NCBI RefSeq assembly: GCF_036226465.1
Contig: NZ_CP108476.1
Location: 3,968,001 to 4,032,000 of the forward strand
Reading direction: 5' to 3'
DNA from: Kitasatospora sp. NBC_01250
GTDB taxonomy: Bacteria > Actinomycetota > Actinomycetes > Streptomycetales > Streptomycetaceae
Length of the DNA stretch: 64,000 bases
Of the stretch, positions 1-64,000 are shown in pieces. Position 1 is the first letter of the stretch. Each line of letters starts with the position of its first letter. A program made the position numbers and the translations under genes. The notes beneath the pieces were generated by a model. The model made no database searches, was not told where the DNA came from, and saw nothing but the letters and a program-made list of their open reading frames with translations.

Positions 1-353
1 TCTGTGCTGCCGACGAGATGTTCCCGTCAGTGGCCTCACCGCCGTTCGCCACGGTCTTCTCCATGCCGCAGTGGGGATACAGCCTCACCAAGACGCTCGT
101 TCACGCCCGACTCGGCGATGTCGAGCAGTCGCAGCGGGAGCAGGACACCGCCGACCGGCTGAGGCCCGGCGGCCTCGGCCGGTTCGCGGCTCACACGAGC
201 GTTCACCGAGCACTGTCGTTCGTGAAGTCCGGAGACGTCGGTGTCGGCCTTGAGCTGGCCCGGAGAACCGTGGCCGAGCTGCCGGCCGAGCAGCGGAGCA
301 AGGTGCTCGGTGGCTTCGTCGCGGAGGTCAAAGCCGCCGCCCGGGCCACCTGA
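1..353 (+). CDS. 3' end of a hypothetical protein, possibly the TPR-like tail of a regulator (partial)
   Basis: The frame is open from the window edge to a TGA at 351-353, so the N-terminus lies outside. About 117 residues are visible. The sequence is alpha-helical in character (LVHARLGDVEQSQ, ALSFVKSGDVGVGLELARR), resembling the tetratricopeptide-like C-terminal half of Streptomyces XRE-family regulators. An internal ATG at 18 could start a shorter product, but the open upstream frame argues for truncation by the window. It converges on the minus-strand WGR gene with only 14 bases between the stops. No DNA-binding part is visible, so function is inferred only from resemblance. Confidence 0.6.
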   Translation, partial: CAADEMFPSVASPPFATVFSMPQWGYSLTKTLVHARLGDVEQSQREQDTADRLRPGGLGRFAAHTSVHRALSFVKSGDVGVGLELARRTVAELPAEQRSKVLGGFVAEVKAAARAT

Positions 354-367
354 CCCGGCTGATCCGG

Positions 368-1804
368 TCAGCTCAGCCGCTTGATCTCGCCGCGCGCCCG
401 GTAGAAGCCGCCGCGCTCGGAGGCGCGCACCTCGGTGACCAGGTAGCGGGCGCCGGGCACCCGGATGTCCTTGGGGAACTGGACCCGCCAGCTCGGGTCG
501 TACCCGGCCGTGACCACCCGGATCCGGGTGCGCGCGCCGTCCTGGACGCACTCCACCTCGACGCCGCCCTGCGCGCCGGTCACCCACTCGATCTCGGTGC
601 TGGGGGCGACCCGCGTCAGGCTGCCCGCCTTGACGTCGGCGGTCTGCGGCAGCCGGCCGCCCTCGGCGTCCTGGACGGCGGTGTCGCTCACGTCCAGGCA
701 GGCCAGCGAGCCGTCGGTGGTGACCAGGTAGAGCCGCCCGGCGCGGTACTGCATGCTGTACGCCGAGCCGCAGCCGGTGGCCAGCTTCCACAGCCGGCGG
801 CCGTCGGCGGCGAAGCAGTAGACCGACGAGGAGCTGTCCCCGGCGAAAACGAGGCGGCCGTCCGGCGAGGCGGCGCAGGAGTAGACGGCCGCGTCGCAGC
901 GGTAGCGGGCGAGCTCCGCGCCGTCGGTCTTGGCCAGGCGGTGCACCCAGCCGCGGCTGGTGCCGGCGAAGACCTCCTCGCGCTCCTGCCAGCCGAACAG
1001 CACCTCGCCCTCGGTCCGGGTGTGCCAGCGCTGGTCGCCGCTGCGCGACTCGTAGCGGGTGACGCCGGTCGAGTAGCCCTGGTAGACGCCGTCCGGGTCG
1101 CAGCGCACCATCCAGGCCGAGCTGCCGCGGGTGGCCCGTCGCCACTGGAACTCGTCCTCGTGGTCGACGGTGGTGATGCCGCCCTGGGCGTCGGAGACGC
1201 CGAGCACGCCGTCGTGGATGTCCAGCCAGTAGATGTCCACGTCGGAGGCGATCTCGTAGGCCACCCGCGGGACCTTGCCGCCCAGGTCGTAGACCCGGCC
1301 GTCGTCGCAGCCGGCGTAGATCCAGGAGTCGTCCCCGACGATGCACTTGACGCCGTCCGGCAGCCCGAAGCGGCCGGTCACCACGCCGTCGTGGGTCAGG
1401 GTGTAGACGTCACCGGACTCGTTGCCGACCCATGCCTGCTCCTCGTCGACGAAGATCCCGAAGGCCGGGGCGCCCGAGCGGAACCGCCACAGCACCGGGG
1501 CCTGGCGGGCCGTGGAGCGGGTGCTGACCATCTCCCGGCGGGTCACCGCGCGGCGCTGGCGCTCCCCGCGCCGGGCCGGGGCGTAGCCCTTGCGGACCTT
1601 CTCCCCCACCTTCTTGGCGGCCGCGGCGGCGGCCTTCTCCACCGTCGGGTACGAGGTGCTGCGCACCTGCCCCGCCTCGCCGATCCGCCCGTAGCTGACG
1701 GTCAGCTCGGTCCCGGCCTGGCGGACCTCGTAGAACTTGTGCGCGCTGCCCTGCTCCTCGGAGAGTTCGAGGTAGGTGACCTGCTCGGCGACGGCAGTGG
1801 ACAT
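368..1804 (-). CDS. WGR domain protein with PQQ/WD-like beta-propeller
   Basis: 478 residues. The ATG at 1804 is chosen because a GGGAGGG ribosome site lies 5 bases upstream; longer in-frame starts read into low-complexity sequence. Residues about 10-80 form a WGR domain (VSYGRIGEAGQV; the usual W is Y), followed by a basic Ala/Lys/Arg-rich linker. From about 105 to the end come repeated blades (AWVGNESGDVYTL, WIYAGCDDGRVYDLG, VFAGDSSSSVYCF, LYLVTTDGSLACL). WGR domains bind nucleic acid in eukaryotic PARPs; bacterial roles are poorly known. No signal peptide or enzyme motif was seen, so it is probably a cytosolic binding or scaffold protein. Confidence 0.8.
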   Translation of the reverse strand: MSTAVAEQVTYLELSEEQGSAHKFYEVRQAGTELTVSYGRIGEAGQVRSTSYPTVEKAAAAAAKKVGEKVRKGYAPARRGERQRRAVTRREMVSTRSTARQAPVLWRFRSGAPAFGIFVDEEQAWVGNESGDVYTLTHDGVVTGRFGLPDGVKCIVGDDSWIYAGCDDGRVYDLGGKVPRVAYEIASDVDIYWLDIHDGVLGVSDAQGGITTVDHEDEFQWRRATRGSSAWMVRCDPDGVYQGYSTGVTRYESRSGDQRWHTRTEGEVLFGWQEREEVFAGTSRGWVHRLAKTDGAELARYRCDAAVYSCAASPDGRLVFAGDSSSSVYCFAADGRRLWKLATGCGSAYSMQYRAGRLYLVTTDGSLACLDVSDTAVQDAEGGRLPQTADVKAGSLTRVAPSTEIEWVTGAQGGVEVECVQDGARTRIRVVTAGYDPSWRVQFPKDIRVPGARYLVTEVRASERGGFYRARGEIKRLS

Positions 1805-1863
1805 CAAGCCCTCCCGGGGCGTTCGGTGTTGGGAACAAAGTAGCGAACGGGACTGACAACTCC

Positions 1864-4050
1864 TCAGGCCGCGGCGGGCACCAGCGCCACCGGCTCCCCG
1901 CTCTGCTCCGCGCCCTGCTCCCCGCCCTGCTCCGCGCGCCGCTCCTCGCGCAGCCCGTAGCGGGCGTGCAGGCGCCGCAGCGGCGCCGGCGCCCACCAGG
2001 CCGCGCGGCCGAGCAGCGCCATGGTGGCGGGCACCAGCAGCATCCGCACCACGGTCGCGTCGATCAGCACGGCAAGGCTCAGCCCCAGGCCGATCTGCAG
2101 GATCTGGCCGAAGCCGCTGGTCATGAAGGCGGCGAAGACGATCAGGATCAGCGCGGCGGCGCTGGTGACGATCCGTCCGGTCCGCGCCAGACCGGTGACC
2201 ACCGCGGTCTTCGGGTCACCGGTGCGCAGCCACTCCTCGCGGACCCGGGCCAGGATGAAGACCTCGTAGTCCATCGCGAGCCCGAAGGCGATCGCGGCGA
2301 TCAGCGGCAGCGCCACCAGGTCGAGCGCGCCCATGCCCTCGCCGCCGAGCAGGCCGGCGCCGTGGCCGTCCTGGAAGACCAGCGTGGTGATGCCCGCCGC
2401 GGCGCCCAGCGACAGTGCGGTGGAGAGCACCGTCTTGACCGGGATCAGGAGCGAGCCGGTGAAGGCGAAGAGCAGCAGCAGGATCCCGCCGACCACCACG
2501 GCCAGCGCGCCGGGCAGCCCGTCGACGAGCATCTGCTGGAAGTCGGCCACCCGGGCGGCGGTGCCGCCGACCGCCACGGCCAGGCCGGGGTGCGTGGTGC
2601 GCAGGGTGTGCACCAGGGCGAGCGCGGTGGCGTCGTCGCTGCCGCCGGTGGGGACGAGCTGGAGCTCGGTGGTCCCGTCGGGCAGGGTGGCGAGGTGGGC
2701 GGCCGAGACCTGGGGCAGCGCGCGGGCCCGGTCGGCGAAGGCGTCGTAGGCCGGTCCGTGACCGTCCAGCAGGACGACGACCGGGTCGGCGCCCGAGAGC
2801 TGCGGGAAGTGCGCCTGGAGTGCCTGGTGGGCGAGCCGGCCGTCCGAGCCGGCCGGCAGGTAGCGGGCGTCGCCGGAGGTGGTGCGCAGGCCCGCCAGCG
2901 GCAGGGCGAGCGCGGCCAGCGCGGCGGTGATGGTGACGGCGACCAGCAGCGGGCGCGAGGTGGCCAGGCGGGCGATCCGGGCGAAGCCGCGGCCCGCGGT
3001 GGGCTTCGGCTCGCGCAGCCGCAGCCGGTGGCCGAACCGCGCCAGCACGGCCGGGACCAGGGTGACGGCGGCGGCCATGTCGATCAGCACCACGGAGGCG
3101 GCGGCCAGGCCCATGCTGCGCAGGAACGGGCTGTCGAAGGCGAGCAGGCCGCCGAGGCAGACCGCGACGGTCAGGCCGGAGAAGAAGACGGTGCGGCCGG
3201 CGGCGTGCACGGTCCGGGTGACGGCGAGCGCCGGGTCCGGGGTGTGGCGGCGCTCCTCGCGGAAGCGGTTGATCACCAGCAGCGCGTAGTCGATCGCCAG
3301 GCCCAGCCCCAGCATCGTGGTGACCTGCAACGAGGAGGCGCTGATCTCGGTGAACTCGGAGACCGCCAGCAGGCTCAGGAAGGTCCCGCCGATCCCGCAG
3401 AAGGCGACCAGGACTGGCAGCCCCGCTGCCAGCAGACCGCCGAAGACCAGCAGGCAGAGCAGCAGCACCAGCGGCAGCGAGACCAGCTCGGCGCGGCCGA
3501 CGCCCTCCTTGCCGGCCTCGTTCATCTGCTGGCTCAGCAGCGGTCCGCCGCTGACCTGCAGGTGCGTGGCGTGCAGCTGGCGCAGCCGCGCCTCGGCCCC
3601 GTCCTGGGCGGCCTGCTGGTCGTCGTCCGAGAGGCCACCGGCGAGGGTGACCGGGAGGATCAGGGCCTGGTGGTCGGCCGACACCCCGCTGCCCTGGCGG
3701 TACGGATCGGCGACCGCCGCGACGCCGGGCATCGCGCCGAGGTCGCGCACCGCGGCGGCGATCTGGGCCCGGAAGGCCGGGTCGGTGACGTCCTGCCCGG
3801 AGAGCACGGCGCTGATCGTGCCGCCGTCGGTGGCCCCCTGGAGCCGGTCGAGCCGGTCGGCCACCCGGTGCGACTCACTGCCGGGGACGGAGCCGACCGA
3901 CCCGGTCATCCGGGTGGCGCTGATGCCGCTGAGGCCGAAGCCGAGCAGGATCACGGCGAGCCAGGCGAGCAGGACGGCGATCGGGTGACGCGTGGTCACC
4001 CTGGCGAGGAGCGAGGTCATGGCCGTAACCCTGCCGGTGGGGGCGGTCAT
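1864..4050 (-). CDS. MMPL family (RND-type) membrane exporter
   Basis: 728 residues, normal for single-chain actinobacterial MMPL proteins. Membrane segment 1 (about residues 22-44) is followed by an extracytoplasmic loop to about 185, a bundle of helices to about 355, another helix near 370, a second large loop to about 510 and a final helix bundle ending near 690. The duplicated RND architecture and the segments GLAIDYALLVINRFREE and GLAMDYEVFILARVREEW are family hallmarks. Such proteins export lipids or hydrophobic compounds using proton motive force; the substrate here is unknown. An alternative ATG lies at 4020. It sits directly downstream of the two-component pair, suggesting it is a target or partner of that system. 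Confidence 0.9.
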   Translation of the reverse strand: MTAPTGRVTAMTSLLARVTTRHPIAVLLAWLAVILLGFGLSGISATRMTGSVGSVPGSESHRVADRLDRLQGATDGGTISAVLSGQDVTDPAFRAQIAAAVRDLGAMPGVAAVADPYRQGSGVSADHQALILPVTLAGGLSDDDQQAAQDGAEARLRQLHATHLQVSGGPLLSQQMNEAGKEGVGRAELVSLPLVLLLCLLVFGGLLAAGLPVLVAFCGIGGTFLSLLAVSEFTEISASSLQVTTMLGLGLAIDYALLVINRFREERRHTPDPALAVTRTVHAAGRTVFFSGLTVAVCLGGLLAFDSPFLRSMGLAAASVVLIDMAAAVTLVPAVLARFGHRLRLREPKPTAGRGFARIARLATSRPLLVAVTITAALAALALPLAGLRTTSGDARYLPAGSDGRLAHQALQAHFPQLSGADPVVVLLDGHGPAYDAFADRARALPQVSAAHLATLPDGTTELQLVPTGGSDDATALALVHTLRTTHPGLAVAVGGTAARVADFQQMLVDGLPGALAVVVGGILLLLFAFTGSLLIPVKTVLSTALSLGAAAGITTLVFQDGHGAGLLGGEGMGALDLVALPLIAAIAFGLAMDYEVFILARVREEWLRTGDPKTAVVTGLARTGRIVTSAAALILIVFAAFMTSGFGQILQIGLGLSLAVLIDATVVRMLLVPATMALLGRAAWWAPAPLRRLHARYGLREERRAEQGGEQGAEQSGEPVALVPAAA

Positions 4051-4081
4051 CGCGGATCACCCGGCCGAGCGGTCCGCCAGC

Positions 4082-4099
4082 CTCCCCCGCAGGGGGGAG
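4082..4099. promoter_or_regulatory. Palindrome site A (CTCCCCC-N4-GGGGGAG)
   Basis: Seven-base arms CTCCCCC (4082-4088) and GGGGGAG (4093-4099) with a 4-base spacer lie between the response regulator stop and the exporter start. Similar sites recur at 6050-6068 and 6903-6922. It could be a response-regulator operator, or the hairpin of a terminator after the regulator, although no T tract follows. Confidence 0.45.
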
Positions 4100-4128
4100 A
4101 CGGGCGGCGGTCCTTCGGCGGACGGGGC

Positions 4129-4809
4129 TCAGCCCTCGCCCGCCACCACCGCGCCCGCCTCGTAGGCGAAGACCACCGCGTGCACCCGGTCGCGCAGCTG
4201 GAGCTTGCTCAGCACGTTGCTGACATGGGTCTTGACGGTGTGTTCGCTGACCACCAGCTCGGCGGCGATCTCCGCGTTGGAGCAGCCGCGGGCGATCAGC
4301 CGCAGCGTCTCCTGCTCCCGGATGGTCAGCTGCTCCAGCAGCCTGGACGGCGCGCGCACCGCCGCGCCCGGGCCCGTCGGGCGGCGCGCCGAGAACTCGC
4401 TGATCAGGCGCTTGGTGACGGAGGGCGCCAGCAGCGCCTCCCCCGAGGCGACCAGCCGCACGCCGTGCGCGAGGTCGTCGCGCCGCACGTCCTTGAGCAG
4501 GAAGCCGCTGGCCCCGGCGTACAGCGCGTCGTAGACGTAGTCGTCGATGTCGAAGGTGGTCAGCATGATCACCTTGGTCGCCGGGTACTCGGCGCAGACC
4601 CGGCGGGCCGCCTCCAGGCCGTCCATCACGGGCATCCGGACGTCCAACAGCAGCACGTCCGGGCGGTGCTCGGCCACCACCTCGACCGCCTCCTGACCGT
4701 TGGCCGCCTCCGCCACCACCTCGATGTCGGGCTGGGCGTCCAGGATCATCCCGAACCCGGCCCGCACCAGCTCCTGGTCGTCGGCCACCACCACGCGTAT
4801 CACGGACAT
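4129..4809 (-). CDS. NarL/FixJ-type response regulator
   Basis: 226 residues. The ATG at 4809 is preceded by GAGGGAGCGGGG. The receiver domain covers about 1-120, with acidic residues in VVVADDQE, the phospho-acceptor Asp56 in VLLLDVRMP, T in MLTTFD and the conserved Lys in GFLLKDV. A LuxR-type helix-turn-helix covers about 158-222 (LTIREQETLRLIARGCSNAEIAAEL, HTVKTHVSNVLSKL). It follows the histidine kinase gene by 17 bases and is certainly its partner. Likely targets are the adjacent exporter and lipoprotein genes, inferred from shared palindromes. Confidence 0.95.
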   Translation of the reverse strand: MSVIRVVVADDQELVRAGFGMILDAQPDIEVVAEAANGQEAVEVVAEHRPDVLLLDVRMPVMDGLEAARRVCAEYPATKVIMLTTFDIDDYVYDALYAGASGFLLKDVRRDDLAHGVRLVASGEALLAPSVTKRLISEFSARRPTGPGAAVRAPSRLLEQLTIREQETLRLIARGCSNAEIAAELVVSEHTVKTHVSNVLSKLQLRDRVHAVVFAYEAGAVVAGEG

Positions 4810-4826
4810 CCCCGCTCCCTCGTCAC

Positions 4827-6041
4827 TCAGCTCGCCGCCCCGAGCGGCAGCCGCGCCGTCACCACGAAACCCCGCCCGTCCGGCGCCGGGCCGGCCGCGG
4901 CCCGGCCACCGCAGGCCGCCGCGCGCTCCCGGATCCCGACCAGCCCCCGGCCGCCGGACCAGCCCGCCCCGCCGTCCGGCCGGCGCGGCTGCCGGCCGCG
5001 CTCGTCGAGCCCGTGCCCGTTGTCGCTGACCGCCAGTTCGAGCGCCTGGCCCACCTCGGCGATCCGCACCTCGGCCGCGTCCGCGCCGGAGTGCTTGACG
5101 ATGTTGGTCAGCGCCTCCTGGACGATCCGGTAGGCCGCCGTCTCCACGTCGGCCGGCAGTACCGAGGCCCGCTCGGGCAGCACCAGCCGCACCGCCACGC
5201 CCGCCAGCGTCATCCGCTCGGCCACGGCGGCGAGCTCGGGCAGCCTGGGCTGCGGGGCGAGCTGCGGGCCCGCGCCGTCCTCCTTGAGCACGCCCAGCAC
5301 TCGGCGCAGTTGCACCATGGCGTCGCGCCCCGAGTCGGCGATGGTGTCGAAGGCCTTGATCGCCTTCTCCGGGTCGGCGCGCACCACCAGCGGGCCCGCC
5401 TCGGCCTGGATCACCATCAGCGCGACGGCGTGCGCCAGGATGTCGTGCATCTCCCGGGCGATCCGCCCGCGCTCCTCCGCGACCGCGCGCGCCGCGTCGC
5501 TGGCCGCGCGCAGCCCGGTCTCGCGCGCCCGGTCGGCCTCCACCCGGGCCAGCCGGCGCAGCTCGCGCACCGCGGTGCCGAGCGCGAAGGAGCCGAGCAC
5601 GGTGAGTTCGCTGAAGATCATCCCGTCCAGCGAGCGGGTGCCCAGCACGTTGGCCGGCACCAGGACCGCCAGCATCAGCCAGCGCTGCCAGTTCTCCCCC
5701 AGGTCGGCCAGGGTGTAGATGGCGACGACTCCGTAGACCGGGAGCTGCGGCTGGGCGGAGTGCGCGAACACCCCGAGCGCCCCCGAGAGCAGCACGGTGG
5801 CCAGGAAGGCCGCGGCCGGCGCCTTGCGCCGCCAGGGCAGCGGCAGCGAGCAGCCGGCGGCCAGCAGGTAGGTCCACAGCGGCCAGTGCGTCCCGTCGTT
5901 GTGGACCGCCCAGAGCGAGACCGCCACCGAGACCAGCGCGATCAGGCCGTCCACCACGTACGGGTTGATCCCGGCCAGCCGCCCGCGCAGCCACCGCTCC
6001 CGTTCGGCCAGCCACTCCTGGCTGCGCGTCATCGCTTCCAT
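4827..6041 (-). CDS. DesK/NarX-type sensor histidine kinase
   Basis: 404 residues from the ATG at 6041, chosen for the GGAGGGG ribosome site just upstream; a longer frame to 6170 runs into the preceding gene end and is unlikely. The N-terminal 155 residues hold four to five membrane helices with very short loops, implying that stimulus is sensed in or at the membrane. A HisKA_3 domain follows, with phospho-acceptor His199 in REMHDILAHAV, then an ATPase domain (EALTNIVKHSG N-box, SDNGHGLDE, GRGLVGIRERAAACGG). It forms a two-gene unit with the response regulator. LiaS/DesK-like intramembrane sensing of envelope stress is a reasonable guess. Confidence 0.93.
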   Translation of the reverse strand: MEAMTRSQEWLAERERWLRGRLAGINPYVVDGLIALVSVAVSLWAVHNDGTHWPLWTYLLAAGCSLPLPWRRKAPAAAFLATVLLSGALGVFAHSAQPQLPVYGVVAIYTLADLGENWQRWLMLAVLVPANVLGTRSLDGMIFSELTVLGSFALGTAVRELRRLARVEADRARETGLRAASDAARAVAEERGRIAREMHDILAHAVALMVIQAEAGPLVVRADPEKAIKAFDTIADSGRDAMVQLRRVLGVLKEDGAGPQLAPQPRLPELAAVAERMTLAGVAVRLVLPERASVLPADVETAAYRIVQEALTNIVKHSGADAAEVRIAEVGQALELAVSDNGHGLDERGRQPRRPDGGAGWSGGRGLVGIRERAAACGGRAAAGPAPDGRGFVVTARLPLGAAS

Positions 6042-6049
6042 CCGCGCCC

Positions 6050-6068
6050 CTCCCCCGTTCGGGGGGAG
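6050..6068. promoter_or_regulatory. Palindrome site B (CTCCCCC / GGGGGAG)
   Basis: CTCCCCC at 6050-6056 and GGGGGAG at 6062-6068 with a 5-base spacer, immediately upstream of and partly overlapping the ribosome site region of the histidine kinase gene. It has the same arms as the sites at 4082 and 6903. Binding here would fit autoregulation of the two-component genes; as RNA it could also mask the ribosome site. Confidence 0.45.
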
Positions 6069-6117
6069 CCTATCGGCACAGGTCAACAGGTCGTGGACGG
6101 GCTGCAGCCGGTCCACC

Positions 6118-6798
6118 TCAGGCATGCGCGACGGTGACGTTGCCGGTGTCGGACTCGGCGTCGATCGCATGGCCCGAGGCGGCGTCCTGTGCGACCGTCA
6201 CCTTGACGCTGCCCGTGTCGGCCGTGGCCTTGACGGCGTAACCGCCGGCCGGCACGACCACCTTGACGTTGCCGGTCGAGGTCTTCGCGGTCACCGAGCC
6301 CGGCACACCGGTGAAGGTCGCGGAGACGTCCCCGGTGGACGAGCCGAGGCTGGCGCTGGCGCTGCTGAGGTTCACGCCCTCGACCGAGCCGGTACCGGTG
6401 TCGGCCCGCACCCCCGCGCTCAGCCCGGACAGGTGCACGTCGCCGGTGCCCGCGCTGACCTTGACGTCCGTGCCCGCCGGGACGTCGACCTCGTAGTCGA
6501 TCCCGCAGTCGTCGTGGCAGGTGTAGGTGAGCGTGAGGGTGCCGTCGGCCACCGTGTGCGTGCTGGTGGGCGCCTTGCTGTCGTAGTTCTGGTGCTCCAC
6601 CACGTGCACCCCGGTGCCGGCCCCGACCACCCGGATGTTGCCGGTCTTCCCGTTGACCACCAGGGCGTGCACCGGCTGGTCGATCCCGTAGCCGACGACG
6701 CTGTGCTGCTGCCCGTCGAAGAAGCAGCCGGACATCCCGAAGACGACGAAGCCGGTGATCGCGGTGCAGCCGAGCAGCCGGGTCAGGCGCTGGTTCAT
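6118..6798 (-). CDS. DUF4097-like adhesin-type lipoprotein
   Basis: 226 residues from the ATG at 6798, with GGGGGA 8 bases upstream. The N-terminal hydrophobic stretch (residues about 8-24) ends in the lipobox-like MSGC, so Cys25 is probably lipidated. The rest is a repetitive beta-helix: short strands with a recurring TGxV step (TGNIRVV, TGDVHLSG, TGSVEGV, TGDVSATF, TGNVKVV, TGSVKVTV, TGNVTVA). This is the DUF4097 pattern, common near envelope-stress two-component systems. It lies just upstream of the kinase gene on the same strand, so it is likely co-regulated. Biochemical function is unknown. Confidence 0.85.
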   Translation of the reverse strand: MNQRLTRLLGCTAITGFVVFGMSGCFFDGQQHSVVGYGIDQPVHALVVNGKTGNIRVVGAGTGVHVVEHQNYDSKAPTSTHTVADGTLTLTYTCHDDCGIDYEVDVPAGTDVKVSAGTGDVHLSGLSAGVRADTGTGSVEGVNLSSASASLGSSTGDVSATFTGVPGSVTAKTSTGNVKVVVPAGGYAVKATADTGSVKVTVAQDAASGHAIDAESDTGNVTVAHA

Positions 6799-6881
6799 CT
6801 GAGGTGTCCCCCTGTGCCGTGGGCCCGGACCATCCGGACCGACCCCCTCAGCCTGCCCGCCCGACCCCCGCCGCGGGATCG

Positions 6882-6922
6882 CTCCCCCGAGCGGTTTGCC
6901 CGCCTCCCCCGCGCGGGGGAGG
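6882..6922. promoter_or_regulatory. Palindrome site C with adjacent CTCCCCC half-site
   Basis: A perfect 20-base self-complementary element, CCTCCCCCGC followed by its reverse complement, spans 6903-6922. Another CTCCCCC occurs at 6882-6888, 22 bases away (two helical turns). It lies 105 bases upstream of the lipoprotein start and is separate from the rpoC terminator at 6941-6991, which makes a regulatory role more likely than termination. Confidence 0.5.
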
Positions 6923-6940
6923 CCGCCCGCGAGCGCCCGG

Positions 6941-6991
6941 GAACGCCGCTGGGCGGCCACCCCGGAAAGGGGTGACCGCCCAGCGGTGTTC
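6941..6991 (-). terminator. rpoC terminator hairpin
   Basis: A 23-base inverted repeat with two mismatches (arms beginning GAACGCCGCTGGGCGG, loop GGAAA) starts 8 bases after the rpoC stop. It has no T tract, as is common for actinobacterial terminators. It marks the end of the rpoBC transcript. Confidence 0.75.
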
Positions 6992-6998
6992 GGACCAC

Positions 6999-10904
<3,906 letters not shown>

Positions 10905-10968
10905 TGGTCGTCAAGCCCTCTTTCGTAAGTCGAAAGTCGTTCATCTGGTCTGAGGGGGGCCTGGGGGC

Positions 10969-10997
10969 GGGCCGGCCGCTGGATCAGCGGCCGGCCC
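10969..10997 (-). other. Perfect hairpin in the rpoB-rpoC gap
   Basis: Arms GGGCCGGCCGCTG (10969-10981) and CAGCGGCCGGCCC (10985-10997) form 13 perfect pairs around a 3-base loop, starting 8 bases after the rpoB stop. There is no T tract and rpoC has no evident promoter, so an RNA stability or processing element, or a partial terminator, is more likely than full termination. Confidence 0.55.
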
Positions 10998-11005
10998 GGC
11001 CTCCG

Positions 11006-14479
<3,474 letters not shown>

Positions 14480-14617
14480 GAGGGGGGTCCTTCCGAGGGC
14501 TCGGAGCTCACTGCGCGCGTACCGGCCGGGCCTTGCCGAGGGGGGAAACCCCAGGTCAGGGCAGCGCACACTCCGGGCGACGAGTCACGGAGCAGCTAAC
14601 AGGCAGCGCAAAGGGAC

Positions 14618-14646
14618 AGTGTAGCCAAACGGCACACTGCTGTCCA
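14618..14646 (-). promoter_or_regulatory. Predicted rpoB promoter
   Basis: On the minus strand, TGGACA (14641-14646) and TACACT (14618-14623) are separated by exactly 17 bases, a good housekeeping sigma (HrdB) match. Transcription would start near 14611, giving a leader of about 130 bases before the TTG start. Confidence 0.7.
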
Positions 14647-14651
14647 GCCCT

Positions 14652-14668
14652 GATTCGGAGACCGAATC
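14652..14668. promoter_or_regulatory. Inverted repeat abutting the rpoB promoter
   Basis: GATTCGG (14652-14658), spacer AGA, CCGAATC (14662-14668): a perfect 7-base inverted repeat ending 6 bases upstream of the -35 box. The position suits an activator or upstream element; the binding factor is unknown. Confidence 0.4.
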
Positions 14669-14740
14669 GGACACTCCCTACTGCTCGTCCTGCCACTGCG
14701 CACTGCAGCGGTGCCCAACCTCGCCTGAGGCCGGCACCGC

Positions 14741-14754
14741 GACTCACGTGAGTC
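14741..14754. promoter_or_regulatory. 14-bp perfect palindrome in the rplL-rpoB gap
   Basis: GACTCACGTGAGTC reads the same on both strands, about 95 bases upstream of the rpoB -35 box. The remaining roughly 600-base gap (14480-15076) has no coding frame I can support. It otherwise contains the rpoB promoter, the upstream inverted repeat and the rplL terminator. Confidence 0.35.
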
Positions 14755-15012
14755 ATTTCCCGCCGCGACCCCGGGTTATGCATCCGGGGACACTCAAACT
14801 AACGGCCAACCGCCCTCACGGTGTCGGCGCGCGACTTGAGAATCGCGCGCCGCGTGCCGTTCGTCAAGGCCCGGCCGAAGCGCGGACCTCGCACTCTTCA
14901 TCGCTCTGCGCCCCCACCGCGTTACACCGGACCTGTCGGCGGCCGTGGCTGCCCGGTCGATGATCAACGGCATCGAACGTGATCACCTTACCGGCCCGCA
15001 CCGACACAAAAG

Positions 15013-15050
15013 GCCGGGCCGGCCACCCCGCGAGGGGTGGCCGGCCCGGC
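15013..15050 (-). terminator. rplJL terminator/attenuator
   Basis: A perfect 17-base stem (arm GCCGGGCCGGCCACCCC, loop GCGA) is followed on the minus strand by CCTTTTG, 27 bases after the rplL stop. It separates rplJL from the rpoB promoter region and may allow partial read-through into rpoBC, as in other bacteria. Confidence 0.8.
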
Positions 15051-15076
15051 CGGAGTGCTCACTCAGGAGCGAGAAG

Positions 15077-15457
15077 TCACTTGACGGTGACCTTGGCGCC
15101 AGCGGCCTCGAGGGCAGCCTTGGCCTTCTCGGCAACGTCCTTCGCGACCTTCTCCAGCACCTTGGCGCCGGCGGTGTCAACGAGGTCCTTGGCCTCCTTC
15201 AGGCCGAGGGAGGTCAGGGTGCGCACCTCCTTGATGACCTGGATCTTCTTGTCGCCGGCACCGTCGAGGATGACGTCGAACTCGTCCTGCTCCTCGACGG
15301 CCTCAACGGCACCCGGGGCGGCAGCGGCGGCAACGGCAACCGGAGCGGCGGCGGTGACGTCGAACTTCTCCTCGAAGGCCTTCACGAACTCGGAGAGCTC
15401 GATCAGGGTCATGCCCTCGAACTGCTCGAGCAGGTCGTCCTGGGACAGCTTCGCCAT
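15077..15457 (-). CDS. rplL: Ribosomal protein bL12 (L7/L12)
   Basis: 126 residues, normal length. The N-terminal dimerisation domain ([30 protein letters not shown] trimmed: residues 3-32) leads through an Ala-rich hinge ([15 protein letters not shown]) to the C-terminal factor-binding domain ([24 protein letters not shown]). It forms the ribosomal stalk on L10 and recruits GTPase factors. It is transcribed 91 bases behind rplJ as one unit. Confidence 0.98.
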
Positions 15458-15548
15458 GATGGCGTCCTTCCACTAAATCGGCAGGTGGTGCCGGATGTAC
15501 GGGATTGGCGGGCGCGGGCCCGCAGCGAGGGCGTCAGCCCGTCGCCGA

Positions 15549-16112
15549 TCACTCGGCGGCGGCGTCCTCGGCGGGAGCCGGCGTACCGGCACCGCCCTGC
15601 TCGGCCTTCTTCTCGCGCAGCGCGTCCACGGTACGGACGAGCTTCGAGGGCAGGGCCTGGAAGAGCGCAGCAGCCTGGGAGGGCTTGGCCTTCATGGCAC
15701 CCGCCAGCTTGGCGAGCAGAACCTCGCGGGACTCGAGGTCCGCGAGCTTCTTGATCTCATCGGCGGACAGCGCCTTGCCATCAAGGACACCGCCCTTGAT
15801 GACGAGAGCGGGGTTCTCCTTGGCGAAGTCACGCAGAGCCTTCGCCGACTCCACCGGGTCACCGGTGACGAAGGCGACAGCCGTCGGACCGGTGAACTGG
15901 TCGTCGAGCTCAGTGATCCCGGCCTCGTTGGCCGCAATCTTGGTCAGCGTGTTCTTCACCACGGCGTACTGGGCGTTGTCACCCAGCGAGCGACGCAGGG
16001 TCTTGACCTGCTTCACCGTCAGACCGCGGTACTCGGTCAGCACGGCCGCGTTGGAGGAACGGAACTTGTCCGCGATCTCCGCGACGGCAGCAGCCTTGTC
16101 GGGCCTTGCCAT
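15549..16112 (-). CDS. rplJ: Ribosomal protein uL10
   Basis: 187 residues from the ATG at 16112, which has a strong GGAAGGAGG site 9 bases upstream; longer frames read into the leader. The rRNA-binding N-terminal domain ([33 protein letters not shown]) is followed by the C-terminal helix that holds L12 dimers and an actinobacterial Ala/Pro/Glu tail. The gene has a leader of nearly 300 bases with a terminator-like hairpin, suggesting autogenous control by L10 or the L10-L12 complex. Confidence 0.98.
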
Positions 16113-16226
16113 AGGCTTACGCCTCCTTCCGTGATGTCGAGGTCGGCCGACCTGGACAAGTCGACCTACACTGCCTCGGACCACCAGAAGGGCGCCTACG
16201 CGGAGAAAGCCTCTGCGGAGAACGGG

Positions 16227-16404
16227 AAAAGCCCCGGTGCGCAGGCGCACGGGGCTCAGTACGGACCTCGACGGACGCACGAAACCGTACGAACCGGAAG
16301 TCCAAGCTCCAAACACTCCTGCGCGGGCTGCCTGCGACGAAGCGCAGATCCTTCGGTCGGGCGTCCCCTTGCGGACACACCACGACAACCAGCGGTCTTT
16401 GGCA
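16227..16404 (-). ncRNA. Candidate L10 leader with attenuator hairpin
   Basis: Downstream of the predicted rplJ promoter, the minus-strand RNA carries CAAAGACCGCTGGTTG near its 5' end, similar to the AAGACCGC-GGT segment of known L10 leaders. About 150 bases later a hairpin (AGCCCC / GGGGCT plus GTGCG / CGCAC, 16230-16256) is followed directly by TTTT. A rho-independent terminator inside the leader suggests attenuation, about 115 bases before the start codon. The match to the leader family is by eye. Confidence 0.55.
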
Positions 16405-16410
16405 GGTTTC

Positions 16411-16439
16411 AGCGTACAAGACGAGAACTTGTGCACCAA
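16411..16439 (-). promoter_or_regulatory. Predicted rplJ promoter
   Basis: TTGGTG (16434-16439) and TACGCT (16411-16416) on the minus strand are separated by 17 bases. The predicted start is near 16404, producing a leader of about 290 bases upstream of rplJ. Confidence 0.55.
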
Positions 16440-16467
16440 ATCGAGCATGCGCAAGGCCGTGCGGTCC

Positions 16468-17331
16468 TCAGGAGCCGCCGCCCTGGGTGTCGCTCTCGGC
16501 CGGGGCCTGGACGGCGAGGTTGCCGCCGAACTCGCTGTACTGGATCACCTGGTCCAGGTCGCCCTTGGTGCCGGTGCCGCCGCGCTGGAGCTGGACCAGC
16601 TGGTCCTTGTCGTTGAGCCACAGGTCCAGGTTGAGCGTGGTCACCCCGCCCTGGCCCAGCGTGGCGGCCAGCGAGTCCCGGCGGTCGGCGGTGAGCAGGT
16701 TCTGCTGGGCCGCGGCGTAGTCGGCCACCGAGAGGCTGGCCGTGTAGTGCTCCACCGTGCTGTCGCCCAGCTTCTCCTCCCCCAGCTTGCGCAGGTCGGG
16801 GGCGTTGGCCGCGGCGGTGACCGCCTCCAGCGGGTTGAGCTGGTCGACCAGGGCGGCGAACGGGGTCACCGGGCGGCCGTCGGGACCCATCACCTCCGGC
16901 GACTTCTGCCAGTGCTTGCCGCCGAGCCGGGCCGCGGTGGCCGCGTCGCCGCCCTGGTAGCTGACGGTGTCCATGATGATCAGCTGGTCGGTGGCGCCCG
17001 GGTTGGTCTTCGTCAGCTGCATGATCGTGCGCGGCGCCCAGTAGAGCGAGCCGTCGGCGCTGTCGCTCTTGCCGTCCGGGGTGACGAAGCGGTAGCTGAG
17101 CTTGGCCCGGCGGGCGGTCTGCAGCACCTGCTCGGCCGAGAGCAGCACGCCCTGCGGGGAGCGGTCGGTCGGCTTGTCCGTGGGCGAGGCGGATCCGGTG
17201 GACGGGACGGCCGAGGTGGGCAGCGTCACCGCGCCGCCGGCCGAGCCGCCGCAGGCGGCCAGGGTGGCGATGAGCGCGGCGGCCACCGCCGTGGCACCTG
17301 CCGCCGTGCGCCGTCGCGCCACGCTCATCAC
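16468..17331 (-). CDS. LppX/LprG-like lipoprotein, first of three paralogues
   Basis: 287 residues with a twin-Arg-containing signal peptide ([23 protein letters not shown]) whose Cys27 in LAAC is the predicted lipidation site. A Thr/Ser/Pro linker precedes a globular domain of the LppX_LprAFG type. It shares with its two neighbours the GGKHW motif, a DxxxPxxAV segment and an HYTA strand, so all three arose by duplication. Mycobacterial relatives carry lipids across the periplasm; that role here is inferred. It lies just upstream of the rplJ promoter region. Confidence 0.85.
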
Positions 17332-17375
17332 CTCCCGTCCGGTCCGTCTTCCTCAGGGTGCCACGCGTCCCCTGA

Positions 17376-18335
17376 TCAGTCTGCGGCGGGCTGGGTCTGC
17401 CCCGGCTGCCCCAGCTGCTTGCCCGCCTGGGCGAGCAGCTGGGCCGCGTCCAGGGTGTCGTCGGCCGCCGGCGGGGTGGCCGTGACCTGGGTGCCGTAGT
17501 CGGAGTAGCTGACCGAGGCGTCGATCGGACCGTTGCCGGTCTGGGACTTGGTCTCCTGCTTGACCAGCAGGCCCTGGCCGTCGACCCAGACGTCGTAGTG
17601 CGCGCTGGTGACGCCCTGGCTCTGCAGCTGCTGGCGCAGCGCGTCGACCTGGTCCTGGGTGAGCGCGCCCTGCCCGGCCATCTGGGCGAGCGTCAGGTCG
17701 GCCGTGTAGTGGGTCACCTGAGCCCCGTTGAGGGTCTCCTTGCCGACCTCGGTCACCTTGCCGGAGGCGATCGCCGCCTGGACCGCCGCCACCGGGTCGG
17801 CGCTCTTCAGGCCGTTCTTGATGGTGGCACCGGCCGGGCCCATGATCTTGGCGAGGTCGTCGTAGGAGTACTTGAACCAGTGCTTGCCGCCCATCTGGTC
17901 GACCGTCGCCTGCGGCATGTGCATGTTGACGTAGAGCGCGTCGGTCTGGAAGACGGCATCCGCCGCCCCGTTGGTGCCGAGCTTGCTCGTCACGGCGGAC
18001 GGCAGCTGCATCGTCATCGAGCCGACCAGGCCGTTCGCCCAGGACACCGCACCCTGGTAGGTGATGGAGCCGGACGGGGTCGTGATGGCCTCGTTGATCT
18101 TGGCCGACTTCTGGGCGCTGCTCTTGGCGCTGACCTGCTGGAGGAAGGCGGCCGGGGTGACGGCGGCCGGCGACTGGGCGGCACCGGGGCTGCTGCTCGC
18201 CGCCGAGGGTGCGGCGCTGCCGGCGGCCTGGGTCTTCTTGCCGGTGGACGAGTCCGGGCCACAGGCCGCCAGGCCTGCGGTCAGGGCGGCCACCACGGCC
18301 GCGGCGGCGAGGGTGCGAGTACGGGTCCTGGTCAT
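17376..18335 (-). CDS. LppX/LprG-like lipoprotein, second paralogue
   Basis: 319 residues. The signal peptide (TRTRTRTLAAAAVVAALTAG) ends at the lipobox LAAC (Cys25), followed by a long Ser/Ala/Pro linker. The globular domain shows AITTPSGSITYQGAVSW, GGKHWFKYSYDD, LNGAQVTHYTADL and a C-terminal YSDYG motif shared with its paralogues. It is probably a surface-anchored hydrophobic-ligand carrier. It lies 44 bases upstream of the first paralogue with no promoter or terminator seen, so the three are probably one transcript. Confidence 0.85.
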   Translation of the reverse strand: MTRTRTRTLAAAAVVAALTAGLAACGPDSSTGKKTQAAGSAAPSAASSSPGAAQSPAAVTPAAFLQQVSAKSSAQKSAKINEAITTPSGSITYQGAVSWANGLVGSMTMQLPSAVTSKLGTNGAADAVFQTDALYVNMHMPQATVDQMGGKHWFKYSYDDLAKIMGPAGATIKNGLKSADPVAAVQAAIASGKVTEVGKETLNGAQVTHYTADLTLAQMAGQGALTQDQVDALRQQLQSQGVTSAHYDVWVDGQGLLVKQETKSQTGNGPIDASVSYSDYGTQVTATPPAADDTLDAAQLLAQAGKQLGQPGQTQPAAD

Positions 18336-18367
18336 GCGAATCCCCTCCCTGGGGTCCCTGCGGTTGG

Positions 18368-19249
18368 TCAGCCGAGGCTGCTGAGCAGCTTCGCTGCGAC
18401 GGTCGGGTCGGCCTGGTCGCTCGCGGCGGGCGCGCTGACGCTGACCTTCACGCCCAGGTCCGCGTACTTGACGGTGCTGGCGGTCGGGTTGGCGCCGGTG
18501 CTCGGAGAGGAGCCGTCGACGTTCTGCTCGCCCATCTGGAGCAGCTGGTGCTTGGCGTCCACCCAGAAGTCGGTGATGACGGTCGAACCGCCGTCGGTGA
18601 CCACCTGCAGGGCGGCCTTGCGCTGCGCGTCGCTGAGGCTCGGCATCTTGCCGACCAGGTCGGCGGCCTGCATCGTGCTGCGGTAGTGCGTGGTGGCGGC
18701 GCCGGCCACCTGCTCGGAGCCCACCTTGCTGAGGGTGCCGTTCTGCGCCGCGACGGTGAGCTCGGCGGTCGGGTCCATCAGCACGGCGAGCGCGGTGAAC
18801 GGATCGCCGAGGCCGCTGCCGCCGCCGGCGGCCAGGTTGACCCAGTGCTTGCCGCCGAGCAGCGCGGCCTGGTCGTCGGCCACGCCGAGGTACGAACCAC
18901 CGTCCACCAGACGGAACTTGACGGTCTTCCCGGACTCCTGCTCGGCCAGGTCGAGGGCCGGCTTGGTGCCCCAGGCGTACACGCCGGTGCCGTTGCCCGA
19001 GGAGCTGTCACTCGAACTGACGGTCACGTTGGCGCTGCCGGCCTTCTGCATCACGGCGGCCGACTCCAGCAGCGCCGCCTTCGAGCCGAGATCCGGCGCG
19101 CCGGCCGCACCGGCCGCGGCACCGGCCGAGGCGACGGCGCCCGCACTGCCTGAGCCGCTGGAGCTCTTGCTACTGCTGCTGCAAGCGGTCAGTGAACCGA
19201 CCAGCAGCGCCGGCACGGCCAGCGCCACTGCGATGCGCGCACTGCGCAC
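18368..19249 (-). CDS. LppX/LprG-like lipoprotein, third paralogue
   Basis: 293 residues from GTG at 19249, preferred because AGGGGGA lies 8 bases upstream; an ATG at 19276 would add nine residues. The signal peptide ends in LTAC, followed by a Ser/Gly-rich linker. It has the shared features GGKHWVNLA, THYRSTMQAADLVG and the KYADLG end motif. A TAGAGT -10-like box at 19291-19296 lies upstream. It is first in the three-gene lipoprotein run and is separated from rplA by a hairpin. Confidence 0.85.
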   Translation of the reverse strand: MRSARIAVALAVPALLVGSLTACSSSSKSSSGSGSAGAVASAGAAAGAAGAPDLGSKAALLESAAVMQKAGSANVTVSSSDSSSGNGTGVYAWGTKPALDLAEQESGKTVKFRLVDGGSYLGVADDQAALLGGKHWVNLAAGGGSGLGDPFTALAVLMDPTAELTVAAQNGTLSKVGSEQVAGAATTHYRSTMQAADLVGKMPSLSDAQRKAALQVVTDGGSTVITDFWVDAKHQLLQMGEQNVDGSSPSTGANPTASTVKYADLGVKVSVSAPAASDQADPTVAAKLLSSLG

Positions 19250-19349
19250 GACGGTTTCCCCCTTTTGTACGTCCAACCGATGACCTGCGGACTCTAGCCG
19301 ACCGTGAAGACACCGGGGAAAGGGGTTTCGGTTCCTCGGGGGAACGCGT

Positions 19350-19383
19350 CAGGGCCCGCACCCCTTGCGGGATGCGGGCCCTG
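19350..19383 (-). terminator. Hairpin after rplA
   Basis: CAGGGCCCGCA (19350-19360) pairs exactly with TGCGGGCCCTG (19373-19383) across a 12-base loop, 54 bases after the rplA stop. It probably ends the rplKA transcript before the lipoprotein genes. Confidence 0.6.
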
Positions 19384-19437
19384 AAAGTGCGTCAGACCTG
19401 AGTCAGGTCAGCCCGGCACGGATCGGACCGATGAAGG

Positions 19438-20160
19438 TCAGATCGACGCCGGGTCCTCCTCGACGAGGAGGTTGCGGGTGCGGTTCGGGTCCACCTGGAT
19501 GCCGGGGCCCATGGTGGTGGAGACCGCGGTCTTCTTGATGTAGCGGCCCTTGGCAGCGGACGGCTTGGCCCGCAGGACCTCGTCGAGCGCGGCGGCGTAG
19601 TTCTCGACCAGCTGCTCGTCGGTGAAGGAGGCCTTACCGATGATGAAGTGCAGGTTCGAGTGCTTGTCCACGCGGAACTCGATCTTGCCGCCCTTGATGT
19701 CCGTGACAGCCTTCGCCACGTCCGGGGTGACGGTGCCGGTCTTCGGGTTCGGCATCAGACCACGGGGACCGAGCACGCGGCCCAGGCGGCCGACCTTGCC
19801 CATGAGGTCCGGGGTGGCGACGACGGCGTCGAAGTCCAGGCGACCCTTGGCAACCTCGTCGATGAGCTCGTCGGAGCCGACGATGTCGGCGCCCGCAGCC
19901 TCCGCAGCCGCTGCACGCTCGCCGGTCGCGAAGACCAGGACCCGGGCGGTCTTACCGGTGCCGTGCGGCAGGTTGACGGTGCTGCGGACCATCTGGTCGG
20001 CCTTGCGCGGGTCGACACCCAGGCGCATGGCAACCTCGACGGTCGCGTCGAACTTGGAGGTGGAGGTCTCCCGGGCGAGGCGGATGGCCTCGAGCGGGGC
20101 GTACAGGCGGTCGCGGTCGACCTTGAGGTCCGCGGCCTTGAGGGCCTTGCTGCGCTTCAC
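19438..20160 (-). CDS. rplA: Ribosomal protein uL1
   Basis: 240 residues, standard length. The conserved L1 segments are all present: [67 protein letters not shown] and [12 protein letters not shown]1 forms the mobile stalk at the E site and in other bacteria represses its own L11-L1 messenger. It lies 70 bases behind rplK and is co-transcribed from the promoter before rplK. Confidence 0.99.
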
Positions 20161-20230
20161 TGCTGCTCCTGAAGGGTGGAGTTGTGGTGTACGGGCCGCG
20201 CTGGCCCTACCACTGAACGGAAGGGGGTTT

Positions 20231-20665
20231 TCAGCCCTCGACGGTGATGCCCATGGACCGGGCGGTACCCGCGATGATCTTCTCCGCGGCGTCCAGGTCG
20301 TTGGCGTTCAGGTCGGGGAGCTTGGTGGTGGCGATCTCGCGCACCTGGGCCGAGGTCAGCTTGGCGACCTTGGTCTTGTGCGGCTCGCCGGAGCCCTTCT
20401 CGACGCCCGCGGCCTTCAGGATGAGGCGCGCGGCCGGCGGGGTCTTGGTGATGAAGGTGAAGCTGCGGTCGTCGTAGACCGTGATCTCCACCGGCACGAC
20501 CATGCCACGCTGCGACTCGGTCGCGGCGTTGTAGGCCTTGCAGAACTCCATGATGTTGACGCCGTGCTGACCCAGCGCGGGGCCGACCGGCGGGGCCGGG
20601 TTGGCCGCACCGGCGTTGATCTGGAGCTTGATAAGCCCCGTGACCTTCTTCTTCTTGGGAGGCAT
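20231..20665 (-). CDS. rplK: Ribosomal protein uL11
   Basis: 144 residues from the ATG at 20665. The N-terminal domain with its Pro-rich loop ([20 protein letters not shown]) is the thiostrepton and RelA response region; the C-terminal rRNA-binding domain follows ([32 protein letters not shown]). The PPVGP motif is unaltered. It has its own promoter downstream of the nusG terminator. Confidence 0.99.
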
Positions 20666-20743
20666 GTCTCTCCGGGTCCTTCCTTCGATGGACGTGTGCA
20701 CGGCTCCGGGGCGACACCCGGGTATGCGTACACACAGCGGACC

Positions 20744-20772
20744 AGGCTAACGCGGATGCGCCGCCTGGCCAA
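20744..20772 (-). promoter_or_regulatory. Predicted rplK promoter
   Basis: TTGGCC (20767-20772) and TAGCCT (20744-20749) on the minus strand with a 17-base spacer. The start would be near 20737, about 70 bases before rplK. The -35 box overlaps the T tract of the nusG terminator, so one transcript ends as the next begins. Confidence 0.5.
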
Positions 20773-20811
20773 AACGGATTCGGGGTGGGGACGCGCCCCA
20801 CCCCGAATCCG
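20771..20811 (-). terminator. nusG terminator
   Basis: A perfect 16-base stem (CGGATTCGGGGTGGGG and its complement, loop of 5) begins 10 bases after the nusG stop and is followed by TTTT on the minus strand: a textbook intrinsic terminator for the secE-nusG transcript. Confidence 0.88.
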
Positions 20812-20821
20812 AAGACCTGTG

Positions 20822-21766
20822 TCAGTTCTTCTGGATCTGGTCGAACGACAGCTCGACCGGGGTCTCCCGGCCGAAGATCTCGACCAGGCCCTTGACCTTC
20901 TTCGAGTCCGGGTTGATCTCGTTGATGGTCGCCTGCAGGGTGGCGAACGGGCCGTCGGTGACGGTGACCGAGTCGCCGACCTCGAAGTCGAGCACCTGGA
21001 TCTCGGCCGGGCGGACCGGCGAGGGCTTGCCGGCCTCCTTCGCGGCGGCGCGCTCGACGTCGGGGGCGAGCATCTTGACGACCTCGTCCAGGGTCAGCGG
21101 GTACGGGTCGTAGGCGTTGCCCACGAAGCCGGTGACACCGGGGGTGTTGCGCACGACGCCCCAGGACTCGGCGGTCAGGTCGATGCGGACCAGCACGTAG
21201 CCGGGGAGCTTGTTCTGCCGGATCGTCTTGCGGTCGCCGTTCTTGATCTGGACGACCTCCTCCTGCGGCACCTCGGCCTGGAAGATGTAGTCCTCGACGT
21301 TGAGCGAGACGGCGCGCTGCTCCAGGTTCTGCTTGACCCGGTTCTCGTAGCCCGCGTAGGTGTGGATCACGTACCACTCGCCGGGCAGGGTGCGCAGCTC
21401 CTCGCGGAACTTGGCGACCGGGTCGACCTGCTCCTCGACCAGCTCGACGTCCTCGGCAGCGGCCTCGTCCTCGACGGTCCCGTCCTCGGCAGCCTCGTCC
21501 TCAGCGGTCTCGGCGTCCTCGGCGGCCTCAGCGTCCTCGACGTCGCTCACCTCGTGCAGCGCGGCCTCCTCGGCGGGCTCGCCGGCCTCGGCCTCGTCCG
21601 CCGCCTCGACCTCGTCCTCGTCCACCGCGTCGACGATCTGCTCCCCGTCGGTGGGCTGCTCGGCGAAGTCGGCCTCGGCGTCGGCAGCCTCAGCCGCGTC
21701 CAGCTCGGCGGCGACATCCGCCTCGCTGACGGTCTCGTCGGCGTCGTACAGAGGGGACTCAGACAC
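20822..21766 (-). CDS. nusG: Transcription elongation/termination factor NusG
   Basis: 314 residues, longer than the roughly 180 of E. coli because of an Ala/Glu/Asp-rich extension of about 115 residues. Such acidic extensions are known in Streptomyces but vary in length. The NGN domain spans about 129-235 ([40 protein letters not shown]) and the KOW domain about 258-314 ([29 protein letters not shown]). It binds the polymerase clamp and Rho or ribosome. It is transcribed behind secE. Confidence 0.98.
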
Positions 21767-21987
21767 GGTGGCTGCTTCTTTCCTGGAGGTGTGGAGATGG
21801 TACGGCTCCGGGGCGCGCCCGCCCCGGGCCCGTGGGCGCGGGCGCGGGTGGCACGACTCGAAGTCTCAACAGTACCCAGTCAACGGTAGCGGGCTCGTCC
21901 GCACGGCGGCGACAGCTCGACCCGGGCGGTCCCCCGTTGGTGCTCGGAGGTCCGACCGGGTCGAGTGGTGATGCTGTGGGGGCTGGA

Positions 21988-22359
21988 TCAGCCGAAGATC
22001 CAGAAGCTGGCCTTGGCGAAGCCCCAGTCCAGGGTCGCGACCAGGCCGATCATGACGGCCACGAAGACCACCACGACGCTGGTGTAGTTCATCAGCTCGC
22101 TCTTGGTCGGCCAGACGACCTTGCGGAGCTCGGCGATGATCTGGCGGTAGTACAGCCCCATCCGGGCGAACAGCCCCGCCTTGGCGCGCTTGCCGGGCGT
22201 CTTGCCGCCGTCGGCATCCCGGTTGGCGCGCTTGCGCTCACGGCGGGAGAGAGCCTTGCCACCCTCGCTCGCAGTGCCCTCGGCGGTGTCGACCGCGTCC
22301 TCGGCACCCTCGGGGTTGCCGCTCTCAGGCGTTGCGGTGGAGCCCGTGGTCTCCGTCAC
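21988..22359 (-). CDS. secE: Preprotein translocase subunit SecE
   Basis: 123 residues: a hydrophilic, charged N-terminal region of about 65 residues, an amphipathic helix with the hallmark AELRKVVWPTKSELMNYT, then one membrane helix (VVVVFVAVMIGLVATLDWGF). It is the clamp subunit of SecYEG. The single-helix type is normal for Gram-positive bacteria. It is followed by nusG after 221 bases, as in most actinobacteria, and lies downstream of tRNA-Trp. Confidence 0.98.
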   Translation of the reverse strand: MTETTGSTATPESGNPEGAEDAVDTAEGTASEGGKALSRRERKRANRDADGGKTPGKRAKAGLFARMGLYYRQIIAELRKVVWPTKSELMNYTSVVVVFVAVMIGLVATLDWGFAKASFWIFG

Positions 22360-22474
22360 TCGTCCTCACCTGAATCCGGGTCCAGCCGAAGGTCACCGAC
22401 GTGCCATGGAAGCACGGGCGATCCGGCGCAGTGCTGAATGGAAGTGCTGAACAACTTTCGCCCTTTCCGCGTCA

Positions 22475-22505
22475 AGCCCGCTCGCTCTTGTGGAGCGAAC
22501 GGGCT
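22475..22505 (-). terminator. Hairpin after tRNA-Trp
   Basis: AGCCCG-TCGCTC pairs with GAGCGA-CGGGCT around TTGTG, with one C-A mismatch, 18 bases beyond the tRNA 3' end. There is no T tract; it may terminate the tRNA transcript or only partly separate it from secE. Confidence 0.5.
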
Positions 22506-22522
22506 GGACGAGGATCAAGCAG

Positions 22523-22595
22523 CAGGGCACGAGGGACTTGAACCCCCAACCGCCGGTTTTGGAGACCGGTGCTCTACCAATTGAGCTAGTACCCT
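22523..22595 (-). tRNA. tRNA-Trp (CCA)
   Basis: 73 bases: acceptor AGGGTAC pairs with GTGCCCT, discriminator G; D stem GCTC/GAGC; anticodon loop CTCCAAA gives CCA; T arm GGGGGTTCAAGTCCC. No encoded CCA tail. It lies directly upstream of secE, the same order as in mycobacteria. Confidence 0.97.
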
Positions 22596-22846
22596 TCGGT
22601 GCCTCGCGGCTCCGAGTCGACGCCCAACCTACCGCATCCGACCGTCGGCGTGCTGAACGCTTCTGATCTTCGCGGTGCGGTGGTGCCGTCGATCAGTGAG
22701 TGTACGGGTTCAACGGCGTTTGGTCGAACCTCTTGCGTCGGACGGCAGCCGACCCGGCCACCGGGCAGGGTCACCAGGTGGACGGGACGCGTACGGATGC
22801 TGAAACCGCCCCCCGGCGGCCCGCCGGCTTCTGCGACGATGCAGAT

Positions 22847-24085
22847 ATGAGCGCTTCCTCCCCCGCCAACGTCCGCCCCGCCGACCGCCGGGTCTCCGCC
22901 CGGGTCGGCGCCATCGCCGAGTCCGCCACCCTCGCCGTCGATGCCAAGGCCAAGGCCCTCAAGGCGGCCGGCCGCCCGGTGATCGGCTTCGGGGCCGGTG
23001 AGCCCGACTTCCCGACCCCGGACTACATCGTCGCCGCCGCCGTCGAGGCGTGCCGGGACCCGAAGAACCACCGGTACACCCCCGCCGGCGGCCTGCCCGA
23101 GCTCAAGGCGGCCATCGCGGCGAAGACGCTGCGCGACAGCGGCTACCAGGTCGACGCCTCCCAGGTGCTGGTGACCAACGGCGGCAAGCAGGCCATCTAC
23201 GAGGCCTTCGCGGCCATCCTGGACCCGGGCGACGAGGTCATCGTCCCGGCCCCGTACTGGACCACCTACCCCGAGTCGATCCAGCTGGCCGGCGGCGTCC
23301 CGGTCGAGGTGGTGGCCGACGAGACCACCGACTACAAGGTCTCGGTGGCCCAGTTGGAGGCGGCCAGGACCGAGAACACCAAGGTGGTGCTCTTCGTCTC
23401 GCCGTCCAACCCGACCGGCTCGGTCTACACCGAGGCCGAGGCGGAGGCGATCGGCCGCTGGGCGCTCGAGCACGGCCTGTGGGTGCTCACCGACGAGATC
23501 TACCAGCACCTGGTCTACGGCGACGCGACCTTCACCTCGCTGCCCGCGCTGCTGCCCGCGCTGGCCGACAAGTGCATCGTGGTCAACGGGGTGGCCAAGA
23601 CCTACGCCATGACCGGCTGGCGGGTGGGCTGGATGATCGGCCCCAAGGACGTGGTGGCCGCCGCGGCCAACCTGCAGTCGCACGCCACCTCCAACGTGAG
23701 CAACGTGGCCCAGCGGGCCGCGCTGGCCGCGGTGAGCGGCGACCTGTCGGCCGTCGACGAGATGAAGGTCGCCTTCGACCGGCGCCGGCAGACCATCGTG
23801 CGGATGCTCAACGAGATCGAGGGCGTCCTGTGCCCCGAGCCGCTGGGCGCCTTCTACGTCTACCCGTCGGTCAAGGGCCTGCTGGGCAAGGAGATCCGCG
23901 GCAAGCGCCCGCAGACCTCCGCCGAGCTGGCCGCGCTGATCCTGGACGAGGCCGAGGTCGCCGTGGTCCCGGGCGAGGCCTTCGGCACCCCCGGCTACCT
24001 GCGGCTGTCCTACGCGCTGGGCGACGCGGACCTCGCCGAGGGCGTCAGCCGGATGCAGAAGCTGCTGGGCGAGGCGCGGGCCTGA
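22847..24085 (+). CDS. aspC: Class I pyridoxal-phosphate aminotransferase (aspartate aminotransferase type)
   Basis: 412 residues from the ATG at 22847; a longer frame to 22700 is in non-coding-like sequence. No ribosome site is visible, so translation may be leaderless. Fold type I motifs are present: substrate loop [60 protein letters not shown], the PLP lysine in [18 protein letters not shown], and the C-terminal Arg in YLRLSYAL. It exchanges amino groups between aspartate and 2-oxoglutarate; related substrates are possible. It is divergent from tRNA-Trp. Confidence 0.9.
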
Positions 24086-24114
24086 CCGCAGACGCGTCCG
24101 TCACCGCGGCGAGC

Positions 24115-24155
24115 ACCGCCCCCGTCACCCTTGCGAGGGATCCGACGGGGGCGGT
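24115..24155 (+). terminator. Terminator after aspC
   Basis: ACCGCCCCCGTC pairs with GACGGGGGCGGT, with an inner CCCT/AGGG stem and TGCG loop, 30 bases after the stop codon. There is no long T tract. Confidence 0.65.
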
Positions 24156-24190
24156 TCCCGTGGAAGGGGTGGATGCGGCAGGATTCGTGA

Positions 24191-25216
24191 ATGGAAGAGC
24201 GAGACATCAGGGCGCTGCCGAAGGCCCATCTCCACCTGCACTTCACCGGTTCGATGCGTCCGGCAACCCTGCTGGAGCTCGCCGACAAGCACCGGGTCCG
24301 ACTGCCCGAGGCACTCAGTTCCGCCGCACCTCCGAAGTTGCGGGCCACCGACGAGCGCGGCTGGTTCCGCTTCCAGCGCCTCTACGACACCGCCCGCTCG
24401 GTGCTGCGCGACGAGTCGGACATCCGCCGGCTCGTCCGGGAGACCGCCGAGGACGAGGTGACGGACGGCTCGCGCTGGCTGGAGATCCAGGTCGACCCGA
24501 CCTCCTACGCCCCGCGCCTGGGCGGACTGATCCCGGCCCTGGAGCTGATCCTGGACGCGGTGCGTGAGGCCTCGGCCGCCACCGGCGTGGGGATCCGGGT
24601 CCTGGTCGCGGCGAACCGGATGAAGTCGGAGATGGACGCCCGGACGCTGGCCAGGCTCGCGGTGCGCTACACCGACCAGGGCGTGGTGGGCTTCGGGCTC
24701 TCGAACGACGAGCGGCGCGGGATGGCCAGGGACTTCGACCGGGCCTTCGAGATCGCCCACAAGGGCGGCCTGCTGGCCGCCCCGCACGGCGGCGAACTGG
24801 CCGGGCCCGACTCGGTGCGCGACTGCCTGGACGACCTGGGCGCGGGCCGGATCGGCCACGGGGTGCGGGCGGCCGAGGACCGGCGGCTGCTCCAGCGGCT
24901 GGCCGACCGGCAGATCACCTGCGAGGTCTGCCCGGCCTCCAACGTGGCGCTCGGCGTCTACGAGAAGGCGGCGGCGGTGCCGCTGCGGGCGCTGTTCGAG
25001 GCGGGGGTCCCGCTCGCGCTGGGCGCCGACGACCCGCTGCTCTTCGGCTCCCGGCTGGCGGCCCAGTACGAGCTGGCGCGCAACGTGCACGGCTTCTCCG
25101 ACCAGGAGCTGGCCGAACTGGCCCGGCAGTCGATCCGCGGCTCCCGGGCACCGGAGGGCGTCCGCAAGGAACTGCTCGGCGAAATCGACACCTGGCTGAC
25201 ATCAGAACCTGCTTGA
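24191..25216 (+). CDS. add: Adenosine deaminase family protein
   Basis: 341 residues. Metal and catalytic motifs of the amidohydrolase-fold deaminases are in order: KAHLHLHFTGS (zinc His pair), the HGGE segment, RIGHGVRA, and GADDPLLFGS (Asp pair). It hydrolyses adenosine or deoxyadenosine to the inosine form in purine salvage. Streptomyces also have relatives acting on aminodeoxyfutalosine in menaquinone synthesis, which cannot be excluded from sequence alone. It is transcribed after the aspC terminator; an AGGA lies 8 bases before the ATG. Confidence 0.85.
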   Translation: MEERDIRALPKAHLHLHFTGSMRPATLLELADKHRVRLPEALSSAAPPKLRATDERGWFRFQRLYDTARSVLRDESDIRRLVRETAEDEVTDGSRWLEIQVDPTSYAPRLGGLIPALELILDAVREASAATGVGIRVLVAANRMKSEMDARTLARLAVRYTDQGVVGFGLSNDERRGMARDFDRAFEIAHKGGLLAAPHGGELAGPDSVRDCLDDLGAGRIGHGVRAAEDRRLLQRLADRQITCEVCPASNVALGVYEKAAAVPLRALFEAGVPLALGADDPLLFGSRLAAQYELARNVHGFSDQELAELARQSIRGSRAPEGVRKELLGEIDTWLTSEPA

Positions 25217-25251
25217 CCGGCCCGGTGGCGACCATGGAAGGCTGACGCCCC

Positions 25252-25488
25252 ATGAGTTCGCATCACGGCAGTGGTCATGGCACGACGCACACCACCACGC
25301 ACACCAGCACCACGAGCCACAGCGTCCACACCACCACGACCCACCACGTGGTGCACCACGTCACCGTCGTGCACCACAGCTACTACTACCGGAGCACGCA
25401 CGGCAGCGGACTCGGCCTGACGCTCGTGGTGCTGCTGGCCCTGATAGCCCTGGTGGTGTGGGCGCTGCTGCGCAGGGCGCGCGCCTGA
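25252..25488 (+). CDS. Small His/Thr-rich single-helix membrane protein
   Basis: 78 residues. The first half is extraordinary in composition: about 15 His among 45 residues with Thr, Ser and Val (GTTHTTTHTSTTSHSVHTTT, HHVVHHVTVVHH), then a YYYRSTHGSG linker, one membrane helix (LTLVVLLALIALVVWALL) and a short basic tail RRARA. By the positive-inside rule the His-rich part faces outside. GAAGG lies about 11 bases upstream of the ATG. It may bind metal ions, but no family is recognised. It sits 35 bases after the deaminase gene, possibly in its transcript. Confidence 0.7.
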   Translation: MSSHHGSGHGTTHTTTHTSTTSHSVHTTTTHHVVHHVTVVHHSYYYRSTHGSGLGLTLVVLLALIALVVWALLRRARA

Positions 25489-25510
25489 GCCGCCCGCCCC
25501 CGGTGGGCCC

Positions 25511-26566
25511 TCAGAGCTCGACGCCGACCATCACCGGCTCGTTGACCAGCTGCACGCCGAAGGCGGCGTGCACACCGTCGCGGATCTCCCGGGCCAGCGT
25601 GAGCAGGTCCTCGGTGCTGGCGCGGCCACGGTTGGTCAGGGCCAGGGTGTGCTTGGTGGACAGGGTCGCGGGGCCGCTGCCGTAGCCCTTGCCGAAGCCG
25701 GCCCTGTCGATCAGCCAGGCCGCCGAGGTCTTGGTCCGGCCGTCCGCCGCGGGCCAGGCGGGGGCGGTGAGCTCGCGCTCGGCCAGGCGGCGCTGGAAGT
25801 CCTGGTACTGATCCGGCGTCAGCAGCGGGTTGGTGAAGAAGGAGCCGGCGGACCAGGTGTCGTGGTCGGCCGGGTCGAGCACCATGCCCTTGCCCGCGCG
25901 CAGCGCGAGCACCGTCTCGAAGGCGGTGCGCAGCGGCACCCGCTCGCCCGCCGCCACACCGAGGGTCTTGGCCACCTCGGGGTACCGGATCGGGCTGGAG
26001 GCCCCGTCGGCCGCCTCCAGGGCGAACCGCACCCGCAGCACCACGTACCGCTCGGGGTCGGCCTTGAAGCGGCTGTGGCGGTAGCCGAAGGCGCAGTCGG
26101 CGGCGGGCAGGGTGACCGTCGCCCGCTCGTGGCGGTCGTAGGCGACCACCTCGGTGATGGACTGCGAGACCTCCTGGCCGTAGGCGCCGACGTTCTGCAC
26201 CGGAGTGGCGCCGGCCGAGCCGGGGATGCCCGCCAGGAACTCGATGCCCGCCAGGCCCGCCTCGACCGTGCGGGCCACCGCCTCGGACCAGACCTTGCCG
26301 GCCGCCAGCTCCAGCGCGGTGCCCGTCAGTTGGAAACCGGTGGTGGCGATCCGCAGCACGGTGCCGTCGAAGCCCCCGTCGCCGATCACCAGGTTGCTGC
26401 CGCCGCCGATCAGCAGCAGCGGCTCGCCGGCCGCGTCGGCGGCCTGGACGGCGGCGATCACCTCGGCGTCGGTGCGGGCGGTCACCAGCCGGCGGGCGGG
26501 GCCGCCGAGCCGCAGGGTGGTCAACGGGGCGAGTGGGGCGTTCTCGGTCACGTGCACGCGCTCCAC
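25511..26566 (-). CDS. murB: UDP-N-acetylenolpyruvoylglucosamine reductase
   Basis: 351 residues. FAD-binding motifs (LTTLRLGGPARRL, LLLIGGGSNLVIGDGGFDG, GIEFLAGIPGSAGATPVQNVGAYG), the GYRHSRFK segment and the catalytic Ser region SAGSFFTNP are present; the C-terminal HTLALTNRGRAS segment is typical. It reduces the enolpyruvyl group to UDP-MurNAc in the cytoplasm. It converges on the His-rich ORF with 22 bases between stops and lies downstream of the HadB terminator. Confidence 0.96.
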   Translation of the reverse strand: MERVHVTENAPLAPLTTLRLGGPARRLVTARTDAEVIAAVQAADAAGEPLLLIGGGSNLVIGDGGFDGTVLRIATTGFQLTGTALELAAGKVWSEAVARTVEAGLAGIEFLAGIPGSAGATPVQNVGAYGQEVSQSITEVVAYDRHERATVTLPAADCAFGYRHSRFKADPERYVVLRVRFALEAADGASSPIRYPEVAKTLGVAAGERVPLRTAFETVLALRAGKGMVLDPADHDTWSAGSFFTNPLLTPDQYQDFQRRLAERELTAPAWPAADGRTKTSAAWLIDRAGFGKGYGSGPATLSTKHTLALTNRGRASTEDLLTLAREIRDGVHAAFGVQLVNEPVMVGVEL

Positions 26567-26612
26567 GGTAATGGATGGGCCGGGCGCTGCTCCGCGCCGC
26601 CGCAGGACGCGA

Positions 26613-26649
26613 ACGCGCCGCCCACGGAACGGGTCCGTGGGCGGCGCGT
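26613..26649 (-). terminator. Terminator after hadB-like gene
   Basis: A perfect 16-base stem, ACGCGCCGCCCACGGA and its complement, with loop ACGGG, begins 18 bases after the HadB-like stop. It has no T tract and separates the dehydratase genes from murB. Confidence 0.75.
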
Positions 26650-26667
26650 CGGGGTCCGGGGCCGGTC

Positions 26668-27090
26668 TCAGCCCAGCTGGACCACGGCGCGGGACATCCC
26701 GAGCACCTTCTGGCCGCCGCTGGTGACCACCAGGTCCACCCGCACCCGGCGGTCCTCCAGCAGCTGGGCCACCTTGCCGGTGACCTCGACCACGGCGCCG
26801 GTCGCTTCGTTCGGCACCACCACGGGCCGGGTGAACCGCACGCCGTACTCCACCAGCGACGCCGGGTCGCCGGTCCAGTCGGTGACCACCCGCACGGCCT
26901 CGGCCATGGTGAACATGCCGTGCGCGATCACGTCGGGCAGGCCGACCTCGCGGGCGAACTTCTCGTTCCAGTGGATCGGGTTGAAGTCCAGCGAGGCGCC
27001 GGCGTAGCGCACCAGTGTGGCGCGGGTCACGGGGAAGGACTGGGCGGGAAGTTCGGTCCCGACCTCGACGTCGTCGAAGCTGACAGCCAT
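26668..27090 (-). CDS. MaoC-like (R)-hydroxyacyl dehydratase, HadB-like subunit
   Basis: 140 residues. The hot-dog fold carries the hydratase-2 motif (DFNPIHWNEKFAREVGLPDVIAHGM) with catalytic Asp and His, so this is the catalytic subunit. It follows the HadA-like gene by 4 bases. In mycobacteria the same pair sits behind rpmG and dehydrates hydroxyacyl-ACP in FAS-II; Streptomycetaceae lack mycolates, so a role as the missing FabZ of general fatty-acid synthesis is inferred. An N-terminal Val/Met choice does not matter here, as the ATG is directly at 27090. Confidence 0.88.
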   Translation of the reverse strand: MAVSFDDVEVGTELPAQSFPVTRATLVRYAGASLDFNPIHWNEKFAREVGLPDVIAHGMFTMAEAVRVVTDWTGDPASLVEYGVRFTRPVVVPNEATGAVVEVTGKVAQLLEDRRVRVDLVVTSGGQKVLGMSRAVVQLG

Positions 27091-27094
27091 CGCG

Positions 27095-27556
27095 CTACTC
27101 CCCCGCTGCTTCGGCGGCCGCCCGGGCGACCAGGGTCATGACGGACGTCACCACGTGCTCGCCGCTCTCGTCCACGATCTCACCACGCACGGTGAGGATG
27201 TCATTGCCGGCCAGCGACTTGATGTTGTCGATGCTGGTCAGCACCCGCACCCGGTCACCGGCGCGCAGCGGGCGGCTGTAGATGAACTTCTGGTCGCCGT
27301 GCACCACCCGGTCGAAGTCCAGCCCCAGCTCCGGGTCCTGCACGACCTGGGCGGTGGCCGCGTAGCTCAGGGAGAAGGAGAAGGTCGGCGGGGCGAGCAC
27401 GTCCGGGTGCCCCAGGGCCTTGGCCGCCTCCTGATCGGTGTAGACCGGATTCGCGTCACCGATCGCGAGGGCGAACTCGCGGATCTTCTCCCGGCCCACC
27501 TCGTACACCTCGGTGGGCGGGTAGGTCCGCCCGATGAAGGAAGCGTCGAGCGCCAT
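27095..27556 (-). CDS. MaoC-like dehydratase, HadA-like (structural) subunit
   Basis: 153 residues with the N-terminal MaoC-type hot-dog domain (IREFALAIGDANPVYTDQEAA, LAPPTFSFSLSY, FIYSRPLRAGDRV). It lacks the full DxxxxxH catalytic motif, as in mycobacterial HadA, which needs HadB to form an active heterodimer. GAGGAG lies 6 bases before the ATG at 27556. It is separated from rpmG by a strong terminator. Confidence 0.88.
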   Translation of the reverse strand: MALDASFIGRTYPPTEVYEVGREKIREFALAIGDANPVYTDQEAAKALGHPDVLAPPTFSFSLSYAATAQVVQDPELGLDFDRVVHGDQKFIYSRPLRAGDRVRVLTSIDNIKSLAGNDILTVRGEIVDESGEHVVTSVMTLVARAAAEAAGE

Positions 27557-27590
27557 GGACTACTCCTCAAATGGGTTGTGCCAAAACGAC

Positions 27591-27624
27591 TTCAGGCCGC
27601 ACCCCGGACGGGGTGCGGCCTGAA
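27591..27624 (-). terminator. rpmG terminator
   Basis: A perfect 15-base stem (TTCAGGCCGCACCCC and complement, loop of 4) lies 46 bases after the rpmG stop and is followed on the minus strand by GTCGTTTTGG. Read-through would reach the dehydratase genes. Confidence 0.85.
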
Positions 27625-27669
27625 GCCTAGGACCTGTTCGCTTGCCAGGCCCGCAAACGCCTTACGGTG

Positions 27670-27834
27670 TCAGCGGGTCTCGCGGTGCGCGGTGTGCGAG
27701 TTGCAGCGGGGGCAGTGCTTCTTCATCTCAAGACGGTCCGGGTCGTTACGCCGGTTCTTCTTGGTGATGTAGTTCCGCTCCTTGCACTCCACGCAGGCCA
27801 GCGTGATCTTCGGGCGGACATCGGTGGCAGCCAC
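27670..27834 (-). CDS. rpmG: Ribosomal protein bL33 (zinc-binding form)
   Basis: 54 residues from GTG at 27834, with AAGGAAGG upstream; an upstream in-frame extension reads through tRNA-Met and is false. Two Cys pairs ([10 protein letters not shown] and CPRCNSH) make it the zinc-containing C+ form. Conserved [20 protein letters not shown] is near universal. It follows tRNA-Thr and tRNA-Met on the same strand, the usual actinobacterial order. Confidence 0.97.
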
Positions 27835-27917
27835 GGGAGTGCCTTCCTTGGACAATGGGTGATGACACAACAAGAGTAGCCGATCGGGAGTTCGATCTCC
27901 CGACCGACTACGCGGGG

Positions 27918-27990
27918 TAGCGGTGACCGGACTTGAACCGGTGACACAGCGATTATGAGCCGCTTGCTCTACCAACTGAGCTACACCGCT
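27918..27990 (-). tRNA. tRNA-Met (CAT)
   Basis: 73 bases. Acceptor AGCGGTG pairs with CACCGCT, discriminator A; D stem GCTC/GAGC; anticodon loop CTCATAA gives CAT; T arm ACCGGTTCAAGTCCGGT. The fully paired first acceptor position and lack of a run of three GC pairs at the anticodon stem indicate the elongator type. Confidence 0.95.
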
Positions 27991-28030
27991 TTGGTACTCA
28001 GGATCCGATGATCGGAATCCCGACTACCAG

Positions 28031-28104
28031 AGCCCCCATGCGGAATCGAACCGCAGACCTTCTCCTTACCATGGAGACGCTCTACCGACTGAGCTATAGG
28101 GGCG
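28031..28104 (-). tRNA. tRNA-Thr (GGT)
   Basis: 74 bases. Acceptor GCCCCTA pairs with TGGGGGC (one T-G pair), discriminator T; anticodon stem TCTCC/GGAGA with loop ATGGTAA gives GGT; T arm TGCGGTTCGATTCCGCA. First of the tRNA-Thr, tRNA-Met, rpmG run. Confidence 0.95.
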
Positions 28105-28126
28105 AACCGGCCGAACGAGGAAGAGA

Positions 28127-28154
28127 TTACACGTTTCGGGGCCGGAGGTGAAAT
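28127..28154 (-). promoter_or_regulatory. Predicted promoter of tRNA-Thr/tRNA-Met/rpmG
   Basis: On the minus strand TTTCAC (28149-28154) and TGTAAT (28127-28132, five of six consensus bases) are 16 bases apart. The start near 28120 would precede tRNA-Thr by about 16 bases. The rest of 28155-28421 is very GC-rich with no further feature recognised. Confidence 0.5.
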
Positions 28155-28421
28155 CCGTATCCCGGGCACAAGATCGCAGGTCGGCGGCTCGCACGGGCCG
28201 ACGACTCCAGGGCGGGTGTTCGAGGCCGCCCGGACGGCCGTGGGCCGCCCGGTGGGCCCGGGGTCCGCGGCGGCTGCGGAGCGCCGCCGCCCGGAGCCGG
28301 CCGTCCGCCGCGAGCCTCCGCCCCGCACGCCCGCGCTGACCATAGGCTCGACCGCCAGTGATCTTCCGCGCGGCGCGGGCGGCCTCGGCCGGCCGCGCCT
28401 ACGACTGGAAGGAGCCGGCCG

Positions 28422-29894
28422 ATGAGCCCGGACAGCGCTTCCCCCGACGGACCGCACCCCGGCCCGCCCGGCTCAGGACCGTCCGACCCGGGGTCGTCCG
28501 ACGCAGGGCCCTGCCACCCGGGTCCCTCCGGCTCGGGCGGCCGGGACGAGGGCGGGCCGGGCCCCGGCACGCCGGGGTCGGGTGCGGGCGGCTCGGGCAC
28601 GGGTGCGGGCAACCCGCTCGGCCACGGCCCGGTCCTGCTGCTCAGCGGCGCCCGGCTGGCCGACGGGCGGGTGGTCGACGTGCGGATCAGCGGCGACCGG
28701 ATCCAGGCCGTCGGCACCGCCGGGAGCCTCGGACCGCTGCCGCAGTCCGCACTGCCGGCCGGTGCGGCCTGCAGCAGTGAGCCGGCGGTCGCGGCCGGCG
28801 CCCGGATCGACCTGACCGGCTACCTGCTGCTGCCCGCCCCCGCCGAGCCGCACGCCCACCACGACACCGCCTTCACCGGCGCGACCCCCGGCAGCGCCGA
28901 GCCACCGGCCGCCGCGGCCACCGAGAACCCGGACCCGGCGGCATCCCAGGACGAGGGCCGGGGGATGGTGCGCCGGATCACCGAGGCCGCGCTCACCTCG
29001 CTCGGCTACGGCGCCACCGCCCAGCGCACCCATGTGCGGATCGGCGATGTGCACGGGCTGCGCCGGCTGGAGGCGGTGCTCACCGCACGCGGGGCGCTGC
29101 GCGGGCTGGCCCAGCTGCAGGTGGTCGCGGTGCCCCGGCTGCTCACCGGCCTGGCCGGCGCCGAGGGCCGGGCCCAGCTGCGCGAGGCGCTGCGCCTGGG
29201 CGCGGACGTGGTGGGCGGCTGCCCGGAGCTGGACCCCGACCCGGCCGGCTACGTGCAGACCGTGGTGGCCGCGGCCACCGACTTCGACTGCCCCGTCGAC
29301 CTGCATCTGCGCGGCCGGGATCCGGCCCAACTGGCTCGGATCGCCGCCCTGTTGGCGCCACTACGGCCGCGGGTGGCGGTGGGCCCCTGCGATCTGATCA
29401 CCGCGGGTGCCGGAACATGCCTGCGGGCGGCCGGACTTCGGGTGGTCTGCCTGCCGCAGAACGGCGCCTGCTGCGCCACCGACGGCCCACCGGGCGGCCT
29501 GAACCCTTCGGTGACCATGGAGTTGACGCAGCATCAGATCCTGCTGGCGGCGGGCAGCGGAGCCCTGCGGGACATGGCCAACCCGGTCGGCCGGGCCGAT
29601 CCGCTGGAGGCCGCCTACCTGCTGGCCGCCTCCGGCGCGCTGAGTGTCGGCGCCGCCTACGAGGCGATCAGCACCGGGGCCAGGCAGCTGATGGGACTGC
29701 CGGCGGTGCGGGTGGACGCCGGGTTCCCGGCCGAGCTGCTCGCGGTGCGCGGGGACAGCCTGGCCGGCGCGCTCTCCGGCGGGCACAGCCGCCTGGTGGT
29801 GCACAGCGGCCGGGTGGTCTCCCGCACCAGCGCGGTACGGGAGTTCGCGGACACCGTGGCACTGGCGCTGCCGCGGCAGAGCGGCCACCACTAG
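28422..29894 (+). CDS. Amidohydrolase family (cytosine-deaminase-like) hydrolase
   Basis: 490 residues; AAGGAG lies 7 bases before the ATG. The first 65 residues are a disordered Pro/Gly/Ser-rich extension. The composite-domain start (VLLLSGARLADGRVVDVRISGDRIQAVG) and the C-terminal beta part (DAGFPAELLAVRG) are clear. Metal motifs are partly altered: EPHAHHDTAF replaces the usual HxHxDK, a later His lies in VDLHLRGRDP, and the Asp motif reads RDMANPVGRADPLEAA. It is probably a hydrolase of cyclic amidines or N-acyl groups; a family member with reduced activity is possible. It converges with the next gene. Confidence 0.75.
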   Translation: MSPDSASPDGPHPGPPGSGPSDPGSSDAGPCHPGPSGSGGRDEGGPGPGTPGSGAGGSGTGAGNPLGHGPVLLLSGARLADGRVVDVRISGDRIQAVGTAGSLGPLPQSALPAGAACSSEPAVAAGARIDLTGYLLLPAPAEPHAHHDTAFTGATPGSAEPPAAAATENPDPAASQDEGRGMVRRITEAALTSLGYGATAQRTHVRIGDVHGLRRLEAVLTARGALRGLAQLQVVAVPRLLTGLAGAEGRAQLREALRLGADVVGGCPELDPDPAGYVQTVVAAATDFDCPVDLHLRGRDPAQLARIAALLAPLRPRVAVGPCDLITAGAGTCLRAAGLRVVCLPQNGACCATDGPPGGLNPSVTMELTQHQILLAAGSGALRDMANPVGRADPLEAAYLLAASGALSVGAAYEAISTGARQLMGLPAVRVDAGFPAELLAVRGDSLAGALSGGHSRLVVHSGRVVSRTSAVREFADTVALALPRQSGHH

Positions 29895-29920
29895 GCCGTG
29901 TCTCGCGCAGCCGGGCGGCC

Positions 29921-31504
29921 TCAGCGGTACTCGCGCAGCCGGGGCCGCACCGCCAGCACGGTGAGCGCCAGCGCGCCCGCCAGCAGCAGCGCGCAGACGG
30001 TCGCCGCCCCGGCGCCCAGCGCGTCGTCACTCTGCCGGACGGCCCGGTCGAAGGCGTTCTGGTTGATCGCGATCACCTGGTCGAAGGCGTCGCTCAGCTT
30101 GCTGAAGTCCCCGTCCGACTGCCCCACCGCGGTGCCGGTGTCGAAGGCGATGGCGTCCGCCAGCCGGCCCTGGCCCTGCAGCACGCGGATCTGGTGGTCG
30201 TCCTGCTGGTAGGTCCGGAACTCGCTCAGCACCTGGTCGGCGGCCTGCTGCTCGCCGGGGAAGGTGATGTTGCGCTCCTCGTCCCCCAGGAAGCCGCCGA
30301 AGCCGACGGTTGCCGCCGAGGCCTGGTGCGCACCGACCGCCCGGGTCAGCGCGGTCAGGTAGCCGGCCGGGTCGGTGTGGTCCAGCTGCACGACCTGCTG
30401 GCTCTTGTCGAAGAACGCCTGCGCGTAGCTGCCCGCCCGGCTCGGGTCGCTCAGCCAGCGGCTCTCGTCGGCGTTGCTGTCGTAGGCCACCGCCTTGGCC
30501 CGGCTGAGCGCGATCACCGAGTCGTAGGCGTCCGCCTTGGCGGTGTGCAGCCGGTCGCCGGTGTCGGAGACGAGCGACAGGACGTAGCCGAGGCCGACCG
30601 CCCCCAGCAGCAGGGCGGCGACCAGGGGCGGGCTGATCAGCCGCCGGTAGCGGACGGCCAGGGTGCGCTGCAGGGCGCCCAGCAGGCCGAGCGCGAGCAG
30701 CCCGGTGCCCAGCAGCCACCACCACCCGGAGCCCAGAGCGCTCCGCTGGGAGGTGTAACTCGACGTGACCACCGCCGCGTTGGCGTTCGCCACCTGGTCG
30801 GCGTCGGGCAGCAGCTGACTGCGCAGCAGGTCGGTGGCCTGCTGGTAGGAGCTCAGTGCGTCGGCGGACGGCTTGCCGGGCAGCGCCTTGGCGGTGGTCT
30901 CCTGCAGGTCGGAACGGGCCACCAGGGCCTCGTACTGGCCGAGCGCGTCCAGCTCGTCCTGAACGGCCTTGCGGCCCGCAGCGTCGCCGGACAGCGCCTC
31001 GGTGGCCTGCTCCAGGTCCGTGTCCGCCTGGGACCGGCGCTGGTCGTAGGTGTCCTCGACGGCCTTGCGCTTGGCGAAGTCGGCCTCGTCGGCGCCGACC
31101 AGCAGCAGGTTGGCCGCCTGCGCGTCCAGGTCCCCGAGTGCGAAGTAGAGGTCGGAGGCCCGTTCGGCCTGCGGGGCGGCGTGGTGGCCGATGGCGTCCA
31201 CGCTGTCCCGGGCACCGCTGAGCACCGTGTAGCCGACCCCCGCGAAGAGCAGCAGGGCGGCGAGCGCGGCCGCGGTGAGCGCGCGGACCCGGCGCGGAGT
31301 GGTCCAGAAGGCCCGGTGGAACAGCCGGGCCAACCCGGCCGGCGCCGGTCCCGCGGCCGCGGTCCGCGGGGCGGGCGCCCCGGCGTTCGAGGATCGGCCG
31401 GTGCGGGGGGCGCGCGGCGCGGAAGCACCGCCGGCTGTCACCGAACCCGTCCTTTCGGAGCGGATCTCCCCCGGTGCAACCTGTGGCGTGACTCCCGTGG
31501 CCAT
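29921..31504 (-). CDS. Membrane protein with two extracytoplasmic helical-bundle domains
   Basis: 527 residues from the ATG at 31504, preceded by GGAGGGG at about 10 bases. A Pro/Ala-rich cytosolic N-terminus of about 60 residues is followed by a membrane helix (ALTAAALAALLLFAGVGYTVL), a helical domain of about 150 residues, two helices near the middle (WWWLLGTGLLALGLLGAL; PPLVAALLLGAVGLGYVLSL), a second helical domain and a final helix (AATVCALLLAGALALTVLAV). The bundles resemble four-helix ligand-sensing domains, but no HAMP, kinase or methyl-accepting output exists. Function unknown; it is downstream of kdpE on the same strand and is preceded by a large palindrome. Confidence 0.75.
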   Translation of the reverse strand: MATGVTPQVAPGEIRSERTGSVTAGGASAPRAPRTGRSSNAGAPAPRTAAAGPAPAGLARLFHRAFWTTPRRVRALTAAALAALLLFAGVGYTVLSGARDSVDAIGHHAAPQAERASDLYFALGDLDAQAANLLLVGADEADFAKRKAVEDTYDQRRSQADTDLEQATEALSGDAAGRKAVQDELDALGQYEALVARSDLQETTAKALPGKPSADALSSYQQATDLLRSQLLPDADQVANANAAVVTSSYTSQRSALGSGWWWLLGTGLLALGLLGALQRTLAVRYRRLISPPLVAALLLGAVGLGYVLSLVSDTGDRLHTAKADAYDSVIALSRAKAVAYDSNADESRWLSDPSRAGSYAQAFFDKSQQVVQLDHTDPAGYLTALTRAVGAHQASAATVGFGGFLGDEERNITFPGEQQAADQVLSEFRTYQQDDHQIRVLQGQGRLADAIAFDTGTAVGQSDGDFSKLSDAFDQVIAINQNAFDRAVRQSDDALGAGAATVCALLLAGALALTVLAVRPRLREYR

Positions 31505-31544
31505 GGCCGCGCGTCCCCTCCCCATCACCTGGCCGCCGGCTCCT

Positions 31545-31568
31545 GGTGGATCCCGATCGGGATCCACC
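31545..31568. promoter_or_regulatory. 24-bp perfect palindrome upstream of the sensor-like membrane gene
   Basis: The 12-base arm GGTGGATCCCGA is followed immediately by its reverse complement, with no spacer, 41-64 bases before the start codon. No T tract follows. It could be an operator or a strong leader hairpin. The rest of the gap 31569-31778 shows no other clear element. Confidence 0.5.
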
Positions 31569-31778
31569 GGTGTCCGGCACGGTCCAGCCCCTGACCCGGC
31601 GAGTGGCCGGGCTCCCCCACGGAGCGGAGCGGAACCGTTTCCTCACGAGTGACGCTAGCTCCTGGGCGTGACGATTGTGCTCCGTCCTGACGCTCCCTTG
31701 GCACCGCGCGACCCGGTCTTGACGGATCATTAGCGCCCCGGGTTCACCTGGGGTTTTGCCGGTCACTCTGCGGACCCT

Positions 31779-32461
<683 letters not shown>

Positions 32462-32465
<4 letters not shown>

Positions 32466-35017
32466 GGTGCCTCGTCCTCCTCCGTCGCGGTGGGCAGGGT
32501 GAGCAGCATGGTGGTACCGCCGCCGGGGGTGTCCTCGACCTCCAGGGTTCCGCCCATCGCCTCGGCCAGGCCCCGGGAGAGCGCCAGGCCCAGGCCCACC
32601 CCGGTGGTGTTGTCGGTGTCGCCGAGCCGCTGGAAGGGCAGGAAGACCCGGTCCCGGTCGGCGGCCGGGATGCCCGGGCCGCGGTCGGCGATCCGGATCT
32701 GCACCTGGTCCAGGTGCGTGCTCGCACTGACCAGCACCGGGGCGCCCGGGGCGTTGTAGCGCAGCGCGTTGGTGATCACGTTGGCCAGCACCCGCTCCAG
32801 CAGCGGGGCGTCCGCCAGCACGGCGGGCACCAGCTCCAGGTCGAGCGGCTGCACGGGGGCGTCGGGGTCCGCCAGCGAGTCGAGCGCGCGCGGCAGCACC
32901 TCGTCCACGTGGACCGGGCCCAGGTGCAGGGTGAGCGCGCCCGCCTGCAGCCGGCTCATGTCGAGCAGGTTGTCGACCAGGCGGTTGAGCCGGACCAGCG
33001 ACTCGTCGGCGGTGGCCAGCAGCTCGGCCTGGTCCTCCGGCGAGAACTCCACGTCCGGGCTGCGCAGCGAGCCGACCGAGGCCAGCGCGGCGGCCAGCGG
33101 GGTGCGCAGGTCGTGGCTGACGGCGGCCAGCAACGCGGTGCGCATCTTGTCGGCCGCCTTGATCGGCTCCACCTCGGCAGCCACCGCCGCCAGCCGGTCG
33201 CGCTCCAGGGCGGCGGCCACGTGGGCCGAGAAGGCGGTCAGCAGCCGGTGCTGGTCGGCGGTCAGCCGGCGCCCGGTCAGGATCAGCAGCGCGTCCGCGC
33301 CCACCGGCACCTCGGTGCTCTCGGTCTCGTCCGCGCCGTCCCCCGAGGAGTCGCTGCGGGCGATCACCTCGCCGGTCTCCCGGGAGAGCAGGGCCACCGA
33401 GTCCAGGCCGAAGGTGTTGCGGGAGTGCTCCAGCAGTGTCGGTATCGCCGAGCCACCGCCTTGGCCCGAGTCCTGGCTGCGCAGCACGGTGCCGGCCAGC
33501 GCGGAGAGCGTCTCGGCCTCGGCGGTCGCCCTGGCCGCCCGCCCGGTGAGCCTGGCCGCCCGGTCCACCACGGTGGAGACGGTGAGCGCCACCATGGCGA
33601 AGACCAGCAGCGCGATCACGTTGTTGGGCTCGCCGATGGTGAAGGTGTGCACCGGCGGGATGAAGTAGTAGTTGAGCAGCAGCGAGGCGATCAGCGAGGC
33701 CACCAGCGCCGAGGCCGCACCGCCGAGCAGCGCCACCGCCACCACGCCGAGCTGGAAGAGCAGCGCGTCGGTGGTCAGGTTGAGCGTGTGGTGCAGCGGG
33801 GAGAGCAGGCCGGTCAGCATGAAGGGCAGCAGCAGGCCCGAGGTGAAGCCGGCCACCGTGCGCCGCTTGGAGTGCCGCCGCCCCAGCTTGGGCAGCCGGC
33901 CGCGCCCGGTGAACTCGTGGGTGACCATGTGGACGTCGATGTCCTCGGACTCGTCGACCGTGGTCTCGCCGATGCCGGGGCCGGTCAGGAAGCGGGTGAT
34001 CCGGCCGCGCCGGCTGGTGCCGAGCACCAGCTGGGTGGCGTCGTTGGCGCGGGCGAAGCCGAGCAGCGCGCTCGGGATGTCGTCGCCGACCACCACGTGG
34101 TAGGTGCCGCCGAGGGTCTCCACCAGGCGGCGCTGGTTGGCCAGCGCGCCGGGCGAGGCGCCGGCCAGGCCGTCGCTGCGGGTGACGTGCACGGCCAGCA
34201 TCTGGCCCGCGTCGGTGCGATCGGCGATCCGGGCGGCGCGACGGATCAGCGTCTCGCCCTCGGGGCCGCCGGTGAGCGCGACCACCACCCGCTCGCGCGT
34301 CTCCCAGACCCGGTCGATGTTGTGCTCGGCCCGGTAGTCGCGCAGCCCCTCGTCGACCCGTCCGGCCACCCAGAGCAGGGCGAGTTCACGGAGCGCCGTC
34401 AGGTTCCCGACCCGGAAGTAGTTGGAGAGCGCGGCGTCCACCTTCTCGGCCTTGTAGACGTTGCCATGGGCCATCCGGCGGCGCAGCGCCTGTGGGGCCA
34501 TGTCGACGAGTTCGATCTGGTCGGCCCGCCGCACGACCTCGTCCGGCACCGTCTCCCGCTGCGGGGTGCCGGTGATCTTCTGGACGACGTCGTTGAGGCT
34601 CTCCAGGTGCTGGATGTTGACCGTGGTGATCACGTCGATGCCGGCGACCAGCAGGTCCTCGACGTCCTGCCAGCGCTTGGCGTTCTTGCCGCCGGGGATG
34701 TTGGTGTGCGCGAGCTCGTCCACCAGGACGACGGCGGGGCGCCGCTCCAGCACCGCCTCGACGTTCATCTCGGTGAACTCGGTGCCCCGGTAGCTGCGGT
34801 GCAGCCGGGGCATCACGTCCAGGCCCTGCAGCATGCCCTCGGTGTGCCTGCGGCCGTGGCACTCGATGTAGCCCACCACGACGTCCGCGCCCCGCTCCTG
34901 TCTGCGTCGGGCCTCGTCCAGCATCCGGTAGGTCTTGCCGACACCGGGGGCCGAGCCGAGGTACACCCGCAGCCGGCCGCGCCGGGGCGGGGCGGCGGAG
35001 GCGAGATCGCGAGCCAT
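32462..35017 (-). CDS. kdpD: KdpD sensor histidine kinase
   Basis: 851 residues. Order: KdpD N-terminal domain with Walker A (GSAPGVGKTYRML) and the GYIECHGR segment; universal-stress-like domain (about 245-370, LVLGTSRRGRITRF); four close membrane helices of DUF4118 type (about 400-500); GAF-like region; HisKA with AAVSHDLRTPLAAAL; and the ATPase domain (NVITNALRYN, IADRGPGIP, GLGLALSRGLAEAMGG). In Staphylococcus the stress-like domain binds c-di-AMP; here that is only possible. It is separated from kdpC by a strong terminator, so it may have its own promoter. Confidence 0.97.
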
Positions 35018-35060
35018 GGGGGGCTTCTTCTCTCTTCACGAAAAGATGGGCAGAGACAGG

Positions 35061-35106
35061 CCGGACCGGCCCGTGCGGGGCAGAATCCCCGCACGGGCCG
35101 GTCCGG
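35061..35106 (-). terminator. Terminator between kdpC and kdpD
   Basis: A perfect 20-base stem (CCGGACCGGCCCGTGCGGGG at 35061-35080 and its complement at 35087-35106, loop of 6) starts 20 bases after the kdpC stop. It should strongly reduce read-through from kdpFABC into kdpDE. Confidence 0.85.
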
Positions 35107-35126
35107 TCACTCGGTCAGATGGTGTG

Positions 35127-35765
35127 TCACTTCAGCTCGTTGACCGCGTTGTTGAGCAGTACCACATTGACACCGGGGTCACCGAGGAAGCCCAGCGAGC
35201 GGCCCTCGGTGTACTTGCCGACCAGTGCCTTGACCGCGTCCGCCGAGACGCCGCGGGCCTTGGCCACCCGGGCGACCTGCTCATCGGCGTAGGCCACCGA
35301 GATGTGCGGGTCCAGGCCGGAGCCGGAGGAGGTGACCGCGTCGGCCGGCACGCTGGCCGGGTCGACGCCGTCGAAGGCGGCGATCGAGGCGCGGGCGTCG
35401 TTGACGGACTTCAGCAGGACGTCGCTGTTCGGGCCGAGGTTGGTACCGGAGGAGGAGGTCGGGTCGTAGCCCGTGCCCGCCGCGGAGGGCCGCGGCTGGA
35501 AGAACTTCGGGTCCGGCTGCGCCACCTCCTTCGGGTCGTTCGGGTCCTTCTTGGGCAGGTTGAAGTTCTGGCCGATCAGGCTGGAGCCGATCTCCTTGCC
35601 GCCGGCGTCCTTGACGATCGAGCCGTTGGCCTTCTGGGAGAAGGCGACCTGGCTGATCCCGGTGACCAGGAGCGGGTAGGCGATCCCGAGGATCACCGTC
35701 AGGACCAGCAGCATCCGCAGGGCGGTGAAGTGGGTGCGGACGGAGGTGGGCAGTGGCTTGGACAT
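35127..35765 (-). CDS. kdpC: Kdp K+-ATPase subunit C
   Basis: 212 residues: a short basic cytosolic start, one membrane helix (LRMLLVLTVILGIAYPLLVTG), then the periplasmic domain with GSSLIGQNF, FQPRPSAAGTGYDP, GSNLGP-like SGTNLGPNS, and DAVTSSGSGLDPHIS, all KdpC hallmarks. It stabilises the KdpA-KdpB complex. It lies 20 bases behind kdpB. Confidence 0.97.
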   Translation of the reverse strand: MSKPLPTSVRTHFTALRMLLVLTVILGIAYPLLVTGISQVAFSQKANGSIVKDAGGKEIGSSLIGQNFNLPKKDPNDPKEVAQPDPKFFQPRPSAAGTGYDPTSSSGTNLGPNSDVLLKSVNDARASIAAFDGVDPASVPADAVTSSGSGLDPHISVAYADEQVARVAKARGVSADAVKALVGKYTEGRSLGFLGDPGVNVVLLNNAVNELK

Positions 35766-35785
35766 GAGAGCTTTTCCTCCGTTTC

Positions 35786-37899
<2,114 letters not shown>

Positions 37900-37900
<1 letters not shown>

Positions 37901-39561
37901 CAGTGCAGACCTTCCGCGATCGGCCCGAGAGCCAGGGCCGGGAAGTAGGTGAGGCCAACCACGATCAGGACGACGCCCGACAGCAGGCCCACGAAGAGAG
38001 GCTTGTGAGTGGGCAGGGTGCCCTTGGTGGCGGGGACCGGCTGCTGCTGTGCGAGCGAACCCGACAGCGCCAGCACGAAGATGATCGGCAGGAAGCGGCC
38101 GAACACCATCGCGAGGCCGAGCGCGGTGTCCCACCAGGGCGAGGTCACCGTCAGACCGCCGAAGGCGGAGCCGTTGTTGTTCGCCGCGGAGGTGAAGGCG
38201 TAGAGCACCTCGGAGAAGCCGTGTGCCCCGCTGTTGAGCATGTTGGCCCGCTCGCCGCCCAGGGCCATCGCGACACCGGTGCCCACCAGCACGATCGCCG
38301 GGGTGGTGAGGATGTAGAGCGAGGCGAACTTCATCTCGCGGCCGCCGAGCTTCTTGCCCAGGTACTCGGGCGTGCGGCCGACCATCAGACCGGCGACGAA
38401 GACCGCCACGATGGCCAGCACCAGCATGCCGTAGAGGCCGGAACCGGTACCGCCGGGCGCGATCTCACCGAGCATCATGTCGAAGAGCGCGACACCGCCA
38501 CCGCCCGGGGTGAGCGAGTCGTGCATGCCGTCCACCGCACCGGTGGAGGTCAGCGTGGTGGAGGAGGCGAAGAGGCTGGTGCCCCAGAGCCCGAAGCGGA
38601 CCTCCTTGCCCTCCATCGCGGCGCCGGCCGCCTTCAGCGCCACGCCTGCGGCGTGCGTCTCGAAGAAGGTCATCAGCGCGGCCGAGGCCGTCCAGAAGAT
38701 GGCCATCACGGAGACGATCGCGTAGCCCTGCCGGTTGTCGCCGACCATCTTGCCGAAGGTGCGCGGCAGCGAGAAGGAGATCACCAGCAGCAGGAAGATC
38801 TCCAGCCAGTTGGTGAAGCCCGTCGCGTTCTCGAACGGGTGGGCCGAGTTGGCGTTGAAGAAACCGCCACCGTTGGTGCCCAGCTCCTTGATGACCTCCT
38901 GCGAGGCCACCGGGCCGCCCGGGATCGACTGGGTGTCGCCGGTGATCGTGGTGATGTCGTGGAAGCCGTGGAAGTTCTGGATCACACCCTGGCTGACCAG
39001 GACCAGCGCGAAGACGATCGACAGCGGCAGCAGCAGGCGCAGGTTGATCCGGGTGAGGTCCACCCAGAAGTTGCCGACCCGGTCGGTCTTGCTGCGGCTG
39101 AAGCCGCGGATCAGGGTGGCCACCACGGCGATGCCGACGGCGGCGGAGACGAAGTTCTGCACCGCCAGGCCGCTCATCTGGACGACGTGGCCCAGGGTGG
39201 CCTCGCCGCCGTAGTCCTGCCAGTTCGTGTTGGTCACGAAGGAGATCGCCGTGTTCCAGGCGCCGTGCGGGTTCACCGCCTTGAACCCGAGGCTGAGCAT
39301 CAGGTGGTTCTGGATCCGCTGGAGCAGGTACAGGAAGAGCACGCTGCAGGCGGAGAAGGCCAGCACCGAGCGGAGGTAGGACGGCCAGCGCTGGTCGGCA
39401 TCGCCGTCGACCCCGATGACCTTGTAGATGCCGCGCTCGACCCGAAGGTGCTTGGCGGTGGTGAGGAGCTTGGCGATGTAGTCGCCCAACGGCCGGTAGC
39501 ACAGGGCCAGCGCGCCCACCAGGGCGAGGGCCTGCAGCCAGCCCGCGAGAGTGGAGCTCAT
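37900..39561 (-). CDS. kdpA: Kdp K+-ATPase K+-channel-like subunit A
   Basis: 553 residues with about ten membrane helices. Conserved selectivity-loop segments are present: [44 protein letters not shown] and [17 protein letters not shown]. It belongs to the superfamily of K+ transporters and binds and passes K+. The start ATG at 39561 follows the kdpF stop by one base. It is translationally coupled to kdpB. Confidence 0.98.
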
Positions 39562-39562
39562 G

Positions 39563-39652
39563 TCAGAACTTCTCCGGGTAGATCAACGCCACGACGAGGT
39601 AGCCGACGAGGACGACAGCGACGATGAGACCTGCGAGATTCTCGACGCTCAC
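39563..39652 (-). CDS. kdpF: Kdp small subunit KdpF
   Basis: 29 residues from GTG at 39652: [20 protein letters not shown] then LIYPEKF, one membrane helix with the typical Pro-Glu-Lys-Phe end. GGAG lies 5 bases upstream. It stabilises the KdpABC complex. The start overlaps by 4 bases (GTGA) with the stop of a further small ORF upstream. Confidence 0.92.
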
Positions 39653-39732
39653 AGCTTCTCCACCCCCTTCGCGATCAGGGCGAGCACGGCGAACACGACG
39701 ATCGTGAGGCCGACGAAGACGAGATCGAGCAT
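39649..39732 (-). CDS. 27-residue membrane peptide translationally coupled to kdpF
   Basis: ATG at 39732 has GGAG 4 bases upstream (GGTGGAGCTC). The product begins MLDLVFVGLT, continues as a single hydrophobic helix (IVVFAVLALIA) and ends KGVEKL. Its TGA overlaps the kdpF GTG as GTGA. Good ribosome site, hydrophobic helix, basic end and overlap all suggest a real gene at the head of the kdp operon. It is too short for routine gene finders. It is possibly a second Kdp accessory subunit or a KdpF relative; I recognise no named family. Confidence 0.72.
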   Translation of the reverse strand: MLDLVFVGLTIVVFAVLALIAKGVEKL

Positions 39733-39989
39733 GAGCTCCACCAGTTGCTTCAGGAACCTGGCCGTGGGCGGCCGGGCGGCTCCACACGACACCGGTGGCA
39801 GACCGGCCCCAGTAGCAAACCGTGCGTTCGAGCCGCCCCCGCGTTCCTTGACGTCCTCCTTACGGGTGCGGAGGTGTTGTTGACGGCCTCCATACGGCGC
39901 GTCGAGGGGCGGTCACGAGGCGATAACACGGCGGCAACGGGCAGCCGGGCGCCGGGCGGTTCCAGCCGCGCCGACCAGGCGTTCGGAAA

Positions 39990-40030
39990 ACGCGCGGCCC
40001 CGGGGGACCATCAGGTCCACCCGGGGCCGC
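39990..40030 (-). terminator. Terminator after the first KimA-like gene
   Basis: GCGGCCCCGGG pairs with CCCGGGGCCGC, with inner GGACC/GGTCC pairs and a one-base bulge (loop ATCA), followed on the minus strand by GCGTTTTCC, 18 bases after the stop. The rest of the gap 39733-39989 is the kdp leader and promoter region; I could not place a convincing promoter there. Confidence 0.85.
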
Positions 40031-40047
40031 TGGGCCGAGCCCGTCGC

Positions 40048-42099
40048 TCAGACGTTCTCCGGCGCCTCGATCTGCTCGCGCTCCTTGCCTCGGTTCTTGG
40101 CCTCCGGCTCACCGCGGCGCACCGCGCCGGGGCCCCGGCGCGCGGGGTGGTCGGCGCGCGGCGCCGAGGAGAGCTGCCAGGGCACGCTGATCACCATCAC
40201 GCCGGGCGTGAAGAGCAGCCGGCTCTTGAGCCAGAGCGCGGACTGGTTGTGCAGGAAGTGCTCCCACCAGTGGCCCACCACGTACTCCGGGATGAAGACC
40301 GCGACGGCGTCCCTCGGGCTGGTGCGGCGCACCGAACGGACGTAGGCCACCACCGGCTTGGTGATCTCCCGGTAGGGCGAGTCCAGCACCTTGAGCGGCA
40401 CCCGGATGTCGAACTCGTTCCACTGCTCCTTGAGCTCGTCGATGCCCTCCTTCTCCACCGCGACGCTGACCGCCTCCAGCGTGTCGGGCCGGAACGCCTC
40501 GGCGTAGCCCAGCGCCCGCAGGGTGGGCTTGTGCACCTTGGAGACCAGCACGATGCCGTGCACCTTGGAGGGGCGCACCGCCTCGGCGTGCGGGTCGTCC
40601 ACCGTCAGCTCCTCGGCCACCGCGTCGTAGTGCCGGCGGATGCCGCGCATCATCGTGAAGAGCACGATCGCGGCGAGCACCGCGAGCCAGGCGCCCTCCA
40701 GGAACTTGGTGGCCATCACGATCACCAGGACCAGGCCGGTGGTGCAGGCGCCGAAGGCGTTGATCACCCGCGAGCGCTGGGCCTGGGCCCGCACCGAGGA
40801 GTCGCTCTCGTTGGCGAGCACCTCGTTCCAGTGCCGGACCATGCCGATCTGGGAGAGCGTGAAGGAGGTGAACACACCCAGGATGTACAGGTGGATCAGG
40901 TTGGAGACGTTCGCCTTGTAGCCCCACAGCAGCAGGATGTTCACCACGGCCAGCGCGATGATGCCGTTGGAGAAGGCGAGGCGGTCGCCACGGGTGTGGA
41001 ACTGCCGGGGCAGGTAGCGGTGCTGGGCCAGGATCGAGCCGAGCAGCGGGAACCCGTTGAAGGCGGTGTTGGCGGCCAGGATCAGGACCAGGGCGGTGGC
41101 GGCCTGGATGAAGTAGAAGAGGAAGCTGTGGTCCCCGCCGAAGATCGAGGACGCCAGCTGCGCGATCACGGTCGGCTGCGAGGCGGTGTGACAGTCGCCC
41201 GGGTAGCCCACCAGCTGGCAGGTGTCGCTGGTCTTGTGCACCTTGGCGACCAGCGCCAGCGCGGTGATGCCGATGAACATCACCACGGCCGTGATGCCCA
41301 TGACGGCCATCGTGGTGGCGGCGTTCTTCGACTTGGGCGCCCGGAAGGCCGGCACGCCGTTGGAGATCGCCTCGACACCGGTCAGCGCGGTACAGCCGGA
41401 GGCGAAGGCCTTCAGGCCCAGCATCAGCAGCGCGATCCCGGCCAGCGTCCCGTTGTGGTCGGTGGGCATGATCGCGTAGTGCGCGCTGGAGGCCACCGGC
41501 GTGTGCCCGAAGGCCATCTTGATGAACCCGGTGACCACCATCAGCAGGATGCCGAAGATGAACATGTAGGTCGGCGCCGCGAAGGCCTTGCCCGACTCCC
41601 GTACACCGCGCAGGTTCATCGCGGCCAGCAGCGCGACGAAGGCGCAGGCCATCGGCACCCGGGCGGCGCCGATGCCGGGGAACGCCGAGATGATGTTGTC
41701 CACGCCGGAGGCGACCGAGACCGCGACGGTCATCACGTAGTCGACCATCAGCGAGGCGGCCACCACCAGACCGGACTTGGCGCCCAGGTTCTGCGTCACC
41801 ACCTCGTACGAGCCGCCGCCGCCCGGGTAGGCGTGCACGACCTGCCGGTAGGAGAGCACCACGACCGCCATCAGCGCCACCACGCCGGCCGCGATCCACG
41901 GCGTCAGGTAGAGGAAGGCGGTGCCACCGACGGTGAGCACCAGCAGGATCTCCTCGGTGGCGTAGGCCACCGAGGACAGCGGGTCGGACGCGAAGATCGG
42001 CAGGGCCAGCCGCTTGGGGAGCAGGGTCTCGCCCAGCTCCTCGCTGCGCATGGCCTTACCGATCACGAGGCGCTTGAGCGCCGAGGGCACGTTGAACAC
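40048..42099 (-). CDS. KimA-family K+/H+ symporter (APC superfamily), first copy
   Basis: 683 residues, about twelve membrane helices to near 480 and then a cytosolic domain. Strong resemblance to Bacillus subtilis KimA: start (LKRLVIGKAMRSEELGETLL), K+-site-region motifs (ASDPLSSVAYATEE, MVDYVMTVAVS, AFASGCTALTGVEAISNG) and end (IPEYVVGHWWEHFLHNQSAL, LLFTPGVMVISVPW). The Asp, Tyr, Thr and Glu that I recall as K+ ligands in KimA are all retained. In Bacillus the protein imports K+ and is inhibited by c-di-AMP. It is next to kdpFABC, supporting a K+ role. No ribosome site is seen; the transcript may be leaderless. Confidence 0.85.
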   Translation of the reverse strand: MFNVPSALKRLVIGKAMRSEELGETLLPKRLALPIFASDPLSSVAYATEEILLVLTVGGTAFLYLTPWIAAGVVALMAVVVLSYRQVVHAYPGGGGSYEVVTQNLGAKSGLVVAASLMVDYVMTVAVSVASGVDNIISAFPGIGAARVPMACAFVALLAAMNLRGVRESGKAFAAPTYMFIFGILLMVVTGFIKMAFGHTPVASSAHYAIMPTDHNGTLAGIALLMLGLKAFASGCTALTGVEAISNGVPAFRAPKSKNAATTMAVMGITAVVMFIGITALALVAKVHKTSDTCQLVGYPGDCHTASQPTVIAQLASSIFGGDHSFLFYFIQAATALVLILAANTAFNGFPLLGSILAQHRYLPRQFHTRGDRLAFSNGIIALAVVNILLLWGYKANVSNLIHLYILGVFTSFTLSQIGMVRHWNEVLANESDSSVRAQAQRSRVINAFGACTTGLVLVIVMATKFLEGAWLAVLAAIVLFTMMRGIRRHYDAVAEELTVDDPHAEAVRPSKVHGIVLVSKVHKPTLRALGYAEAFRPDTLEAVSVAVEKEGIDELKEQWNEFDIRVPLKVLDSPYREITKPVVAYVRSVRRTSPRDAVAVFIPEYVVGHWWEHFLHNQSALWLKSRLLFTPGVMVISVPWQLSSAPRADHPARRGPGAVRRGEPEAKNRGKEREQIEAPENV

Positions 42100-42106
42100 A
42101 AGCGCG

Positions 42107-42134
42107 AGCGTATGCGCCCCGGGCGTATGGACAA
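42107..42134 (-). promoter_or_regulatory. Predicted promoter giving a near-leaderless KimA-like mRNA
   Basis: TTGTCC (42129-42134) and TACGCT (42107-42112) on the minus strand are 16 bases apart. Transcription would begin near 42100, at or next to the ATG at 42099, which has no ribosome site. Upstream 42135-42387 contains AT-rich sequence (around 42280-42300) but no other element I can support. Confidence 0.45.
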
Positions 42135-42387
42135 CGGGCGACTCGCGGGGAGGCGGACGGCCTTCGACGGGCGGGCCGGGCAGCGTTTCCGCAGGCCAGG
42201 AGGGGTGGGCCCGGAGGCGGACGAGGGGAAGGGCGGCGTTAGGACGAGCGACAAGGGCGCGTCAACATATCGAGCCGTTACCACTTCTATAGGCTAATCG
42301 TGATGTTTCGACTCTGTTCATGGGGCCGACGGCGCCGTTGCGCCTTACAACCGAAGGCGGGGGCGGAGTATTCCCGGCCGACGCGAA

Positions 42388-42414
42388 GCGCCCGACGGGG
42401 GTCCCGTCGGGCGC
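42388..42414 (-). terminator. Terminator after the second KimA-like gene
   Basis: GCGCCCGACGGG pairs with CCCGTCGGGCGC around a 3-base loop, 60 bases after the stop. It separates the two symporter genes into independent transcripts. Confidence 0.75.
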
Positions 42415-42473
42415 CTGCACCTCCTGCCCCGATCGTGTCCGGGGCTGCCCCGGTCGTGTCCGGGGGCCGGCCG

Positions 42474-44387
42474 CTACATCCGCAGCCGCAGGCGGCAGAC
42501 CACCGCGTCGGTGCCCCGGCGCAGCGCGCGGTCGATCAGCACGCCGCGCTGGTTCTGCAGCGCCCGCTGCCAGAAGTGCACCGGCTCGACCTCCGCGATC
42601 AGCACGGTGATCCGGTCGTAGCCGTCGAAGCCCTGGTAGCCGTCCTCACCGCCGTGGCCGTGCGCCTGGCCGGCCAGCCCGTTGACGAACCCGACCAGCG
42701 GCCGGCCCAGCCGCCGGTGCGCGTCCGTGACCTCGACCAGCGGCACGCCCGGCTGCCACAGCTCCCAGTCCCGGCGCAGCGCCTCCAGGCTCTGCCGGTC
42801 CTCCGCGTCGGGCTCGGTCGGCACCACGGTCACCGCGAGCACCTCGTCGCCGAGCGAGACCGCGGTGGACAGCGCCTCCCGGGTCAGCCGCGAGATCATC
42901 GTCACCGGGACCACCACCAGCGAGCGCTGCCGGACCACCGGGCCGGGCACTTTGCCCAGCTCCAGGCGCGCACCGATCCGTCCGTACGCCCGGTGCACCA
43001 GCTCGAAGAGCAGCACCAGCAGCGGCAGCGCCACCACGATGCCCCAGGCGCCCTCGGTGAACTTGGTGCCGGTCACCACCACGGTGGCGACACCGGTGAG
43101 CACCGCGCCGAAGCCGTTCAGCGCCGCCCGGCCGCGCCAGCCCGCGCCGCGCTCCCGGGACCAGTGCCGGACCATGCCGACCTGACAGATCGTGAAGCCG
43201 ACGAAGACGCCGATCGAGAAGAGCGGCACCAGGCTGTTCACGTCCCCGCCGGAGGCCACCAGCAGCCCCGCCGAGACCAGCGCCAGGAAGAGCACGCCGT
43301 GTCGGTGCACCTGGTGGTCGGCGCGCAGCGCGAAGACGTGCGGCAGGTGGTTGTCCCGGGCCAGCAGGCGCATCAGCACCGGCAGGCCGCCGAAGGAGGT
43401 GTTGGCCGCCAGGGCCAGCAGGATCACGGTGGCGAACTGGACCAGGTAGAAGCCGAAGCCGTGTCCGAGCGAGGCGTCCGCCAGCTGGGCCAGCACCGTG
43501 ACGCCCTCGACCGGCTGCAGGTGGAAGCGGCCGATCAGCACCGCGAGCCCGATCAGCATCACGCCGAGCACCGCGCCGAGGGCGAGTTCGGTGTGCTGGG
43601 CCCGCCTGACCCGCGGCGCGCGGAACGACGGGACGGCGTTGGCCACCGCCTCCACCCCGGTCAGCGCCGAGCAGCCGGACGCGAACGCCTTGAGCAGCAG
43701 CAGCGCGCCGACCGAACCCGCGTTGGCGGCCAGGGCCGAGGCGTGCCCCGCGGCGGCGGCCGTGCTGGCGGGCGCCGAGCGGAACAGGCCGACCACGATG
43801 ATCGCCATGATCGAGAGCACGAAGACCGCGGTGGGGACCATGAACCAGCGGGCCGACTCCGCGATCCCGCGCAGGTTCACCCCCGTCACCAGGACCAGCA
43901 CGCCCAGGCAGAGCCAGACCCGGTCCGGGTAGAGGGAGGGGAAGGCCGAGGTCAGCGCGGCCACGCCGGCCGTCACCGAGACGGCGACGTTGAGGATGTA
44001 GTCGATCACCAGCGAGGCCGCGGCGGTGAGCGCGGTGCGCCGGCCCAGGTGGGTCTTGGCCACCGCGTACGAGCCCCCGCCGTCCGGGAAGGCCGCGATC
44101 ACCTGGCGGTAGGAGGCGGTGAGCACCGCGAGCAGCAGGGCGATGGCCGCCGTCACCGGGAGGGTGAAGCCCAGCCCGTAGCTGCCGGCGGCGGCGAGCA
44201 CCAGGACGATCGACTCCGGCCCGTAGGCCACCGAGGCCATCGCGTCCAGCGACAGCGCGGCCAGTCCGCCGAGCGCCGTCAGCTTGTCGCGGTCGTGCGC
44301 CTTGGCAGGTGCGTTCTGCTGCGCGCCGTCAGGCGTTTCGTCGGGCGTTTCGTCGGGCGCCTGCGCGGGCGCCGGGGTGATGGACAT
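42474..44387 (-). CDS. KimA-family K+/H+ symporter (APC superfamily), second copy
   Basis: 637 residues. It has the same architecture as its neighbour but is diverged. The first motif reads SLDAMASVAYGPESIVL, the second SLVIDYILNVAVS (Asn where the first copy has Thr), and AFASGCSALTGVEAVANA is kept. The C-terminal cytosolic part ends with VLIAEVEPVHFWQRALQNQRG. Retention of the acidic and Tyr residues suggests K+ transport; the Thr-to-Asn change may alter affinity. The N-terminus has a repeated DETP-type stretch. It is an ancient paralogue rather than a recent duplicate. Confidence 0.8.
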   Translation of the reverse strand: MSITPAPAQAPDETPDETPDGAQQNAPAKAHDRDKLTALGGLAALSLDAMASVAYGPESIVLVLAAAGSYGLGFTLPVTAAIALLLAVLTASYRQVIAAFPDGGGSYAVAKTHLGRRTALTAAASLVIDYILNVAVSVTAGVAALTSAFPSLYPDRVWLCLGVLVLVTGVNLRGIAESARWFMVPTAVFVLSIMAIIVVGLFRSAPASTAAAAGHASALAANAGSVGALLLLKAFASGCSALTGVEAVANAVPSFRAPRVRRAQHTELALGAVLGVMLIGLAVLIGRFHLQPVEGVTVLAQLADASLGHGFGFYLVQFATVILLALAANTSFGGLPVLMRLLARDNHLPHVFALRADHQVHRHGVLFLALVSAGLLVASGGDVNSLVPLFSIGVFVGFTICQVGMVRHWSRERGAGWRGRAALNGFGAVLTGVATVVVTGTKFTEGAWGIVVALPLLVLLFELVHRAYGRIGARLELGKVPGPVVRQRSLVVVPVTMISRLTREALSTAVSLGDEVLAVTVVPTEPDAEDRQSLEALRRDWELWQPGVPLVEVTDAHRRLGRPLVGFVNGLAGQAHGHGGEDGYQGFDGYDRITVLIAEVEPVHFWQRALQNQRGVLIDRALRRGTDAVVCRLRLRM

Positions 44388-44543
44388 CGGACGGATCCTC
44401 CGTGCTCGGGTGCGCTACGCATCGTCTCCGGGCGGACGTGCTCGCCCGCGTCTCCCATACGCGTTCCTAGCGCTCGCCCCGGCGTCCCTGACGCGCCGTT
44501 GACGGCGCCGGGCCGCCCGTCCCCCGCGGCGCTCGGCCGCTGC

Positions 44544-44975
44544 TCACCGGTGCTCGCCGTTCGGCAGGCCGTGCAGCACCCACCGCTCCGCACGCACCCG
44601 CCGCCGCGGCCACGTCGCCGAGCACGCGGCCAGCAGCGCGACAGCGGTCAGCAGCCCCGCCCTCGCGCACTCGACGCCGCCCCCGGCCCACCCCAGCACC
44701 GCGTACCGGTGCACCACGTACCCGTTGTAGAACAGCCACTGCACACCACCGATCAGCGGCGCCGCCACCGGTCGCGAGCGCCGCCCGAGCAGCGCGCCGA
44801 GCACCGCGAAGGCACCCAGCGCGACCCAGCCGGCCCGCAACTCCCCCACCCCGGCGAGCCCGAGCACCAGCCCGGCACTGCCGAGGAACGCGAACGCGCC
44901 GGACAGCGGCACCGGCAGCCGGCCCACCACCGGGCGGTAGCGGCGCCCACCCGGACGCGCTGTGTAGAAGAACAT
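44544..44975 (-). CDS. Small four-helix membrane protein
   Basis: 143 residues from the ATG at 44975; there is no good ribosome site, but it starts 9 bases after the universal stress protein stop, so coupling is likely. Four hydrophobic segments (VPLSGAFAFLGSAGLVLGLAG, WVALGAFAVLGALLG, LIGGVQWLFYNGY, GLLTAVALLAACSA) are joined by short loops and Arg-rich turns. No family is recognised. The context is K+ transporters and a stress protein. Confidence 0.6.
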   Translation of the reverse strand: MFFYTARPGGRRYRPVVGRLPVPLSGAFAFLGSAGLVLGLAGVGELRAGWVALGAFAVLGALLGRRSRPVAAPLIGGVQWLFYNGYVVHRYAVLGWAGGGVECARAGLLTAVALLAACSATWPRRRVRAERWVLHGLPNGEHR

Positions 44976-44983
44976 CGACGTGG

Positions 44984-45514
44984 TCAGTGACTCGAACCGG
45001 TCATCTCCATCGTCTCCATCGGCAAATGACACGCATTGCGCCGCTCGAACGACGCCAGCTCGCGCAGCAGTTGCGGCTGGGGCACCGTCAGCACCGGACA
45101 ACCCGCGTGCCGCACGCAGTAGTTGGTCACCGACGGCCGCAACCGCCGCCACCACGGGCCACCGCCCGCACCCACGATCAGCACGTCGTCCGGCCCGTTG
45201 GCCGCCGCCACCAGCGCCGGCCCCGCCTCCCCGCGCACCGCGACACACTTCAGCGGCACCCCCGCCAGCCCACTCGGGAACGCCTCCCCCAGCGCCGTCC
45301 CGAGCCGCTCGACCGCCGCCTCCCGGCACACCGACGCCAGCGGCGGACACGGCGCTCGCCGCACACTGTGCTCACCCCCCGGCGGCGTCCACGCCAGCAC
45401 GGTCAACAGCTCGGCCCCACCGCGCCGCGCCTCCTCGGCCGCCCGGTGCAGCGCCGCCAGACTCCCCAGCGACCCACTGACACCCACGACGACCCGCCGC
45501 CGCTCACCCATCAC
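44984..45514 (-). CDS. Universal stress protein family protein
   Basis: 176 residues with the alpha/beta UspA fold: VVVGVSGSLGSLAALHRAAEEA at the start, LLTVLAWTP, and the nucleotide-binding end DVLIVGAGGG, then RPSVTNYCVRHAGCPVLTVP (the usual GxxGxxxxxxxxxGS has Arg-Pro-Ser). The ATP-binding site is therefore slightly altered. It is first in a unit with the small membrane protein and near K+ transporters, many of which respond to c-di-AMP or ATP through Usp domains. Confidence 0.8.
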   Translation of the reverse strand: MMGERRRVVVGVSGSLGSLAALHRAAEEARRGGAELLTVLAWTPPGGEHSVRRAPCPPLASVCREAAVERLGTALGEAFPSGLAGVPLKCVAVRGEAGPALVAAANGPDDVLIVGAGGGPWWRRLRPSVTNYCVRHAGCPVLTVPQPQLLRELASFERRNACHLPMETMEMTGSSH

Positions 45515-45752
45515 TGCCCGCCCTCCTCCGCCGACCCGTCACCCCCCAGCCAACCGAGCCGCCCCCACTCCCCATCACCCCTTTGACACAACCCTGACGC
45601 CCCCACCCCCCATCCCAACGCCCCCCTGACACCTGCCCCCACCCACAGGGCACCCCCGCACACCCCCCGGATCCCCGCTCAACGCCGGCCTCCGGCAACA
45701 CGCCCCGTGCCAAGCCACCGGCGCACCCCAGCCTCCGCACCTGGACACAACA

Positions 45753-45794
45753 AAACAGCCCCTGATCCGCGTTTCCGCAGATCAGGGGCTGTTT
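45753..45794 (-). terminator. Terminator after tRNA-Tyr
   Basis: AAACAGCCCCTGATC pairs perfectly with GATCAGGGGCTGTTT (15 pairs, small inner GCG/CGC stem), 11 bases past the tRNA 3' end and followed by TTG on the minus strand. The rest of 45515-45752 is GC-rich with no feature recognised. Confidence 0.88.
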
Positions 45795-45804
45795 CTCTAT
45801 CCTG

Positions 45805-45885
45805 TGGCTGGTGCAGGGTTCGAACCTGCGTAGCTTGCGCGACAGATTTACAGTCTGCTCCCTTTGGCCGCTCGGGCAACCAGCC
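45805..45885 (-). tRNA. tRNA-Tyr (GTA)
   Basis: Class II, about 81 bases with a long variable arm. Acceptor GGCTGGT pairs with ACCAGCC, discriminator A; anticodon stem CAGA/TCTG with loop CTGTAAA gives GTA; T arm GCAGGTTCGAACCCTGC. A TAAGGT -10-like box lies at 45929-45934. Confidence 0.95.
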
Positions 45886-46077
45886 AGGATTGGTGTCTCT
45901 CGGGGCCTTGCCCCGTTCGACTGGGTAAACCTTACCTGATGACAGGGGGTGCTCCGCCACTCGATTGGGCACGGGTGATCAGAGGGTCGGGGCGGGGTGG
46001 TGCTGGATAGGCTGGGGGCGTGAGAGCCCCGCATCGGTGGGGCATGTGCTGCCGACATCGCAAGGAGACCACCACAG

Positions 46078-46566
46078 ATGGCCGACTCCAGTTTCGACAT
46101 CGTCTCGAAGGTCGAGAAGCAGGAGGTCGACAACGCGATCAACCAGACCTCCCGCGAGATCGCCACCCGCTACGACTTCAAGAACGTCGGCGCGACCATC
46201 GGCTGGACGGGCGAGCGGATCGAGCTCAAGGCTGACGGCGAGGAGCGGGTCAAGGCCATCCTCGACGTGTTCCAGAGCAAGCTGATCGCGCGCAAGATCT
46301 CGCTGAAGGCGCTGGACGCGGGCGAGCCGCAGCTGTCCGGCAAGGAGTACAAGATCTTCGCGACGATCAAGGAGGGCATCACTCAGGAGGATGCCAAGAA
46401 GGTCTCCAAGATCATCCGCGACGAGGGCCCGAAGGGCGTGAAGGCCCAGATCCAGGGCGAGGAGCTGCGCATCTCCTCGAAGAGCCGCGACGACCTGCAG
46501 GAGGTGCAGGCGCTGCTCAAGGGCAAGGACCTGGACTTCGCGATCCAGTTCGTGAACTACCGCTGA
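46078..46566 (+). CDS. YajQ family nucleotide-binding protein (UPF0234)
   Basis: 162 residues, standard length, with AAGGAG about 10 bases before the ATG. Conserved family sequence throughout: [57 protein letters not shown], and FAIQFVNYR at the end. Two ferredoxin-like domains. Xanthomonas relatives bind c-di-GMP and act with a regulator; in actinobacteria the role is unsettled. It is divergent from tRNA-Tyr. Confidence 0.95.
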
Positions 46567-46586
46567 CGGGCCAGGCCCAACCGCGT

Positions 46587-46620
46587 GATGGCCGTGTCCG
46601 GGCTTCCGGGCGCGGCCATC
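46587..46620 (+). terminator. Terminator after yajQ
   Basis: GATGGCCG (46587-46594) pairs with CGGCCATC (46613-46620) with an inner CCGG/CCGG stem, 20 bases after the stop. There is no T tract. Confidence 0.55.
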
Positions 46621-46933
46621 GGCCGTAGCGGCCGGGGCGGGCATCGCACCGGCAGGATCGGCTCGCGGCCCGGCGACTGAGGCACGGTCACGATGGGGCG
46701 GGCGCCCCGGCAAGCGGGCGAGGACCTGGGGATGCACGACGGGCCCGCCCAACTGACCGTCGTCCTGGATGGTTTGATGCTCCCACTGAGCATGCGCCGC
46801 CCGGCGTATCCGCCTCGCCGAGAGGGCCGGGCGCGACCCCGCAGAGCGGTCGGTCCCCGGCGGTGACGGACCGGCGATGCCTACTGCATCCGGACCGCAC
46901 GCGGACCTGAAGTCGCGGTTGCGGAAGTTTCCT

Positions 46934-47011
46934 GAGAATTTGGTGTAAGTCCGCTGGACGCCGGGGTGCCCCGCAAATGGGTTCGAACCGGTCAAGTCCA
47001 GGCCAGGTGGC
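46934..47011 (+). other. Conserved-looking leader segment with cobalamin-riboswitch-like pieces (tentative)
   Basis: In the roughly 540-base gap before the PAP2 gene, three pieces appear in the order seen in cobalamin riboswitches: GAGAATTTGGTGTAAGTCC (46934-46952), GTGCCCCGCAAATGGG (46966-46981) and GTCAAGTCCAGG (46991-47002). The middle spacing is far too short for a complete element, so it may be a variant, a relic or chance. The rest of the gap has an AT-rich patch (GTAATTCTTAAAAAACGAGC, 47089-47108) and no gene I can support. Confidence 0.25.
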
Positions 47012-47158
47012 TCCCGAAGGGTGGGCAGCACGCCAGGCACGGAGGCAGGATCGGGGCGCGACGGCACGGGGCCGACGCCCGGGCTCAGTAATTCTTAAAA
47101 AACGAGCATTACGTTGACCCGGCTTGCCCCACCAGATCTCTCGAAGGGGACGCCACCG

Positions 47159-48520
47159 GTGACCAGCCCGCTCCACCTCGTCCGCTCCTCCGCCGACGCG
47201 ACCCGTCCGGCGCCGGTCGGCTCCCCATCGACCGCCGAGGCCCCAGCGCAGGGCGCGGCCAACGGTTCCTCAGGCGTTGCCAACGGTTCCTCAGGTGTCA
47301 GCGGCAAGCGCTCGGGGCCACCACCGACGGGGTGGCACGGCCGGCTGGCCGTGGTCCGGGAGAGGCTCGCGCCGGTGAGCGAACGGCTGGCCGTCGTCCG
47401 GTACCGGACCCGGCATCTGCGGTTCCTGGCCTGGCCGCTCTACGGCTTCCTGCTCTGGCGGTACGTCGCGGACAACGGGCTGCCGTACCAGAACGACGTG
47501 GTCTTCTGCTGGCTGATCGGCGCACTGGTCGCCGGCGCCGTGCACAGCGGCTACCGGGGCGGCTGGCTGCGGGTGCTGCGGGACTGGATCCCCGTGATGG
47601 GGGCCGTCTACGTCTACTCGCTGCTGCGCGGCTACGGCGCCCACACCCCGTGGGCGGTGCACTACGCGCCGCAGATCGCCATCGACAAGGTCTTCGGCTT
47701 CGGTCAGGTGTGGACCGTGCGGCTGCAGCACTGGCTGTACACGCCGGGCCACCCGCACTGGTACGACTACCTGTGCACCACCGTCTACATGTCGCACTTC
47801 TTCGCGATCTTCGTGGTCCTGGCCGCGCTCTGGCGGCGGCGGCACGACCGGTTCACCCGGCTGCTCGCGTTCTACCTGGCGCTGACCTTCGCCGGCTTCG
47901 CGACGTACATCCTGTACCCCGCCGACCCGCCGTGGCTGGCCGCGCAGAACGCGCACCTGCCGCAGCTGACCCGGGTGGTCTCGGACGTGCTGACCCAGAG
48001 CGGGCTGCCCCGGGCCGGGTCGATCTTCGAGAACGGCAGCCAGTTCGACAACGACGTGGCGGCGATGCCCTCGCTGCACGCCGCGTACCCGATGCTGCTG
48101 GCGCTCTTCTTCTGGCCGACGGCCGGGCGCAAGCTGCGGGTGCTGCTGGCCGCCTATCCGCTGGCGATGGCGTTCACCCTGGTCTACGGCGCCGAGCACT
48201 TCGTGATCGACGTGCTGATGGGCTGGCTCTACGCCGCGGTGGTGGTCTTCGGTCTGGGCCGGCTGCTGGACCGCCGTGCGGCGAAGCGGCAGGCGCGTCA
48301 GGCCCGCGAGCTGCTCGCCACCCGGGCCTCGGCCACCAGTGACGAGCCGACCGGCGCGACGGCAACGGCGACCGCGCGGGTGAGGACGGCAGCGGTGACC
48401 GCGCCGGCATCGACGACGACGCCACCGACTGCGGCACCGGCGGCCTCACCGCTGACGCCCACAGCGGCGAAGGCAGCGAAGGCAACGAAGGCCGCAGCAG
48501 CGACGACCACGACGAGCTAG
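47159..48520 (+). CDS. PAP2-superfamily membrane phosphatase/transferase (Aur1/IPT-like)
   Basis: 453 residues from GTG at 47159, which has AAGGGGA upstream; a TTG at 47114 would add 15. A disordered N-terminus of about 75 residues (containing a duplicated NGSSGV) is followed by six membrane helices and the acid-phosphatase motifs MPSLHAAYPMLLAL and YGAEHFVIDVLMGWLYA. The tail is Ala/Thr-rich and low complexity. The family cleaves or transfers phospholipid headgroups at the membrane. The substrate is unknown; inositol-phospholipid transfer is a possibility by family. Confidence 0.82.
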   Translation: MTSPLHLVRSSADATRPAPVGSPSTAEAPAQGAANGSSGVANGSSGVSGKRSGPPPTGWHGRLAVVRERLAPVSERLAVVRYRTRHLRFLAWPLYGFLLWRYVADNGLPYQNDVVFCWLIGALVAGAVHSGYRGGWLRVLRDWIPVMGAVYVYSLLRGYGAHTPWAVHYAPQIAIDKVFGFGQVWTVRLQHWLYTPGHPHWYDYLCTTVYMSHFFAIFVVLAALWRRRHDRFTRLLAFYLALTFAGFATYILYPADPPWLAAQNAHLPQLTRVVSDVLTQSGLPRAGSIFENGSQFDNDVAAMPSLHAAYPMLLALFFWPTAGRKLRVLLAAYPLAMAFTLVYGAEHFVIDVLMGWLYAAVVVFGLGRLLDRRAAKRQARQARELLATRASATSDEPTGATATATARVRTAAVTAPASTTTPPTAAPAASPLTPTAAKAAKATKAAAATTTTS

Positions 48521-48649
48521 CAAGCACACAGCGAGCCCGGGCCCACAGCACGGGCGACCGGGTCGGTAGGGACGGAGCGGGGCAGCCGGGTCGGCCCGGC
48601 TGCCCCGTGCGCCTTCCGGGCGGAGCGGCGGGCGGGGCAGACTGTTCCG

Positions 48650-49216
48650 GTGCAGAATCCCTCCCCCGTGACCCCGTTCCGCCCCAATGCCGACCAGCTG
48701 GCAGCGGCCCAGGACGTGACCATCCCCGATGTCTCGGCGCCAGGACTGCGGGTGCTGTTCTGCGGGATCAACCCCGGGCTCTGGTCCGGGGCCACCGGGC
48801 ATCACTTCGCGCGGCCCGGCAACCGGTTCTGGCCGTCGCTGTACCGCTCCGGTTTCACCTCCCGGCAGTTGCGGCCGGACGAGCAGGGCGAACTGCTGGA
48901 GCTGGGCCTGGGCATCACCAACGTGGTCGCCCGGGCCAGCGCGAAGGCCGATGAGCTGACCCGGGCCGAGCTGAAGGAGGGCGGCGCGGCACTGGTCGAA
49001 CGGGTGACCCGGTTGCGGCCCCGGGTACTGGCGGTGTTGGGCATCGGGGCGTACCGCACGGCCTTCGGGCACCCGCGCGCGTCAATCGGACCGCAGGCGG
49101 AAGGGGTGGGCGAGACCGAGGTCTGGGTGCTGCCCAACCCCAGCGGCCTCAACGCCCACTACTCGCTGGACGCGCTGGCGGCAGAGTTCCGCAAGCTGCG
49201 CGAGGCCGTGGAGTGA
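48650..49216 (+). CDS. mug: G/U mismatch-specific DNA glycosylase
   Basis: 188 residues from GTG at 48650. Uracil-DNA-glycosylase superfamily: FCGINPGLWSGATGHHFARPGNRFWP (motif 1, GINPG with the Asn typical of Mug) and VLPNPSGLNAHY (motif 2). It removes uracil or ethenocytosine from mismatches in base excision repair. No ribosome site is visible, so translation may be leaderless. It is a stand-alone gene followed by the palindrome cluster of the oxidoreductase gene. Confidence 0.9.
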   Translation: MQNPSPVTPFRPNADQLAAAQDVTIPDVSAPGLRVLFCGINPGLWSGATGHHFARPGNRFWPSLYRSGFTSRQLRPDEQGELLELGLGITNVVARASAKADELTRAELKEGGAALVERVTRLRPRVLAVLGIGAYRTAFGHPRASIGPQAEGVGETEVWVLPNPSGLNAHYSLDALAAEFRKLREAVE

Positions 49217-49247
49217 GCTGCGGCGGCTGCTCCCAGAGCGGGTAGGC

Positions 49248-49303
49248 GTTCTTGCATGAACAGTCATGCAAGAACGGTCATGCATGAACGGTCATGCAAG
49301 AAC
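49248..49303. repeat. Array of four 12-base repeats (one inverted, three direct at 14-base period)
   Basis: GTTCTTGCATGA (49248-49259) is the exact reverse complement of TCATGCAAGAAC at 49264-49275. That 12-mer recurs at 49278-49289 (one change, making TCATGCATGA, itself palindromic) and exactly at 49292-49303. It lies between mug and the oxidoreductase gene and looks like a multi-site operator. Confidence 0.75.
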
Positions 49304-49314
49304 TCCCGCGCACA

Positions 49315-49334
49315 ATGAATGACCGCTCATTCAT
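49315..49334. promoter_or_regulatory. Palindrome ATGAATGA-N4-TCATTCAT (TetR-type operator candidate)
   Basis: Perfect 8-base arms (49315-49322 and 49327-49334) with spacer CCGC, typical of TetR-family operators. It is 150 bases before the oxidoreductase start. The half-site core TGA/TCA is shared with the neighbouring repeats. Confidence 0.6.
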
Positions 49335-49368
49335 AAACCACCCCCGCCACCCCCGCCCAGCAGGCCTA

Positions 49369-49391
49369 TTCCATGAATCGCGCTCATGGAA
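49369..49391. promoter_or_regulatory. Palindrome TTCCATGA-N7-TCATGGAA
   Basis: Perfect 8-base arms (49369-49376, 49384-49391), spacer of 7, about 96 bases upstream of the oxidoreductase ATG. Third member of the palindrome cluster; the same ATGA/TCAT core appears in all. Confidence 0.5.
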
Positions 49392-49486
49392 GCCCCCCGC
49401 TCCATCAACGCGCCCCTCTGCAACCCCTTCTCCCGCGCTCCTACGGTGATCGCATTCCCACCCGCCGATCCCCTCCGGAGCTCGCG

Positions 49487-50494
49487 ATGTCCCGTCAACC
49501 CATGGCCGTCCACCTGGTTTCCCGCCCCGTCGGCCGCCCCAGCGCCGACAACTTCACCTTCGTGGCGGATCAGCTCGCTCCGCTCACCCCCGGCAGCGCG
49601 CTGGTCGAGAACATCTACCTCTCCGTCGACCCCTACATGCGCGAGGCGATGGACGAGGGCGGGTGGGAGCTGAACACTCCCCTGGAGGGTCGCTCGATCG
49701 GCCGAGTCATCGAGTCCCGGACACCCGAACTCTCCATCGGCGACCTGGTCTTCCACCGGAATGCCTGGCGCACCCACGCCGTGGTCACCGCCACGGAGGT
49801 GCGCGTGCTGCCGCCGCTCGCGGGTGTGCCGCTGAGCACCCACCTCAGCCTGCTCGGCGGCACCGGACTGAGCGCCTACGTCGGGCTGACCCAGGTCCTG
49901 CGCCTGCAACCCGGCGAGTCGATCTTCATCTCGGGCGCGGCCGGCGGCGTCGGTACCGCGGCCGGCCAGATCGCCCAGTTGCTCGGCGCGAGCCGGATCA
50001 TCGGGAGCGCCGGATCCGACGCCAAGGTCGAGCACCTCACCGAGCGGGCCGGCTTCTCCGCCGCCTTCAACTACCACGACGGCCCGGTGGGCGAACTGCT
50101 GCGCGCGGCAGCACCCGAGGGCATCGACACCTTCCTCGACAACGTCGGCGGCGACCACCTCGAAGGCGCCATCGACGTGCTGCGCGACCACGGGCGGATC
50201 GCCTGGTGCGGCGCGGTGGCCCAGTACAGCAGCGTCGAGCCGCCCGCCGCGCCGCGCAACCTCTACGCCGTCGTCGGCAAGAGCCTGCGGCTGGACGGCT
50301 TCCTGGTCCGCGAATACCGGCACCTCCAGCAGGAGTTGACGGGCTTCCTGGTTCCGCACATCCGCTCCGGGCGGATCCGGGCGGACGAGACGGTGGTCAC
50401 GGGCTTCGAGAACGTCGTGACCGCGTTCCTCGGCATGCTCGACGGCGCGAACATCGGCAAGATGATCGTCCAGGTCGGCGACGCCGACTCCTGA
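49487..50494 (+). CDS. NADP-dependent MDR-family oxidoreductase (2-alkenal reductase type)
   Basis: 335 residues from the ATG at 49487, with GGAG 6 bases upstream; an upstream frame from 49373 crosses the operator region and is not used. Zinc-free medium-chain reductase of the leukotriene B4 dehydrogenase/CurA type: VHLVSRPVGRPSADNF, SVDPYMREAMD, nucleotide-binding FISGAAGGVGTAAGQIAQLLG, and FDNVGG-like FLDNVGGDHL. It reduces alpha,beta-unsaturated carbonyls. It is probably controlled by the palindrome cluster, whose regulator is not in the immediate neighbourhood. It converges with the next gene (3 bases between). Confidence 0.88.
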   Translation: MSRQPMAVHLVSRPVGRPSADNFTFVADQLAPLTPGSALVENIYLSVDPYMREAMDEGGWELNTPLEGRSIGRVIESRTPELSIGDLVFHRNAWRTHAVVTATEVRVLPPLAGVPLSTHLSLLGGTGLSAYVGLTQVLRLQPGESIFISGAAGGVGTAAGQIAQLLGASRIIGSAGSDAKVEHLTERAGFSAAFNYHDGPVGELLRAAAPEGIDTFLDNVGGDHLEGAIDVLRDHGRIAWCGAVAQYSSVEPPAAPRNLYAVVGKSLRLDGFLVREYRHLQQELTGFLVPHIRSGRIRADETVVTGFENVVTAFLGMLDGANIGKMIVQVGDADS

Positions 50495-50497
50495 GGC

Positions 50498-51970
50498 TCA
50501 GCCGCTCCCGCCCACCGCCGGCCCCACGTAGACGCCGCGCGCCCGCATCCGCAGCGGCGCCTCGCGGTACTCCTCCATCGCATGGGCCAGCCAACCCGCC
50601 GTCCGGGCCACCGAGAAGATCACCTCGCCGGCCTCCGCCGCCATCCCGCCCAGGTGCGCGAACGCCGCCAGCGCCAGGTCCACGTTGGCGGCGTCGCCCG
50701 CCCGCGCCCGCGGCCCGCCGACCGCCCGGACCACTGCCTCGATGGCCGCCAGCACACCTTCGGCGTCCGGCAGTTGACGCATCGCCTCCAACAGCGCGCG
50801 GGCCCGGGGATCGCCCGCCGGATACAGCCGGTGCCCCGCGCCCGGGATCGCCACACCGGTGCGCAGGTACTCGGAGACCACCGGCACCGCGTCCCCGGCC
50901 GCCAGCACCTCGCCGAGCATCCGGTACGCGAGCGCGCTGGCCGCACCGTGCAACGGCCCGTCACTGGCGCCGAGGCCCGCCGAGACGACCGCGTACGGGT
51001 GCGCGCGGGCCGAGGCCGCGACCCGCGCCGCAACCGTGGACACCGCCAACTCGTGGTCGGCCAGCAGCACCAGCGCGCGGTCCAGGCACTCCACCGCGCC
51101 AGGCGTCGGCGCGGTGGGCGAGAGCCGTGTCCACAGCCGGGCGGCCAGCGAGGCGCCGGCCGGGAACTCGTCGGCTTCAGGCACCGCGCCCGCCCGCGAG
51201 GCCAGACCCGCGCCCACGCCCGCGCCCACGCCCGCACCCGCAGCCGCACCCGCAGCCGCAACCGCAGCCGCAGCCGATGGCAGCGCCTCCACCAGGGCGG
51301 CGATCAGGCCCGCCCCCACGGCCCGGACGTTCTCCTCCCGGAGGTCGAAGCGGAGCGGGTCGACGGTCGCCGCCACCGCCGCCGAGACCCGCAACCGGTC
51401 GGGCAGCCGAGCGGCGGCCGGCAGCACCTCCCCGGCCCGGCGCAGCGTGGCCACCAGCTCCCCGGGCGCCCGCAGCACCACGGCGTCCTCGCCACAGCCC
51501 CCCGCAGCCCCCGCACCCGCCGGCGCCCCCGGGGCGGCATCCGCCCCCACACCCCAGAGCCAGCCGACCACCGCCTCGAACCCGCAGCGCTCGGCGAGCC
51601 GCACGGCGTCCACCCCCCGGTAGTACAGCCGACCGTCCTCGATCAGCGTCAGCGCGGTCCGCACCGTGACCGGCTCGATCGGCGGCAGCCCGGGCACGGA
51701 ACCCGGCGACACCGCCGGCTCGGAGCCCGGCGACCGTGGCAGCCGGCGGCGCTGGCCGGCCGCCAGGGCGTCCACCTCGCGCGCATCGAAGGTGCTGCCC
51801 TTGCCGCCCGGCACCCGTTCGCTGCTCAGCAGGCCTCGGCTGGCGTACGCGTAGACGGTCGCCACCTTGACGCCGAGCAGCTCGGCGACCTGCTGCGTGC
51901 TCAACCGGCCTGTCGCGCCCGCCGGTTCGCCCGCATCCGCCGCCCCGCCCGTGGCGCTGCGCTGCTCCAT
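50498..51970 (-). CDS. Citrate-synthase-family protein with N-terminal helix-turn-helix domain
   Basis: 490 residues. Residues about 20-70 are an excisionase/MerR-like HTH (RLSTQQVAELLGVKVATVYAYASRG, STFDAREVDALA). A linker leads to a citrate-synthase fold with YYRGVDAVRLAE, SDGPLHGAASALAYRML (first His), GAGHRLYPAGDPRA (second His) and NVDLALAAFAH (Asp). An Ala/Gly/Val insertion of about 30 residues comes from a hexamer repeat in the DNA. Such fusions are known in Streptomyces next to a normal citrate synthase; a regulatory role, a weak enzyme, or both are possible. It is divergent from the normal citrate synthase gene. Confidence 0.82.
   Translation of the reverse strand: MEQRSATGGAADAGEPAGATGRLSTQQVAELLGVKVATVYAYASRGLLSSERVPGGKGSTFDAREVDALAAGQRRRLPRSPGSEPAVSPGSVPGLPPIEPVTVRTALTLIEDGRLYYRGVDAVRLAERCGFEAVVGWLWGVGADAAPGAPAGAGAAGGCGEDAVVLRAPGELVATLRRAGEVLPAAARLPDRLRVSAAVAATVDPLRFDLREENVRAVGAGLIAALVEALPSAAAAVAAAGAAAGAGVGAGVGAGLASRAGAVPEADEFPAGASLAARLWTRLSPTAPTPGAVECLDRALVLLADHELAVSTVAARVAASARAHPYAVVSAGLGASDGPLHGAASALAYRMLGEVLAAGDAVPVVSEYLRTGVAIPGAGHRLYPAGDPRARALLEAMRQLPDAEGVLAAIEAVVRAVGGPRARAGDAANVDLALAAFAHLGGMAAEAGEVIFSVARTAGWLAHAMEEYREAPLRMRARGVYVGPAVGGSG
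51207..51276. repeat. Hexamer-type tandem repeat inside the citrate-synthase-like gene
   Basis: About 70 bases of imperfect 6-base units (CGCCCA, CGCCCG, CGCACC, CGCAGC and variants) encoding an Ala/Gly/Val run on the minus strand. Unit length of 6 keeps the frame, so copy number could vary without breaking the gene. Confidence 0.7.
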
Positions 51971-52029
51971 CCCTGACCCTCTCCCTGCCCTGCCGCCCTG
52001 CCCAGCACGCTCATCTGCAGTATGTCACA

Positions 52030-52043
52030 TTGATTTCAATCAA
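52030..52043. promoter_or_regulatory. Palindrome TTGAT-N4-ATCAA in the divergent citrate synthase promoter region
   Basis: Perfect 5-base arms within a strikingly AT-rich stretch (52021-52066). The minus strand also carries repeated TGTTGAT/TGTTGTC segments here. It lies between the HTH-fused gene and the citrate synthase gene, so it is a candidate site for the HTH protein. Confidence 0.45.
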
Positions 52044-52045
52044 CA

Positions 52046-52074
52046 TTGACAACATGGATCAACACTTGGAGAGT
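52046..52074 (+). promoter_or_regulatory. Predicted citrate synthase promoter
   Basis: A perfect TTGACA (52046-52051) and a weak -10 GAGAGT (52069-52074) with a 17-base spacer; predicted start near 52081, about 24 bases before the ATG. The -35 box adjoins the palindrome at 52030-52043, so a bound protein there could block or aid polymerase. Confidence 0.5.
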
Positions 52075-52104
52075 ACCAACCGTCAGCCCCTGAAGGAGGT
52101 AGTC

Positions 52105-53358
52105 ATGCCGACCGCGATAGATCCGGCCCAGGCCCCCACCGACGAGCCCGCCACCACCGCCACCGCCACCACGACCAAGCCCACCACCACCGAACCCCCG
52201 GGCATCGAGGTGCCGCGCGGCCTCAAGGGCGTCGTCGTCACCGAGACCGCGCTGAGCGACGTCCGCGGGATCGAGGGCTTCTACCACTACCGCCAGTACT
52301 CGGCCATCGAGCTCGCCGAGCAGCGCAGCCTGGAGGACGTCTGGCACCTGATGCTGCTGGGCGAGCTGCCGGACGCCGCCGCCCGCGCCGCCTTCCACGC
52401 CCGCACCGCGCCGCTGCGCCACCTGCCCGAGGCCCTGCGCCCGCTGCTGCCCGCGCTGGCCGCCTCCACCAAGGACGCCGGCCCGCTGGCCGGCCTCGGC
52501 GCCGCGCTCTCCATCGCGTCGGCCGCCCGCGGCAGCCGGCCGCTCTACGACACCACACCCGAGCAGCGGATCGAGGACGCGCTCTTCGCGACCGCGCTGG
52601 TGCCCACCGTCCTCACCGCGCTCCACCGGCTGCAGCAGGGCCAGGCCCCGATCGAGCCGCGCGAGGAGCTGTCGTACGCCGCCAACTACCTGTACATGCT
52701 GACCGGCGACGAGCCGGGCCCGGCCGAGGCCCGCGCGATCGAGCGCTACCTGATCTCCACCGTGGACCACGGCTTCAACGCCTCCACCTTCACCGCCCGG
52801 GTGATCGCCTCCACCGGCGCCGACCTGGCGGCCTGCCTGGTGGGTGGGCTCGGCGCGCTCTCCGGACCGCTGCACGGCGGAGCACCGAGCCGGGCGCTGG
52901 ACACCCTGGACGCGATCGGCACCCCCGACCGGATCGACGGCTGGATCCGCGAGCGCGTCCTGGCAGGCGACCGGATCATGGGCTTCGGCCACCCCGTCTA
53001 CCGCACCGACGACCCGCGTTCGCGGATGCTGCGCACGGTGGCCGAGGGCTTCGGCGGCGAGCTGGTGGACTTCGCCGTCGAGGTGGAGCGCCAGGTGCTG
53101 GCGATCCTCGACGAGCTCAAGCCGGGCCGCGACCTGCACACCAATGTCGAGTTCTACGCCGGCGTGGTGATGCACCTGTGCGGCCTGCCGCGTGCCATGT
53201 TCACCCCGACCTTCGCCGCCGCCCGGGTGATCGGCTGGAGCGCGAACATCCTGGAGCAGGCCGCCGACAGCAAGATCATCCGCCCCGCCGCCCGCTACAC
53301 CGGCCCGGCCGCCCCGCAGCCGGTGCCGCTGCCCGCGCCGGCTCCGCCGTCGGTCTGA
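52105..53358 (+). CDS. Citrate synthase / 2-methylcitrate synthase family enzyme
   Basis: 417 residues from the ATG at 52105, behind a consensus AAGGAGG; an ATG at 52030 lies in the operator region. A Thr-rich N-terminal tail of about 35 residues precedes the fold: PRGLKGVVVTETALSDVRG, EDVWHLMLLGELP, catalytic His in SGPLHGGAPS, second His in MGFGHPVYRTDDPRS, and NVEFYAGVVMHLCGLP, where Glu stands in place of the usual catalytic Asp of NVDFY. It condenses acetyl-CoA (or propionyl-CoA) with oxaloacetate. It is divergent from the HTH-fused relative. Confidence 0.88.
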   Translation: MPTAIDPAQAPTDEPATTATATTTKPTTTEPPGIEVPRGLKGVVVTETALSDVRGIEGFYHYRQYSAIELAEQRSLEDVWHLMLLGELPDAAARAAFHARTAPLRHLPEALRPLLPALAASTKDAGPLAGLGAALSIASAARGSRPLYDTTPEQRIEDALFATALVPTVLTALHRLQQGQAPIEPREELSYAANYLYMLTGDEPGPAEARAIERYLISTVDHGFNASTFTARVIASTGADLAACLVGGLGALSGPLHGGAPSRALDTLDAIGTPDRIDGWIRERVLAGDRIMGFGHPVYRTDDPRSRMLRTVAEGFGGELVDFAVEVERQVLAILDELKPGRDLHTNVEFYAGVVMHLCGLPRAMFTPTFAAARVIGWSANILEQAADSKIIRPAARYTGPAAPQPVPLPAPAPPSV

Positions 53359-53482
53359 GGCCGGAGACCCGGCGCCCGACACCTGAGAGGCCTGCGACCC
53401 GACACCCGACGCCCGCGACCCGACGCCCGAGACCCAAGGCCGGCAACCGTCGCCCGCGATCGGGCCGACTCCCCACCACCCG

Positions 53483-54514
53483 CTACGGCTTCAGCACCAC
53501 CTTCCCGGCCACCGTCCCCGACTCCGCCAGTCGCAGCGCCTTCGCCGCACTGTCCAGCGGCAGCTCGGCCGCGATCCGGGCGACGAGTTCACCGCGCCCC
53601 GCGGTGGCGAAGACCTGGGCCAGGTCGGCCCGCAGCCGGGCCCGGAAGCGGGACTTGCTGACGGCCCGGCCGGCCCAGACGTTGTAGAAGGAGGCGCTGC
53701 GGCCGTTGGGCAGGCTGTTCCACAGCCAGACCCGGCCGAGCAGCTTCAGCACCGGCCACTGCTTGGACCCGGTGTCGTCGCGGGTCGCGGCACTGCCGTA
53801 GCAGACGAGCGCACCGCCGGGCGCGAGCAGCCGCCAGGAGTCGATCACGCCGCGGCCGCCGACGTGGTCGAACACCGCGTCCACCCCATCGGGCGCCAAC
53901 TCCCGTACCCGGGCGGGCACATCCTCCGTGCGGTAGTCGACCGGCAGCACGCCGGCCGCGCGCAGCGCCTCGTGGTGACGGGCGGTCGCGGTGCCGATCA
54001 CCCGGGCCCCGGCCGCCTGCGCCAGCTGCACCAGGACCGAGCCCACCCCGCCGTTGGCGCCGTGCACCAGGACGGTCTGCCCGGCGCGCACCCGGGCCTT
54101 GCGGTGCAGCATCTGCCAGGCGGTGACCCCGTTGAGCAGCAGCGCCTCCGCCTCCGCGGCGCCCAGTCCGTCGGGCACCTCCACCAGGTCGAGCGCGTCC
54201 AGCACCACGTGGCTGGCCCAGCCGCCGACCTTGACCAGCGCGGCCACCCGGCGGCCGGCCAGCTCCGGCGGGACGCCCGGGACGGTCTCCAGCACGGTGC
54301 CGACCAGGTCGTAGCCGGGCACGAACGGGAACGGCGGCTGGTCGTAGTACCGGCCGCGGCGCATCTGCTGCTCGGCGAAGGAGACGCCGGTCGCCTCGAC
54401 CTCGACCACCACCTGCCCCGGCCCCGCCACCGGGACCACCCCGCGCCGGACCTTCAGGCCCTCCGGCTCGACCTTGCCCGGCAGCACGATCTCGACGAAC
54501 GTCGCGGCACCCAT
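53483..54514 (-). CDS. NADPH:quinone-reductase-type MDR oxidoreductase
   Basis: 343 residues from the ATG at 54514, with AGGAG 9 bases upstream; GTG at 54520 is too close to it. Zinc-free medium-chain reductase: ATGVSFAEQQMRRGRYYDQPPFPFVPGYDLVG trimmed (residues 43-74), nucleotide-binding VLVHGANGGVGSVLVQLAQAAGARVIG, and FDHVGGRGV. It probably reduces quinones or enones. It is divergent from a TetR regulator gene, which probably represses it. The short gap 53359-53482 before it has imperfect 21-base repeats (CGACCCGAC) and no gene. Confidence 0.88.
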   Translation of the reverse strand: MGAATFVEIVLPGKVEPEGLKVRRGVVPVAGPGQVVVEVEATGVSFAEQQMRRGRYYDQPPFPFVPGYDLVGTVLETVPGVPPELAGRRVAALVKVGGWASHVVLDALDLVEVPDGLGAAEAEALLLNGVTAWQMLHRKARVRAGQTVLVHGANGGVGSVLVQLAQAAGARVIGTATARHHEALRAAGVLPVDYRTEDVPARVRELAPDGVDAVFDHVGGRGVIDSWRLLAPGGALVCYGSAATRDDTGSKQWPVLKLLGRVWLWNSLPNGRSASFYNVWAGRAVSKSRFRARLRADLAQVFATAGRGELVARIAAELPLDSAAKALRLAESGTVAGKVVLKP

Positions 54515-54594
54515 CGCCACCCACTCCTCTAGAAGCCCTTAGAAACCCTTGTGTTGGTTACAACTTCTAACTGACGCGAATGCCTGTCAACAGG

Positions 54595-54623
54595 TTGGCG
54601 GAAATTTTCGTTAGCCGTACTGT
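54595..54623 (+). promoter_or_regulatory. Predicted promoter of the TetR gene
   Basis: TTGGCG (54595-54600) and TACTGT (54618-54623) with a 17-base spacer. A TCTAACT half-site recurs at 54566-54572 and 54638-54644, and an inverted TTAGAA/TTCTAA pair spans 54539-54570; these are candidate repressor sites. A perfect TTGACA for the opposite strand lies at 54585-54590. Confidence 0.5.
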
Positions 54624-54674
54624 CGAGAGTGATAGCCTCTAACTCATCGAGAGCGCGAGAGAGGCAGTGCATCC

Positions 54675-55358
54675 ATGGCTCCCAGCACCCGCAAGGCCGC
54701 CACCACTCCCACCGCGGGCGGCGACCCGGCCACCCCCCGCGAGCGCTACCGGAGCCAACTGCGCGCGGAGATCAAGGAACGCGCCTGGGAACAGATCGCG
54801 ACCGCAGGCGCCACCGCGCTCTCGCTCAACGCGATCGCCAAGCAGCTGGGCATGAGCGGCCCGGCGCTCTACCGCTACTACGCCAGCCGCGACGAGCTGA
54901 TCACCGAGCTGATCAAGGACGCCTACCGCAGCGAGGCCGCCGCCGTCCAGGGCGCCGCCGCCGCGGGAGCCGATCTCGGCGGCCTGGCCCATGCGCTGCG
55001 CCGCTGGGCGCTGGACGACCCGCAGCGCTACTTCCTCATCTACGGCACGCCGGTGCCCGGCTACCACGCGCCCGCGGAGGTCACCACGATCGCCGCGGAG
55101 ATCATGGCGGTGCTGCTCCGGGCCTGCGAGCCGCTGTCAGCCGCGGCCCCCACCACCGCGCTCGACGAGCACCTGGCCGACCACCGCCAGTGGGACGGCG
55201 GCAACCCGGCCGCCACTCCGACGCTGCGCCGGGCGCTGGCCTTCTGGTCCCGCCTGCACGGCGTCCTCTCCCTCGAACTGGCCGGCCACTACACGGGCAT
55301 GGGCTTCGACCCCGCCCTGCTCTTCGAGTCGGAACTGACCAGCCTGCTGGCCCCCTAG
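54675..55358 (+). CDS. TetR/AcrR family transcriptional regulator
   Basis: 227 residues. A disordered start of about 25 residues is followed by the TetR helix-turn-helix (IKERAWEQIATAGATALSLNAIAKQLGMSGPALYRYYASRDELITEL trimmed: residues 33-79). The C-terminal ligand domain is of the WHG/TetR_C_13 type (ALRRWALDDPQRYFLIYGTPVPGY, FWSRLHGVLSLELAGHY). It is divergently transcribed from the quinone reductase gene and is expected to repress it and itself, with a hydrophobic or quinone-like inducer. Confidence 0.93.
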   Translation: MAPSTRKAATTPTAGGDPATPRERYRSQLRAEIKERAWEQIATAGATALSLNAIAKQLGMSGPALYRYYASRDELITELIKDAYRSEAAAVQGAAAAGADLGGLAHALRRWALDDPQRYFLIYGTPVPGYHAPAEVTTIAAEIMAVLLRACEPLSAAAPTTALDEHLADHRQWDGGNPAATPTLRRALAFWSRLHGVLSLELAGHYTGMGFDPALLFESELTSLLAP

Positions 55359-55370
55359 CGCCTCACCAGC

Positions 55371-55418
55371 GGACCTCACCACCTGCCGGACCTCGCCACC
55401 TGCCGGACCTCACCAGCC
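55371..55418. repeat. 17-bp tandem repeat (about 2.8 copies)
   Basis: GGACCTCACCACCTGCC at 55371-55387, the same with one change at 55388-55404, and a partial third at 55405-55418 which runs into the 3' end of the YccF gene. It lies between convergent genes. Confidence 0.7.
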
Positions 55419-55811
55419 GGCGAACCGCTGGTCGGTGGGGACGACCTCGCGCCCCAGCGGCATCAGCGAGATCGGCACCATCTTCAGGTTGGCCCAGCCG
55501 AACGGGATGCCGATGATCGAGACGAAGAGCGGAATGCTGGTCGCGATGTGCGCCAGCGCCAGCCACCACCCGGCGAACACCAGCCAGATCACGTTACCCA
55601 CGCACGACGCCGCCCCGGCGTCCGGCCGCTCCACCGTGGTGCGACCGAACGGCCACAGCACGTAGCCGGCGATCCGGAACGAGGCAATGCCGAACGGAAT
55701 GGTGATCACCAGCACGCAGCAGATGACACCGGCGATCACATAGCCGATGGCCATCCAGATGCCGCAGAAGATCAGCCACAGGATGTTGAGCACGAACTCG
55801 ATCGCCTTCAT
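55410..55811 (-). CDS. YccF domain membrane protein
   Basis: 133 residues from the ATG at 55811 with GGAAGG upstream; longer frames run into the permease leader. Two similar halves each carry a hydrophobic pair and a conserved motif: LNILWLIFCGIWMAIGYV with ITIPFGIASFRIAGYVLWPFG, and GNVIWLVFAGWWLALAHI with IGIPFGWANLKMVPISLMPLG. This duplicated pattern defines YccF (DUF307). Function is unknown. Confidence 0.9.
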   Translation of the reverse strand: MKAIEFVLNILWLIFCGIWMAIGYVIAGVICCVLVITIPFGIASFRIAGYVLWPFGRTTVERPDAGAASCVGNVIWLVFAGWWLALAHIATSIPLFVSIIGIPFGWANLKMVPISLMPLGREVVPTDQRFAGW

Positions 55812-56014
55812 GTGACCAAGCCTTCCACTCCTGGGGCCGTCCATGCACCTGCGGCACCTCCGCGTAGCACTCGCCCCCCGCACCCCCGCCCGTTGGGCCG
55901 TGCCGGTGAGTGTCGCGCCCCGCCCTCCGGGCGCCCGGGCGTGGCGGGCGGCGGGTGGTTGAGTGGCGGCGTGAGGCCGCCCGAGGCGGCGGCGGCGCGA
56001 GGCGGAGTCGGGTG

Positions 56015-57760
56015 GTGGCACGGGTGGCGGGCAACGGCGGATTCCCGTCCCGGGGTGTGTGGCGGCGCCCCGCGCTGCGCTGGGTGGACGTCCTGGTCGG
56101 CGCCGCGCTGGTGGCGCTGCTGTACGGCCTGCTGGAGCTGGCGCCGGGCCTGAACGCGCCGTTCCTGCCGGACCAGGCGCCCCCCACCGTCTCCACCGAT
56201 CCGGCCGACCTGCCGTACTACGCGGTGCGTTCGCTGCTGCGCATGTTCGTGGCGCTGATCGCCTCGGTGCTGTTCAGCTTCGTCTACGCCATCGCGGCGG
56301 CGCGGATGCGGCGGACCGAGAAGGTGCTGCTGCCGGTGCTCGACATCCTGCAGTCGGTGCCGGTGCTGGGCTTCCTCTCGGTCACCGTGACGGCGTTCAT
56401 CGCGCTCTTCCCCGGCTCCGCCCTGGGCCTGGAGTGCGCCTCGATCTTCGCCATCTTCACCGCGATGGCCTGGAACATGACCTTCGCCTTCTACGCCTCG
56501 CTGACCAGCCAGCCCCGGGAGCTGGACGAGGCGGCCCGGGTGATGCGGCTGACCAAGTGGCAGCGGTTCTGGCGGCTGGACGTGCCCAGCGGGATGATCC
56601 CGCTGGTCTGGAACGGGATGATGAGCTTCGGCGGCGCCTGGTTCTTCCTGGCCGCCTCGGAGTCGATCAGCGTGCTCAACCACCACTACGCGCTGCCCGG
56701 CATGGGCTCCTACGCCGCCACCGCGATCGCGGACGGCAACCTGCGCCAGGTCGGCATCGCGATCGCCGTCATGGTGGTGATGGTGATCGGCGTCAACGTG
56801 TTCTTCTGGCGACCCCTGACGGCCTGGTCGGAGCGGTTCCGGGTGGAGGACTCGCAGTCGGCCGACCGACCGCGCAGCGTGGTGCTCGACCTGCTGCGCC
56901 GCTCCAGCGTGCCGGCCAGGCTCGGCCGCCCGCTGCGCCCCCTCGGCGTCGCGCTGGACCGCGGCACCCGGATCTTCGGGCTGGCCGAGCACCCGCTCGC
57001 CCGGCCGGCGACCCGCGAGCGGACCGGCGACGTGTTCTTCGCCGGCGCGGTCGCCGCGGTGGTGGTCTTCGGCGCCTGGCGGGCCCTCGACTACGTGCAC
57101 GGCACGGTCGGGCTCGGCGAGTTCGGGCACGCGCTGGGCCTGGGGGCGGCCACCTTCGCCCGGGTGGTGGTGCTGCTGATCGCGGCCACCGTCGTCTGGG
57201 TGCCGGTCGGGGTGTGGATCGGGATGAACCCGAAGGTCACCCGGTTCGCCCAGCCGGTCGTCCAAGTGCTGGCCAGCTTCCCGGCGAACTTCCTCTTCCC
57301 GTTCGCCACCGTCGTCTTCCTGGCGATCGGCCTGTCGCTGAACCTCGGCGCGGTGCTGCTGATGGCCCTGGGCGCGCAGTGGTACATCCTCTTCAACGTC
57401 ATCGCCGGGGCCTCGGCCGTCCCCTCCGACCTGCGCGAGGCGATGCGGGGCTTCCAGGTGCGCGGCTGGCTGCGCTGGCGCGCGTTCGTCCTGCCGGCCG
57501 TCTTCCCCTACTACGTGACCGGCGGCATCACCGCGGCCGGCGGGGCCTGGAACGCCTCCATCGTCGCGGAGATCGTCGTCTACGGCCCGCACCACCTGAA
57601 GGCCACCGGCCTGGGCGCCTACATCGCGGAAGCCACCGGCACCGGGGACTTCCCGAGGATCCTGGTCGGGGTGACGGTGATGAGCGTGTACGTGGTCGCG
57701 CTCAACCGCCTGCTGTGGCGGCGCCTGTACCGGCTGGCCGAGACCCGCTACGCGCTGTGA
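56015..57760 (+). CDS. ABC transporter permease with two fused permease domains (nitrate/sulfonate type)
   Basis: About 581 residues from GTG at 56015, behind GGAG at 7 bases; other GTG starts at 55910, 56012 and 56030 are possible. Two BPD_transp_1 domains, each with about five or six helices and an EAA loop: the first (LDEAARVMRLTKWQRFWRLDVP) near residue 170, the second (LREAMRGFQVRGWLRWRAFVLP) near 480. Fused double permeases of this class are rarer than single ones. It is followed 16 bases later by its ATPase. No substrate-binding protein gene is nearby. Confidence 0.88.
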   Translation: MARVAGNGGFPSRGVWRRPALRWVDVLVGAALVALLYGLLELAPGLNAPFLPDQAPPTVSTDPADLPYYAVRSLLRMFVALIASVLFSFVYAIAAARMRRTEKVLLPVLDILQSVPVLGFLSVTVTAFIALFPGSALGLECASIFAIFTAMAWNMTFAFYASLTSQPRELDEAARVMRLTKWQRFWRLDVPSGMIPLVWNGMMSFGGAWFFLAASESISVLNHHYALPGMGSYAATAIADGNLRQVGIAIAVMVVMVIGVNVFFWRPLTAWSERFRVEDSQSADRPRSVVLDLLRRSSVPARLGRPLRPLGVALDRGTRIFGLAEHPLARPATRERTGDVFFAGAVAAVVVFGAWRALDYVHGTVGLGEFGHALGLGAATFARVVVLLIAATVVWVPVGVWIGMNPKVTRFAQPVVQVLASFPANFLFPFATVVFLAIGLSLNLGAVLLMALGAQWYILFNVIAGASAVPSDLREAMRGFQVRGWLRWRAFVLPAVFPYYVTGGITAAGGAWNASIVAEIVVYGPHHLKATGLGAYIAEATGTGDFPRILVGVTVMSVYVVALNRLLWRRLYRLAETRYAL

Positions 57761-57776
57761 CTGGAGCTGCCCGAGC

Positions 57777-59123
57777 ATGACCGCTGCCGCCCGCCCCGCA
57801 CCTGCCGCCCGCCGCACGATCGTCGAGGCCGACGGCGTCACCAAGACCTTCAGCACCCCCGACGGCCGCGCACTGCCGGTGCTGGACGACATCGTGCTGC
57901 ACCTGGCCGAGGGGGAGATCGTCGCGCTGCTCGGCAAGTCGGGCTCCGGCAAGTCGACCCTGCTGCGCTGCCTGGCCGGCCTGATCGCGCCCTCCTCCGG
58001 CACCGTCTCCTACCGCGGCACCCCGCTGACCGCCGCCAACCCCGGGGTGGCGATGGTCTTCCAGTCCTTCGCCCTGCTGCCCTGGCTCACCGTCCAGCAG
58101 AACGTGGAGCTGAGCCTCCAGGCCCGCGGTGTGAACGCCGAGCAGCGGCGCGAGCGGGCGCTCAAGGCGATCGACCTGATCGGCCTGGACGGCTTCGAGG
58201 GCGCCTACCCGAAGGAGCTGTCCGGCGGCATGCGCCAGCGGGTCGGCGTCGCCCGGGCGCTGGTGGTGGAGCCGGACGCGCTCTTCATGGACGAGCCGTT
58301 CTCCGCACTCGACGTGCTGACGGCGGAGAACCTGCGCACCGAGCTGGTGGGCCTGTGGGAGGGCCACGAGGCGCCGGTGAAGTCGATCCTGATCGTCACC
58401 CACAACATCGAGGAGGCGGTGCTGCTGGCGGACCGGATCCTGGTGCTCTCCTCCAATCCCGGCCGGATCAGGGCCGAACTGCCCGTCGACCTGGCCCGCC
58501 CGCGCGACCGGCGCACCCCGCAGTTCGAGGCGCTGGTCGACACCGTCTACGGCATCCTCACCGGGCGCGAGGAGCACGAGCCGTCGGCCGCGCCCGAGGC
58601 CGTGGCGGCGCCCACCAACGCCACGCCGATCACCACGCCGCTGCCGGTGGCCAGCGTCGGCGGCCTGGCCGGACTGCTGGAGATCCTGCTCTCCTTCGGC
58701 GGCGAGGAGGGCCTGGCGGAGATCGCCGACGAGCTGAACTTCGAGGTCGACGACCTGCTCCCGCTGGTCGACGCCGGCGTCCTGCTCGGCCTGGCCCGCA
58801 CCGAGGGACCCCGGATGGCGATCACCGACGCCGGGCGCGAGTTCACCGCGGCCGACATCCTCACCAGCAAGCAGCTCTTCGCCCGCAACGCCGCCCGCCG
58901 CGCCCCGCTGGTGCGCGCCATCGTGCAGACCCTGGCCGCCACCGACGAGCACAAGCTGCGCGAGGACCTCTTCCTGGACCTGCTGCGCCGCGGCTACGAC
59001 GCCGAGGACGCCCGGCGCCAACTGGAGATCGCCATCGACTGGGGGCGCTACGGCGAGCTCTACGACTACGACGCCGACGACGGCGAGTTCACCCTGGAGC
59101 CCGGCGCGGAGGCGGCGCTGTAG
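57777..59123 (+). CDS. ABC transporter ATP-binding protein with AAA-associated C-terminal domain
   Basis: 448 residues. The ATPase part (about 1-270) has Walker A LLGKSGSGKSTLLR, Q-loop FQSFALLPW, signature ELSGGMRQRVGVARAL, Walker B ALFMDEPFSALD and switch His VTHNIEEAVLLADRI. Residues about 290-440 form the AAA-associated C-terminal domain (GGLAGLLEILLSFGGEEGLAEIADEL, DILTSKQLFARNAARRAPL), a winged-helix-like module that may sense a ligand and regulate transport. It pairs with the two-domain permease; nitrate, sulfonate, taurine or metal substrates are possible by family. Confidence 0.9.
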   Translation: MTAAARPAPAARRTIVEADGVTKTFSTPDGRALPVLDDIVLHLAEGEIVALLGKSGSGKSTLLRCLAGLIAPSSGTVSYRGTPLTAANPGVAMVFQSFALLPWLTVQQNVELSLQARGVNAEQRRERALKAIDLIGLDGFEGAYPKELSGGMRQRVGVARALVVEPDALFMDEPFSALDVLTAENLRTELVGLWEGHEAPVKSILIVTHNIEEAVLLADRILVLSSNPGRIRAELPVDLARPRDRRTPQFEALVDTVYGILTGREEHEPSAAPEAVAAPTNATPITTPLPVASVGGLAGLLEILLSFGGEEGLAEIADELNFEVDDLLPLVDAGVLLGLARTEGPRMAITDAGREFTAADILTSKQLFARNAARRAPLVRAIVQTLAATDEHKLREDLFLDLLRRGYDAEDARRQLEIAIDWGRYGELYDYDADDGEFTLEPGAEAAL

Positions 59124-59208
59124 GACCTCTGCCGGGTGGCCCCTGAGGAAGCCGACAGGAACACTTGCTACATTGCGCAACCGAGCAAACAGCGAGGGAG
59201 CGGAACAG

Positions 59209-59781
59209 GTGGCAGAAGAGTGGGCCGAGCGGCCCGACGGTGACATAGCCCCGTGGCCGGACCGGCCCGAACGGCCCGGGCCGCGCCGGCAGCCGGCCGC
59301 GCACGCCGCCGCCCAGCCGCCGGCCCCGGCCCCCACCGGCTCCCGGCGCCGCACCGAAGGAGCCCCCGCGAGCCGCCGCCGCAACGCGCGGGCCGCGCCA
59401 CCCGCCCGTCACCGCGGCCCGGCCCTCCTGCTCGCGGTCGCCCTGCCGCTGGCCGGCGCCCTGGCCGACGAGCTGACCGGCCCGGGCCTGGGCCTGGTCT
59501 TCGCCTGCTGCGCGGTCCTCGGCACGGCCGGTGCGGCGGCGCTGGCGAGCCGGGCGGGCTGGTGGTGGGTGCTGCCGGCGCCGCCACCGGTCGTACTGGC
59601 CGCCTGGGCCGGCGCCGAGCTGCTCGGCGACTCCTCGAAGTACCAGGGCTCCAAGGCGCTGGCCACCGGATCCGTGCGCTGGCTGGTGCACGGCTTCCCG
59701 GTGATGGCCGAGTCCATCGGCGCGGCGCTGGCCGTCATCCTGATCCGCCTCGTTCTGCAGAAGAGGAACCGCCGTGGCTGA
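59209..59781 (+). CDS. Membrane protein with three hydrophobic segments (Streptomyces DUF6542-like)
   Basis: 190 residues from GTG at 59209, with GGGAG 9 bases upstream; a TTG at 59173 would add 12. The first 75 residues are Pro/Arg/Ala-rich and disordered, followed by helices (PALLLAVALPLAGALADEL; LGLVFACCAVLGTAGAAALASR; WWWVLPAPPPVVLAAWAGAELLG) and a final SIGAALAVILIRLVL. Its stop overlaps the next gene start by 8 bases, so it is coupled to the LCP gene and probably helps it in cell-wall work. A TACATT -10-like box lies at 59169-59174. Confidence 0.7.
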   Translation: MAEEWAERPDGDIAPWPDRPERPGPRRQPAAHAAAQPPAPAPTGSRRRTEGAPASRRRNARAAPPARHRGPALLLAVALPLAGALADELTGPGLGLVFACCAVLGTAGAAALASRAGWWWVLPAPPPVVLAAWAGAELLGDSSKYQGSKALATGSVRWLVHGFPVMAESIGAALAVILIRLVLQKRNRRG

Positions 59782-61345
59782 CCACGCCCCGCGCCGCAGG
59801 TCCCCCCTGGTGGTGGCCGGCCGCACGATCGCCTGCACGCTCTCCCTCGCGGTGCTCGGCAGCAGCGGCTTCGCCTGGTACGCGTACACCTCGCTGACCA
59901 CCGGGCTGACCACCTCCACCGCGCTGAGCGCCGTCAGGAAGTCGGCGCCCCCGCACCTGGACAGCTCGGTCAACATCCTGCTGATCGGCCTGGACAGCCG
60001 TAAGGACATGAACGGCAACGACCTGCCCAAGCAGTTCGTCCAGGACGAGCTGAACGCCGGCTCCAGCGAGATCGGCGGCTACAACACCAACACCCTGATC
60101 GTGCTGCACATCCCGGCCAACGGGGGCAAGGTCACCGCGCTGTCCATCCCCCGGGACGACTACGTGCAGACCGAGGGCGCGGACGGGAAGATGCACAAGA
60201 TCAAGGAGGCCTACGGCATCGCCAAGGCAGCCGCGGACGCCAAGCTGGCGAACAAGGGGCTCTCCAAGGCGCAGGAGGAGCAGCAGAGCCGCGAGGCCGG
60301 CCGCGCCGCCACCCTGGCCACCGTGCAGAACTTCCTCGGCATACCGATCGACCACTTCGCCGAGGTCAACCTGCTCGGCTTCTACGACATCGCGCAGGCG
60401 ATCGGCCCGGTCCAGGTCTGCCTGAACCACGCCACCAGCGACCCGGCCGAGACCGGCCAGGGCTCCGGCTTCTCCGGCCAGGCCGGCCTCAACACCCTCA
60501 ACGCCTCCCAGGCGCTCGCCTTCGTGCGCCAGCGCCACAACCTGCCCGGCGGCGACCTGGACCGCACCCACCGCCAGCAGGCCTTCATCTCCTCGGCCGA
60601 GTACAAGCTCAAGCAGGAGGGCGTCTTCGGCGACCTGGGCAAGATGCAGGGCCTGTTCAACGTGGTGAAGAAGGACGTGGTGATCGACGACCAGTGGAAC
60701 ATCCTGGACTTCGCCCAGCAGGCGCCCAACCTGACCGGTGGCAACGTCGAGTTCAACACGCTGCCGATCGCCGGCTTCGCGACCATCGGCGGGGAGGACG
60801 TCAACAAGGTCGACCCGGTGCAGATCAAGCAGATCGTCCAGACCCTGTTCGGCCACGACCCGGCGCCCACGCCGCCCACCGACGCCTCCTCCTCGGCGCC
60901 CGCCGCGCCCGCGGCGGGACCGGCCGCCCCGAGCAGCGCCCCGGCCGCGCCCAGTGCCCGGCCGAGCGGCACGGTGGACGTCTTCAACGCCTCCGCCGTC
61001 ACCGGGGCGGCCGGCAGCGAGTCCAAGGCGCTGGTGGCCATGGGCTTCAAGGCCGGACGGGTCGCGGAGGCGAGCAGCCACCCGAAGGACGTCACGGTGA
61101 CCTACGGCGCCGGGGCCAAGGACGGCGCGGACGCCGCCGCGGCCCGGTACGGCGTGACGGCCACCGCCGCCGCCTCGGTGCCCGCCGGCCACGTCGAGGT
61201 GGTGCTGGGCACCGGCTACACCCCGCCCGGTGCCCCCGCCGCCGCGCCCCCGGCGGCCGCCGCGAGTTCGACGGCCGATCCGGCGGCCAACCTGCCGATG
61301 CAGGGCCCGCCGGTCAAGATGGGCGGGATTCCCTGTGTGAACTGA
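59774..61345 (+). CDS. LytR-CpsA-Psr (LCP) family cell-wall glycopolymer ligase
   Basis: 523 residues from GTG at 59774, overlapping the preceding stop. One N-terminal membrane anchor (TIACTLSLAVLGSSGFAWYAY), then the LCP domain with the conserved Arg and Asp residues: ILLIGLDSRKD, TALSIPRDDYV, FVRQRHNLPGGDLDRTHRQQ. A Pro/Ala-rich linker leads to a LytR_C domain (about 395-475, TVDVFNASAVTGAAGSESKAL) and another disordered tail ending IPCVN. It attaches teichoic-acid-like or arabinogalactan-like polymers to peptidoglycan outside the membrane. Confidence 0.93.
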   Translation: MADHAPRRRSPLVVAGRTIACTLSLAVLGSSGFAWYAYTSLTTGLTTSTALSAVRKSAPPHLDSSVNILLIGLDSRKDMNGNDLPKQFVQDELNAGSSEIGGYNTNTLIVLHIPANGGKVTALSIPRDDYVQTEGADGKMHKIKEAYGIAKAAADAKLANKGLSKAQEEQQSREAGRAATLATVQNFLGIPIDHFAEVNLLGFYDIAQAIGPVQVCLNHATSDPAETGQGSGFSGQAGLNTLNASQALAFVRQRHNLPGGDLDRTHRQQAFISSAEYKLKQEGVFGDLGKMQGLFNVVKKDVVIDDQWNILDFAQQAPNLTGGNVEFNTLPIAGFATIGGEDVNKVDPVQIKQIVQTLFGHDPAPTPPTDASSSAPAAPAAGPAAPSSAPAAPSARPSGTVDVFNASAVTGAAGSESKALVAMGFKAGRVAEASSHPKDVTVTYGAGAKDGADAAAARYGVTATAAASVPAGHVEVVLGTGYTPPGAPAAAPPAAAASSTADPAANLPMQGPPVKMGGIPCVN

Positions 61346-61494
61346 GGTCGTGACCGTGGTGGGCGCCGGGGCCAGCGGCGCCCACCACGCACGGGTTGCG
61401 GCACGGAAATAGGATGAGCGTGCACCATGCCCGCCCATCGCCGACCGGCCCGGACGAAACGCAGCACCGCACCGACGCAGTCCCCGGAGGGTCG

Positions 61495-62319
61495 ATGACC
61501 CGACGCCGCCCCCCTCGCCACGCGAGCGCCGACGAGTTGCTGACCGAGCTCGGCCGGCTCACCGAGCAGGCGCTGGAACGCGCGGAGCTGCAGCAGGCCC
61601 GGGTCGAACTGGCCGAGGCCCTGCAGCGCGAGCTGCTGCCCGCCGAGCTCCCCGAGCTGCCCGGCCTGCGGGCCGCCGCCCGGTACGCGCCCGCCCGGCA
61701 CGGCCTGAGCATCGGCGGCGACTGGTACGACGGCTTCCCGCTGCCGGACGGCTCGCTCGCCTTCTCGATCGGCGACGTCCAGGGCCACGACGTCGAGGCC
61801 GCCGCCTTCATGGGGCAGGTGCGGATCGGCCTGCGCGCGGTGGCGGCCACCGCCGCCGACCCGGGCCAGGTGCTCAGCCGGGCCAACGACCTGCTGCTGT
61901 CGATGGACACCCGGCTCTTCGCCACCTGCAGCTTCCTGCGCTTCGACCCGGTCACCCGGGAGCTGGCCCACGCCCGGGCCGGCCACGTGCCCTGGGTCTG
62001 GGCCGAACCGGACGGCCGCTGGGGCCTGGGCGAGGACGAGGGCGGCCTGCCGCTGGGCGTGCTGCCGGACGAGAGCTACCCCGTCACCCGCCGGCTGCTG
62101 CCGGCCTCCTGCGCGTTCGTGCTGGTCACCGACGGGGTGATCGAGGGTCCCGCGTTCCCGATCGCGGCCGGCCTGGCCGAGGTGGCCCGGGTGACCCGGG
62201 CCGGGGTGCACGCCGAGCCGGCCGAGCTGGCCGCCGAGGTGATCAAGGTGGCGGACCTGACCGGGCACACCGACGACGCCGCCGTCCTGGTGCTGCGCCA
62301 CGAGGCGCCGCCGGCCTGA
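61495..62319 (+). CDS. PP2C-family SpoIIE-type serine phosphatase
   Basis: 274 residues from the ATG at 61495, behind GGAGGG; the upstream frame to 61396 is not used. A coiled-coil start (LGRLTEQALERAELQQARVELAEALQRELLP trimmed: residues 17-47) leads into the phosphatase: GGDWYDGFPLPDG, FSIGDVQGHDVEAAAFMGQ, DGVIEGPAF, and DDAAVLVLRHE. The metal-binding Asp residues are all present. Such enzymes act on anti-anti-sigma factors; no PAS/GAF sensor is fused, but a lone MASE1 sensor is encoded next. Confidence 0.93.
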   Translation: MTRRRPPRHASADELLTELGRLTEQALERAELQQARVELAEALQRELLPAELPELPGLRAAARYAPARHGLSIGGDWYDGFPLPDGSLAFSIGDVQGHDVEAAAFMGQVRIGLRAVAATAADPGQVLSRANDLLLSMDTRLFATCSFLRFDPVTRELAHARAGHVPWVWAEPDGRWGLGEDEGGLPLGVLPDESYPVTRRLLPASCAFVLVTDGVIEGPAFPIAAGLAEVARVTRAGVHAEPAELAAEVIKVADLTGHTDDAAVLVLRHEAPPA

Positions 62320-62391
62320 CGCCCCCGCCGGTGACCGGCGCGGTCGCCGCGCGGCGCCCACCGACCGGCGAACCACCGCCACGGCTCGCGC

Positions 62392-63435
62392 GTGTCACGG
62401 CCGCCCGTGACCGCCCGGCGTTGTCTGATGACTGCTGTGACCCGACATCTGGACTTCCGGCGCCCCCTCGCGGCGGTCCTGCGGGTGCTGGCCGTCGCGC
62501 TCGCCTACTTCGTGGCCGGGCGGCTCGGGCTGATCCAGCAGGTGGTGGTCGCCGGCGCCAAGGTCACCCCGCTCTGGCCGCCCACCGGCATCGCCCTGAC
62601 CTGCCTGCTCCTGCTCGGCCTGCGGATCTGGCCGGGCATCGCGCTGGGCACCTTCGCGGTGATCGCCAGCATCGGGCCGCTGCACCCGGCCTCCTTCGGG
62701 ATCGTCGCGGGCAACACCGCGGCCCCGATCGTCGCCTACCTGCTGCTGCGGGCCACCGGCTTCCGCATCGAGCTGGACCGGCTGCGCGACGGCCTGGCGC
62801 TGGTCTTCCTCGGCGCGCTGGTCGGCATGCTGGTCAGCGCCACGGTGGGCGTGGGCCTGCTCTGGCTCACCGGCTCGGTGCCCGGTCACGACTTCTGGTC
62901 GGCCTGGTCGGCCTGGTGGACGGGCGACGCGATGGGCGTGCTGGTGGTGGCGCCGCTGCTGCTGGCGCTGTACCTGTTCCGCCTGCCCGAGGACCGCAGG
63001 CCCCTCGACCTGATCGAGCCGGTGGTCCTGCTGGCCGGCACCGTGCTGGTCACGCTGGCCGTCACCAACAGCCAGCTGAGCCTGCTCTTCCTCGTCTTCC
63101 CGCTGCTCATCTGGGCCGCGCTGCGGTTCCAGCTGATCGGCGCGGCCCCGTGCGTGCTGGTGGTCTCGGTGCTCGCCATCACCGCGGCCACCGACCACCG
63201 CGGGCCGTTCGCCCACCACGGGGTGCTGCAGACCATGGTGATCCTGCAGGCGCTCAACGGCGCGGCGGCGCTGACCGGCCTGCTGCTGTCGGCCATCATC
63301 GCCGAGCAGCAGTCGATGTACCGCCGGATCGAGTCGGCCTGCCGGGGCCTGGCCGAGGTGGTGGCAAGGCTCGCCCCGGGCGAGGCCGGGTCCGGCTGGC
63401 CCCCGCCCGGGGACGGCGACCAGCCGCCGCTCTGA
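62392..63435 (+). CDS. MASE1 membrane sensor protein without output domain
   Basis: 347 residues from GTG at 62392, or 335 from ATG at 62428; neither has a clear ribosome site. Eight or so membrane helices of MASE1 type with the hallmark LWPPTGIALTCLLLLGLRIWPGIALGTF and WWTGDAMGVLVVAPLLLAL. In most proteins MASE1 is fused to a kinase or GGDEF domain; here only about 45 cytosolic residues follow (MYRRIESACRGLAEVVARL). The adjacent SpoIIE phosphatase is a possible partner in trans. Confidence 0.85.
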   Translation: MSRPPVTARRCLMTAVTRHLDFRRPLAAVLRVLAVALAYFVAGRLGLIQQVVVAGAKVTPLWPPTGIALTCLLLLGLRIWPGIALGTFAVIASIGPLHPASFGIVAGNTAAPIVAYLLLRATGFRIELDRLRDGLALVFLGALVGMLVSATVGVGLLWLTGSVPGHDFWSAWSAWWTGDAMGVLVVAPLLLALYLFRLPEDRRPLDLIEPVVLLAGTVLVTLAVTNSQLSLLFLVFPLLIWAALRFQLIGAAPCVLVVSVLAITAATDHRGPFAHHGVLQTMVILQALNGAAALTGLLLSAIIAEQQSMYRRIESACRGLAEVVARLAPGEAGSGWPPPGDGDQPPL

Positions 63436-63461
63436 GCTGCCCGTCCCAGCTGCCGCCCGGC

Positions 63462-64000
63462 TCAGCCGTCGTCCGCCGTGAGCAGGATCGGGTTGGTCAG
63501 CGCCGCCATCGGCCCCCAGGGCAGCGCGGCACCCATGGTGTTGCCCTGGCCCGGGGTGCCGTCCGCCAGCGGGTGGCGGACCTCGGCCCGGACGTAGCCG
63601 GCCAGCGAGGCGGTGGTGCGCCAGACCACGCTGCCCGCACCGTCGGCGGGCAGCGACTCCTGGTGCAGCTGCCCCTCGTCGGTGACGATGCGGACGGTGC
63701 CGTTCGGCACCCCGGCCACGGTGACCCGCACGTCCACCGGCGCGTCCACCGGGACGGTCAGCCGCTCCCCGATGCCCGCCTGCCGCCCGTGGCCGGTGGC
63801 CGTGAAGTCGAGCCGCACGGCGGCGGACTCGGCCAGCCAGCTGTGCCCGGCCCGGAGCCCGGCGAGGATCTGGTCCCGGCTCAGGCCGTCGGCCAGCACG
63901 ACGTTGTGCGGGGAGCCGATCACCTGCGGCACGCTGTGCGCGTCGCTGTTGCCCATCGCCGGCAGCCAGGGCCGGCCGGCCCGCACGGCCTCGGCGAGCT
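63462..64000 (-). CDS. C-terminal part of a PHP-type metal-dependent phosphoesterase (partial)
   Basis: The frame is open to the window end, so the N-terminus lies outside; about 179 residues are visible. MGNSDAHSVPQVIGSPHNVV is the last metal motif (SDAH) of PHP-domain phosphoesterases, followed by LAGLRAGHSWLAESAAV and a C-terminal beta-domain (VDVRVTVAGVPNGTVRIVTDEG). It converges on the MASE1 gene. Secretion and the catalytic N-terminal part cannot be judged here. Confidence 0.75.
   Translation of the reverse strand, partial: LAEAVRAGRPWLPAMGNSDAHSVPQVIGSPHNVVLADGLSRDQILAGLRAGHSWLAESAAVRLDFTATGHGRQAGIGERLTVPVDAPVDVRVTVAGVPNGTVRIVTDEGQLHQESLPADGAGSVVWRTTASLAGYVRAEVRHPLADGTPGQGNTMGAALPWGPMAALTNPILLTADDG

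What the first reader, a model, noticed from the sequence alone, without database searches (positions are those of the whole stretch)
4082..6922. Repeated CTCCCCC/GGGGGAG palindrome marks a possible two-component regulon
Near-identical palindromes lie before the exporter gene (4082-4099), the kinase gene (6050-6068) and the lipoprotein gene (6903-6922, plus a half-site 22 bases away). All flank one two-component system and its neighbours. The third site is separate from the rpoC terminator, so it is not simply termination. This would be an undescribed operator if the NarL-type regulator binds it. Each could alternatively be a hairpin ending the preceding gene.
Basis: partly seen in the sequence, partly recalled or inferred. 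Interest (0 to 1): 0.62.

Follow-up and report, generated by a model that had tools for sequence, protein, structure and literature searches.

The report
Promoter switch of an envelope-sensing system
Two of the three palindromes are parts of a conserved promoter element that a bacterial sensor-regulator pair most likely uses to switch on cell-envelope genes in soil actinobacteria; the third, in front of the sensor gene, is a different and less conserved thing.

Summary
The palindromes are real. In the 9.0-Mb genome (a Kitasatospora) the exact pattern occurs at 10 places, 3 of them within this 2.8-kb locus. They are not equivalent. The exporter site (4082-4099) and the lipoprotein site (6904-6921) open an ~80-bp promoter module: palindrome, weaker copy 26 bp on, CAGNNT -10-like box. 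The module precedes the lipoprotein gene in 48 of 49 Kitasatospora loci and follows the regulator gene in 41 of 61; reversed-sequence control 0. It tracks its target gene: 40 of those 41 loci carry one membrane-protein family there (the exception is this genome, with an MMPL exporter), and in six species where that gene lies elsewhere the module lies there too. It recurs beside related systems before MMPL exporters of Streptomyces and in other genera. All 61 genomes with the kinase give a module hit; 5 of 9 without it give none. Conservation fits a DNA-binding site, not a hairpin. Best reading: operator of the NarL-type response regulator, which activates envelope genes. Binding is inferred, not shown. 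The kinase-gene palindrome (6050-6068) overlaps the ribosome-binding site and is kept, with 6-base arms, in 6 of 61 loci.

The parts
4082..4099 (-). operator site 1 of the exporter promoter, CTCCCCCCTGCGGGGGAG
   Evidence: (module match 4023-4102, E 3.6e-13)
4056..4073 (-). second, weaker copy (site 2), 26 bp from site 1
4028..4033 (-). -10-like CAGGGT of the exporter promoter; implies a leaderless start at ATG 4020
   Evidence: start inferred
1864..4020 (-). MMPL-family exporter; the ORF opens at 4050, but a start at 4020 fits the promoter and the N-termini of the out-of-genus homologues better
   Evidence: (PF03176, E 1.1e-78)
4129..4809 (-). NarL/LuxR-type response regulator
   Evidence: Response_reg, GerE
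4827..6041 (-). sensor histidine kinase (HisKA_3, DUF7134), probable start ATG 6041
6050..6068 (-). 19-bp palindrome in the kinase leader, overlapping the Shine-Dalgarno sequence (6049-6056) and touching TAGGCT (6067-6072); not part of the module
6118..6798 (-). lipoprotein-like DUF4097 (toastrack) protein
   Evidence: PF13349, E 1.7e-8; lipobox by eye
6850..6855 (-). -10-like CAGGCT of the lipoprotein promoter
6878..6895 (-). second copy (site 2), ACCGCTCGGGGGAGCGAT
6902..6923 (-). operator site 1 of the lipoprotein promoter (18-bp core 6904-6921)
   Evidence: module match 6839-6924, E 6.5e-13
6941..6991 (-). separate long hairpin behind rpoC, likely its terminator; not part of the operator
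   Evidence: z -7.2

Best explanation
The exporter and lipoprotein sites are operators of the neighbouring NarL-type response regulator. Each belongs to a promoter module: an 18-bp palindrome (general form CTC-N-C-Y-CGYRCGR-G-N-GAG), a weaker copy 26 bp downstream abutting the -35 region, and a CAGNNT -10-like box. The phosphorylated regulator most likely binds as one or two dimers, centred near -70 and -44, and activates envelope genes: the toastrack lipoprotein, and an MMPL exporter in this genome or a small membrane protein in most relatives. Shown: the sequence, its conservation, its linkage to target genes and its co-occurrence with the system. Inferred: which protein binds, that binding activates, the -10 and start positions, and the envelope-stress role. 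The kinase-gene palindrome is not this module; it may serve autoregulation at the transcription start or only be a local hairpin over the ribosome-binding site.
For: Conservation: module before the lipoprotein in 48 of 49 loci and after the regulator in 41 of 61, reversed control 0; a model trained only on after-regulator copies finds 24 of the 48 lipoprotein copies, one trained only on lipoprotein copies gives 32 after-regulator hits. Site 1, site 2 and the -10 box hold about 1.0-1.35 bits per column, the flanks 0.1-0.2. Co-occurrence: all 61 Kitasatospora genomes with the kinase at E 1e-60 have a module hit at E 0.01; of 9 without, 5 have none and 4 have 1-2; those 9 hold regulators at most 64% identical. 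Linkage to target: 40 of 41 after-regulator modules precede one membrane-protein family, 40 of 42 loci with that gene there have the module, and six species with the gene elsewhere have the module there. Of the eight module hits outside the locus at E 1.1e-6 or better, six precede this family, one a beta-lactamase-fold protein (L127) and one is the rpoC-side lipoprotein of the kinase-less G050. Other genera: 27 of 50 loci searched have a hit at E 1e-3, among them Streptomyces, Sphaerisporangium, Blastococcus, Nonomuraea, Nocardia, Actinomadura, Yinghuangia, before MMPL, beta-lactamase-fold, Lnt-like or the same membrane protein. DNA recognition rather than pairing: in 22 such copies CTC is invariant and GAG differs in one letter, yet position 4/15 pairs in only 6.
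Against: No binding or expression data. The genome has 8 other NarL-type regulators at E 1e-60, and a paralogous system has a CTCCCCCGATCGGGGGAG site beside it, so a paralogue could bind or share the site. G050 keeps a module that lacks only one base of the left arm, without a close regulator. L062 and L071 carry the membrane-protein gene without a module at E 1e-3 (L062 has one at 1e-5). In 23 of 50 other loci there is no hit at E 1e-3, and in L171, L180, L192 and L197 the gap between the two copies is longer, so the geometry is not fixed everywhere. The model was built from copies preselected for GGGGGAG, and the 22 outside copies were found with that model, which favours its conserved letters. 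The -10 box and starts are by eye.
Confidence: 0.82

Rival explanations
1. The palindromes are RNA hairpins: terminators or attenuators ending the preceding gene.
For: Single strands of all three fold better than shuffles (z -3.8, -1.8, -1.9), each lies behind a stop codon, and the genome has look-alike terminator stems.
Against: No T-run at any of the three; rpoC has its own much stronger hairpin (z -7.2); 23 of 43 lipoprotein-side and 15 of 37 regulator-side copies hold a pair that is neither Watson-Crick nor G-T; position 4/15 is free while the outer letters are fixed; conserved promoter-like sequence follows; the element also occurs before target genes elsewhere in the genome.
Confidence: 0.06
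2. The module is bound by a different regulator (a paralogous NarL-type regulator or a global one), and its place beside this system is inherited synteny.
For: Many close paralogues; a paralogous system with a similar palindrome; weaker module-like hits before other membrane proteins.
Against: The best two matches in the genome are both at this locus, nearly nine orders of magnitude ahead of the third; co-loss with this kinase and regulator; the nearest relatives of the system outside the genus also have the module beside them.
Confidence: 0.1
3. The kinase-gene palindrome (6050-6068) is a true third operator, for autoregulation at the transcription start.
For: Same arms; lies directly behind TAGGCT; six loci keep it with 6-base arms and all six are exactly 19 bp; out-of-genus kinase promoters carry a related element, CTC-N-CACCGGTGAG exactly in 4 of 10 loci and a near form in 4 more (by eye).
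Against: The other 55 of 61 loci lack 6-base arms; the right arm is the Shine-Dalgarno sequence, which alone can explain its presence in 44 of 61 leaders; 19-bp spacing; the module model does not find it. A common RNA fold is not supported either: 29 of 61 leaders gave 3 predicted pairs and no compensatory change.
Confidence: 0.4

Closest known systems
LiaFSR / VraTSR cell-envelope stress systems of Bacillota
   Same: NarL-type regulator, HisKA_3 kinase, a DUF4097/toastrack protein beside it, envelope-type targets; NCBIfam matches of the lipoprotein and kinase include LiaG and LiaS
   Different: All matches are far below family cut-offs; no LiaF or LiaI among the four genes scanned; the toastrack protein looks like a secreted lipoprotein; LiaR/VraR boxes as I recall them are unlike this palindrome
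AbrB1/B2 of Streptomyces coelicolor (passages of PMC7581861 seen)
   Same: NarL-type system described as VraRS/LiaRS homologue
   Different: The authors report finding no motif for its regulated genes; orthology to the present system not tested
MacRS of Streptomyces coelicolor (passages of two reviews seen, PMC9739842 and PMC10345050; original paper not held)
   Same: Regulator with a defined consensus that controls membrane proteins and lipoproteins
   Different: Kinase matches MacS only at E 0.0048, far below the cut-off; its consensus, recalled as TGAGTAC-NN-GTACTCA, differs
CIRCE / HrcA operator of groES
   Same: GC-rich palindrome matched by the same pattern in this genome
   Different: Different flanks and gene (identification from recall)

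Membership tests
Operator of a NarL/LuxR-type response regulator | two-fold symmetric site in front of genes next to the regulator | tested here: met
Operator of a NarL/LuxR-type response regulator | site co-occurs with the regulator across species | tested here: met
   61 of 61 genomes with the kinase against 4 of 9 without
Operator of a NarL/LuxR-type response regulator | direct binding by the regulator | not testable with these tools
   needs footprinting or ChIP-seq
Lia/Vra envelope-stress system | LiaF or LiaI-LiaF-TM protein in the operon | tested here: not met
   Pfam scan of the four genes only
Lia/Vra envelope-stress system | kinase and toastrack protein reach the family cut-offs | tested here: not met
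   LiaG 27 of 285 bits, LiaS 42.8 of 450 bits
Lia/Vra envelope-stress system | induction by cell-wall antibiotics | not testable with these tools
   none
Intrinsic terminator | stem followed by a T-run | tested here: not met
   the one site found in 3900-7100 is at 6728-6740, none at the palindromes
MacRS regulon | kinase is MacS by NCBIfam cut-off | tested here: not met
   16.1 of 300 bits

The most novel reading that the evidence does not exclude
The module defines an undescribed regulon spread across actinobacterial families: one NarL-type two-component lineage with a CTCNCYCG-YR-CGRGNGAG box whose promoter unit serves unrelated envelope genes (MMPL exporters, a small membrane protein, toastrack lipoproteins, beta-lactamase-fold hydrolases, Lnt-like acyltransferases), so that the box predicts a shared envelope-stress response and its effectors.
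Probability: 0.5. Interest if true: 0.72.

Novelty: new member of a known kind. Interest (0 to 1): 0.58.

Why it matters
Few operators of Streptomyces-type NarL regulators are known, and the signals of most such systems are unknown (both recalled). A reliable box lets the regulon be read from sequence in many actinobacteria, points to MMPL exporters, small membrane proteins and beta-lactamase-fold hydrolases as outputs, and offers promoter reporters for finding the signal. I found no description in ten full-text searches of an open-licence library; most subscription papers are not held there.

Tried and rejected
Rejected: terminator reading. Rejected: a genome-wide repeat family; only 10 places, the other 7 of mixed nature. 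Not supported: a conserved hairpin in the kinase leader; 29 of 61 leaders (those a pattern picked) gave 3 predicted pairs and no compensatory change. No Rfam match at gathering score in 1-15000. The 2-mismatch scan of the window is not significant.

Led nowhere: a pattern meant to cover both copies had the wrong spacing and missed even the known places; the broader box CTCNCYCGYRCGRGNGAG gave 4 places in the genome, of which the two not seen before are one inside a large coding sequence and one in the gap between two divergent genes. The membrane-protein family has no Pfam match above cut-off in the three members scanned whole and one N-terminal piece. A search for that gene in this genome found nothing, without a positive control in that call.

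Corrected on the way: my notebook speaks of a 22-bp distance between the copies; searches give 26 bp. My first count of the kinase-leader palindrome, four loci by eye from the 50 printed, was too low; one search gives 2 of 61 with 7-base arms, 6 with 6-base arms, 10 with 5-base arms.

Dropped rows: eight pattern hits inside the regulator's coding sequence were set aside by the script, and 11 more (kinase leaders, coding sequence, overlapping second copies) were removed by hand before the 80-copy set. The 80 copies were preselected for GGGGGAG. For the model 65 of 80 were kept by an 88% identity limit. Of the 90 loci L154-L243, 50 were searched; 21 loci with hits were examined for genes, and 22 site-1 copies tabulated (hits that reach model position 5 or lower, E up to 4e-4, one per locus).
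Full report
Setting. The window is part of a 9.0-Mb single-contig genome. The five genes concerned lie on the minus strand in the order rpoC, DUF4097 lipoprotein, histidine kinase, NarL-type regulator, MMPL exporter.

Observation. The three palindromes exist. A loose scan of the window is not significant, but exact palindromes are rare, 10 in 9.0 Mb, and three in 2.84 kb is a 7-in-200,000 event for ten random places. The other seven places are, by my reading of the context, a groES CIRCE element, two terminator-like stems between genes, a transposon-like hairpin, two sites inside coding sequence, and one site beside another NarL-type system.

Comparative test. The kinase has an orthologue in 61 of 70 Kitasatospora genomes at E 1e-60. 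In these loci the two outer sites open a longer conserved element. Its consensus reads CTCCCYCGYRCGGGGGAG, 8 bases, ACCGCTC-GGGCGGG-N-GATCC, about 20 bases, CAGGCT. The second block resembles the first at an offset of 26 bp: 11.0 of 18 letters identical on average, against at most 8.1 at other offsets from 18 to 35 (the picking pattern allowed about 20-28). Information is 1.3 bits per column in site 1, 1.0-1.2 in site 2, 1.0 in the -10-like box and 0.1-0.2 in the flanks (part of site 1 was preselected). A profile finds the module before the lipoprotein in 48 of 49 loci (in L032 the contig starts inside the lipoprotein gene) and after the regulator in 41 of 61; reversed sequences give none. The one hit classed as kinase promoter is L019, which has no recognisable lipoprotein gene and holds the module some 150-240 bases before the kinase.

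Link to genes. Of the 41 loci with the module after the regulator, 40 have a gene of one small membrane-protein family there; the exception is the present genome, where the MMPL exporter takes that place. Forty of the 42 loci with that gene there have the module. In G051, G061, G005, G020, G056 and G019 the stretch held behind the regulator has neither gene nor module; the same family (62-82% identical to the two reference members) lies elsewhere, near an HNH-like gene by eye, and the module precedes it there (E 7e-11 to 1e-6). For the other species without the gene behind the regulator I did not look further, this genome apart. Two Kitasatospora genomes also have the module before beta-lactamase-fold proteins (L127, E 2.8e-10; L137, E 3.1e-5). 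The element thus goes with the target, as an operator acting in trans would.

Link to the regulator. A sequence-only covariance model found the module at E 0.01 in 65 of 70 genomes: all 61 with the kinase and 4 of the 9 without. Those nine hold regulators at most 64% identical. Lipoprotein matches of 48-51% identity remain in G043 and G050, weak ones (25-34%) in G038, G048, G053, G055 and G058, none in G022 and G066. In G050 the module before a shortened lipoprotein gene is nearly whole, one base short in the left arm, as after a recent loss of the system; in G043 it is decayed. Within this genome the exporter and lipoprotein promoters score E 3.6e-13 and 6.5e-13, the next place 3.6e-4.

Other genera. 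At E 1e-70 the kinase is found in 10 of about 136 family genomes outside the genus, at 46-50% identity, with a regulator at 69-72%. In eight of these ten, all of one unnamed genus, an MMPL gene follows, with the module before it (E 4.9e-10 to 7.3e-6); the other two (L154, L162) have no clear module. Including these ten, 50 loci were searched: 27 have a hit at E 1e-3, 23 have not. Named hosts of hits include Streptomyces, Sphaerisporangium, Blastococcus, Nonomuraea, Nocardia, Actinomadura and Yinghuangia. The genes behind the module are MMPL proteins (Pfam: L179, L243, L188, L178), beta-lactamase-fold hydrolases (L169, L171, L197, L192), Lnt-like proteins (L203, L202), or the same small membrane-protein family (L183 and L206, 35-44% identical to the Kitasatospora ones); L178 has its hit at E 0.002. 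The rest of the 21 examined I named by eye or not at all. Not all these systems are orthologues of the present one, so the box may belong to a wider NarL-type lineage. In L171, L180, L192 and L197 the gap between the copies is longer. Over 22 copies the box is CTC-N-C-Y-C-G-Y-R-C-G-R-G-N-G-A-G; the outer letters hardly vary while position 4/15 pairs in only 6 of 22, which fits protein contacts better than a hairpin (the copies were found with the Kitasatospora model).

The kinase site. The 6050-6068 palindrome has 7-base arms in 2 of 61 loci, 6-base arms in 6 (all 19 bp) and 5-base arms in 10. Its right arm is the Shine-Dalgarno sequence and its left arm touches a -10-like TAGGCT. Many relatives have another leader with CATGAT and an ACGGGGGAGG ribosome site, without a supported common fold. 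It may be an autoregulatory site or a chance use of the ribosome-binding site; I leave it open.

Mechanism, most likely. An envelope signal activates the kinase; the regulator dimer binds site 1 and, more weakly, site 2 next to the -35 region, and recruits RNA polymerase to promoters without a consensus -35 and -10 of their own (one search finds none). The exporter is then probably leaderless, its ATG at 4020 lying eight bases behind CAGGGT. The lipoprotein could act as sensor or buffer; toastrack proteins are proposed to assemble signalling complexes in Lia- and Psp-type systems (passages of PMC11237479). That paper argues such domains are intracellular; this one looks like a lipoprotein.

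Literature. Ten searches gave no description of this box. Passages seen: PMC9739842, PMC7581861, PMC10345050, PMC11237479. The LiaR, VraR and MacR boxes are recalled, not retrieved.

Noticed in passing
window 4020-4050: The exporter ORF opens at ATG 4050, upstream of the -10-like box; homologues and promoter position favour ATG 4020 and a leaderless transcript.
   Followed up: partly
G000:C1:2574376-2574448 (L147), with relatives L138 and L144: Another NarL-type two-component system has CTCCCCCGATCGGGGGAG beside its kinase gene in three species seen: a possible sister operator.
   Followed up: partly
G000:C1:6622719-6622788 (L146); L143, L134, L139, L140, L135, L136, L142, L145: Weaker module-like sites, some with slightly shorter spacing, lie before several other small membrane proteins and one kinase-regulator pair.
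   Followed up: partly
L126, L128-L132; after the regulator in 42 Kitasatospora loci; L183, L206: Small membrane-protein family with a YGxIR motif, no Pfam match above cut-off in the members scanned, linked to NarL-type systems in Kitasatospora, Actinomadura and Nonomuraea.
   Followed up: partly
L127 (G033:C25:67600-72600) and L137 (G056:C13:109300-114300): Kitasatospora beta-lactamase-fold proteins with the module in front, the target type also seen in Streptomyces.
   Followed up: partly
G003:C13:185007 and similar places in G002, G004, G005, G013: A distinct CTCCCCCACTGCCC-containing palindrome recurs in several Kitasatospora genomes.
   Followed up: no
G000:C1:681858-681881 (L150): Long perfect hairpin CTCCTCCCCCGGCTGAAGCCGGGGGAGGAG inside inverted TACGTGA/TCACGTA flanks, transposon-end-like.
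   Followed up: no
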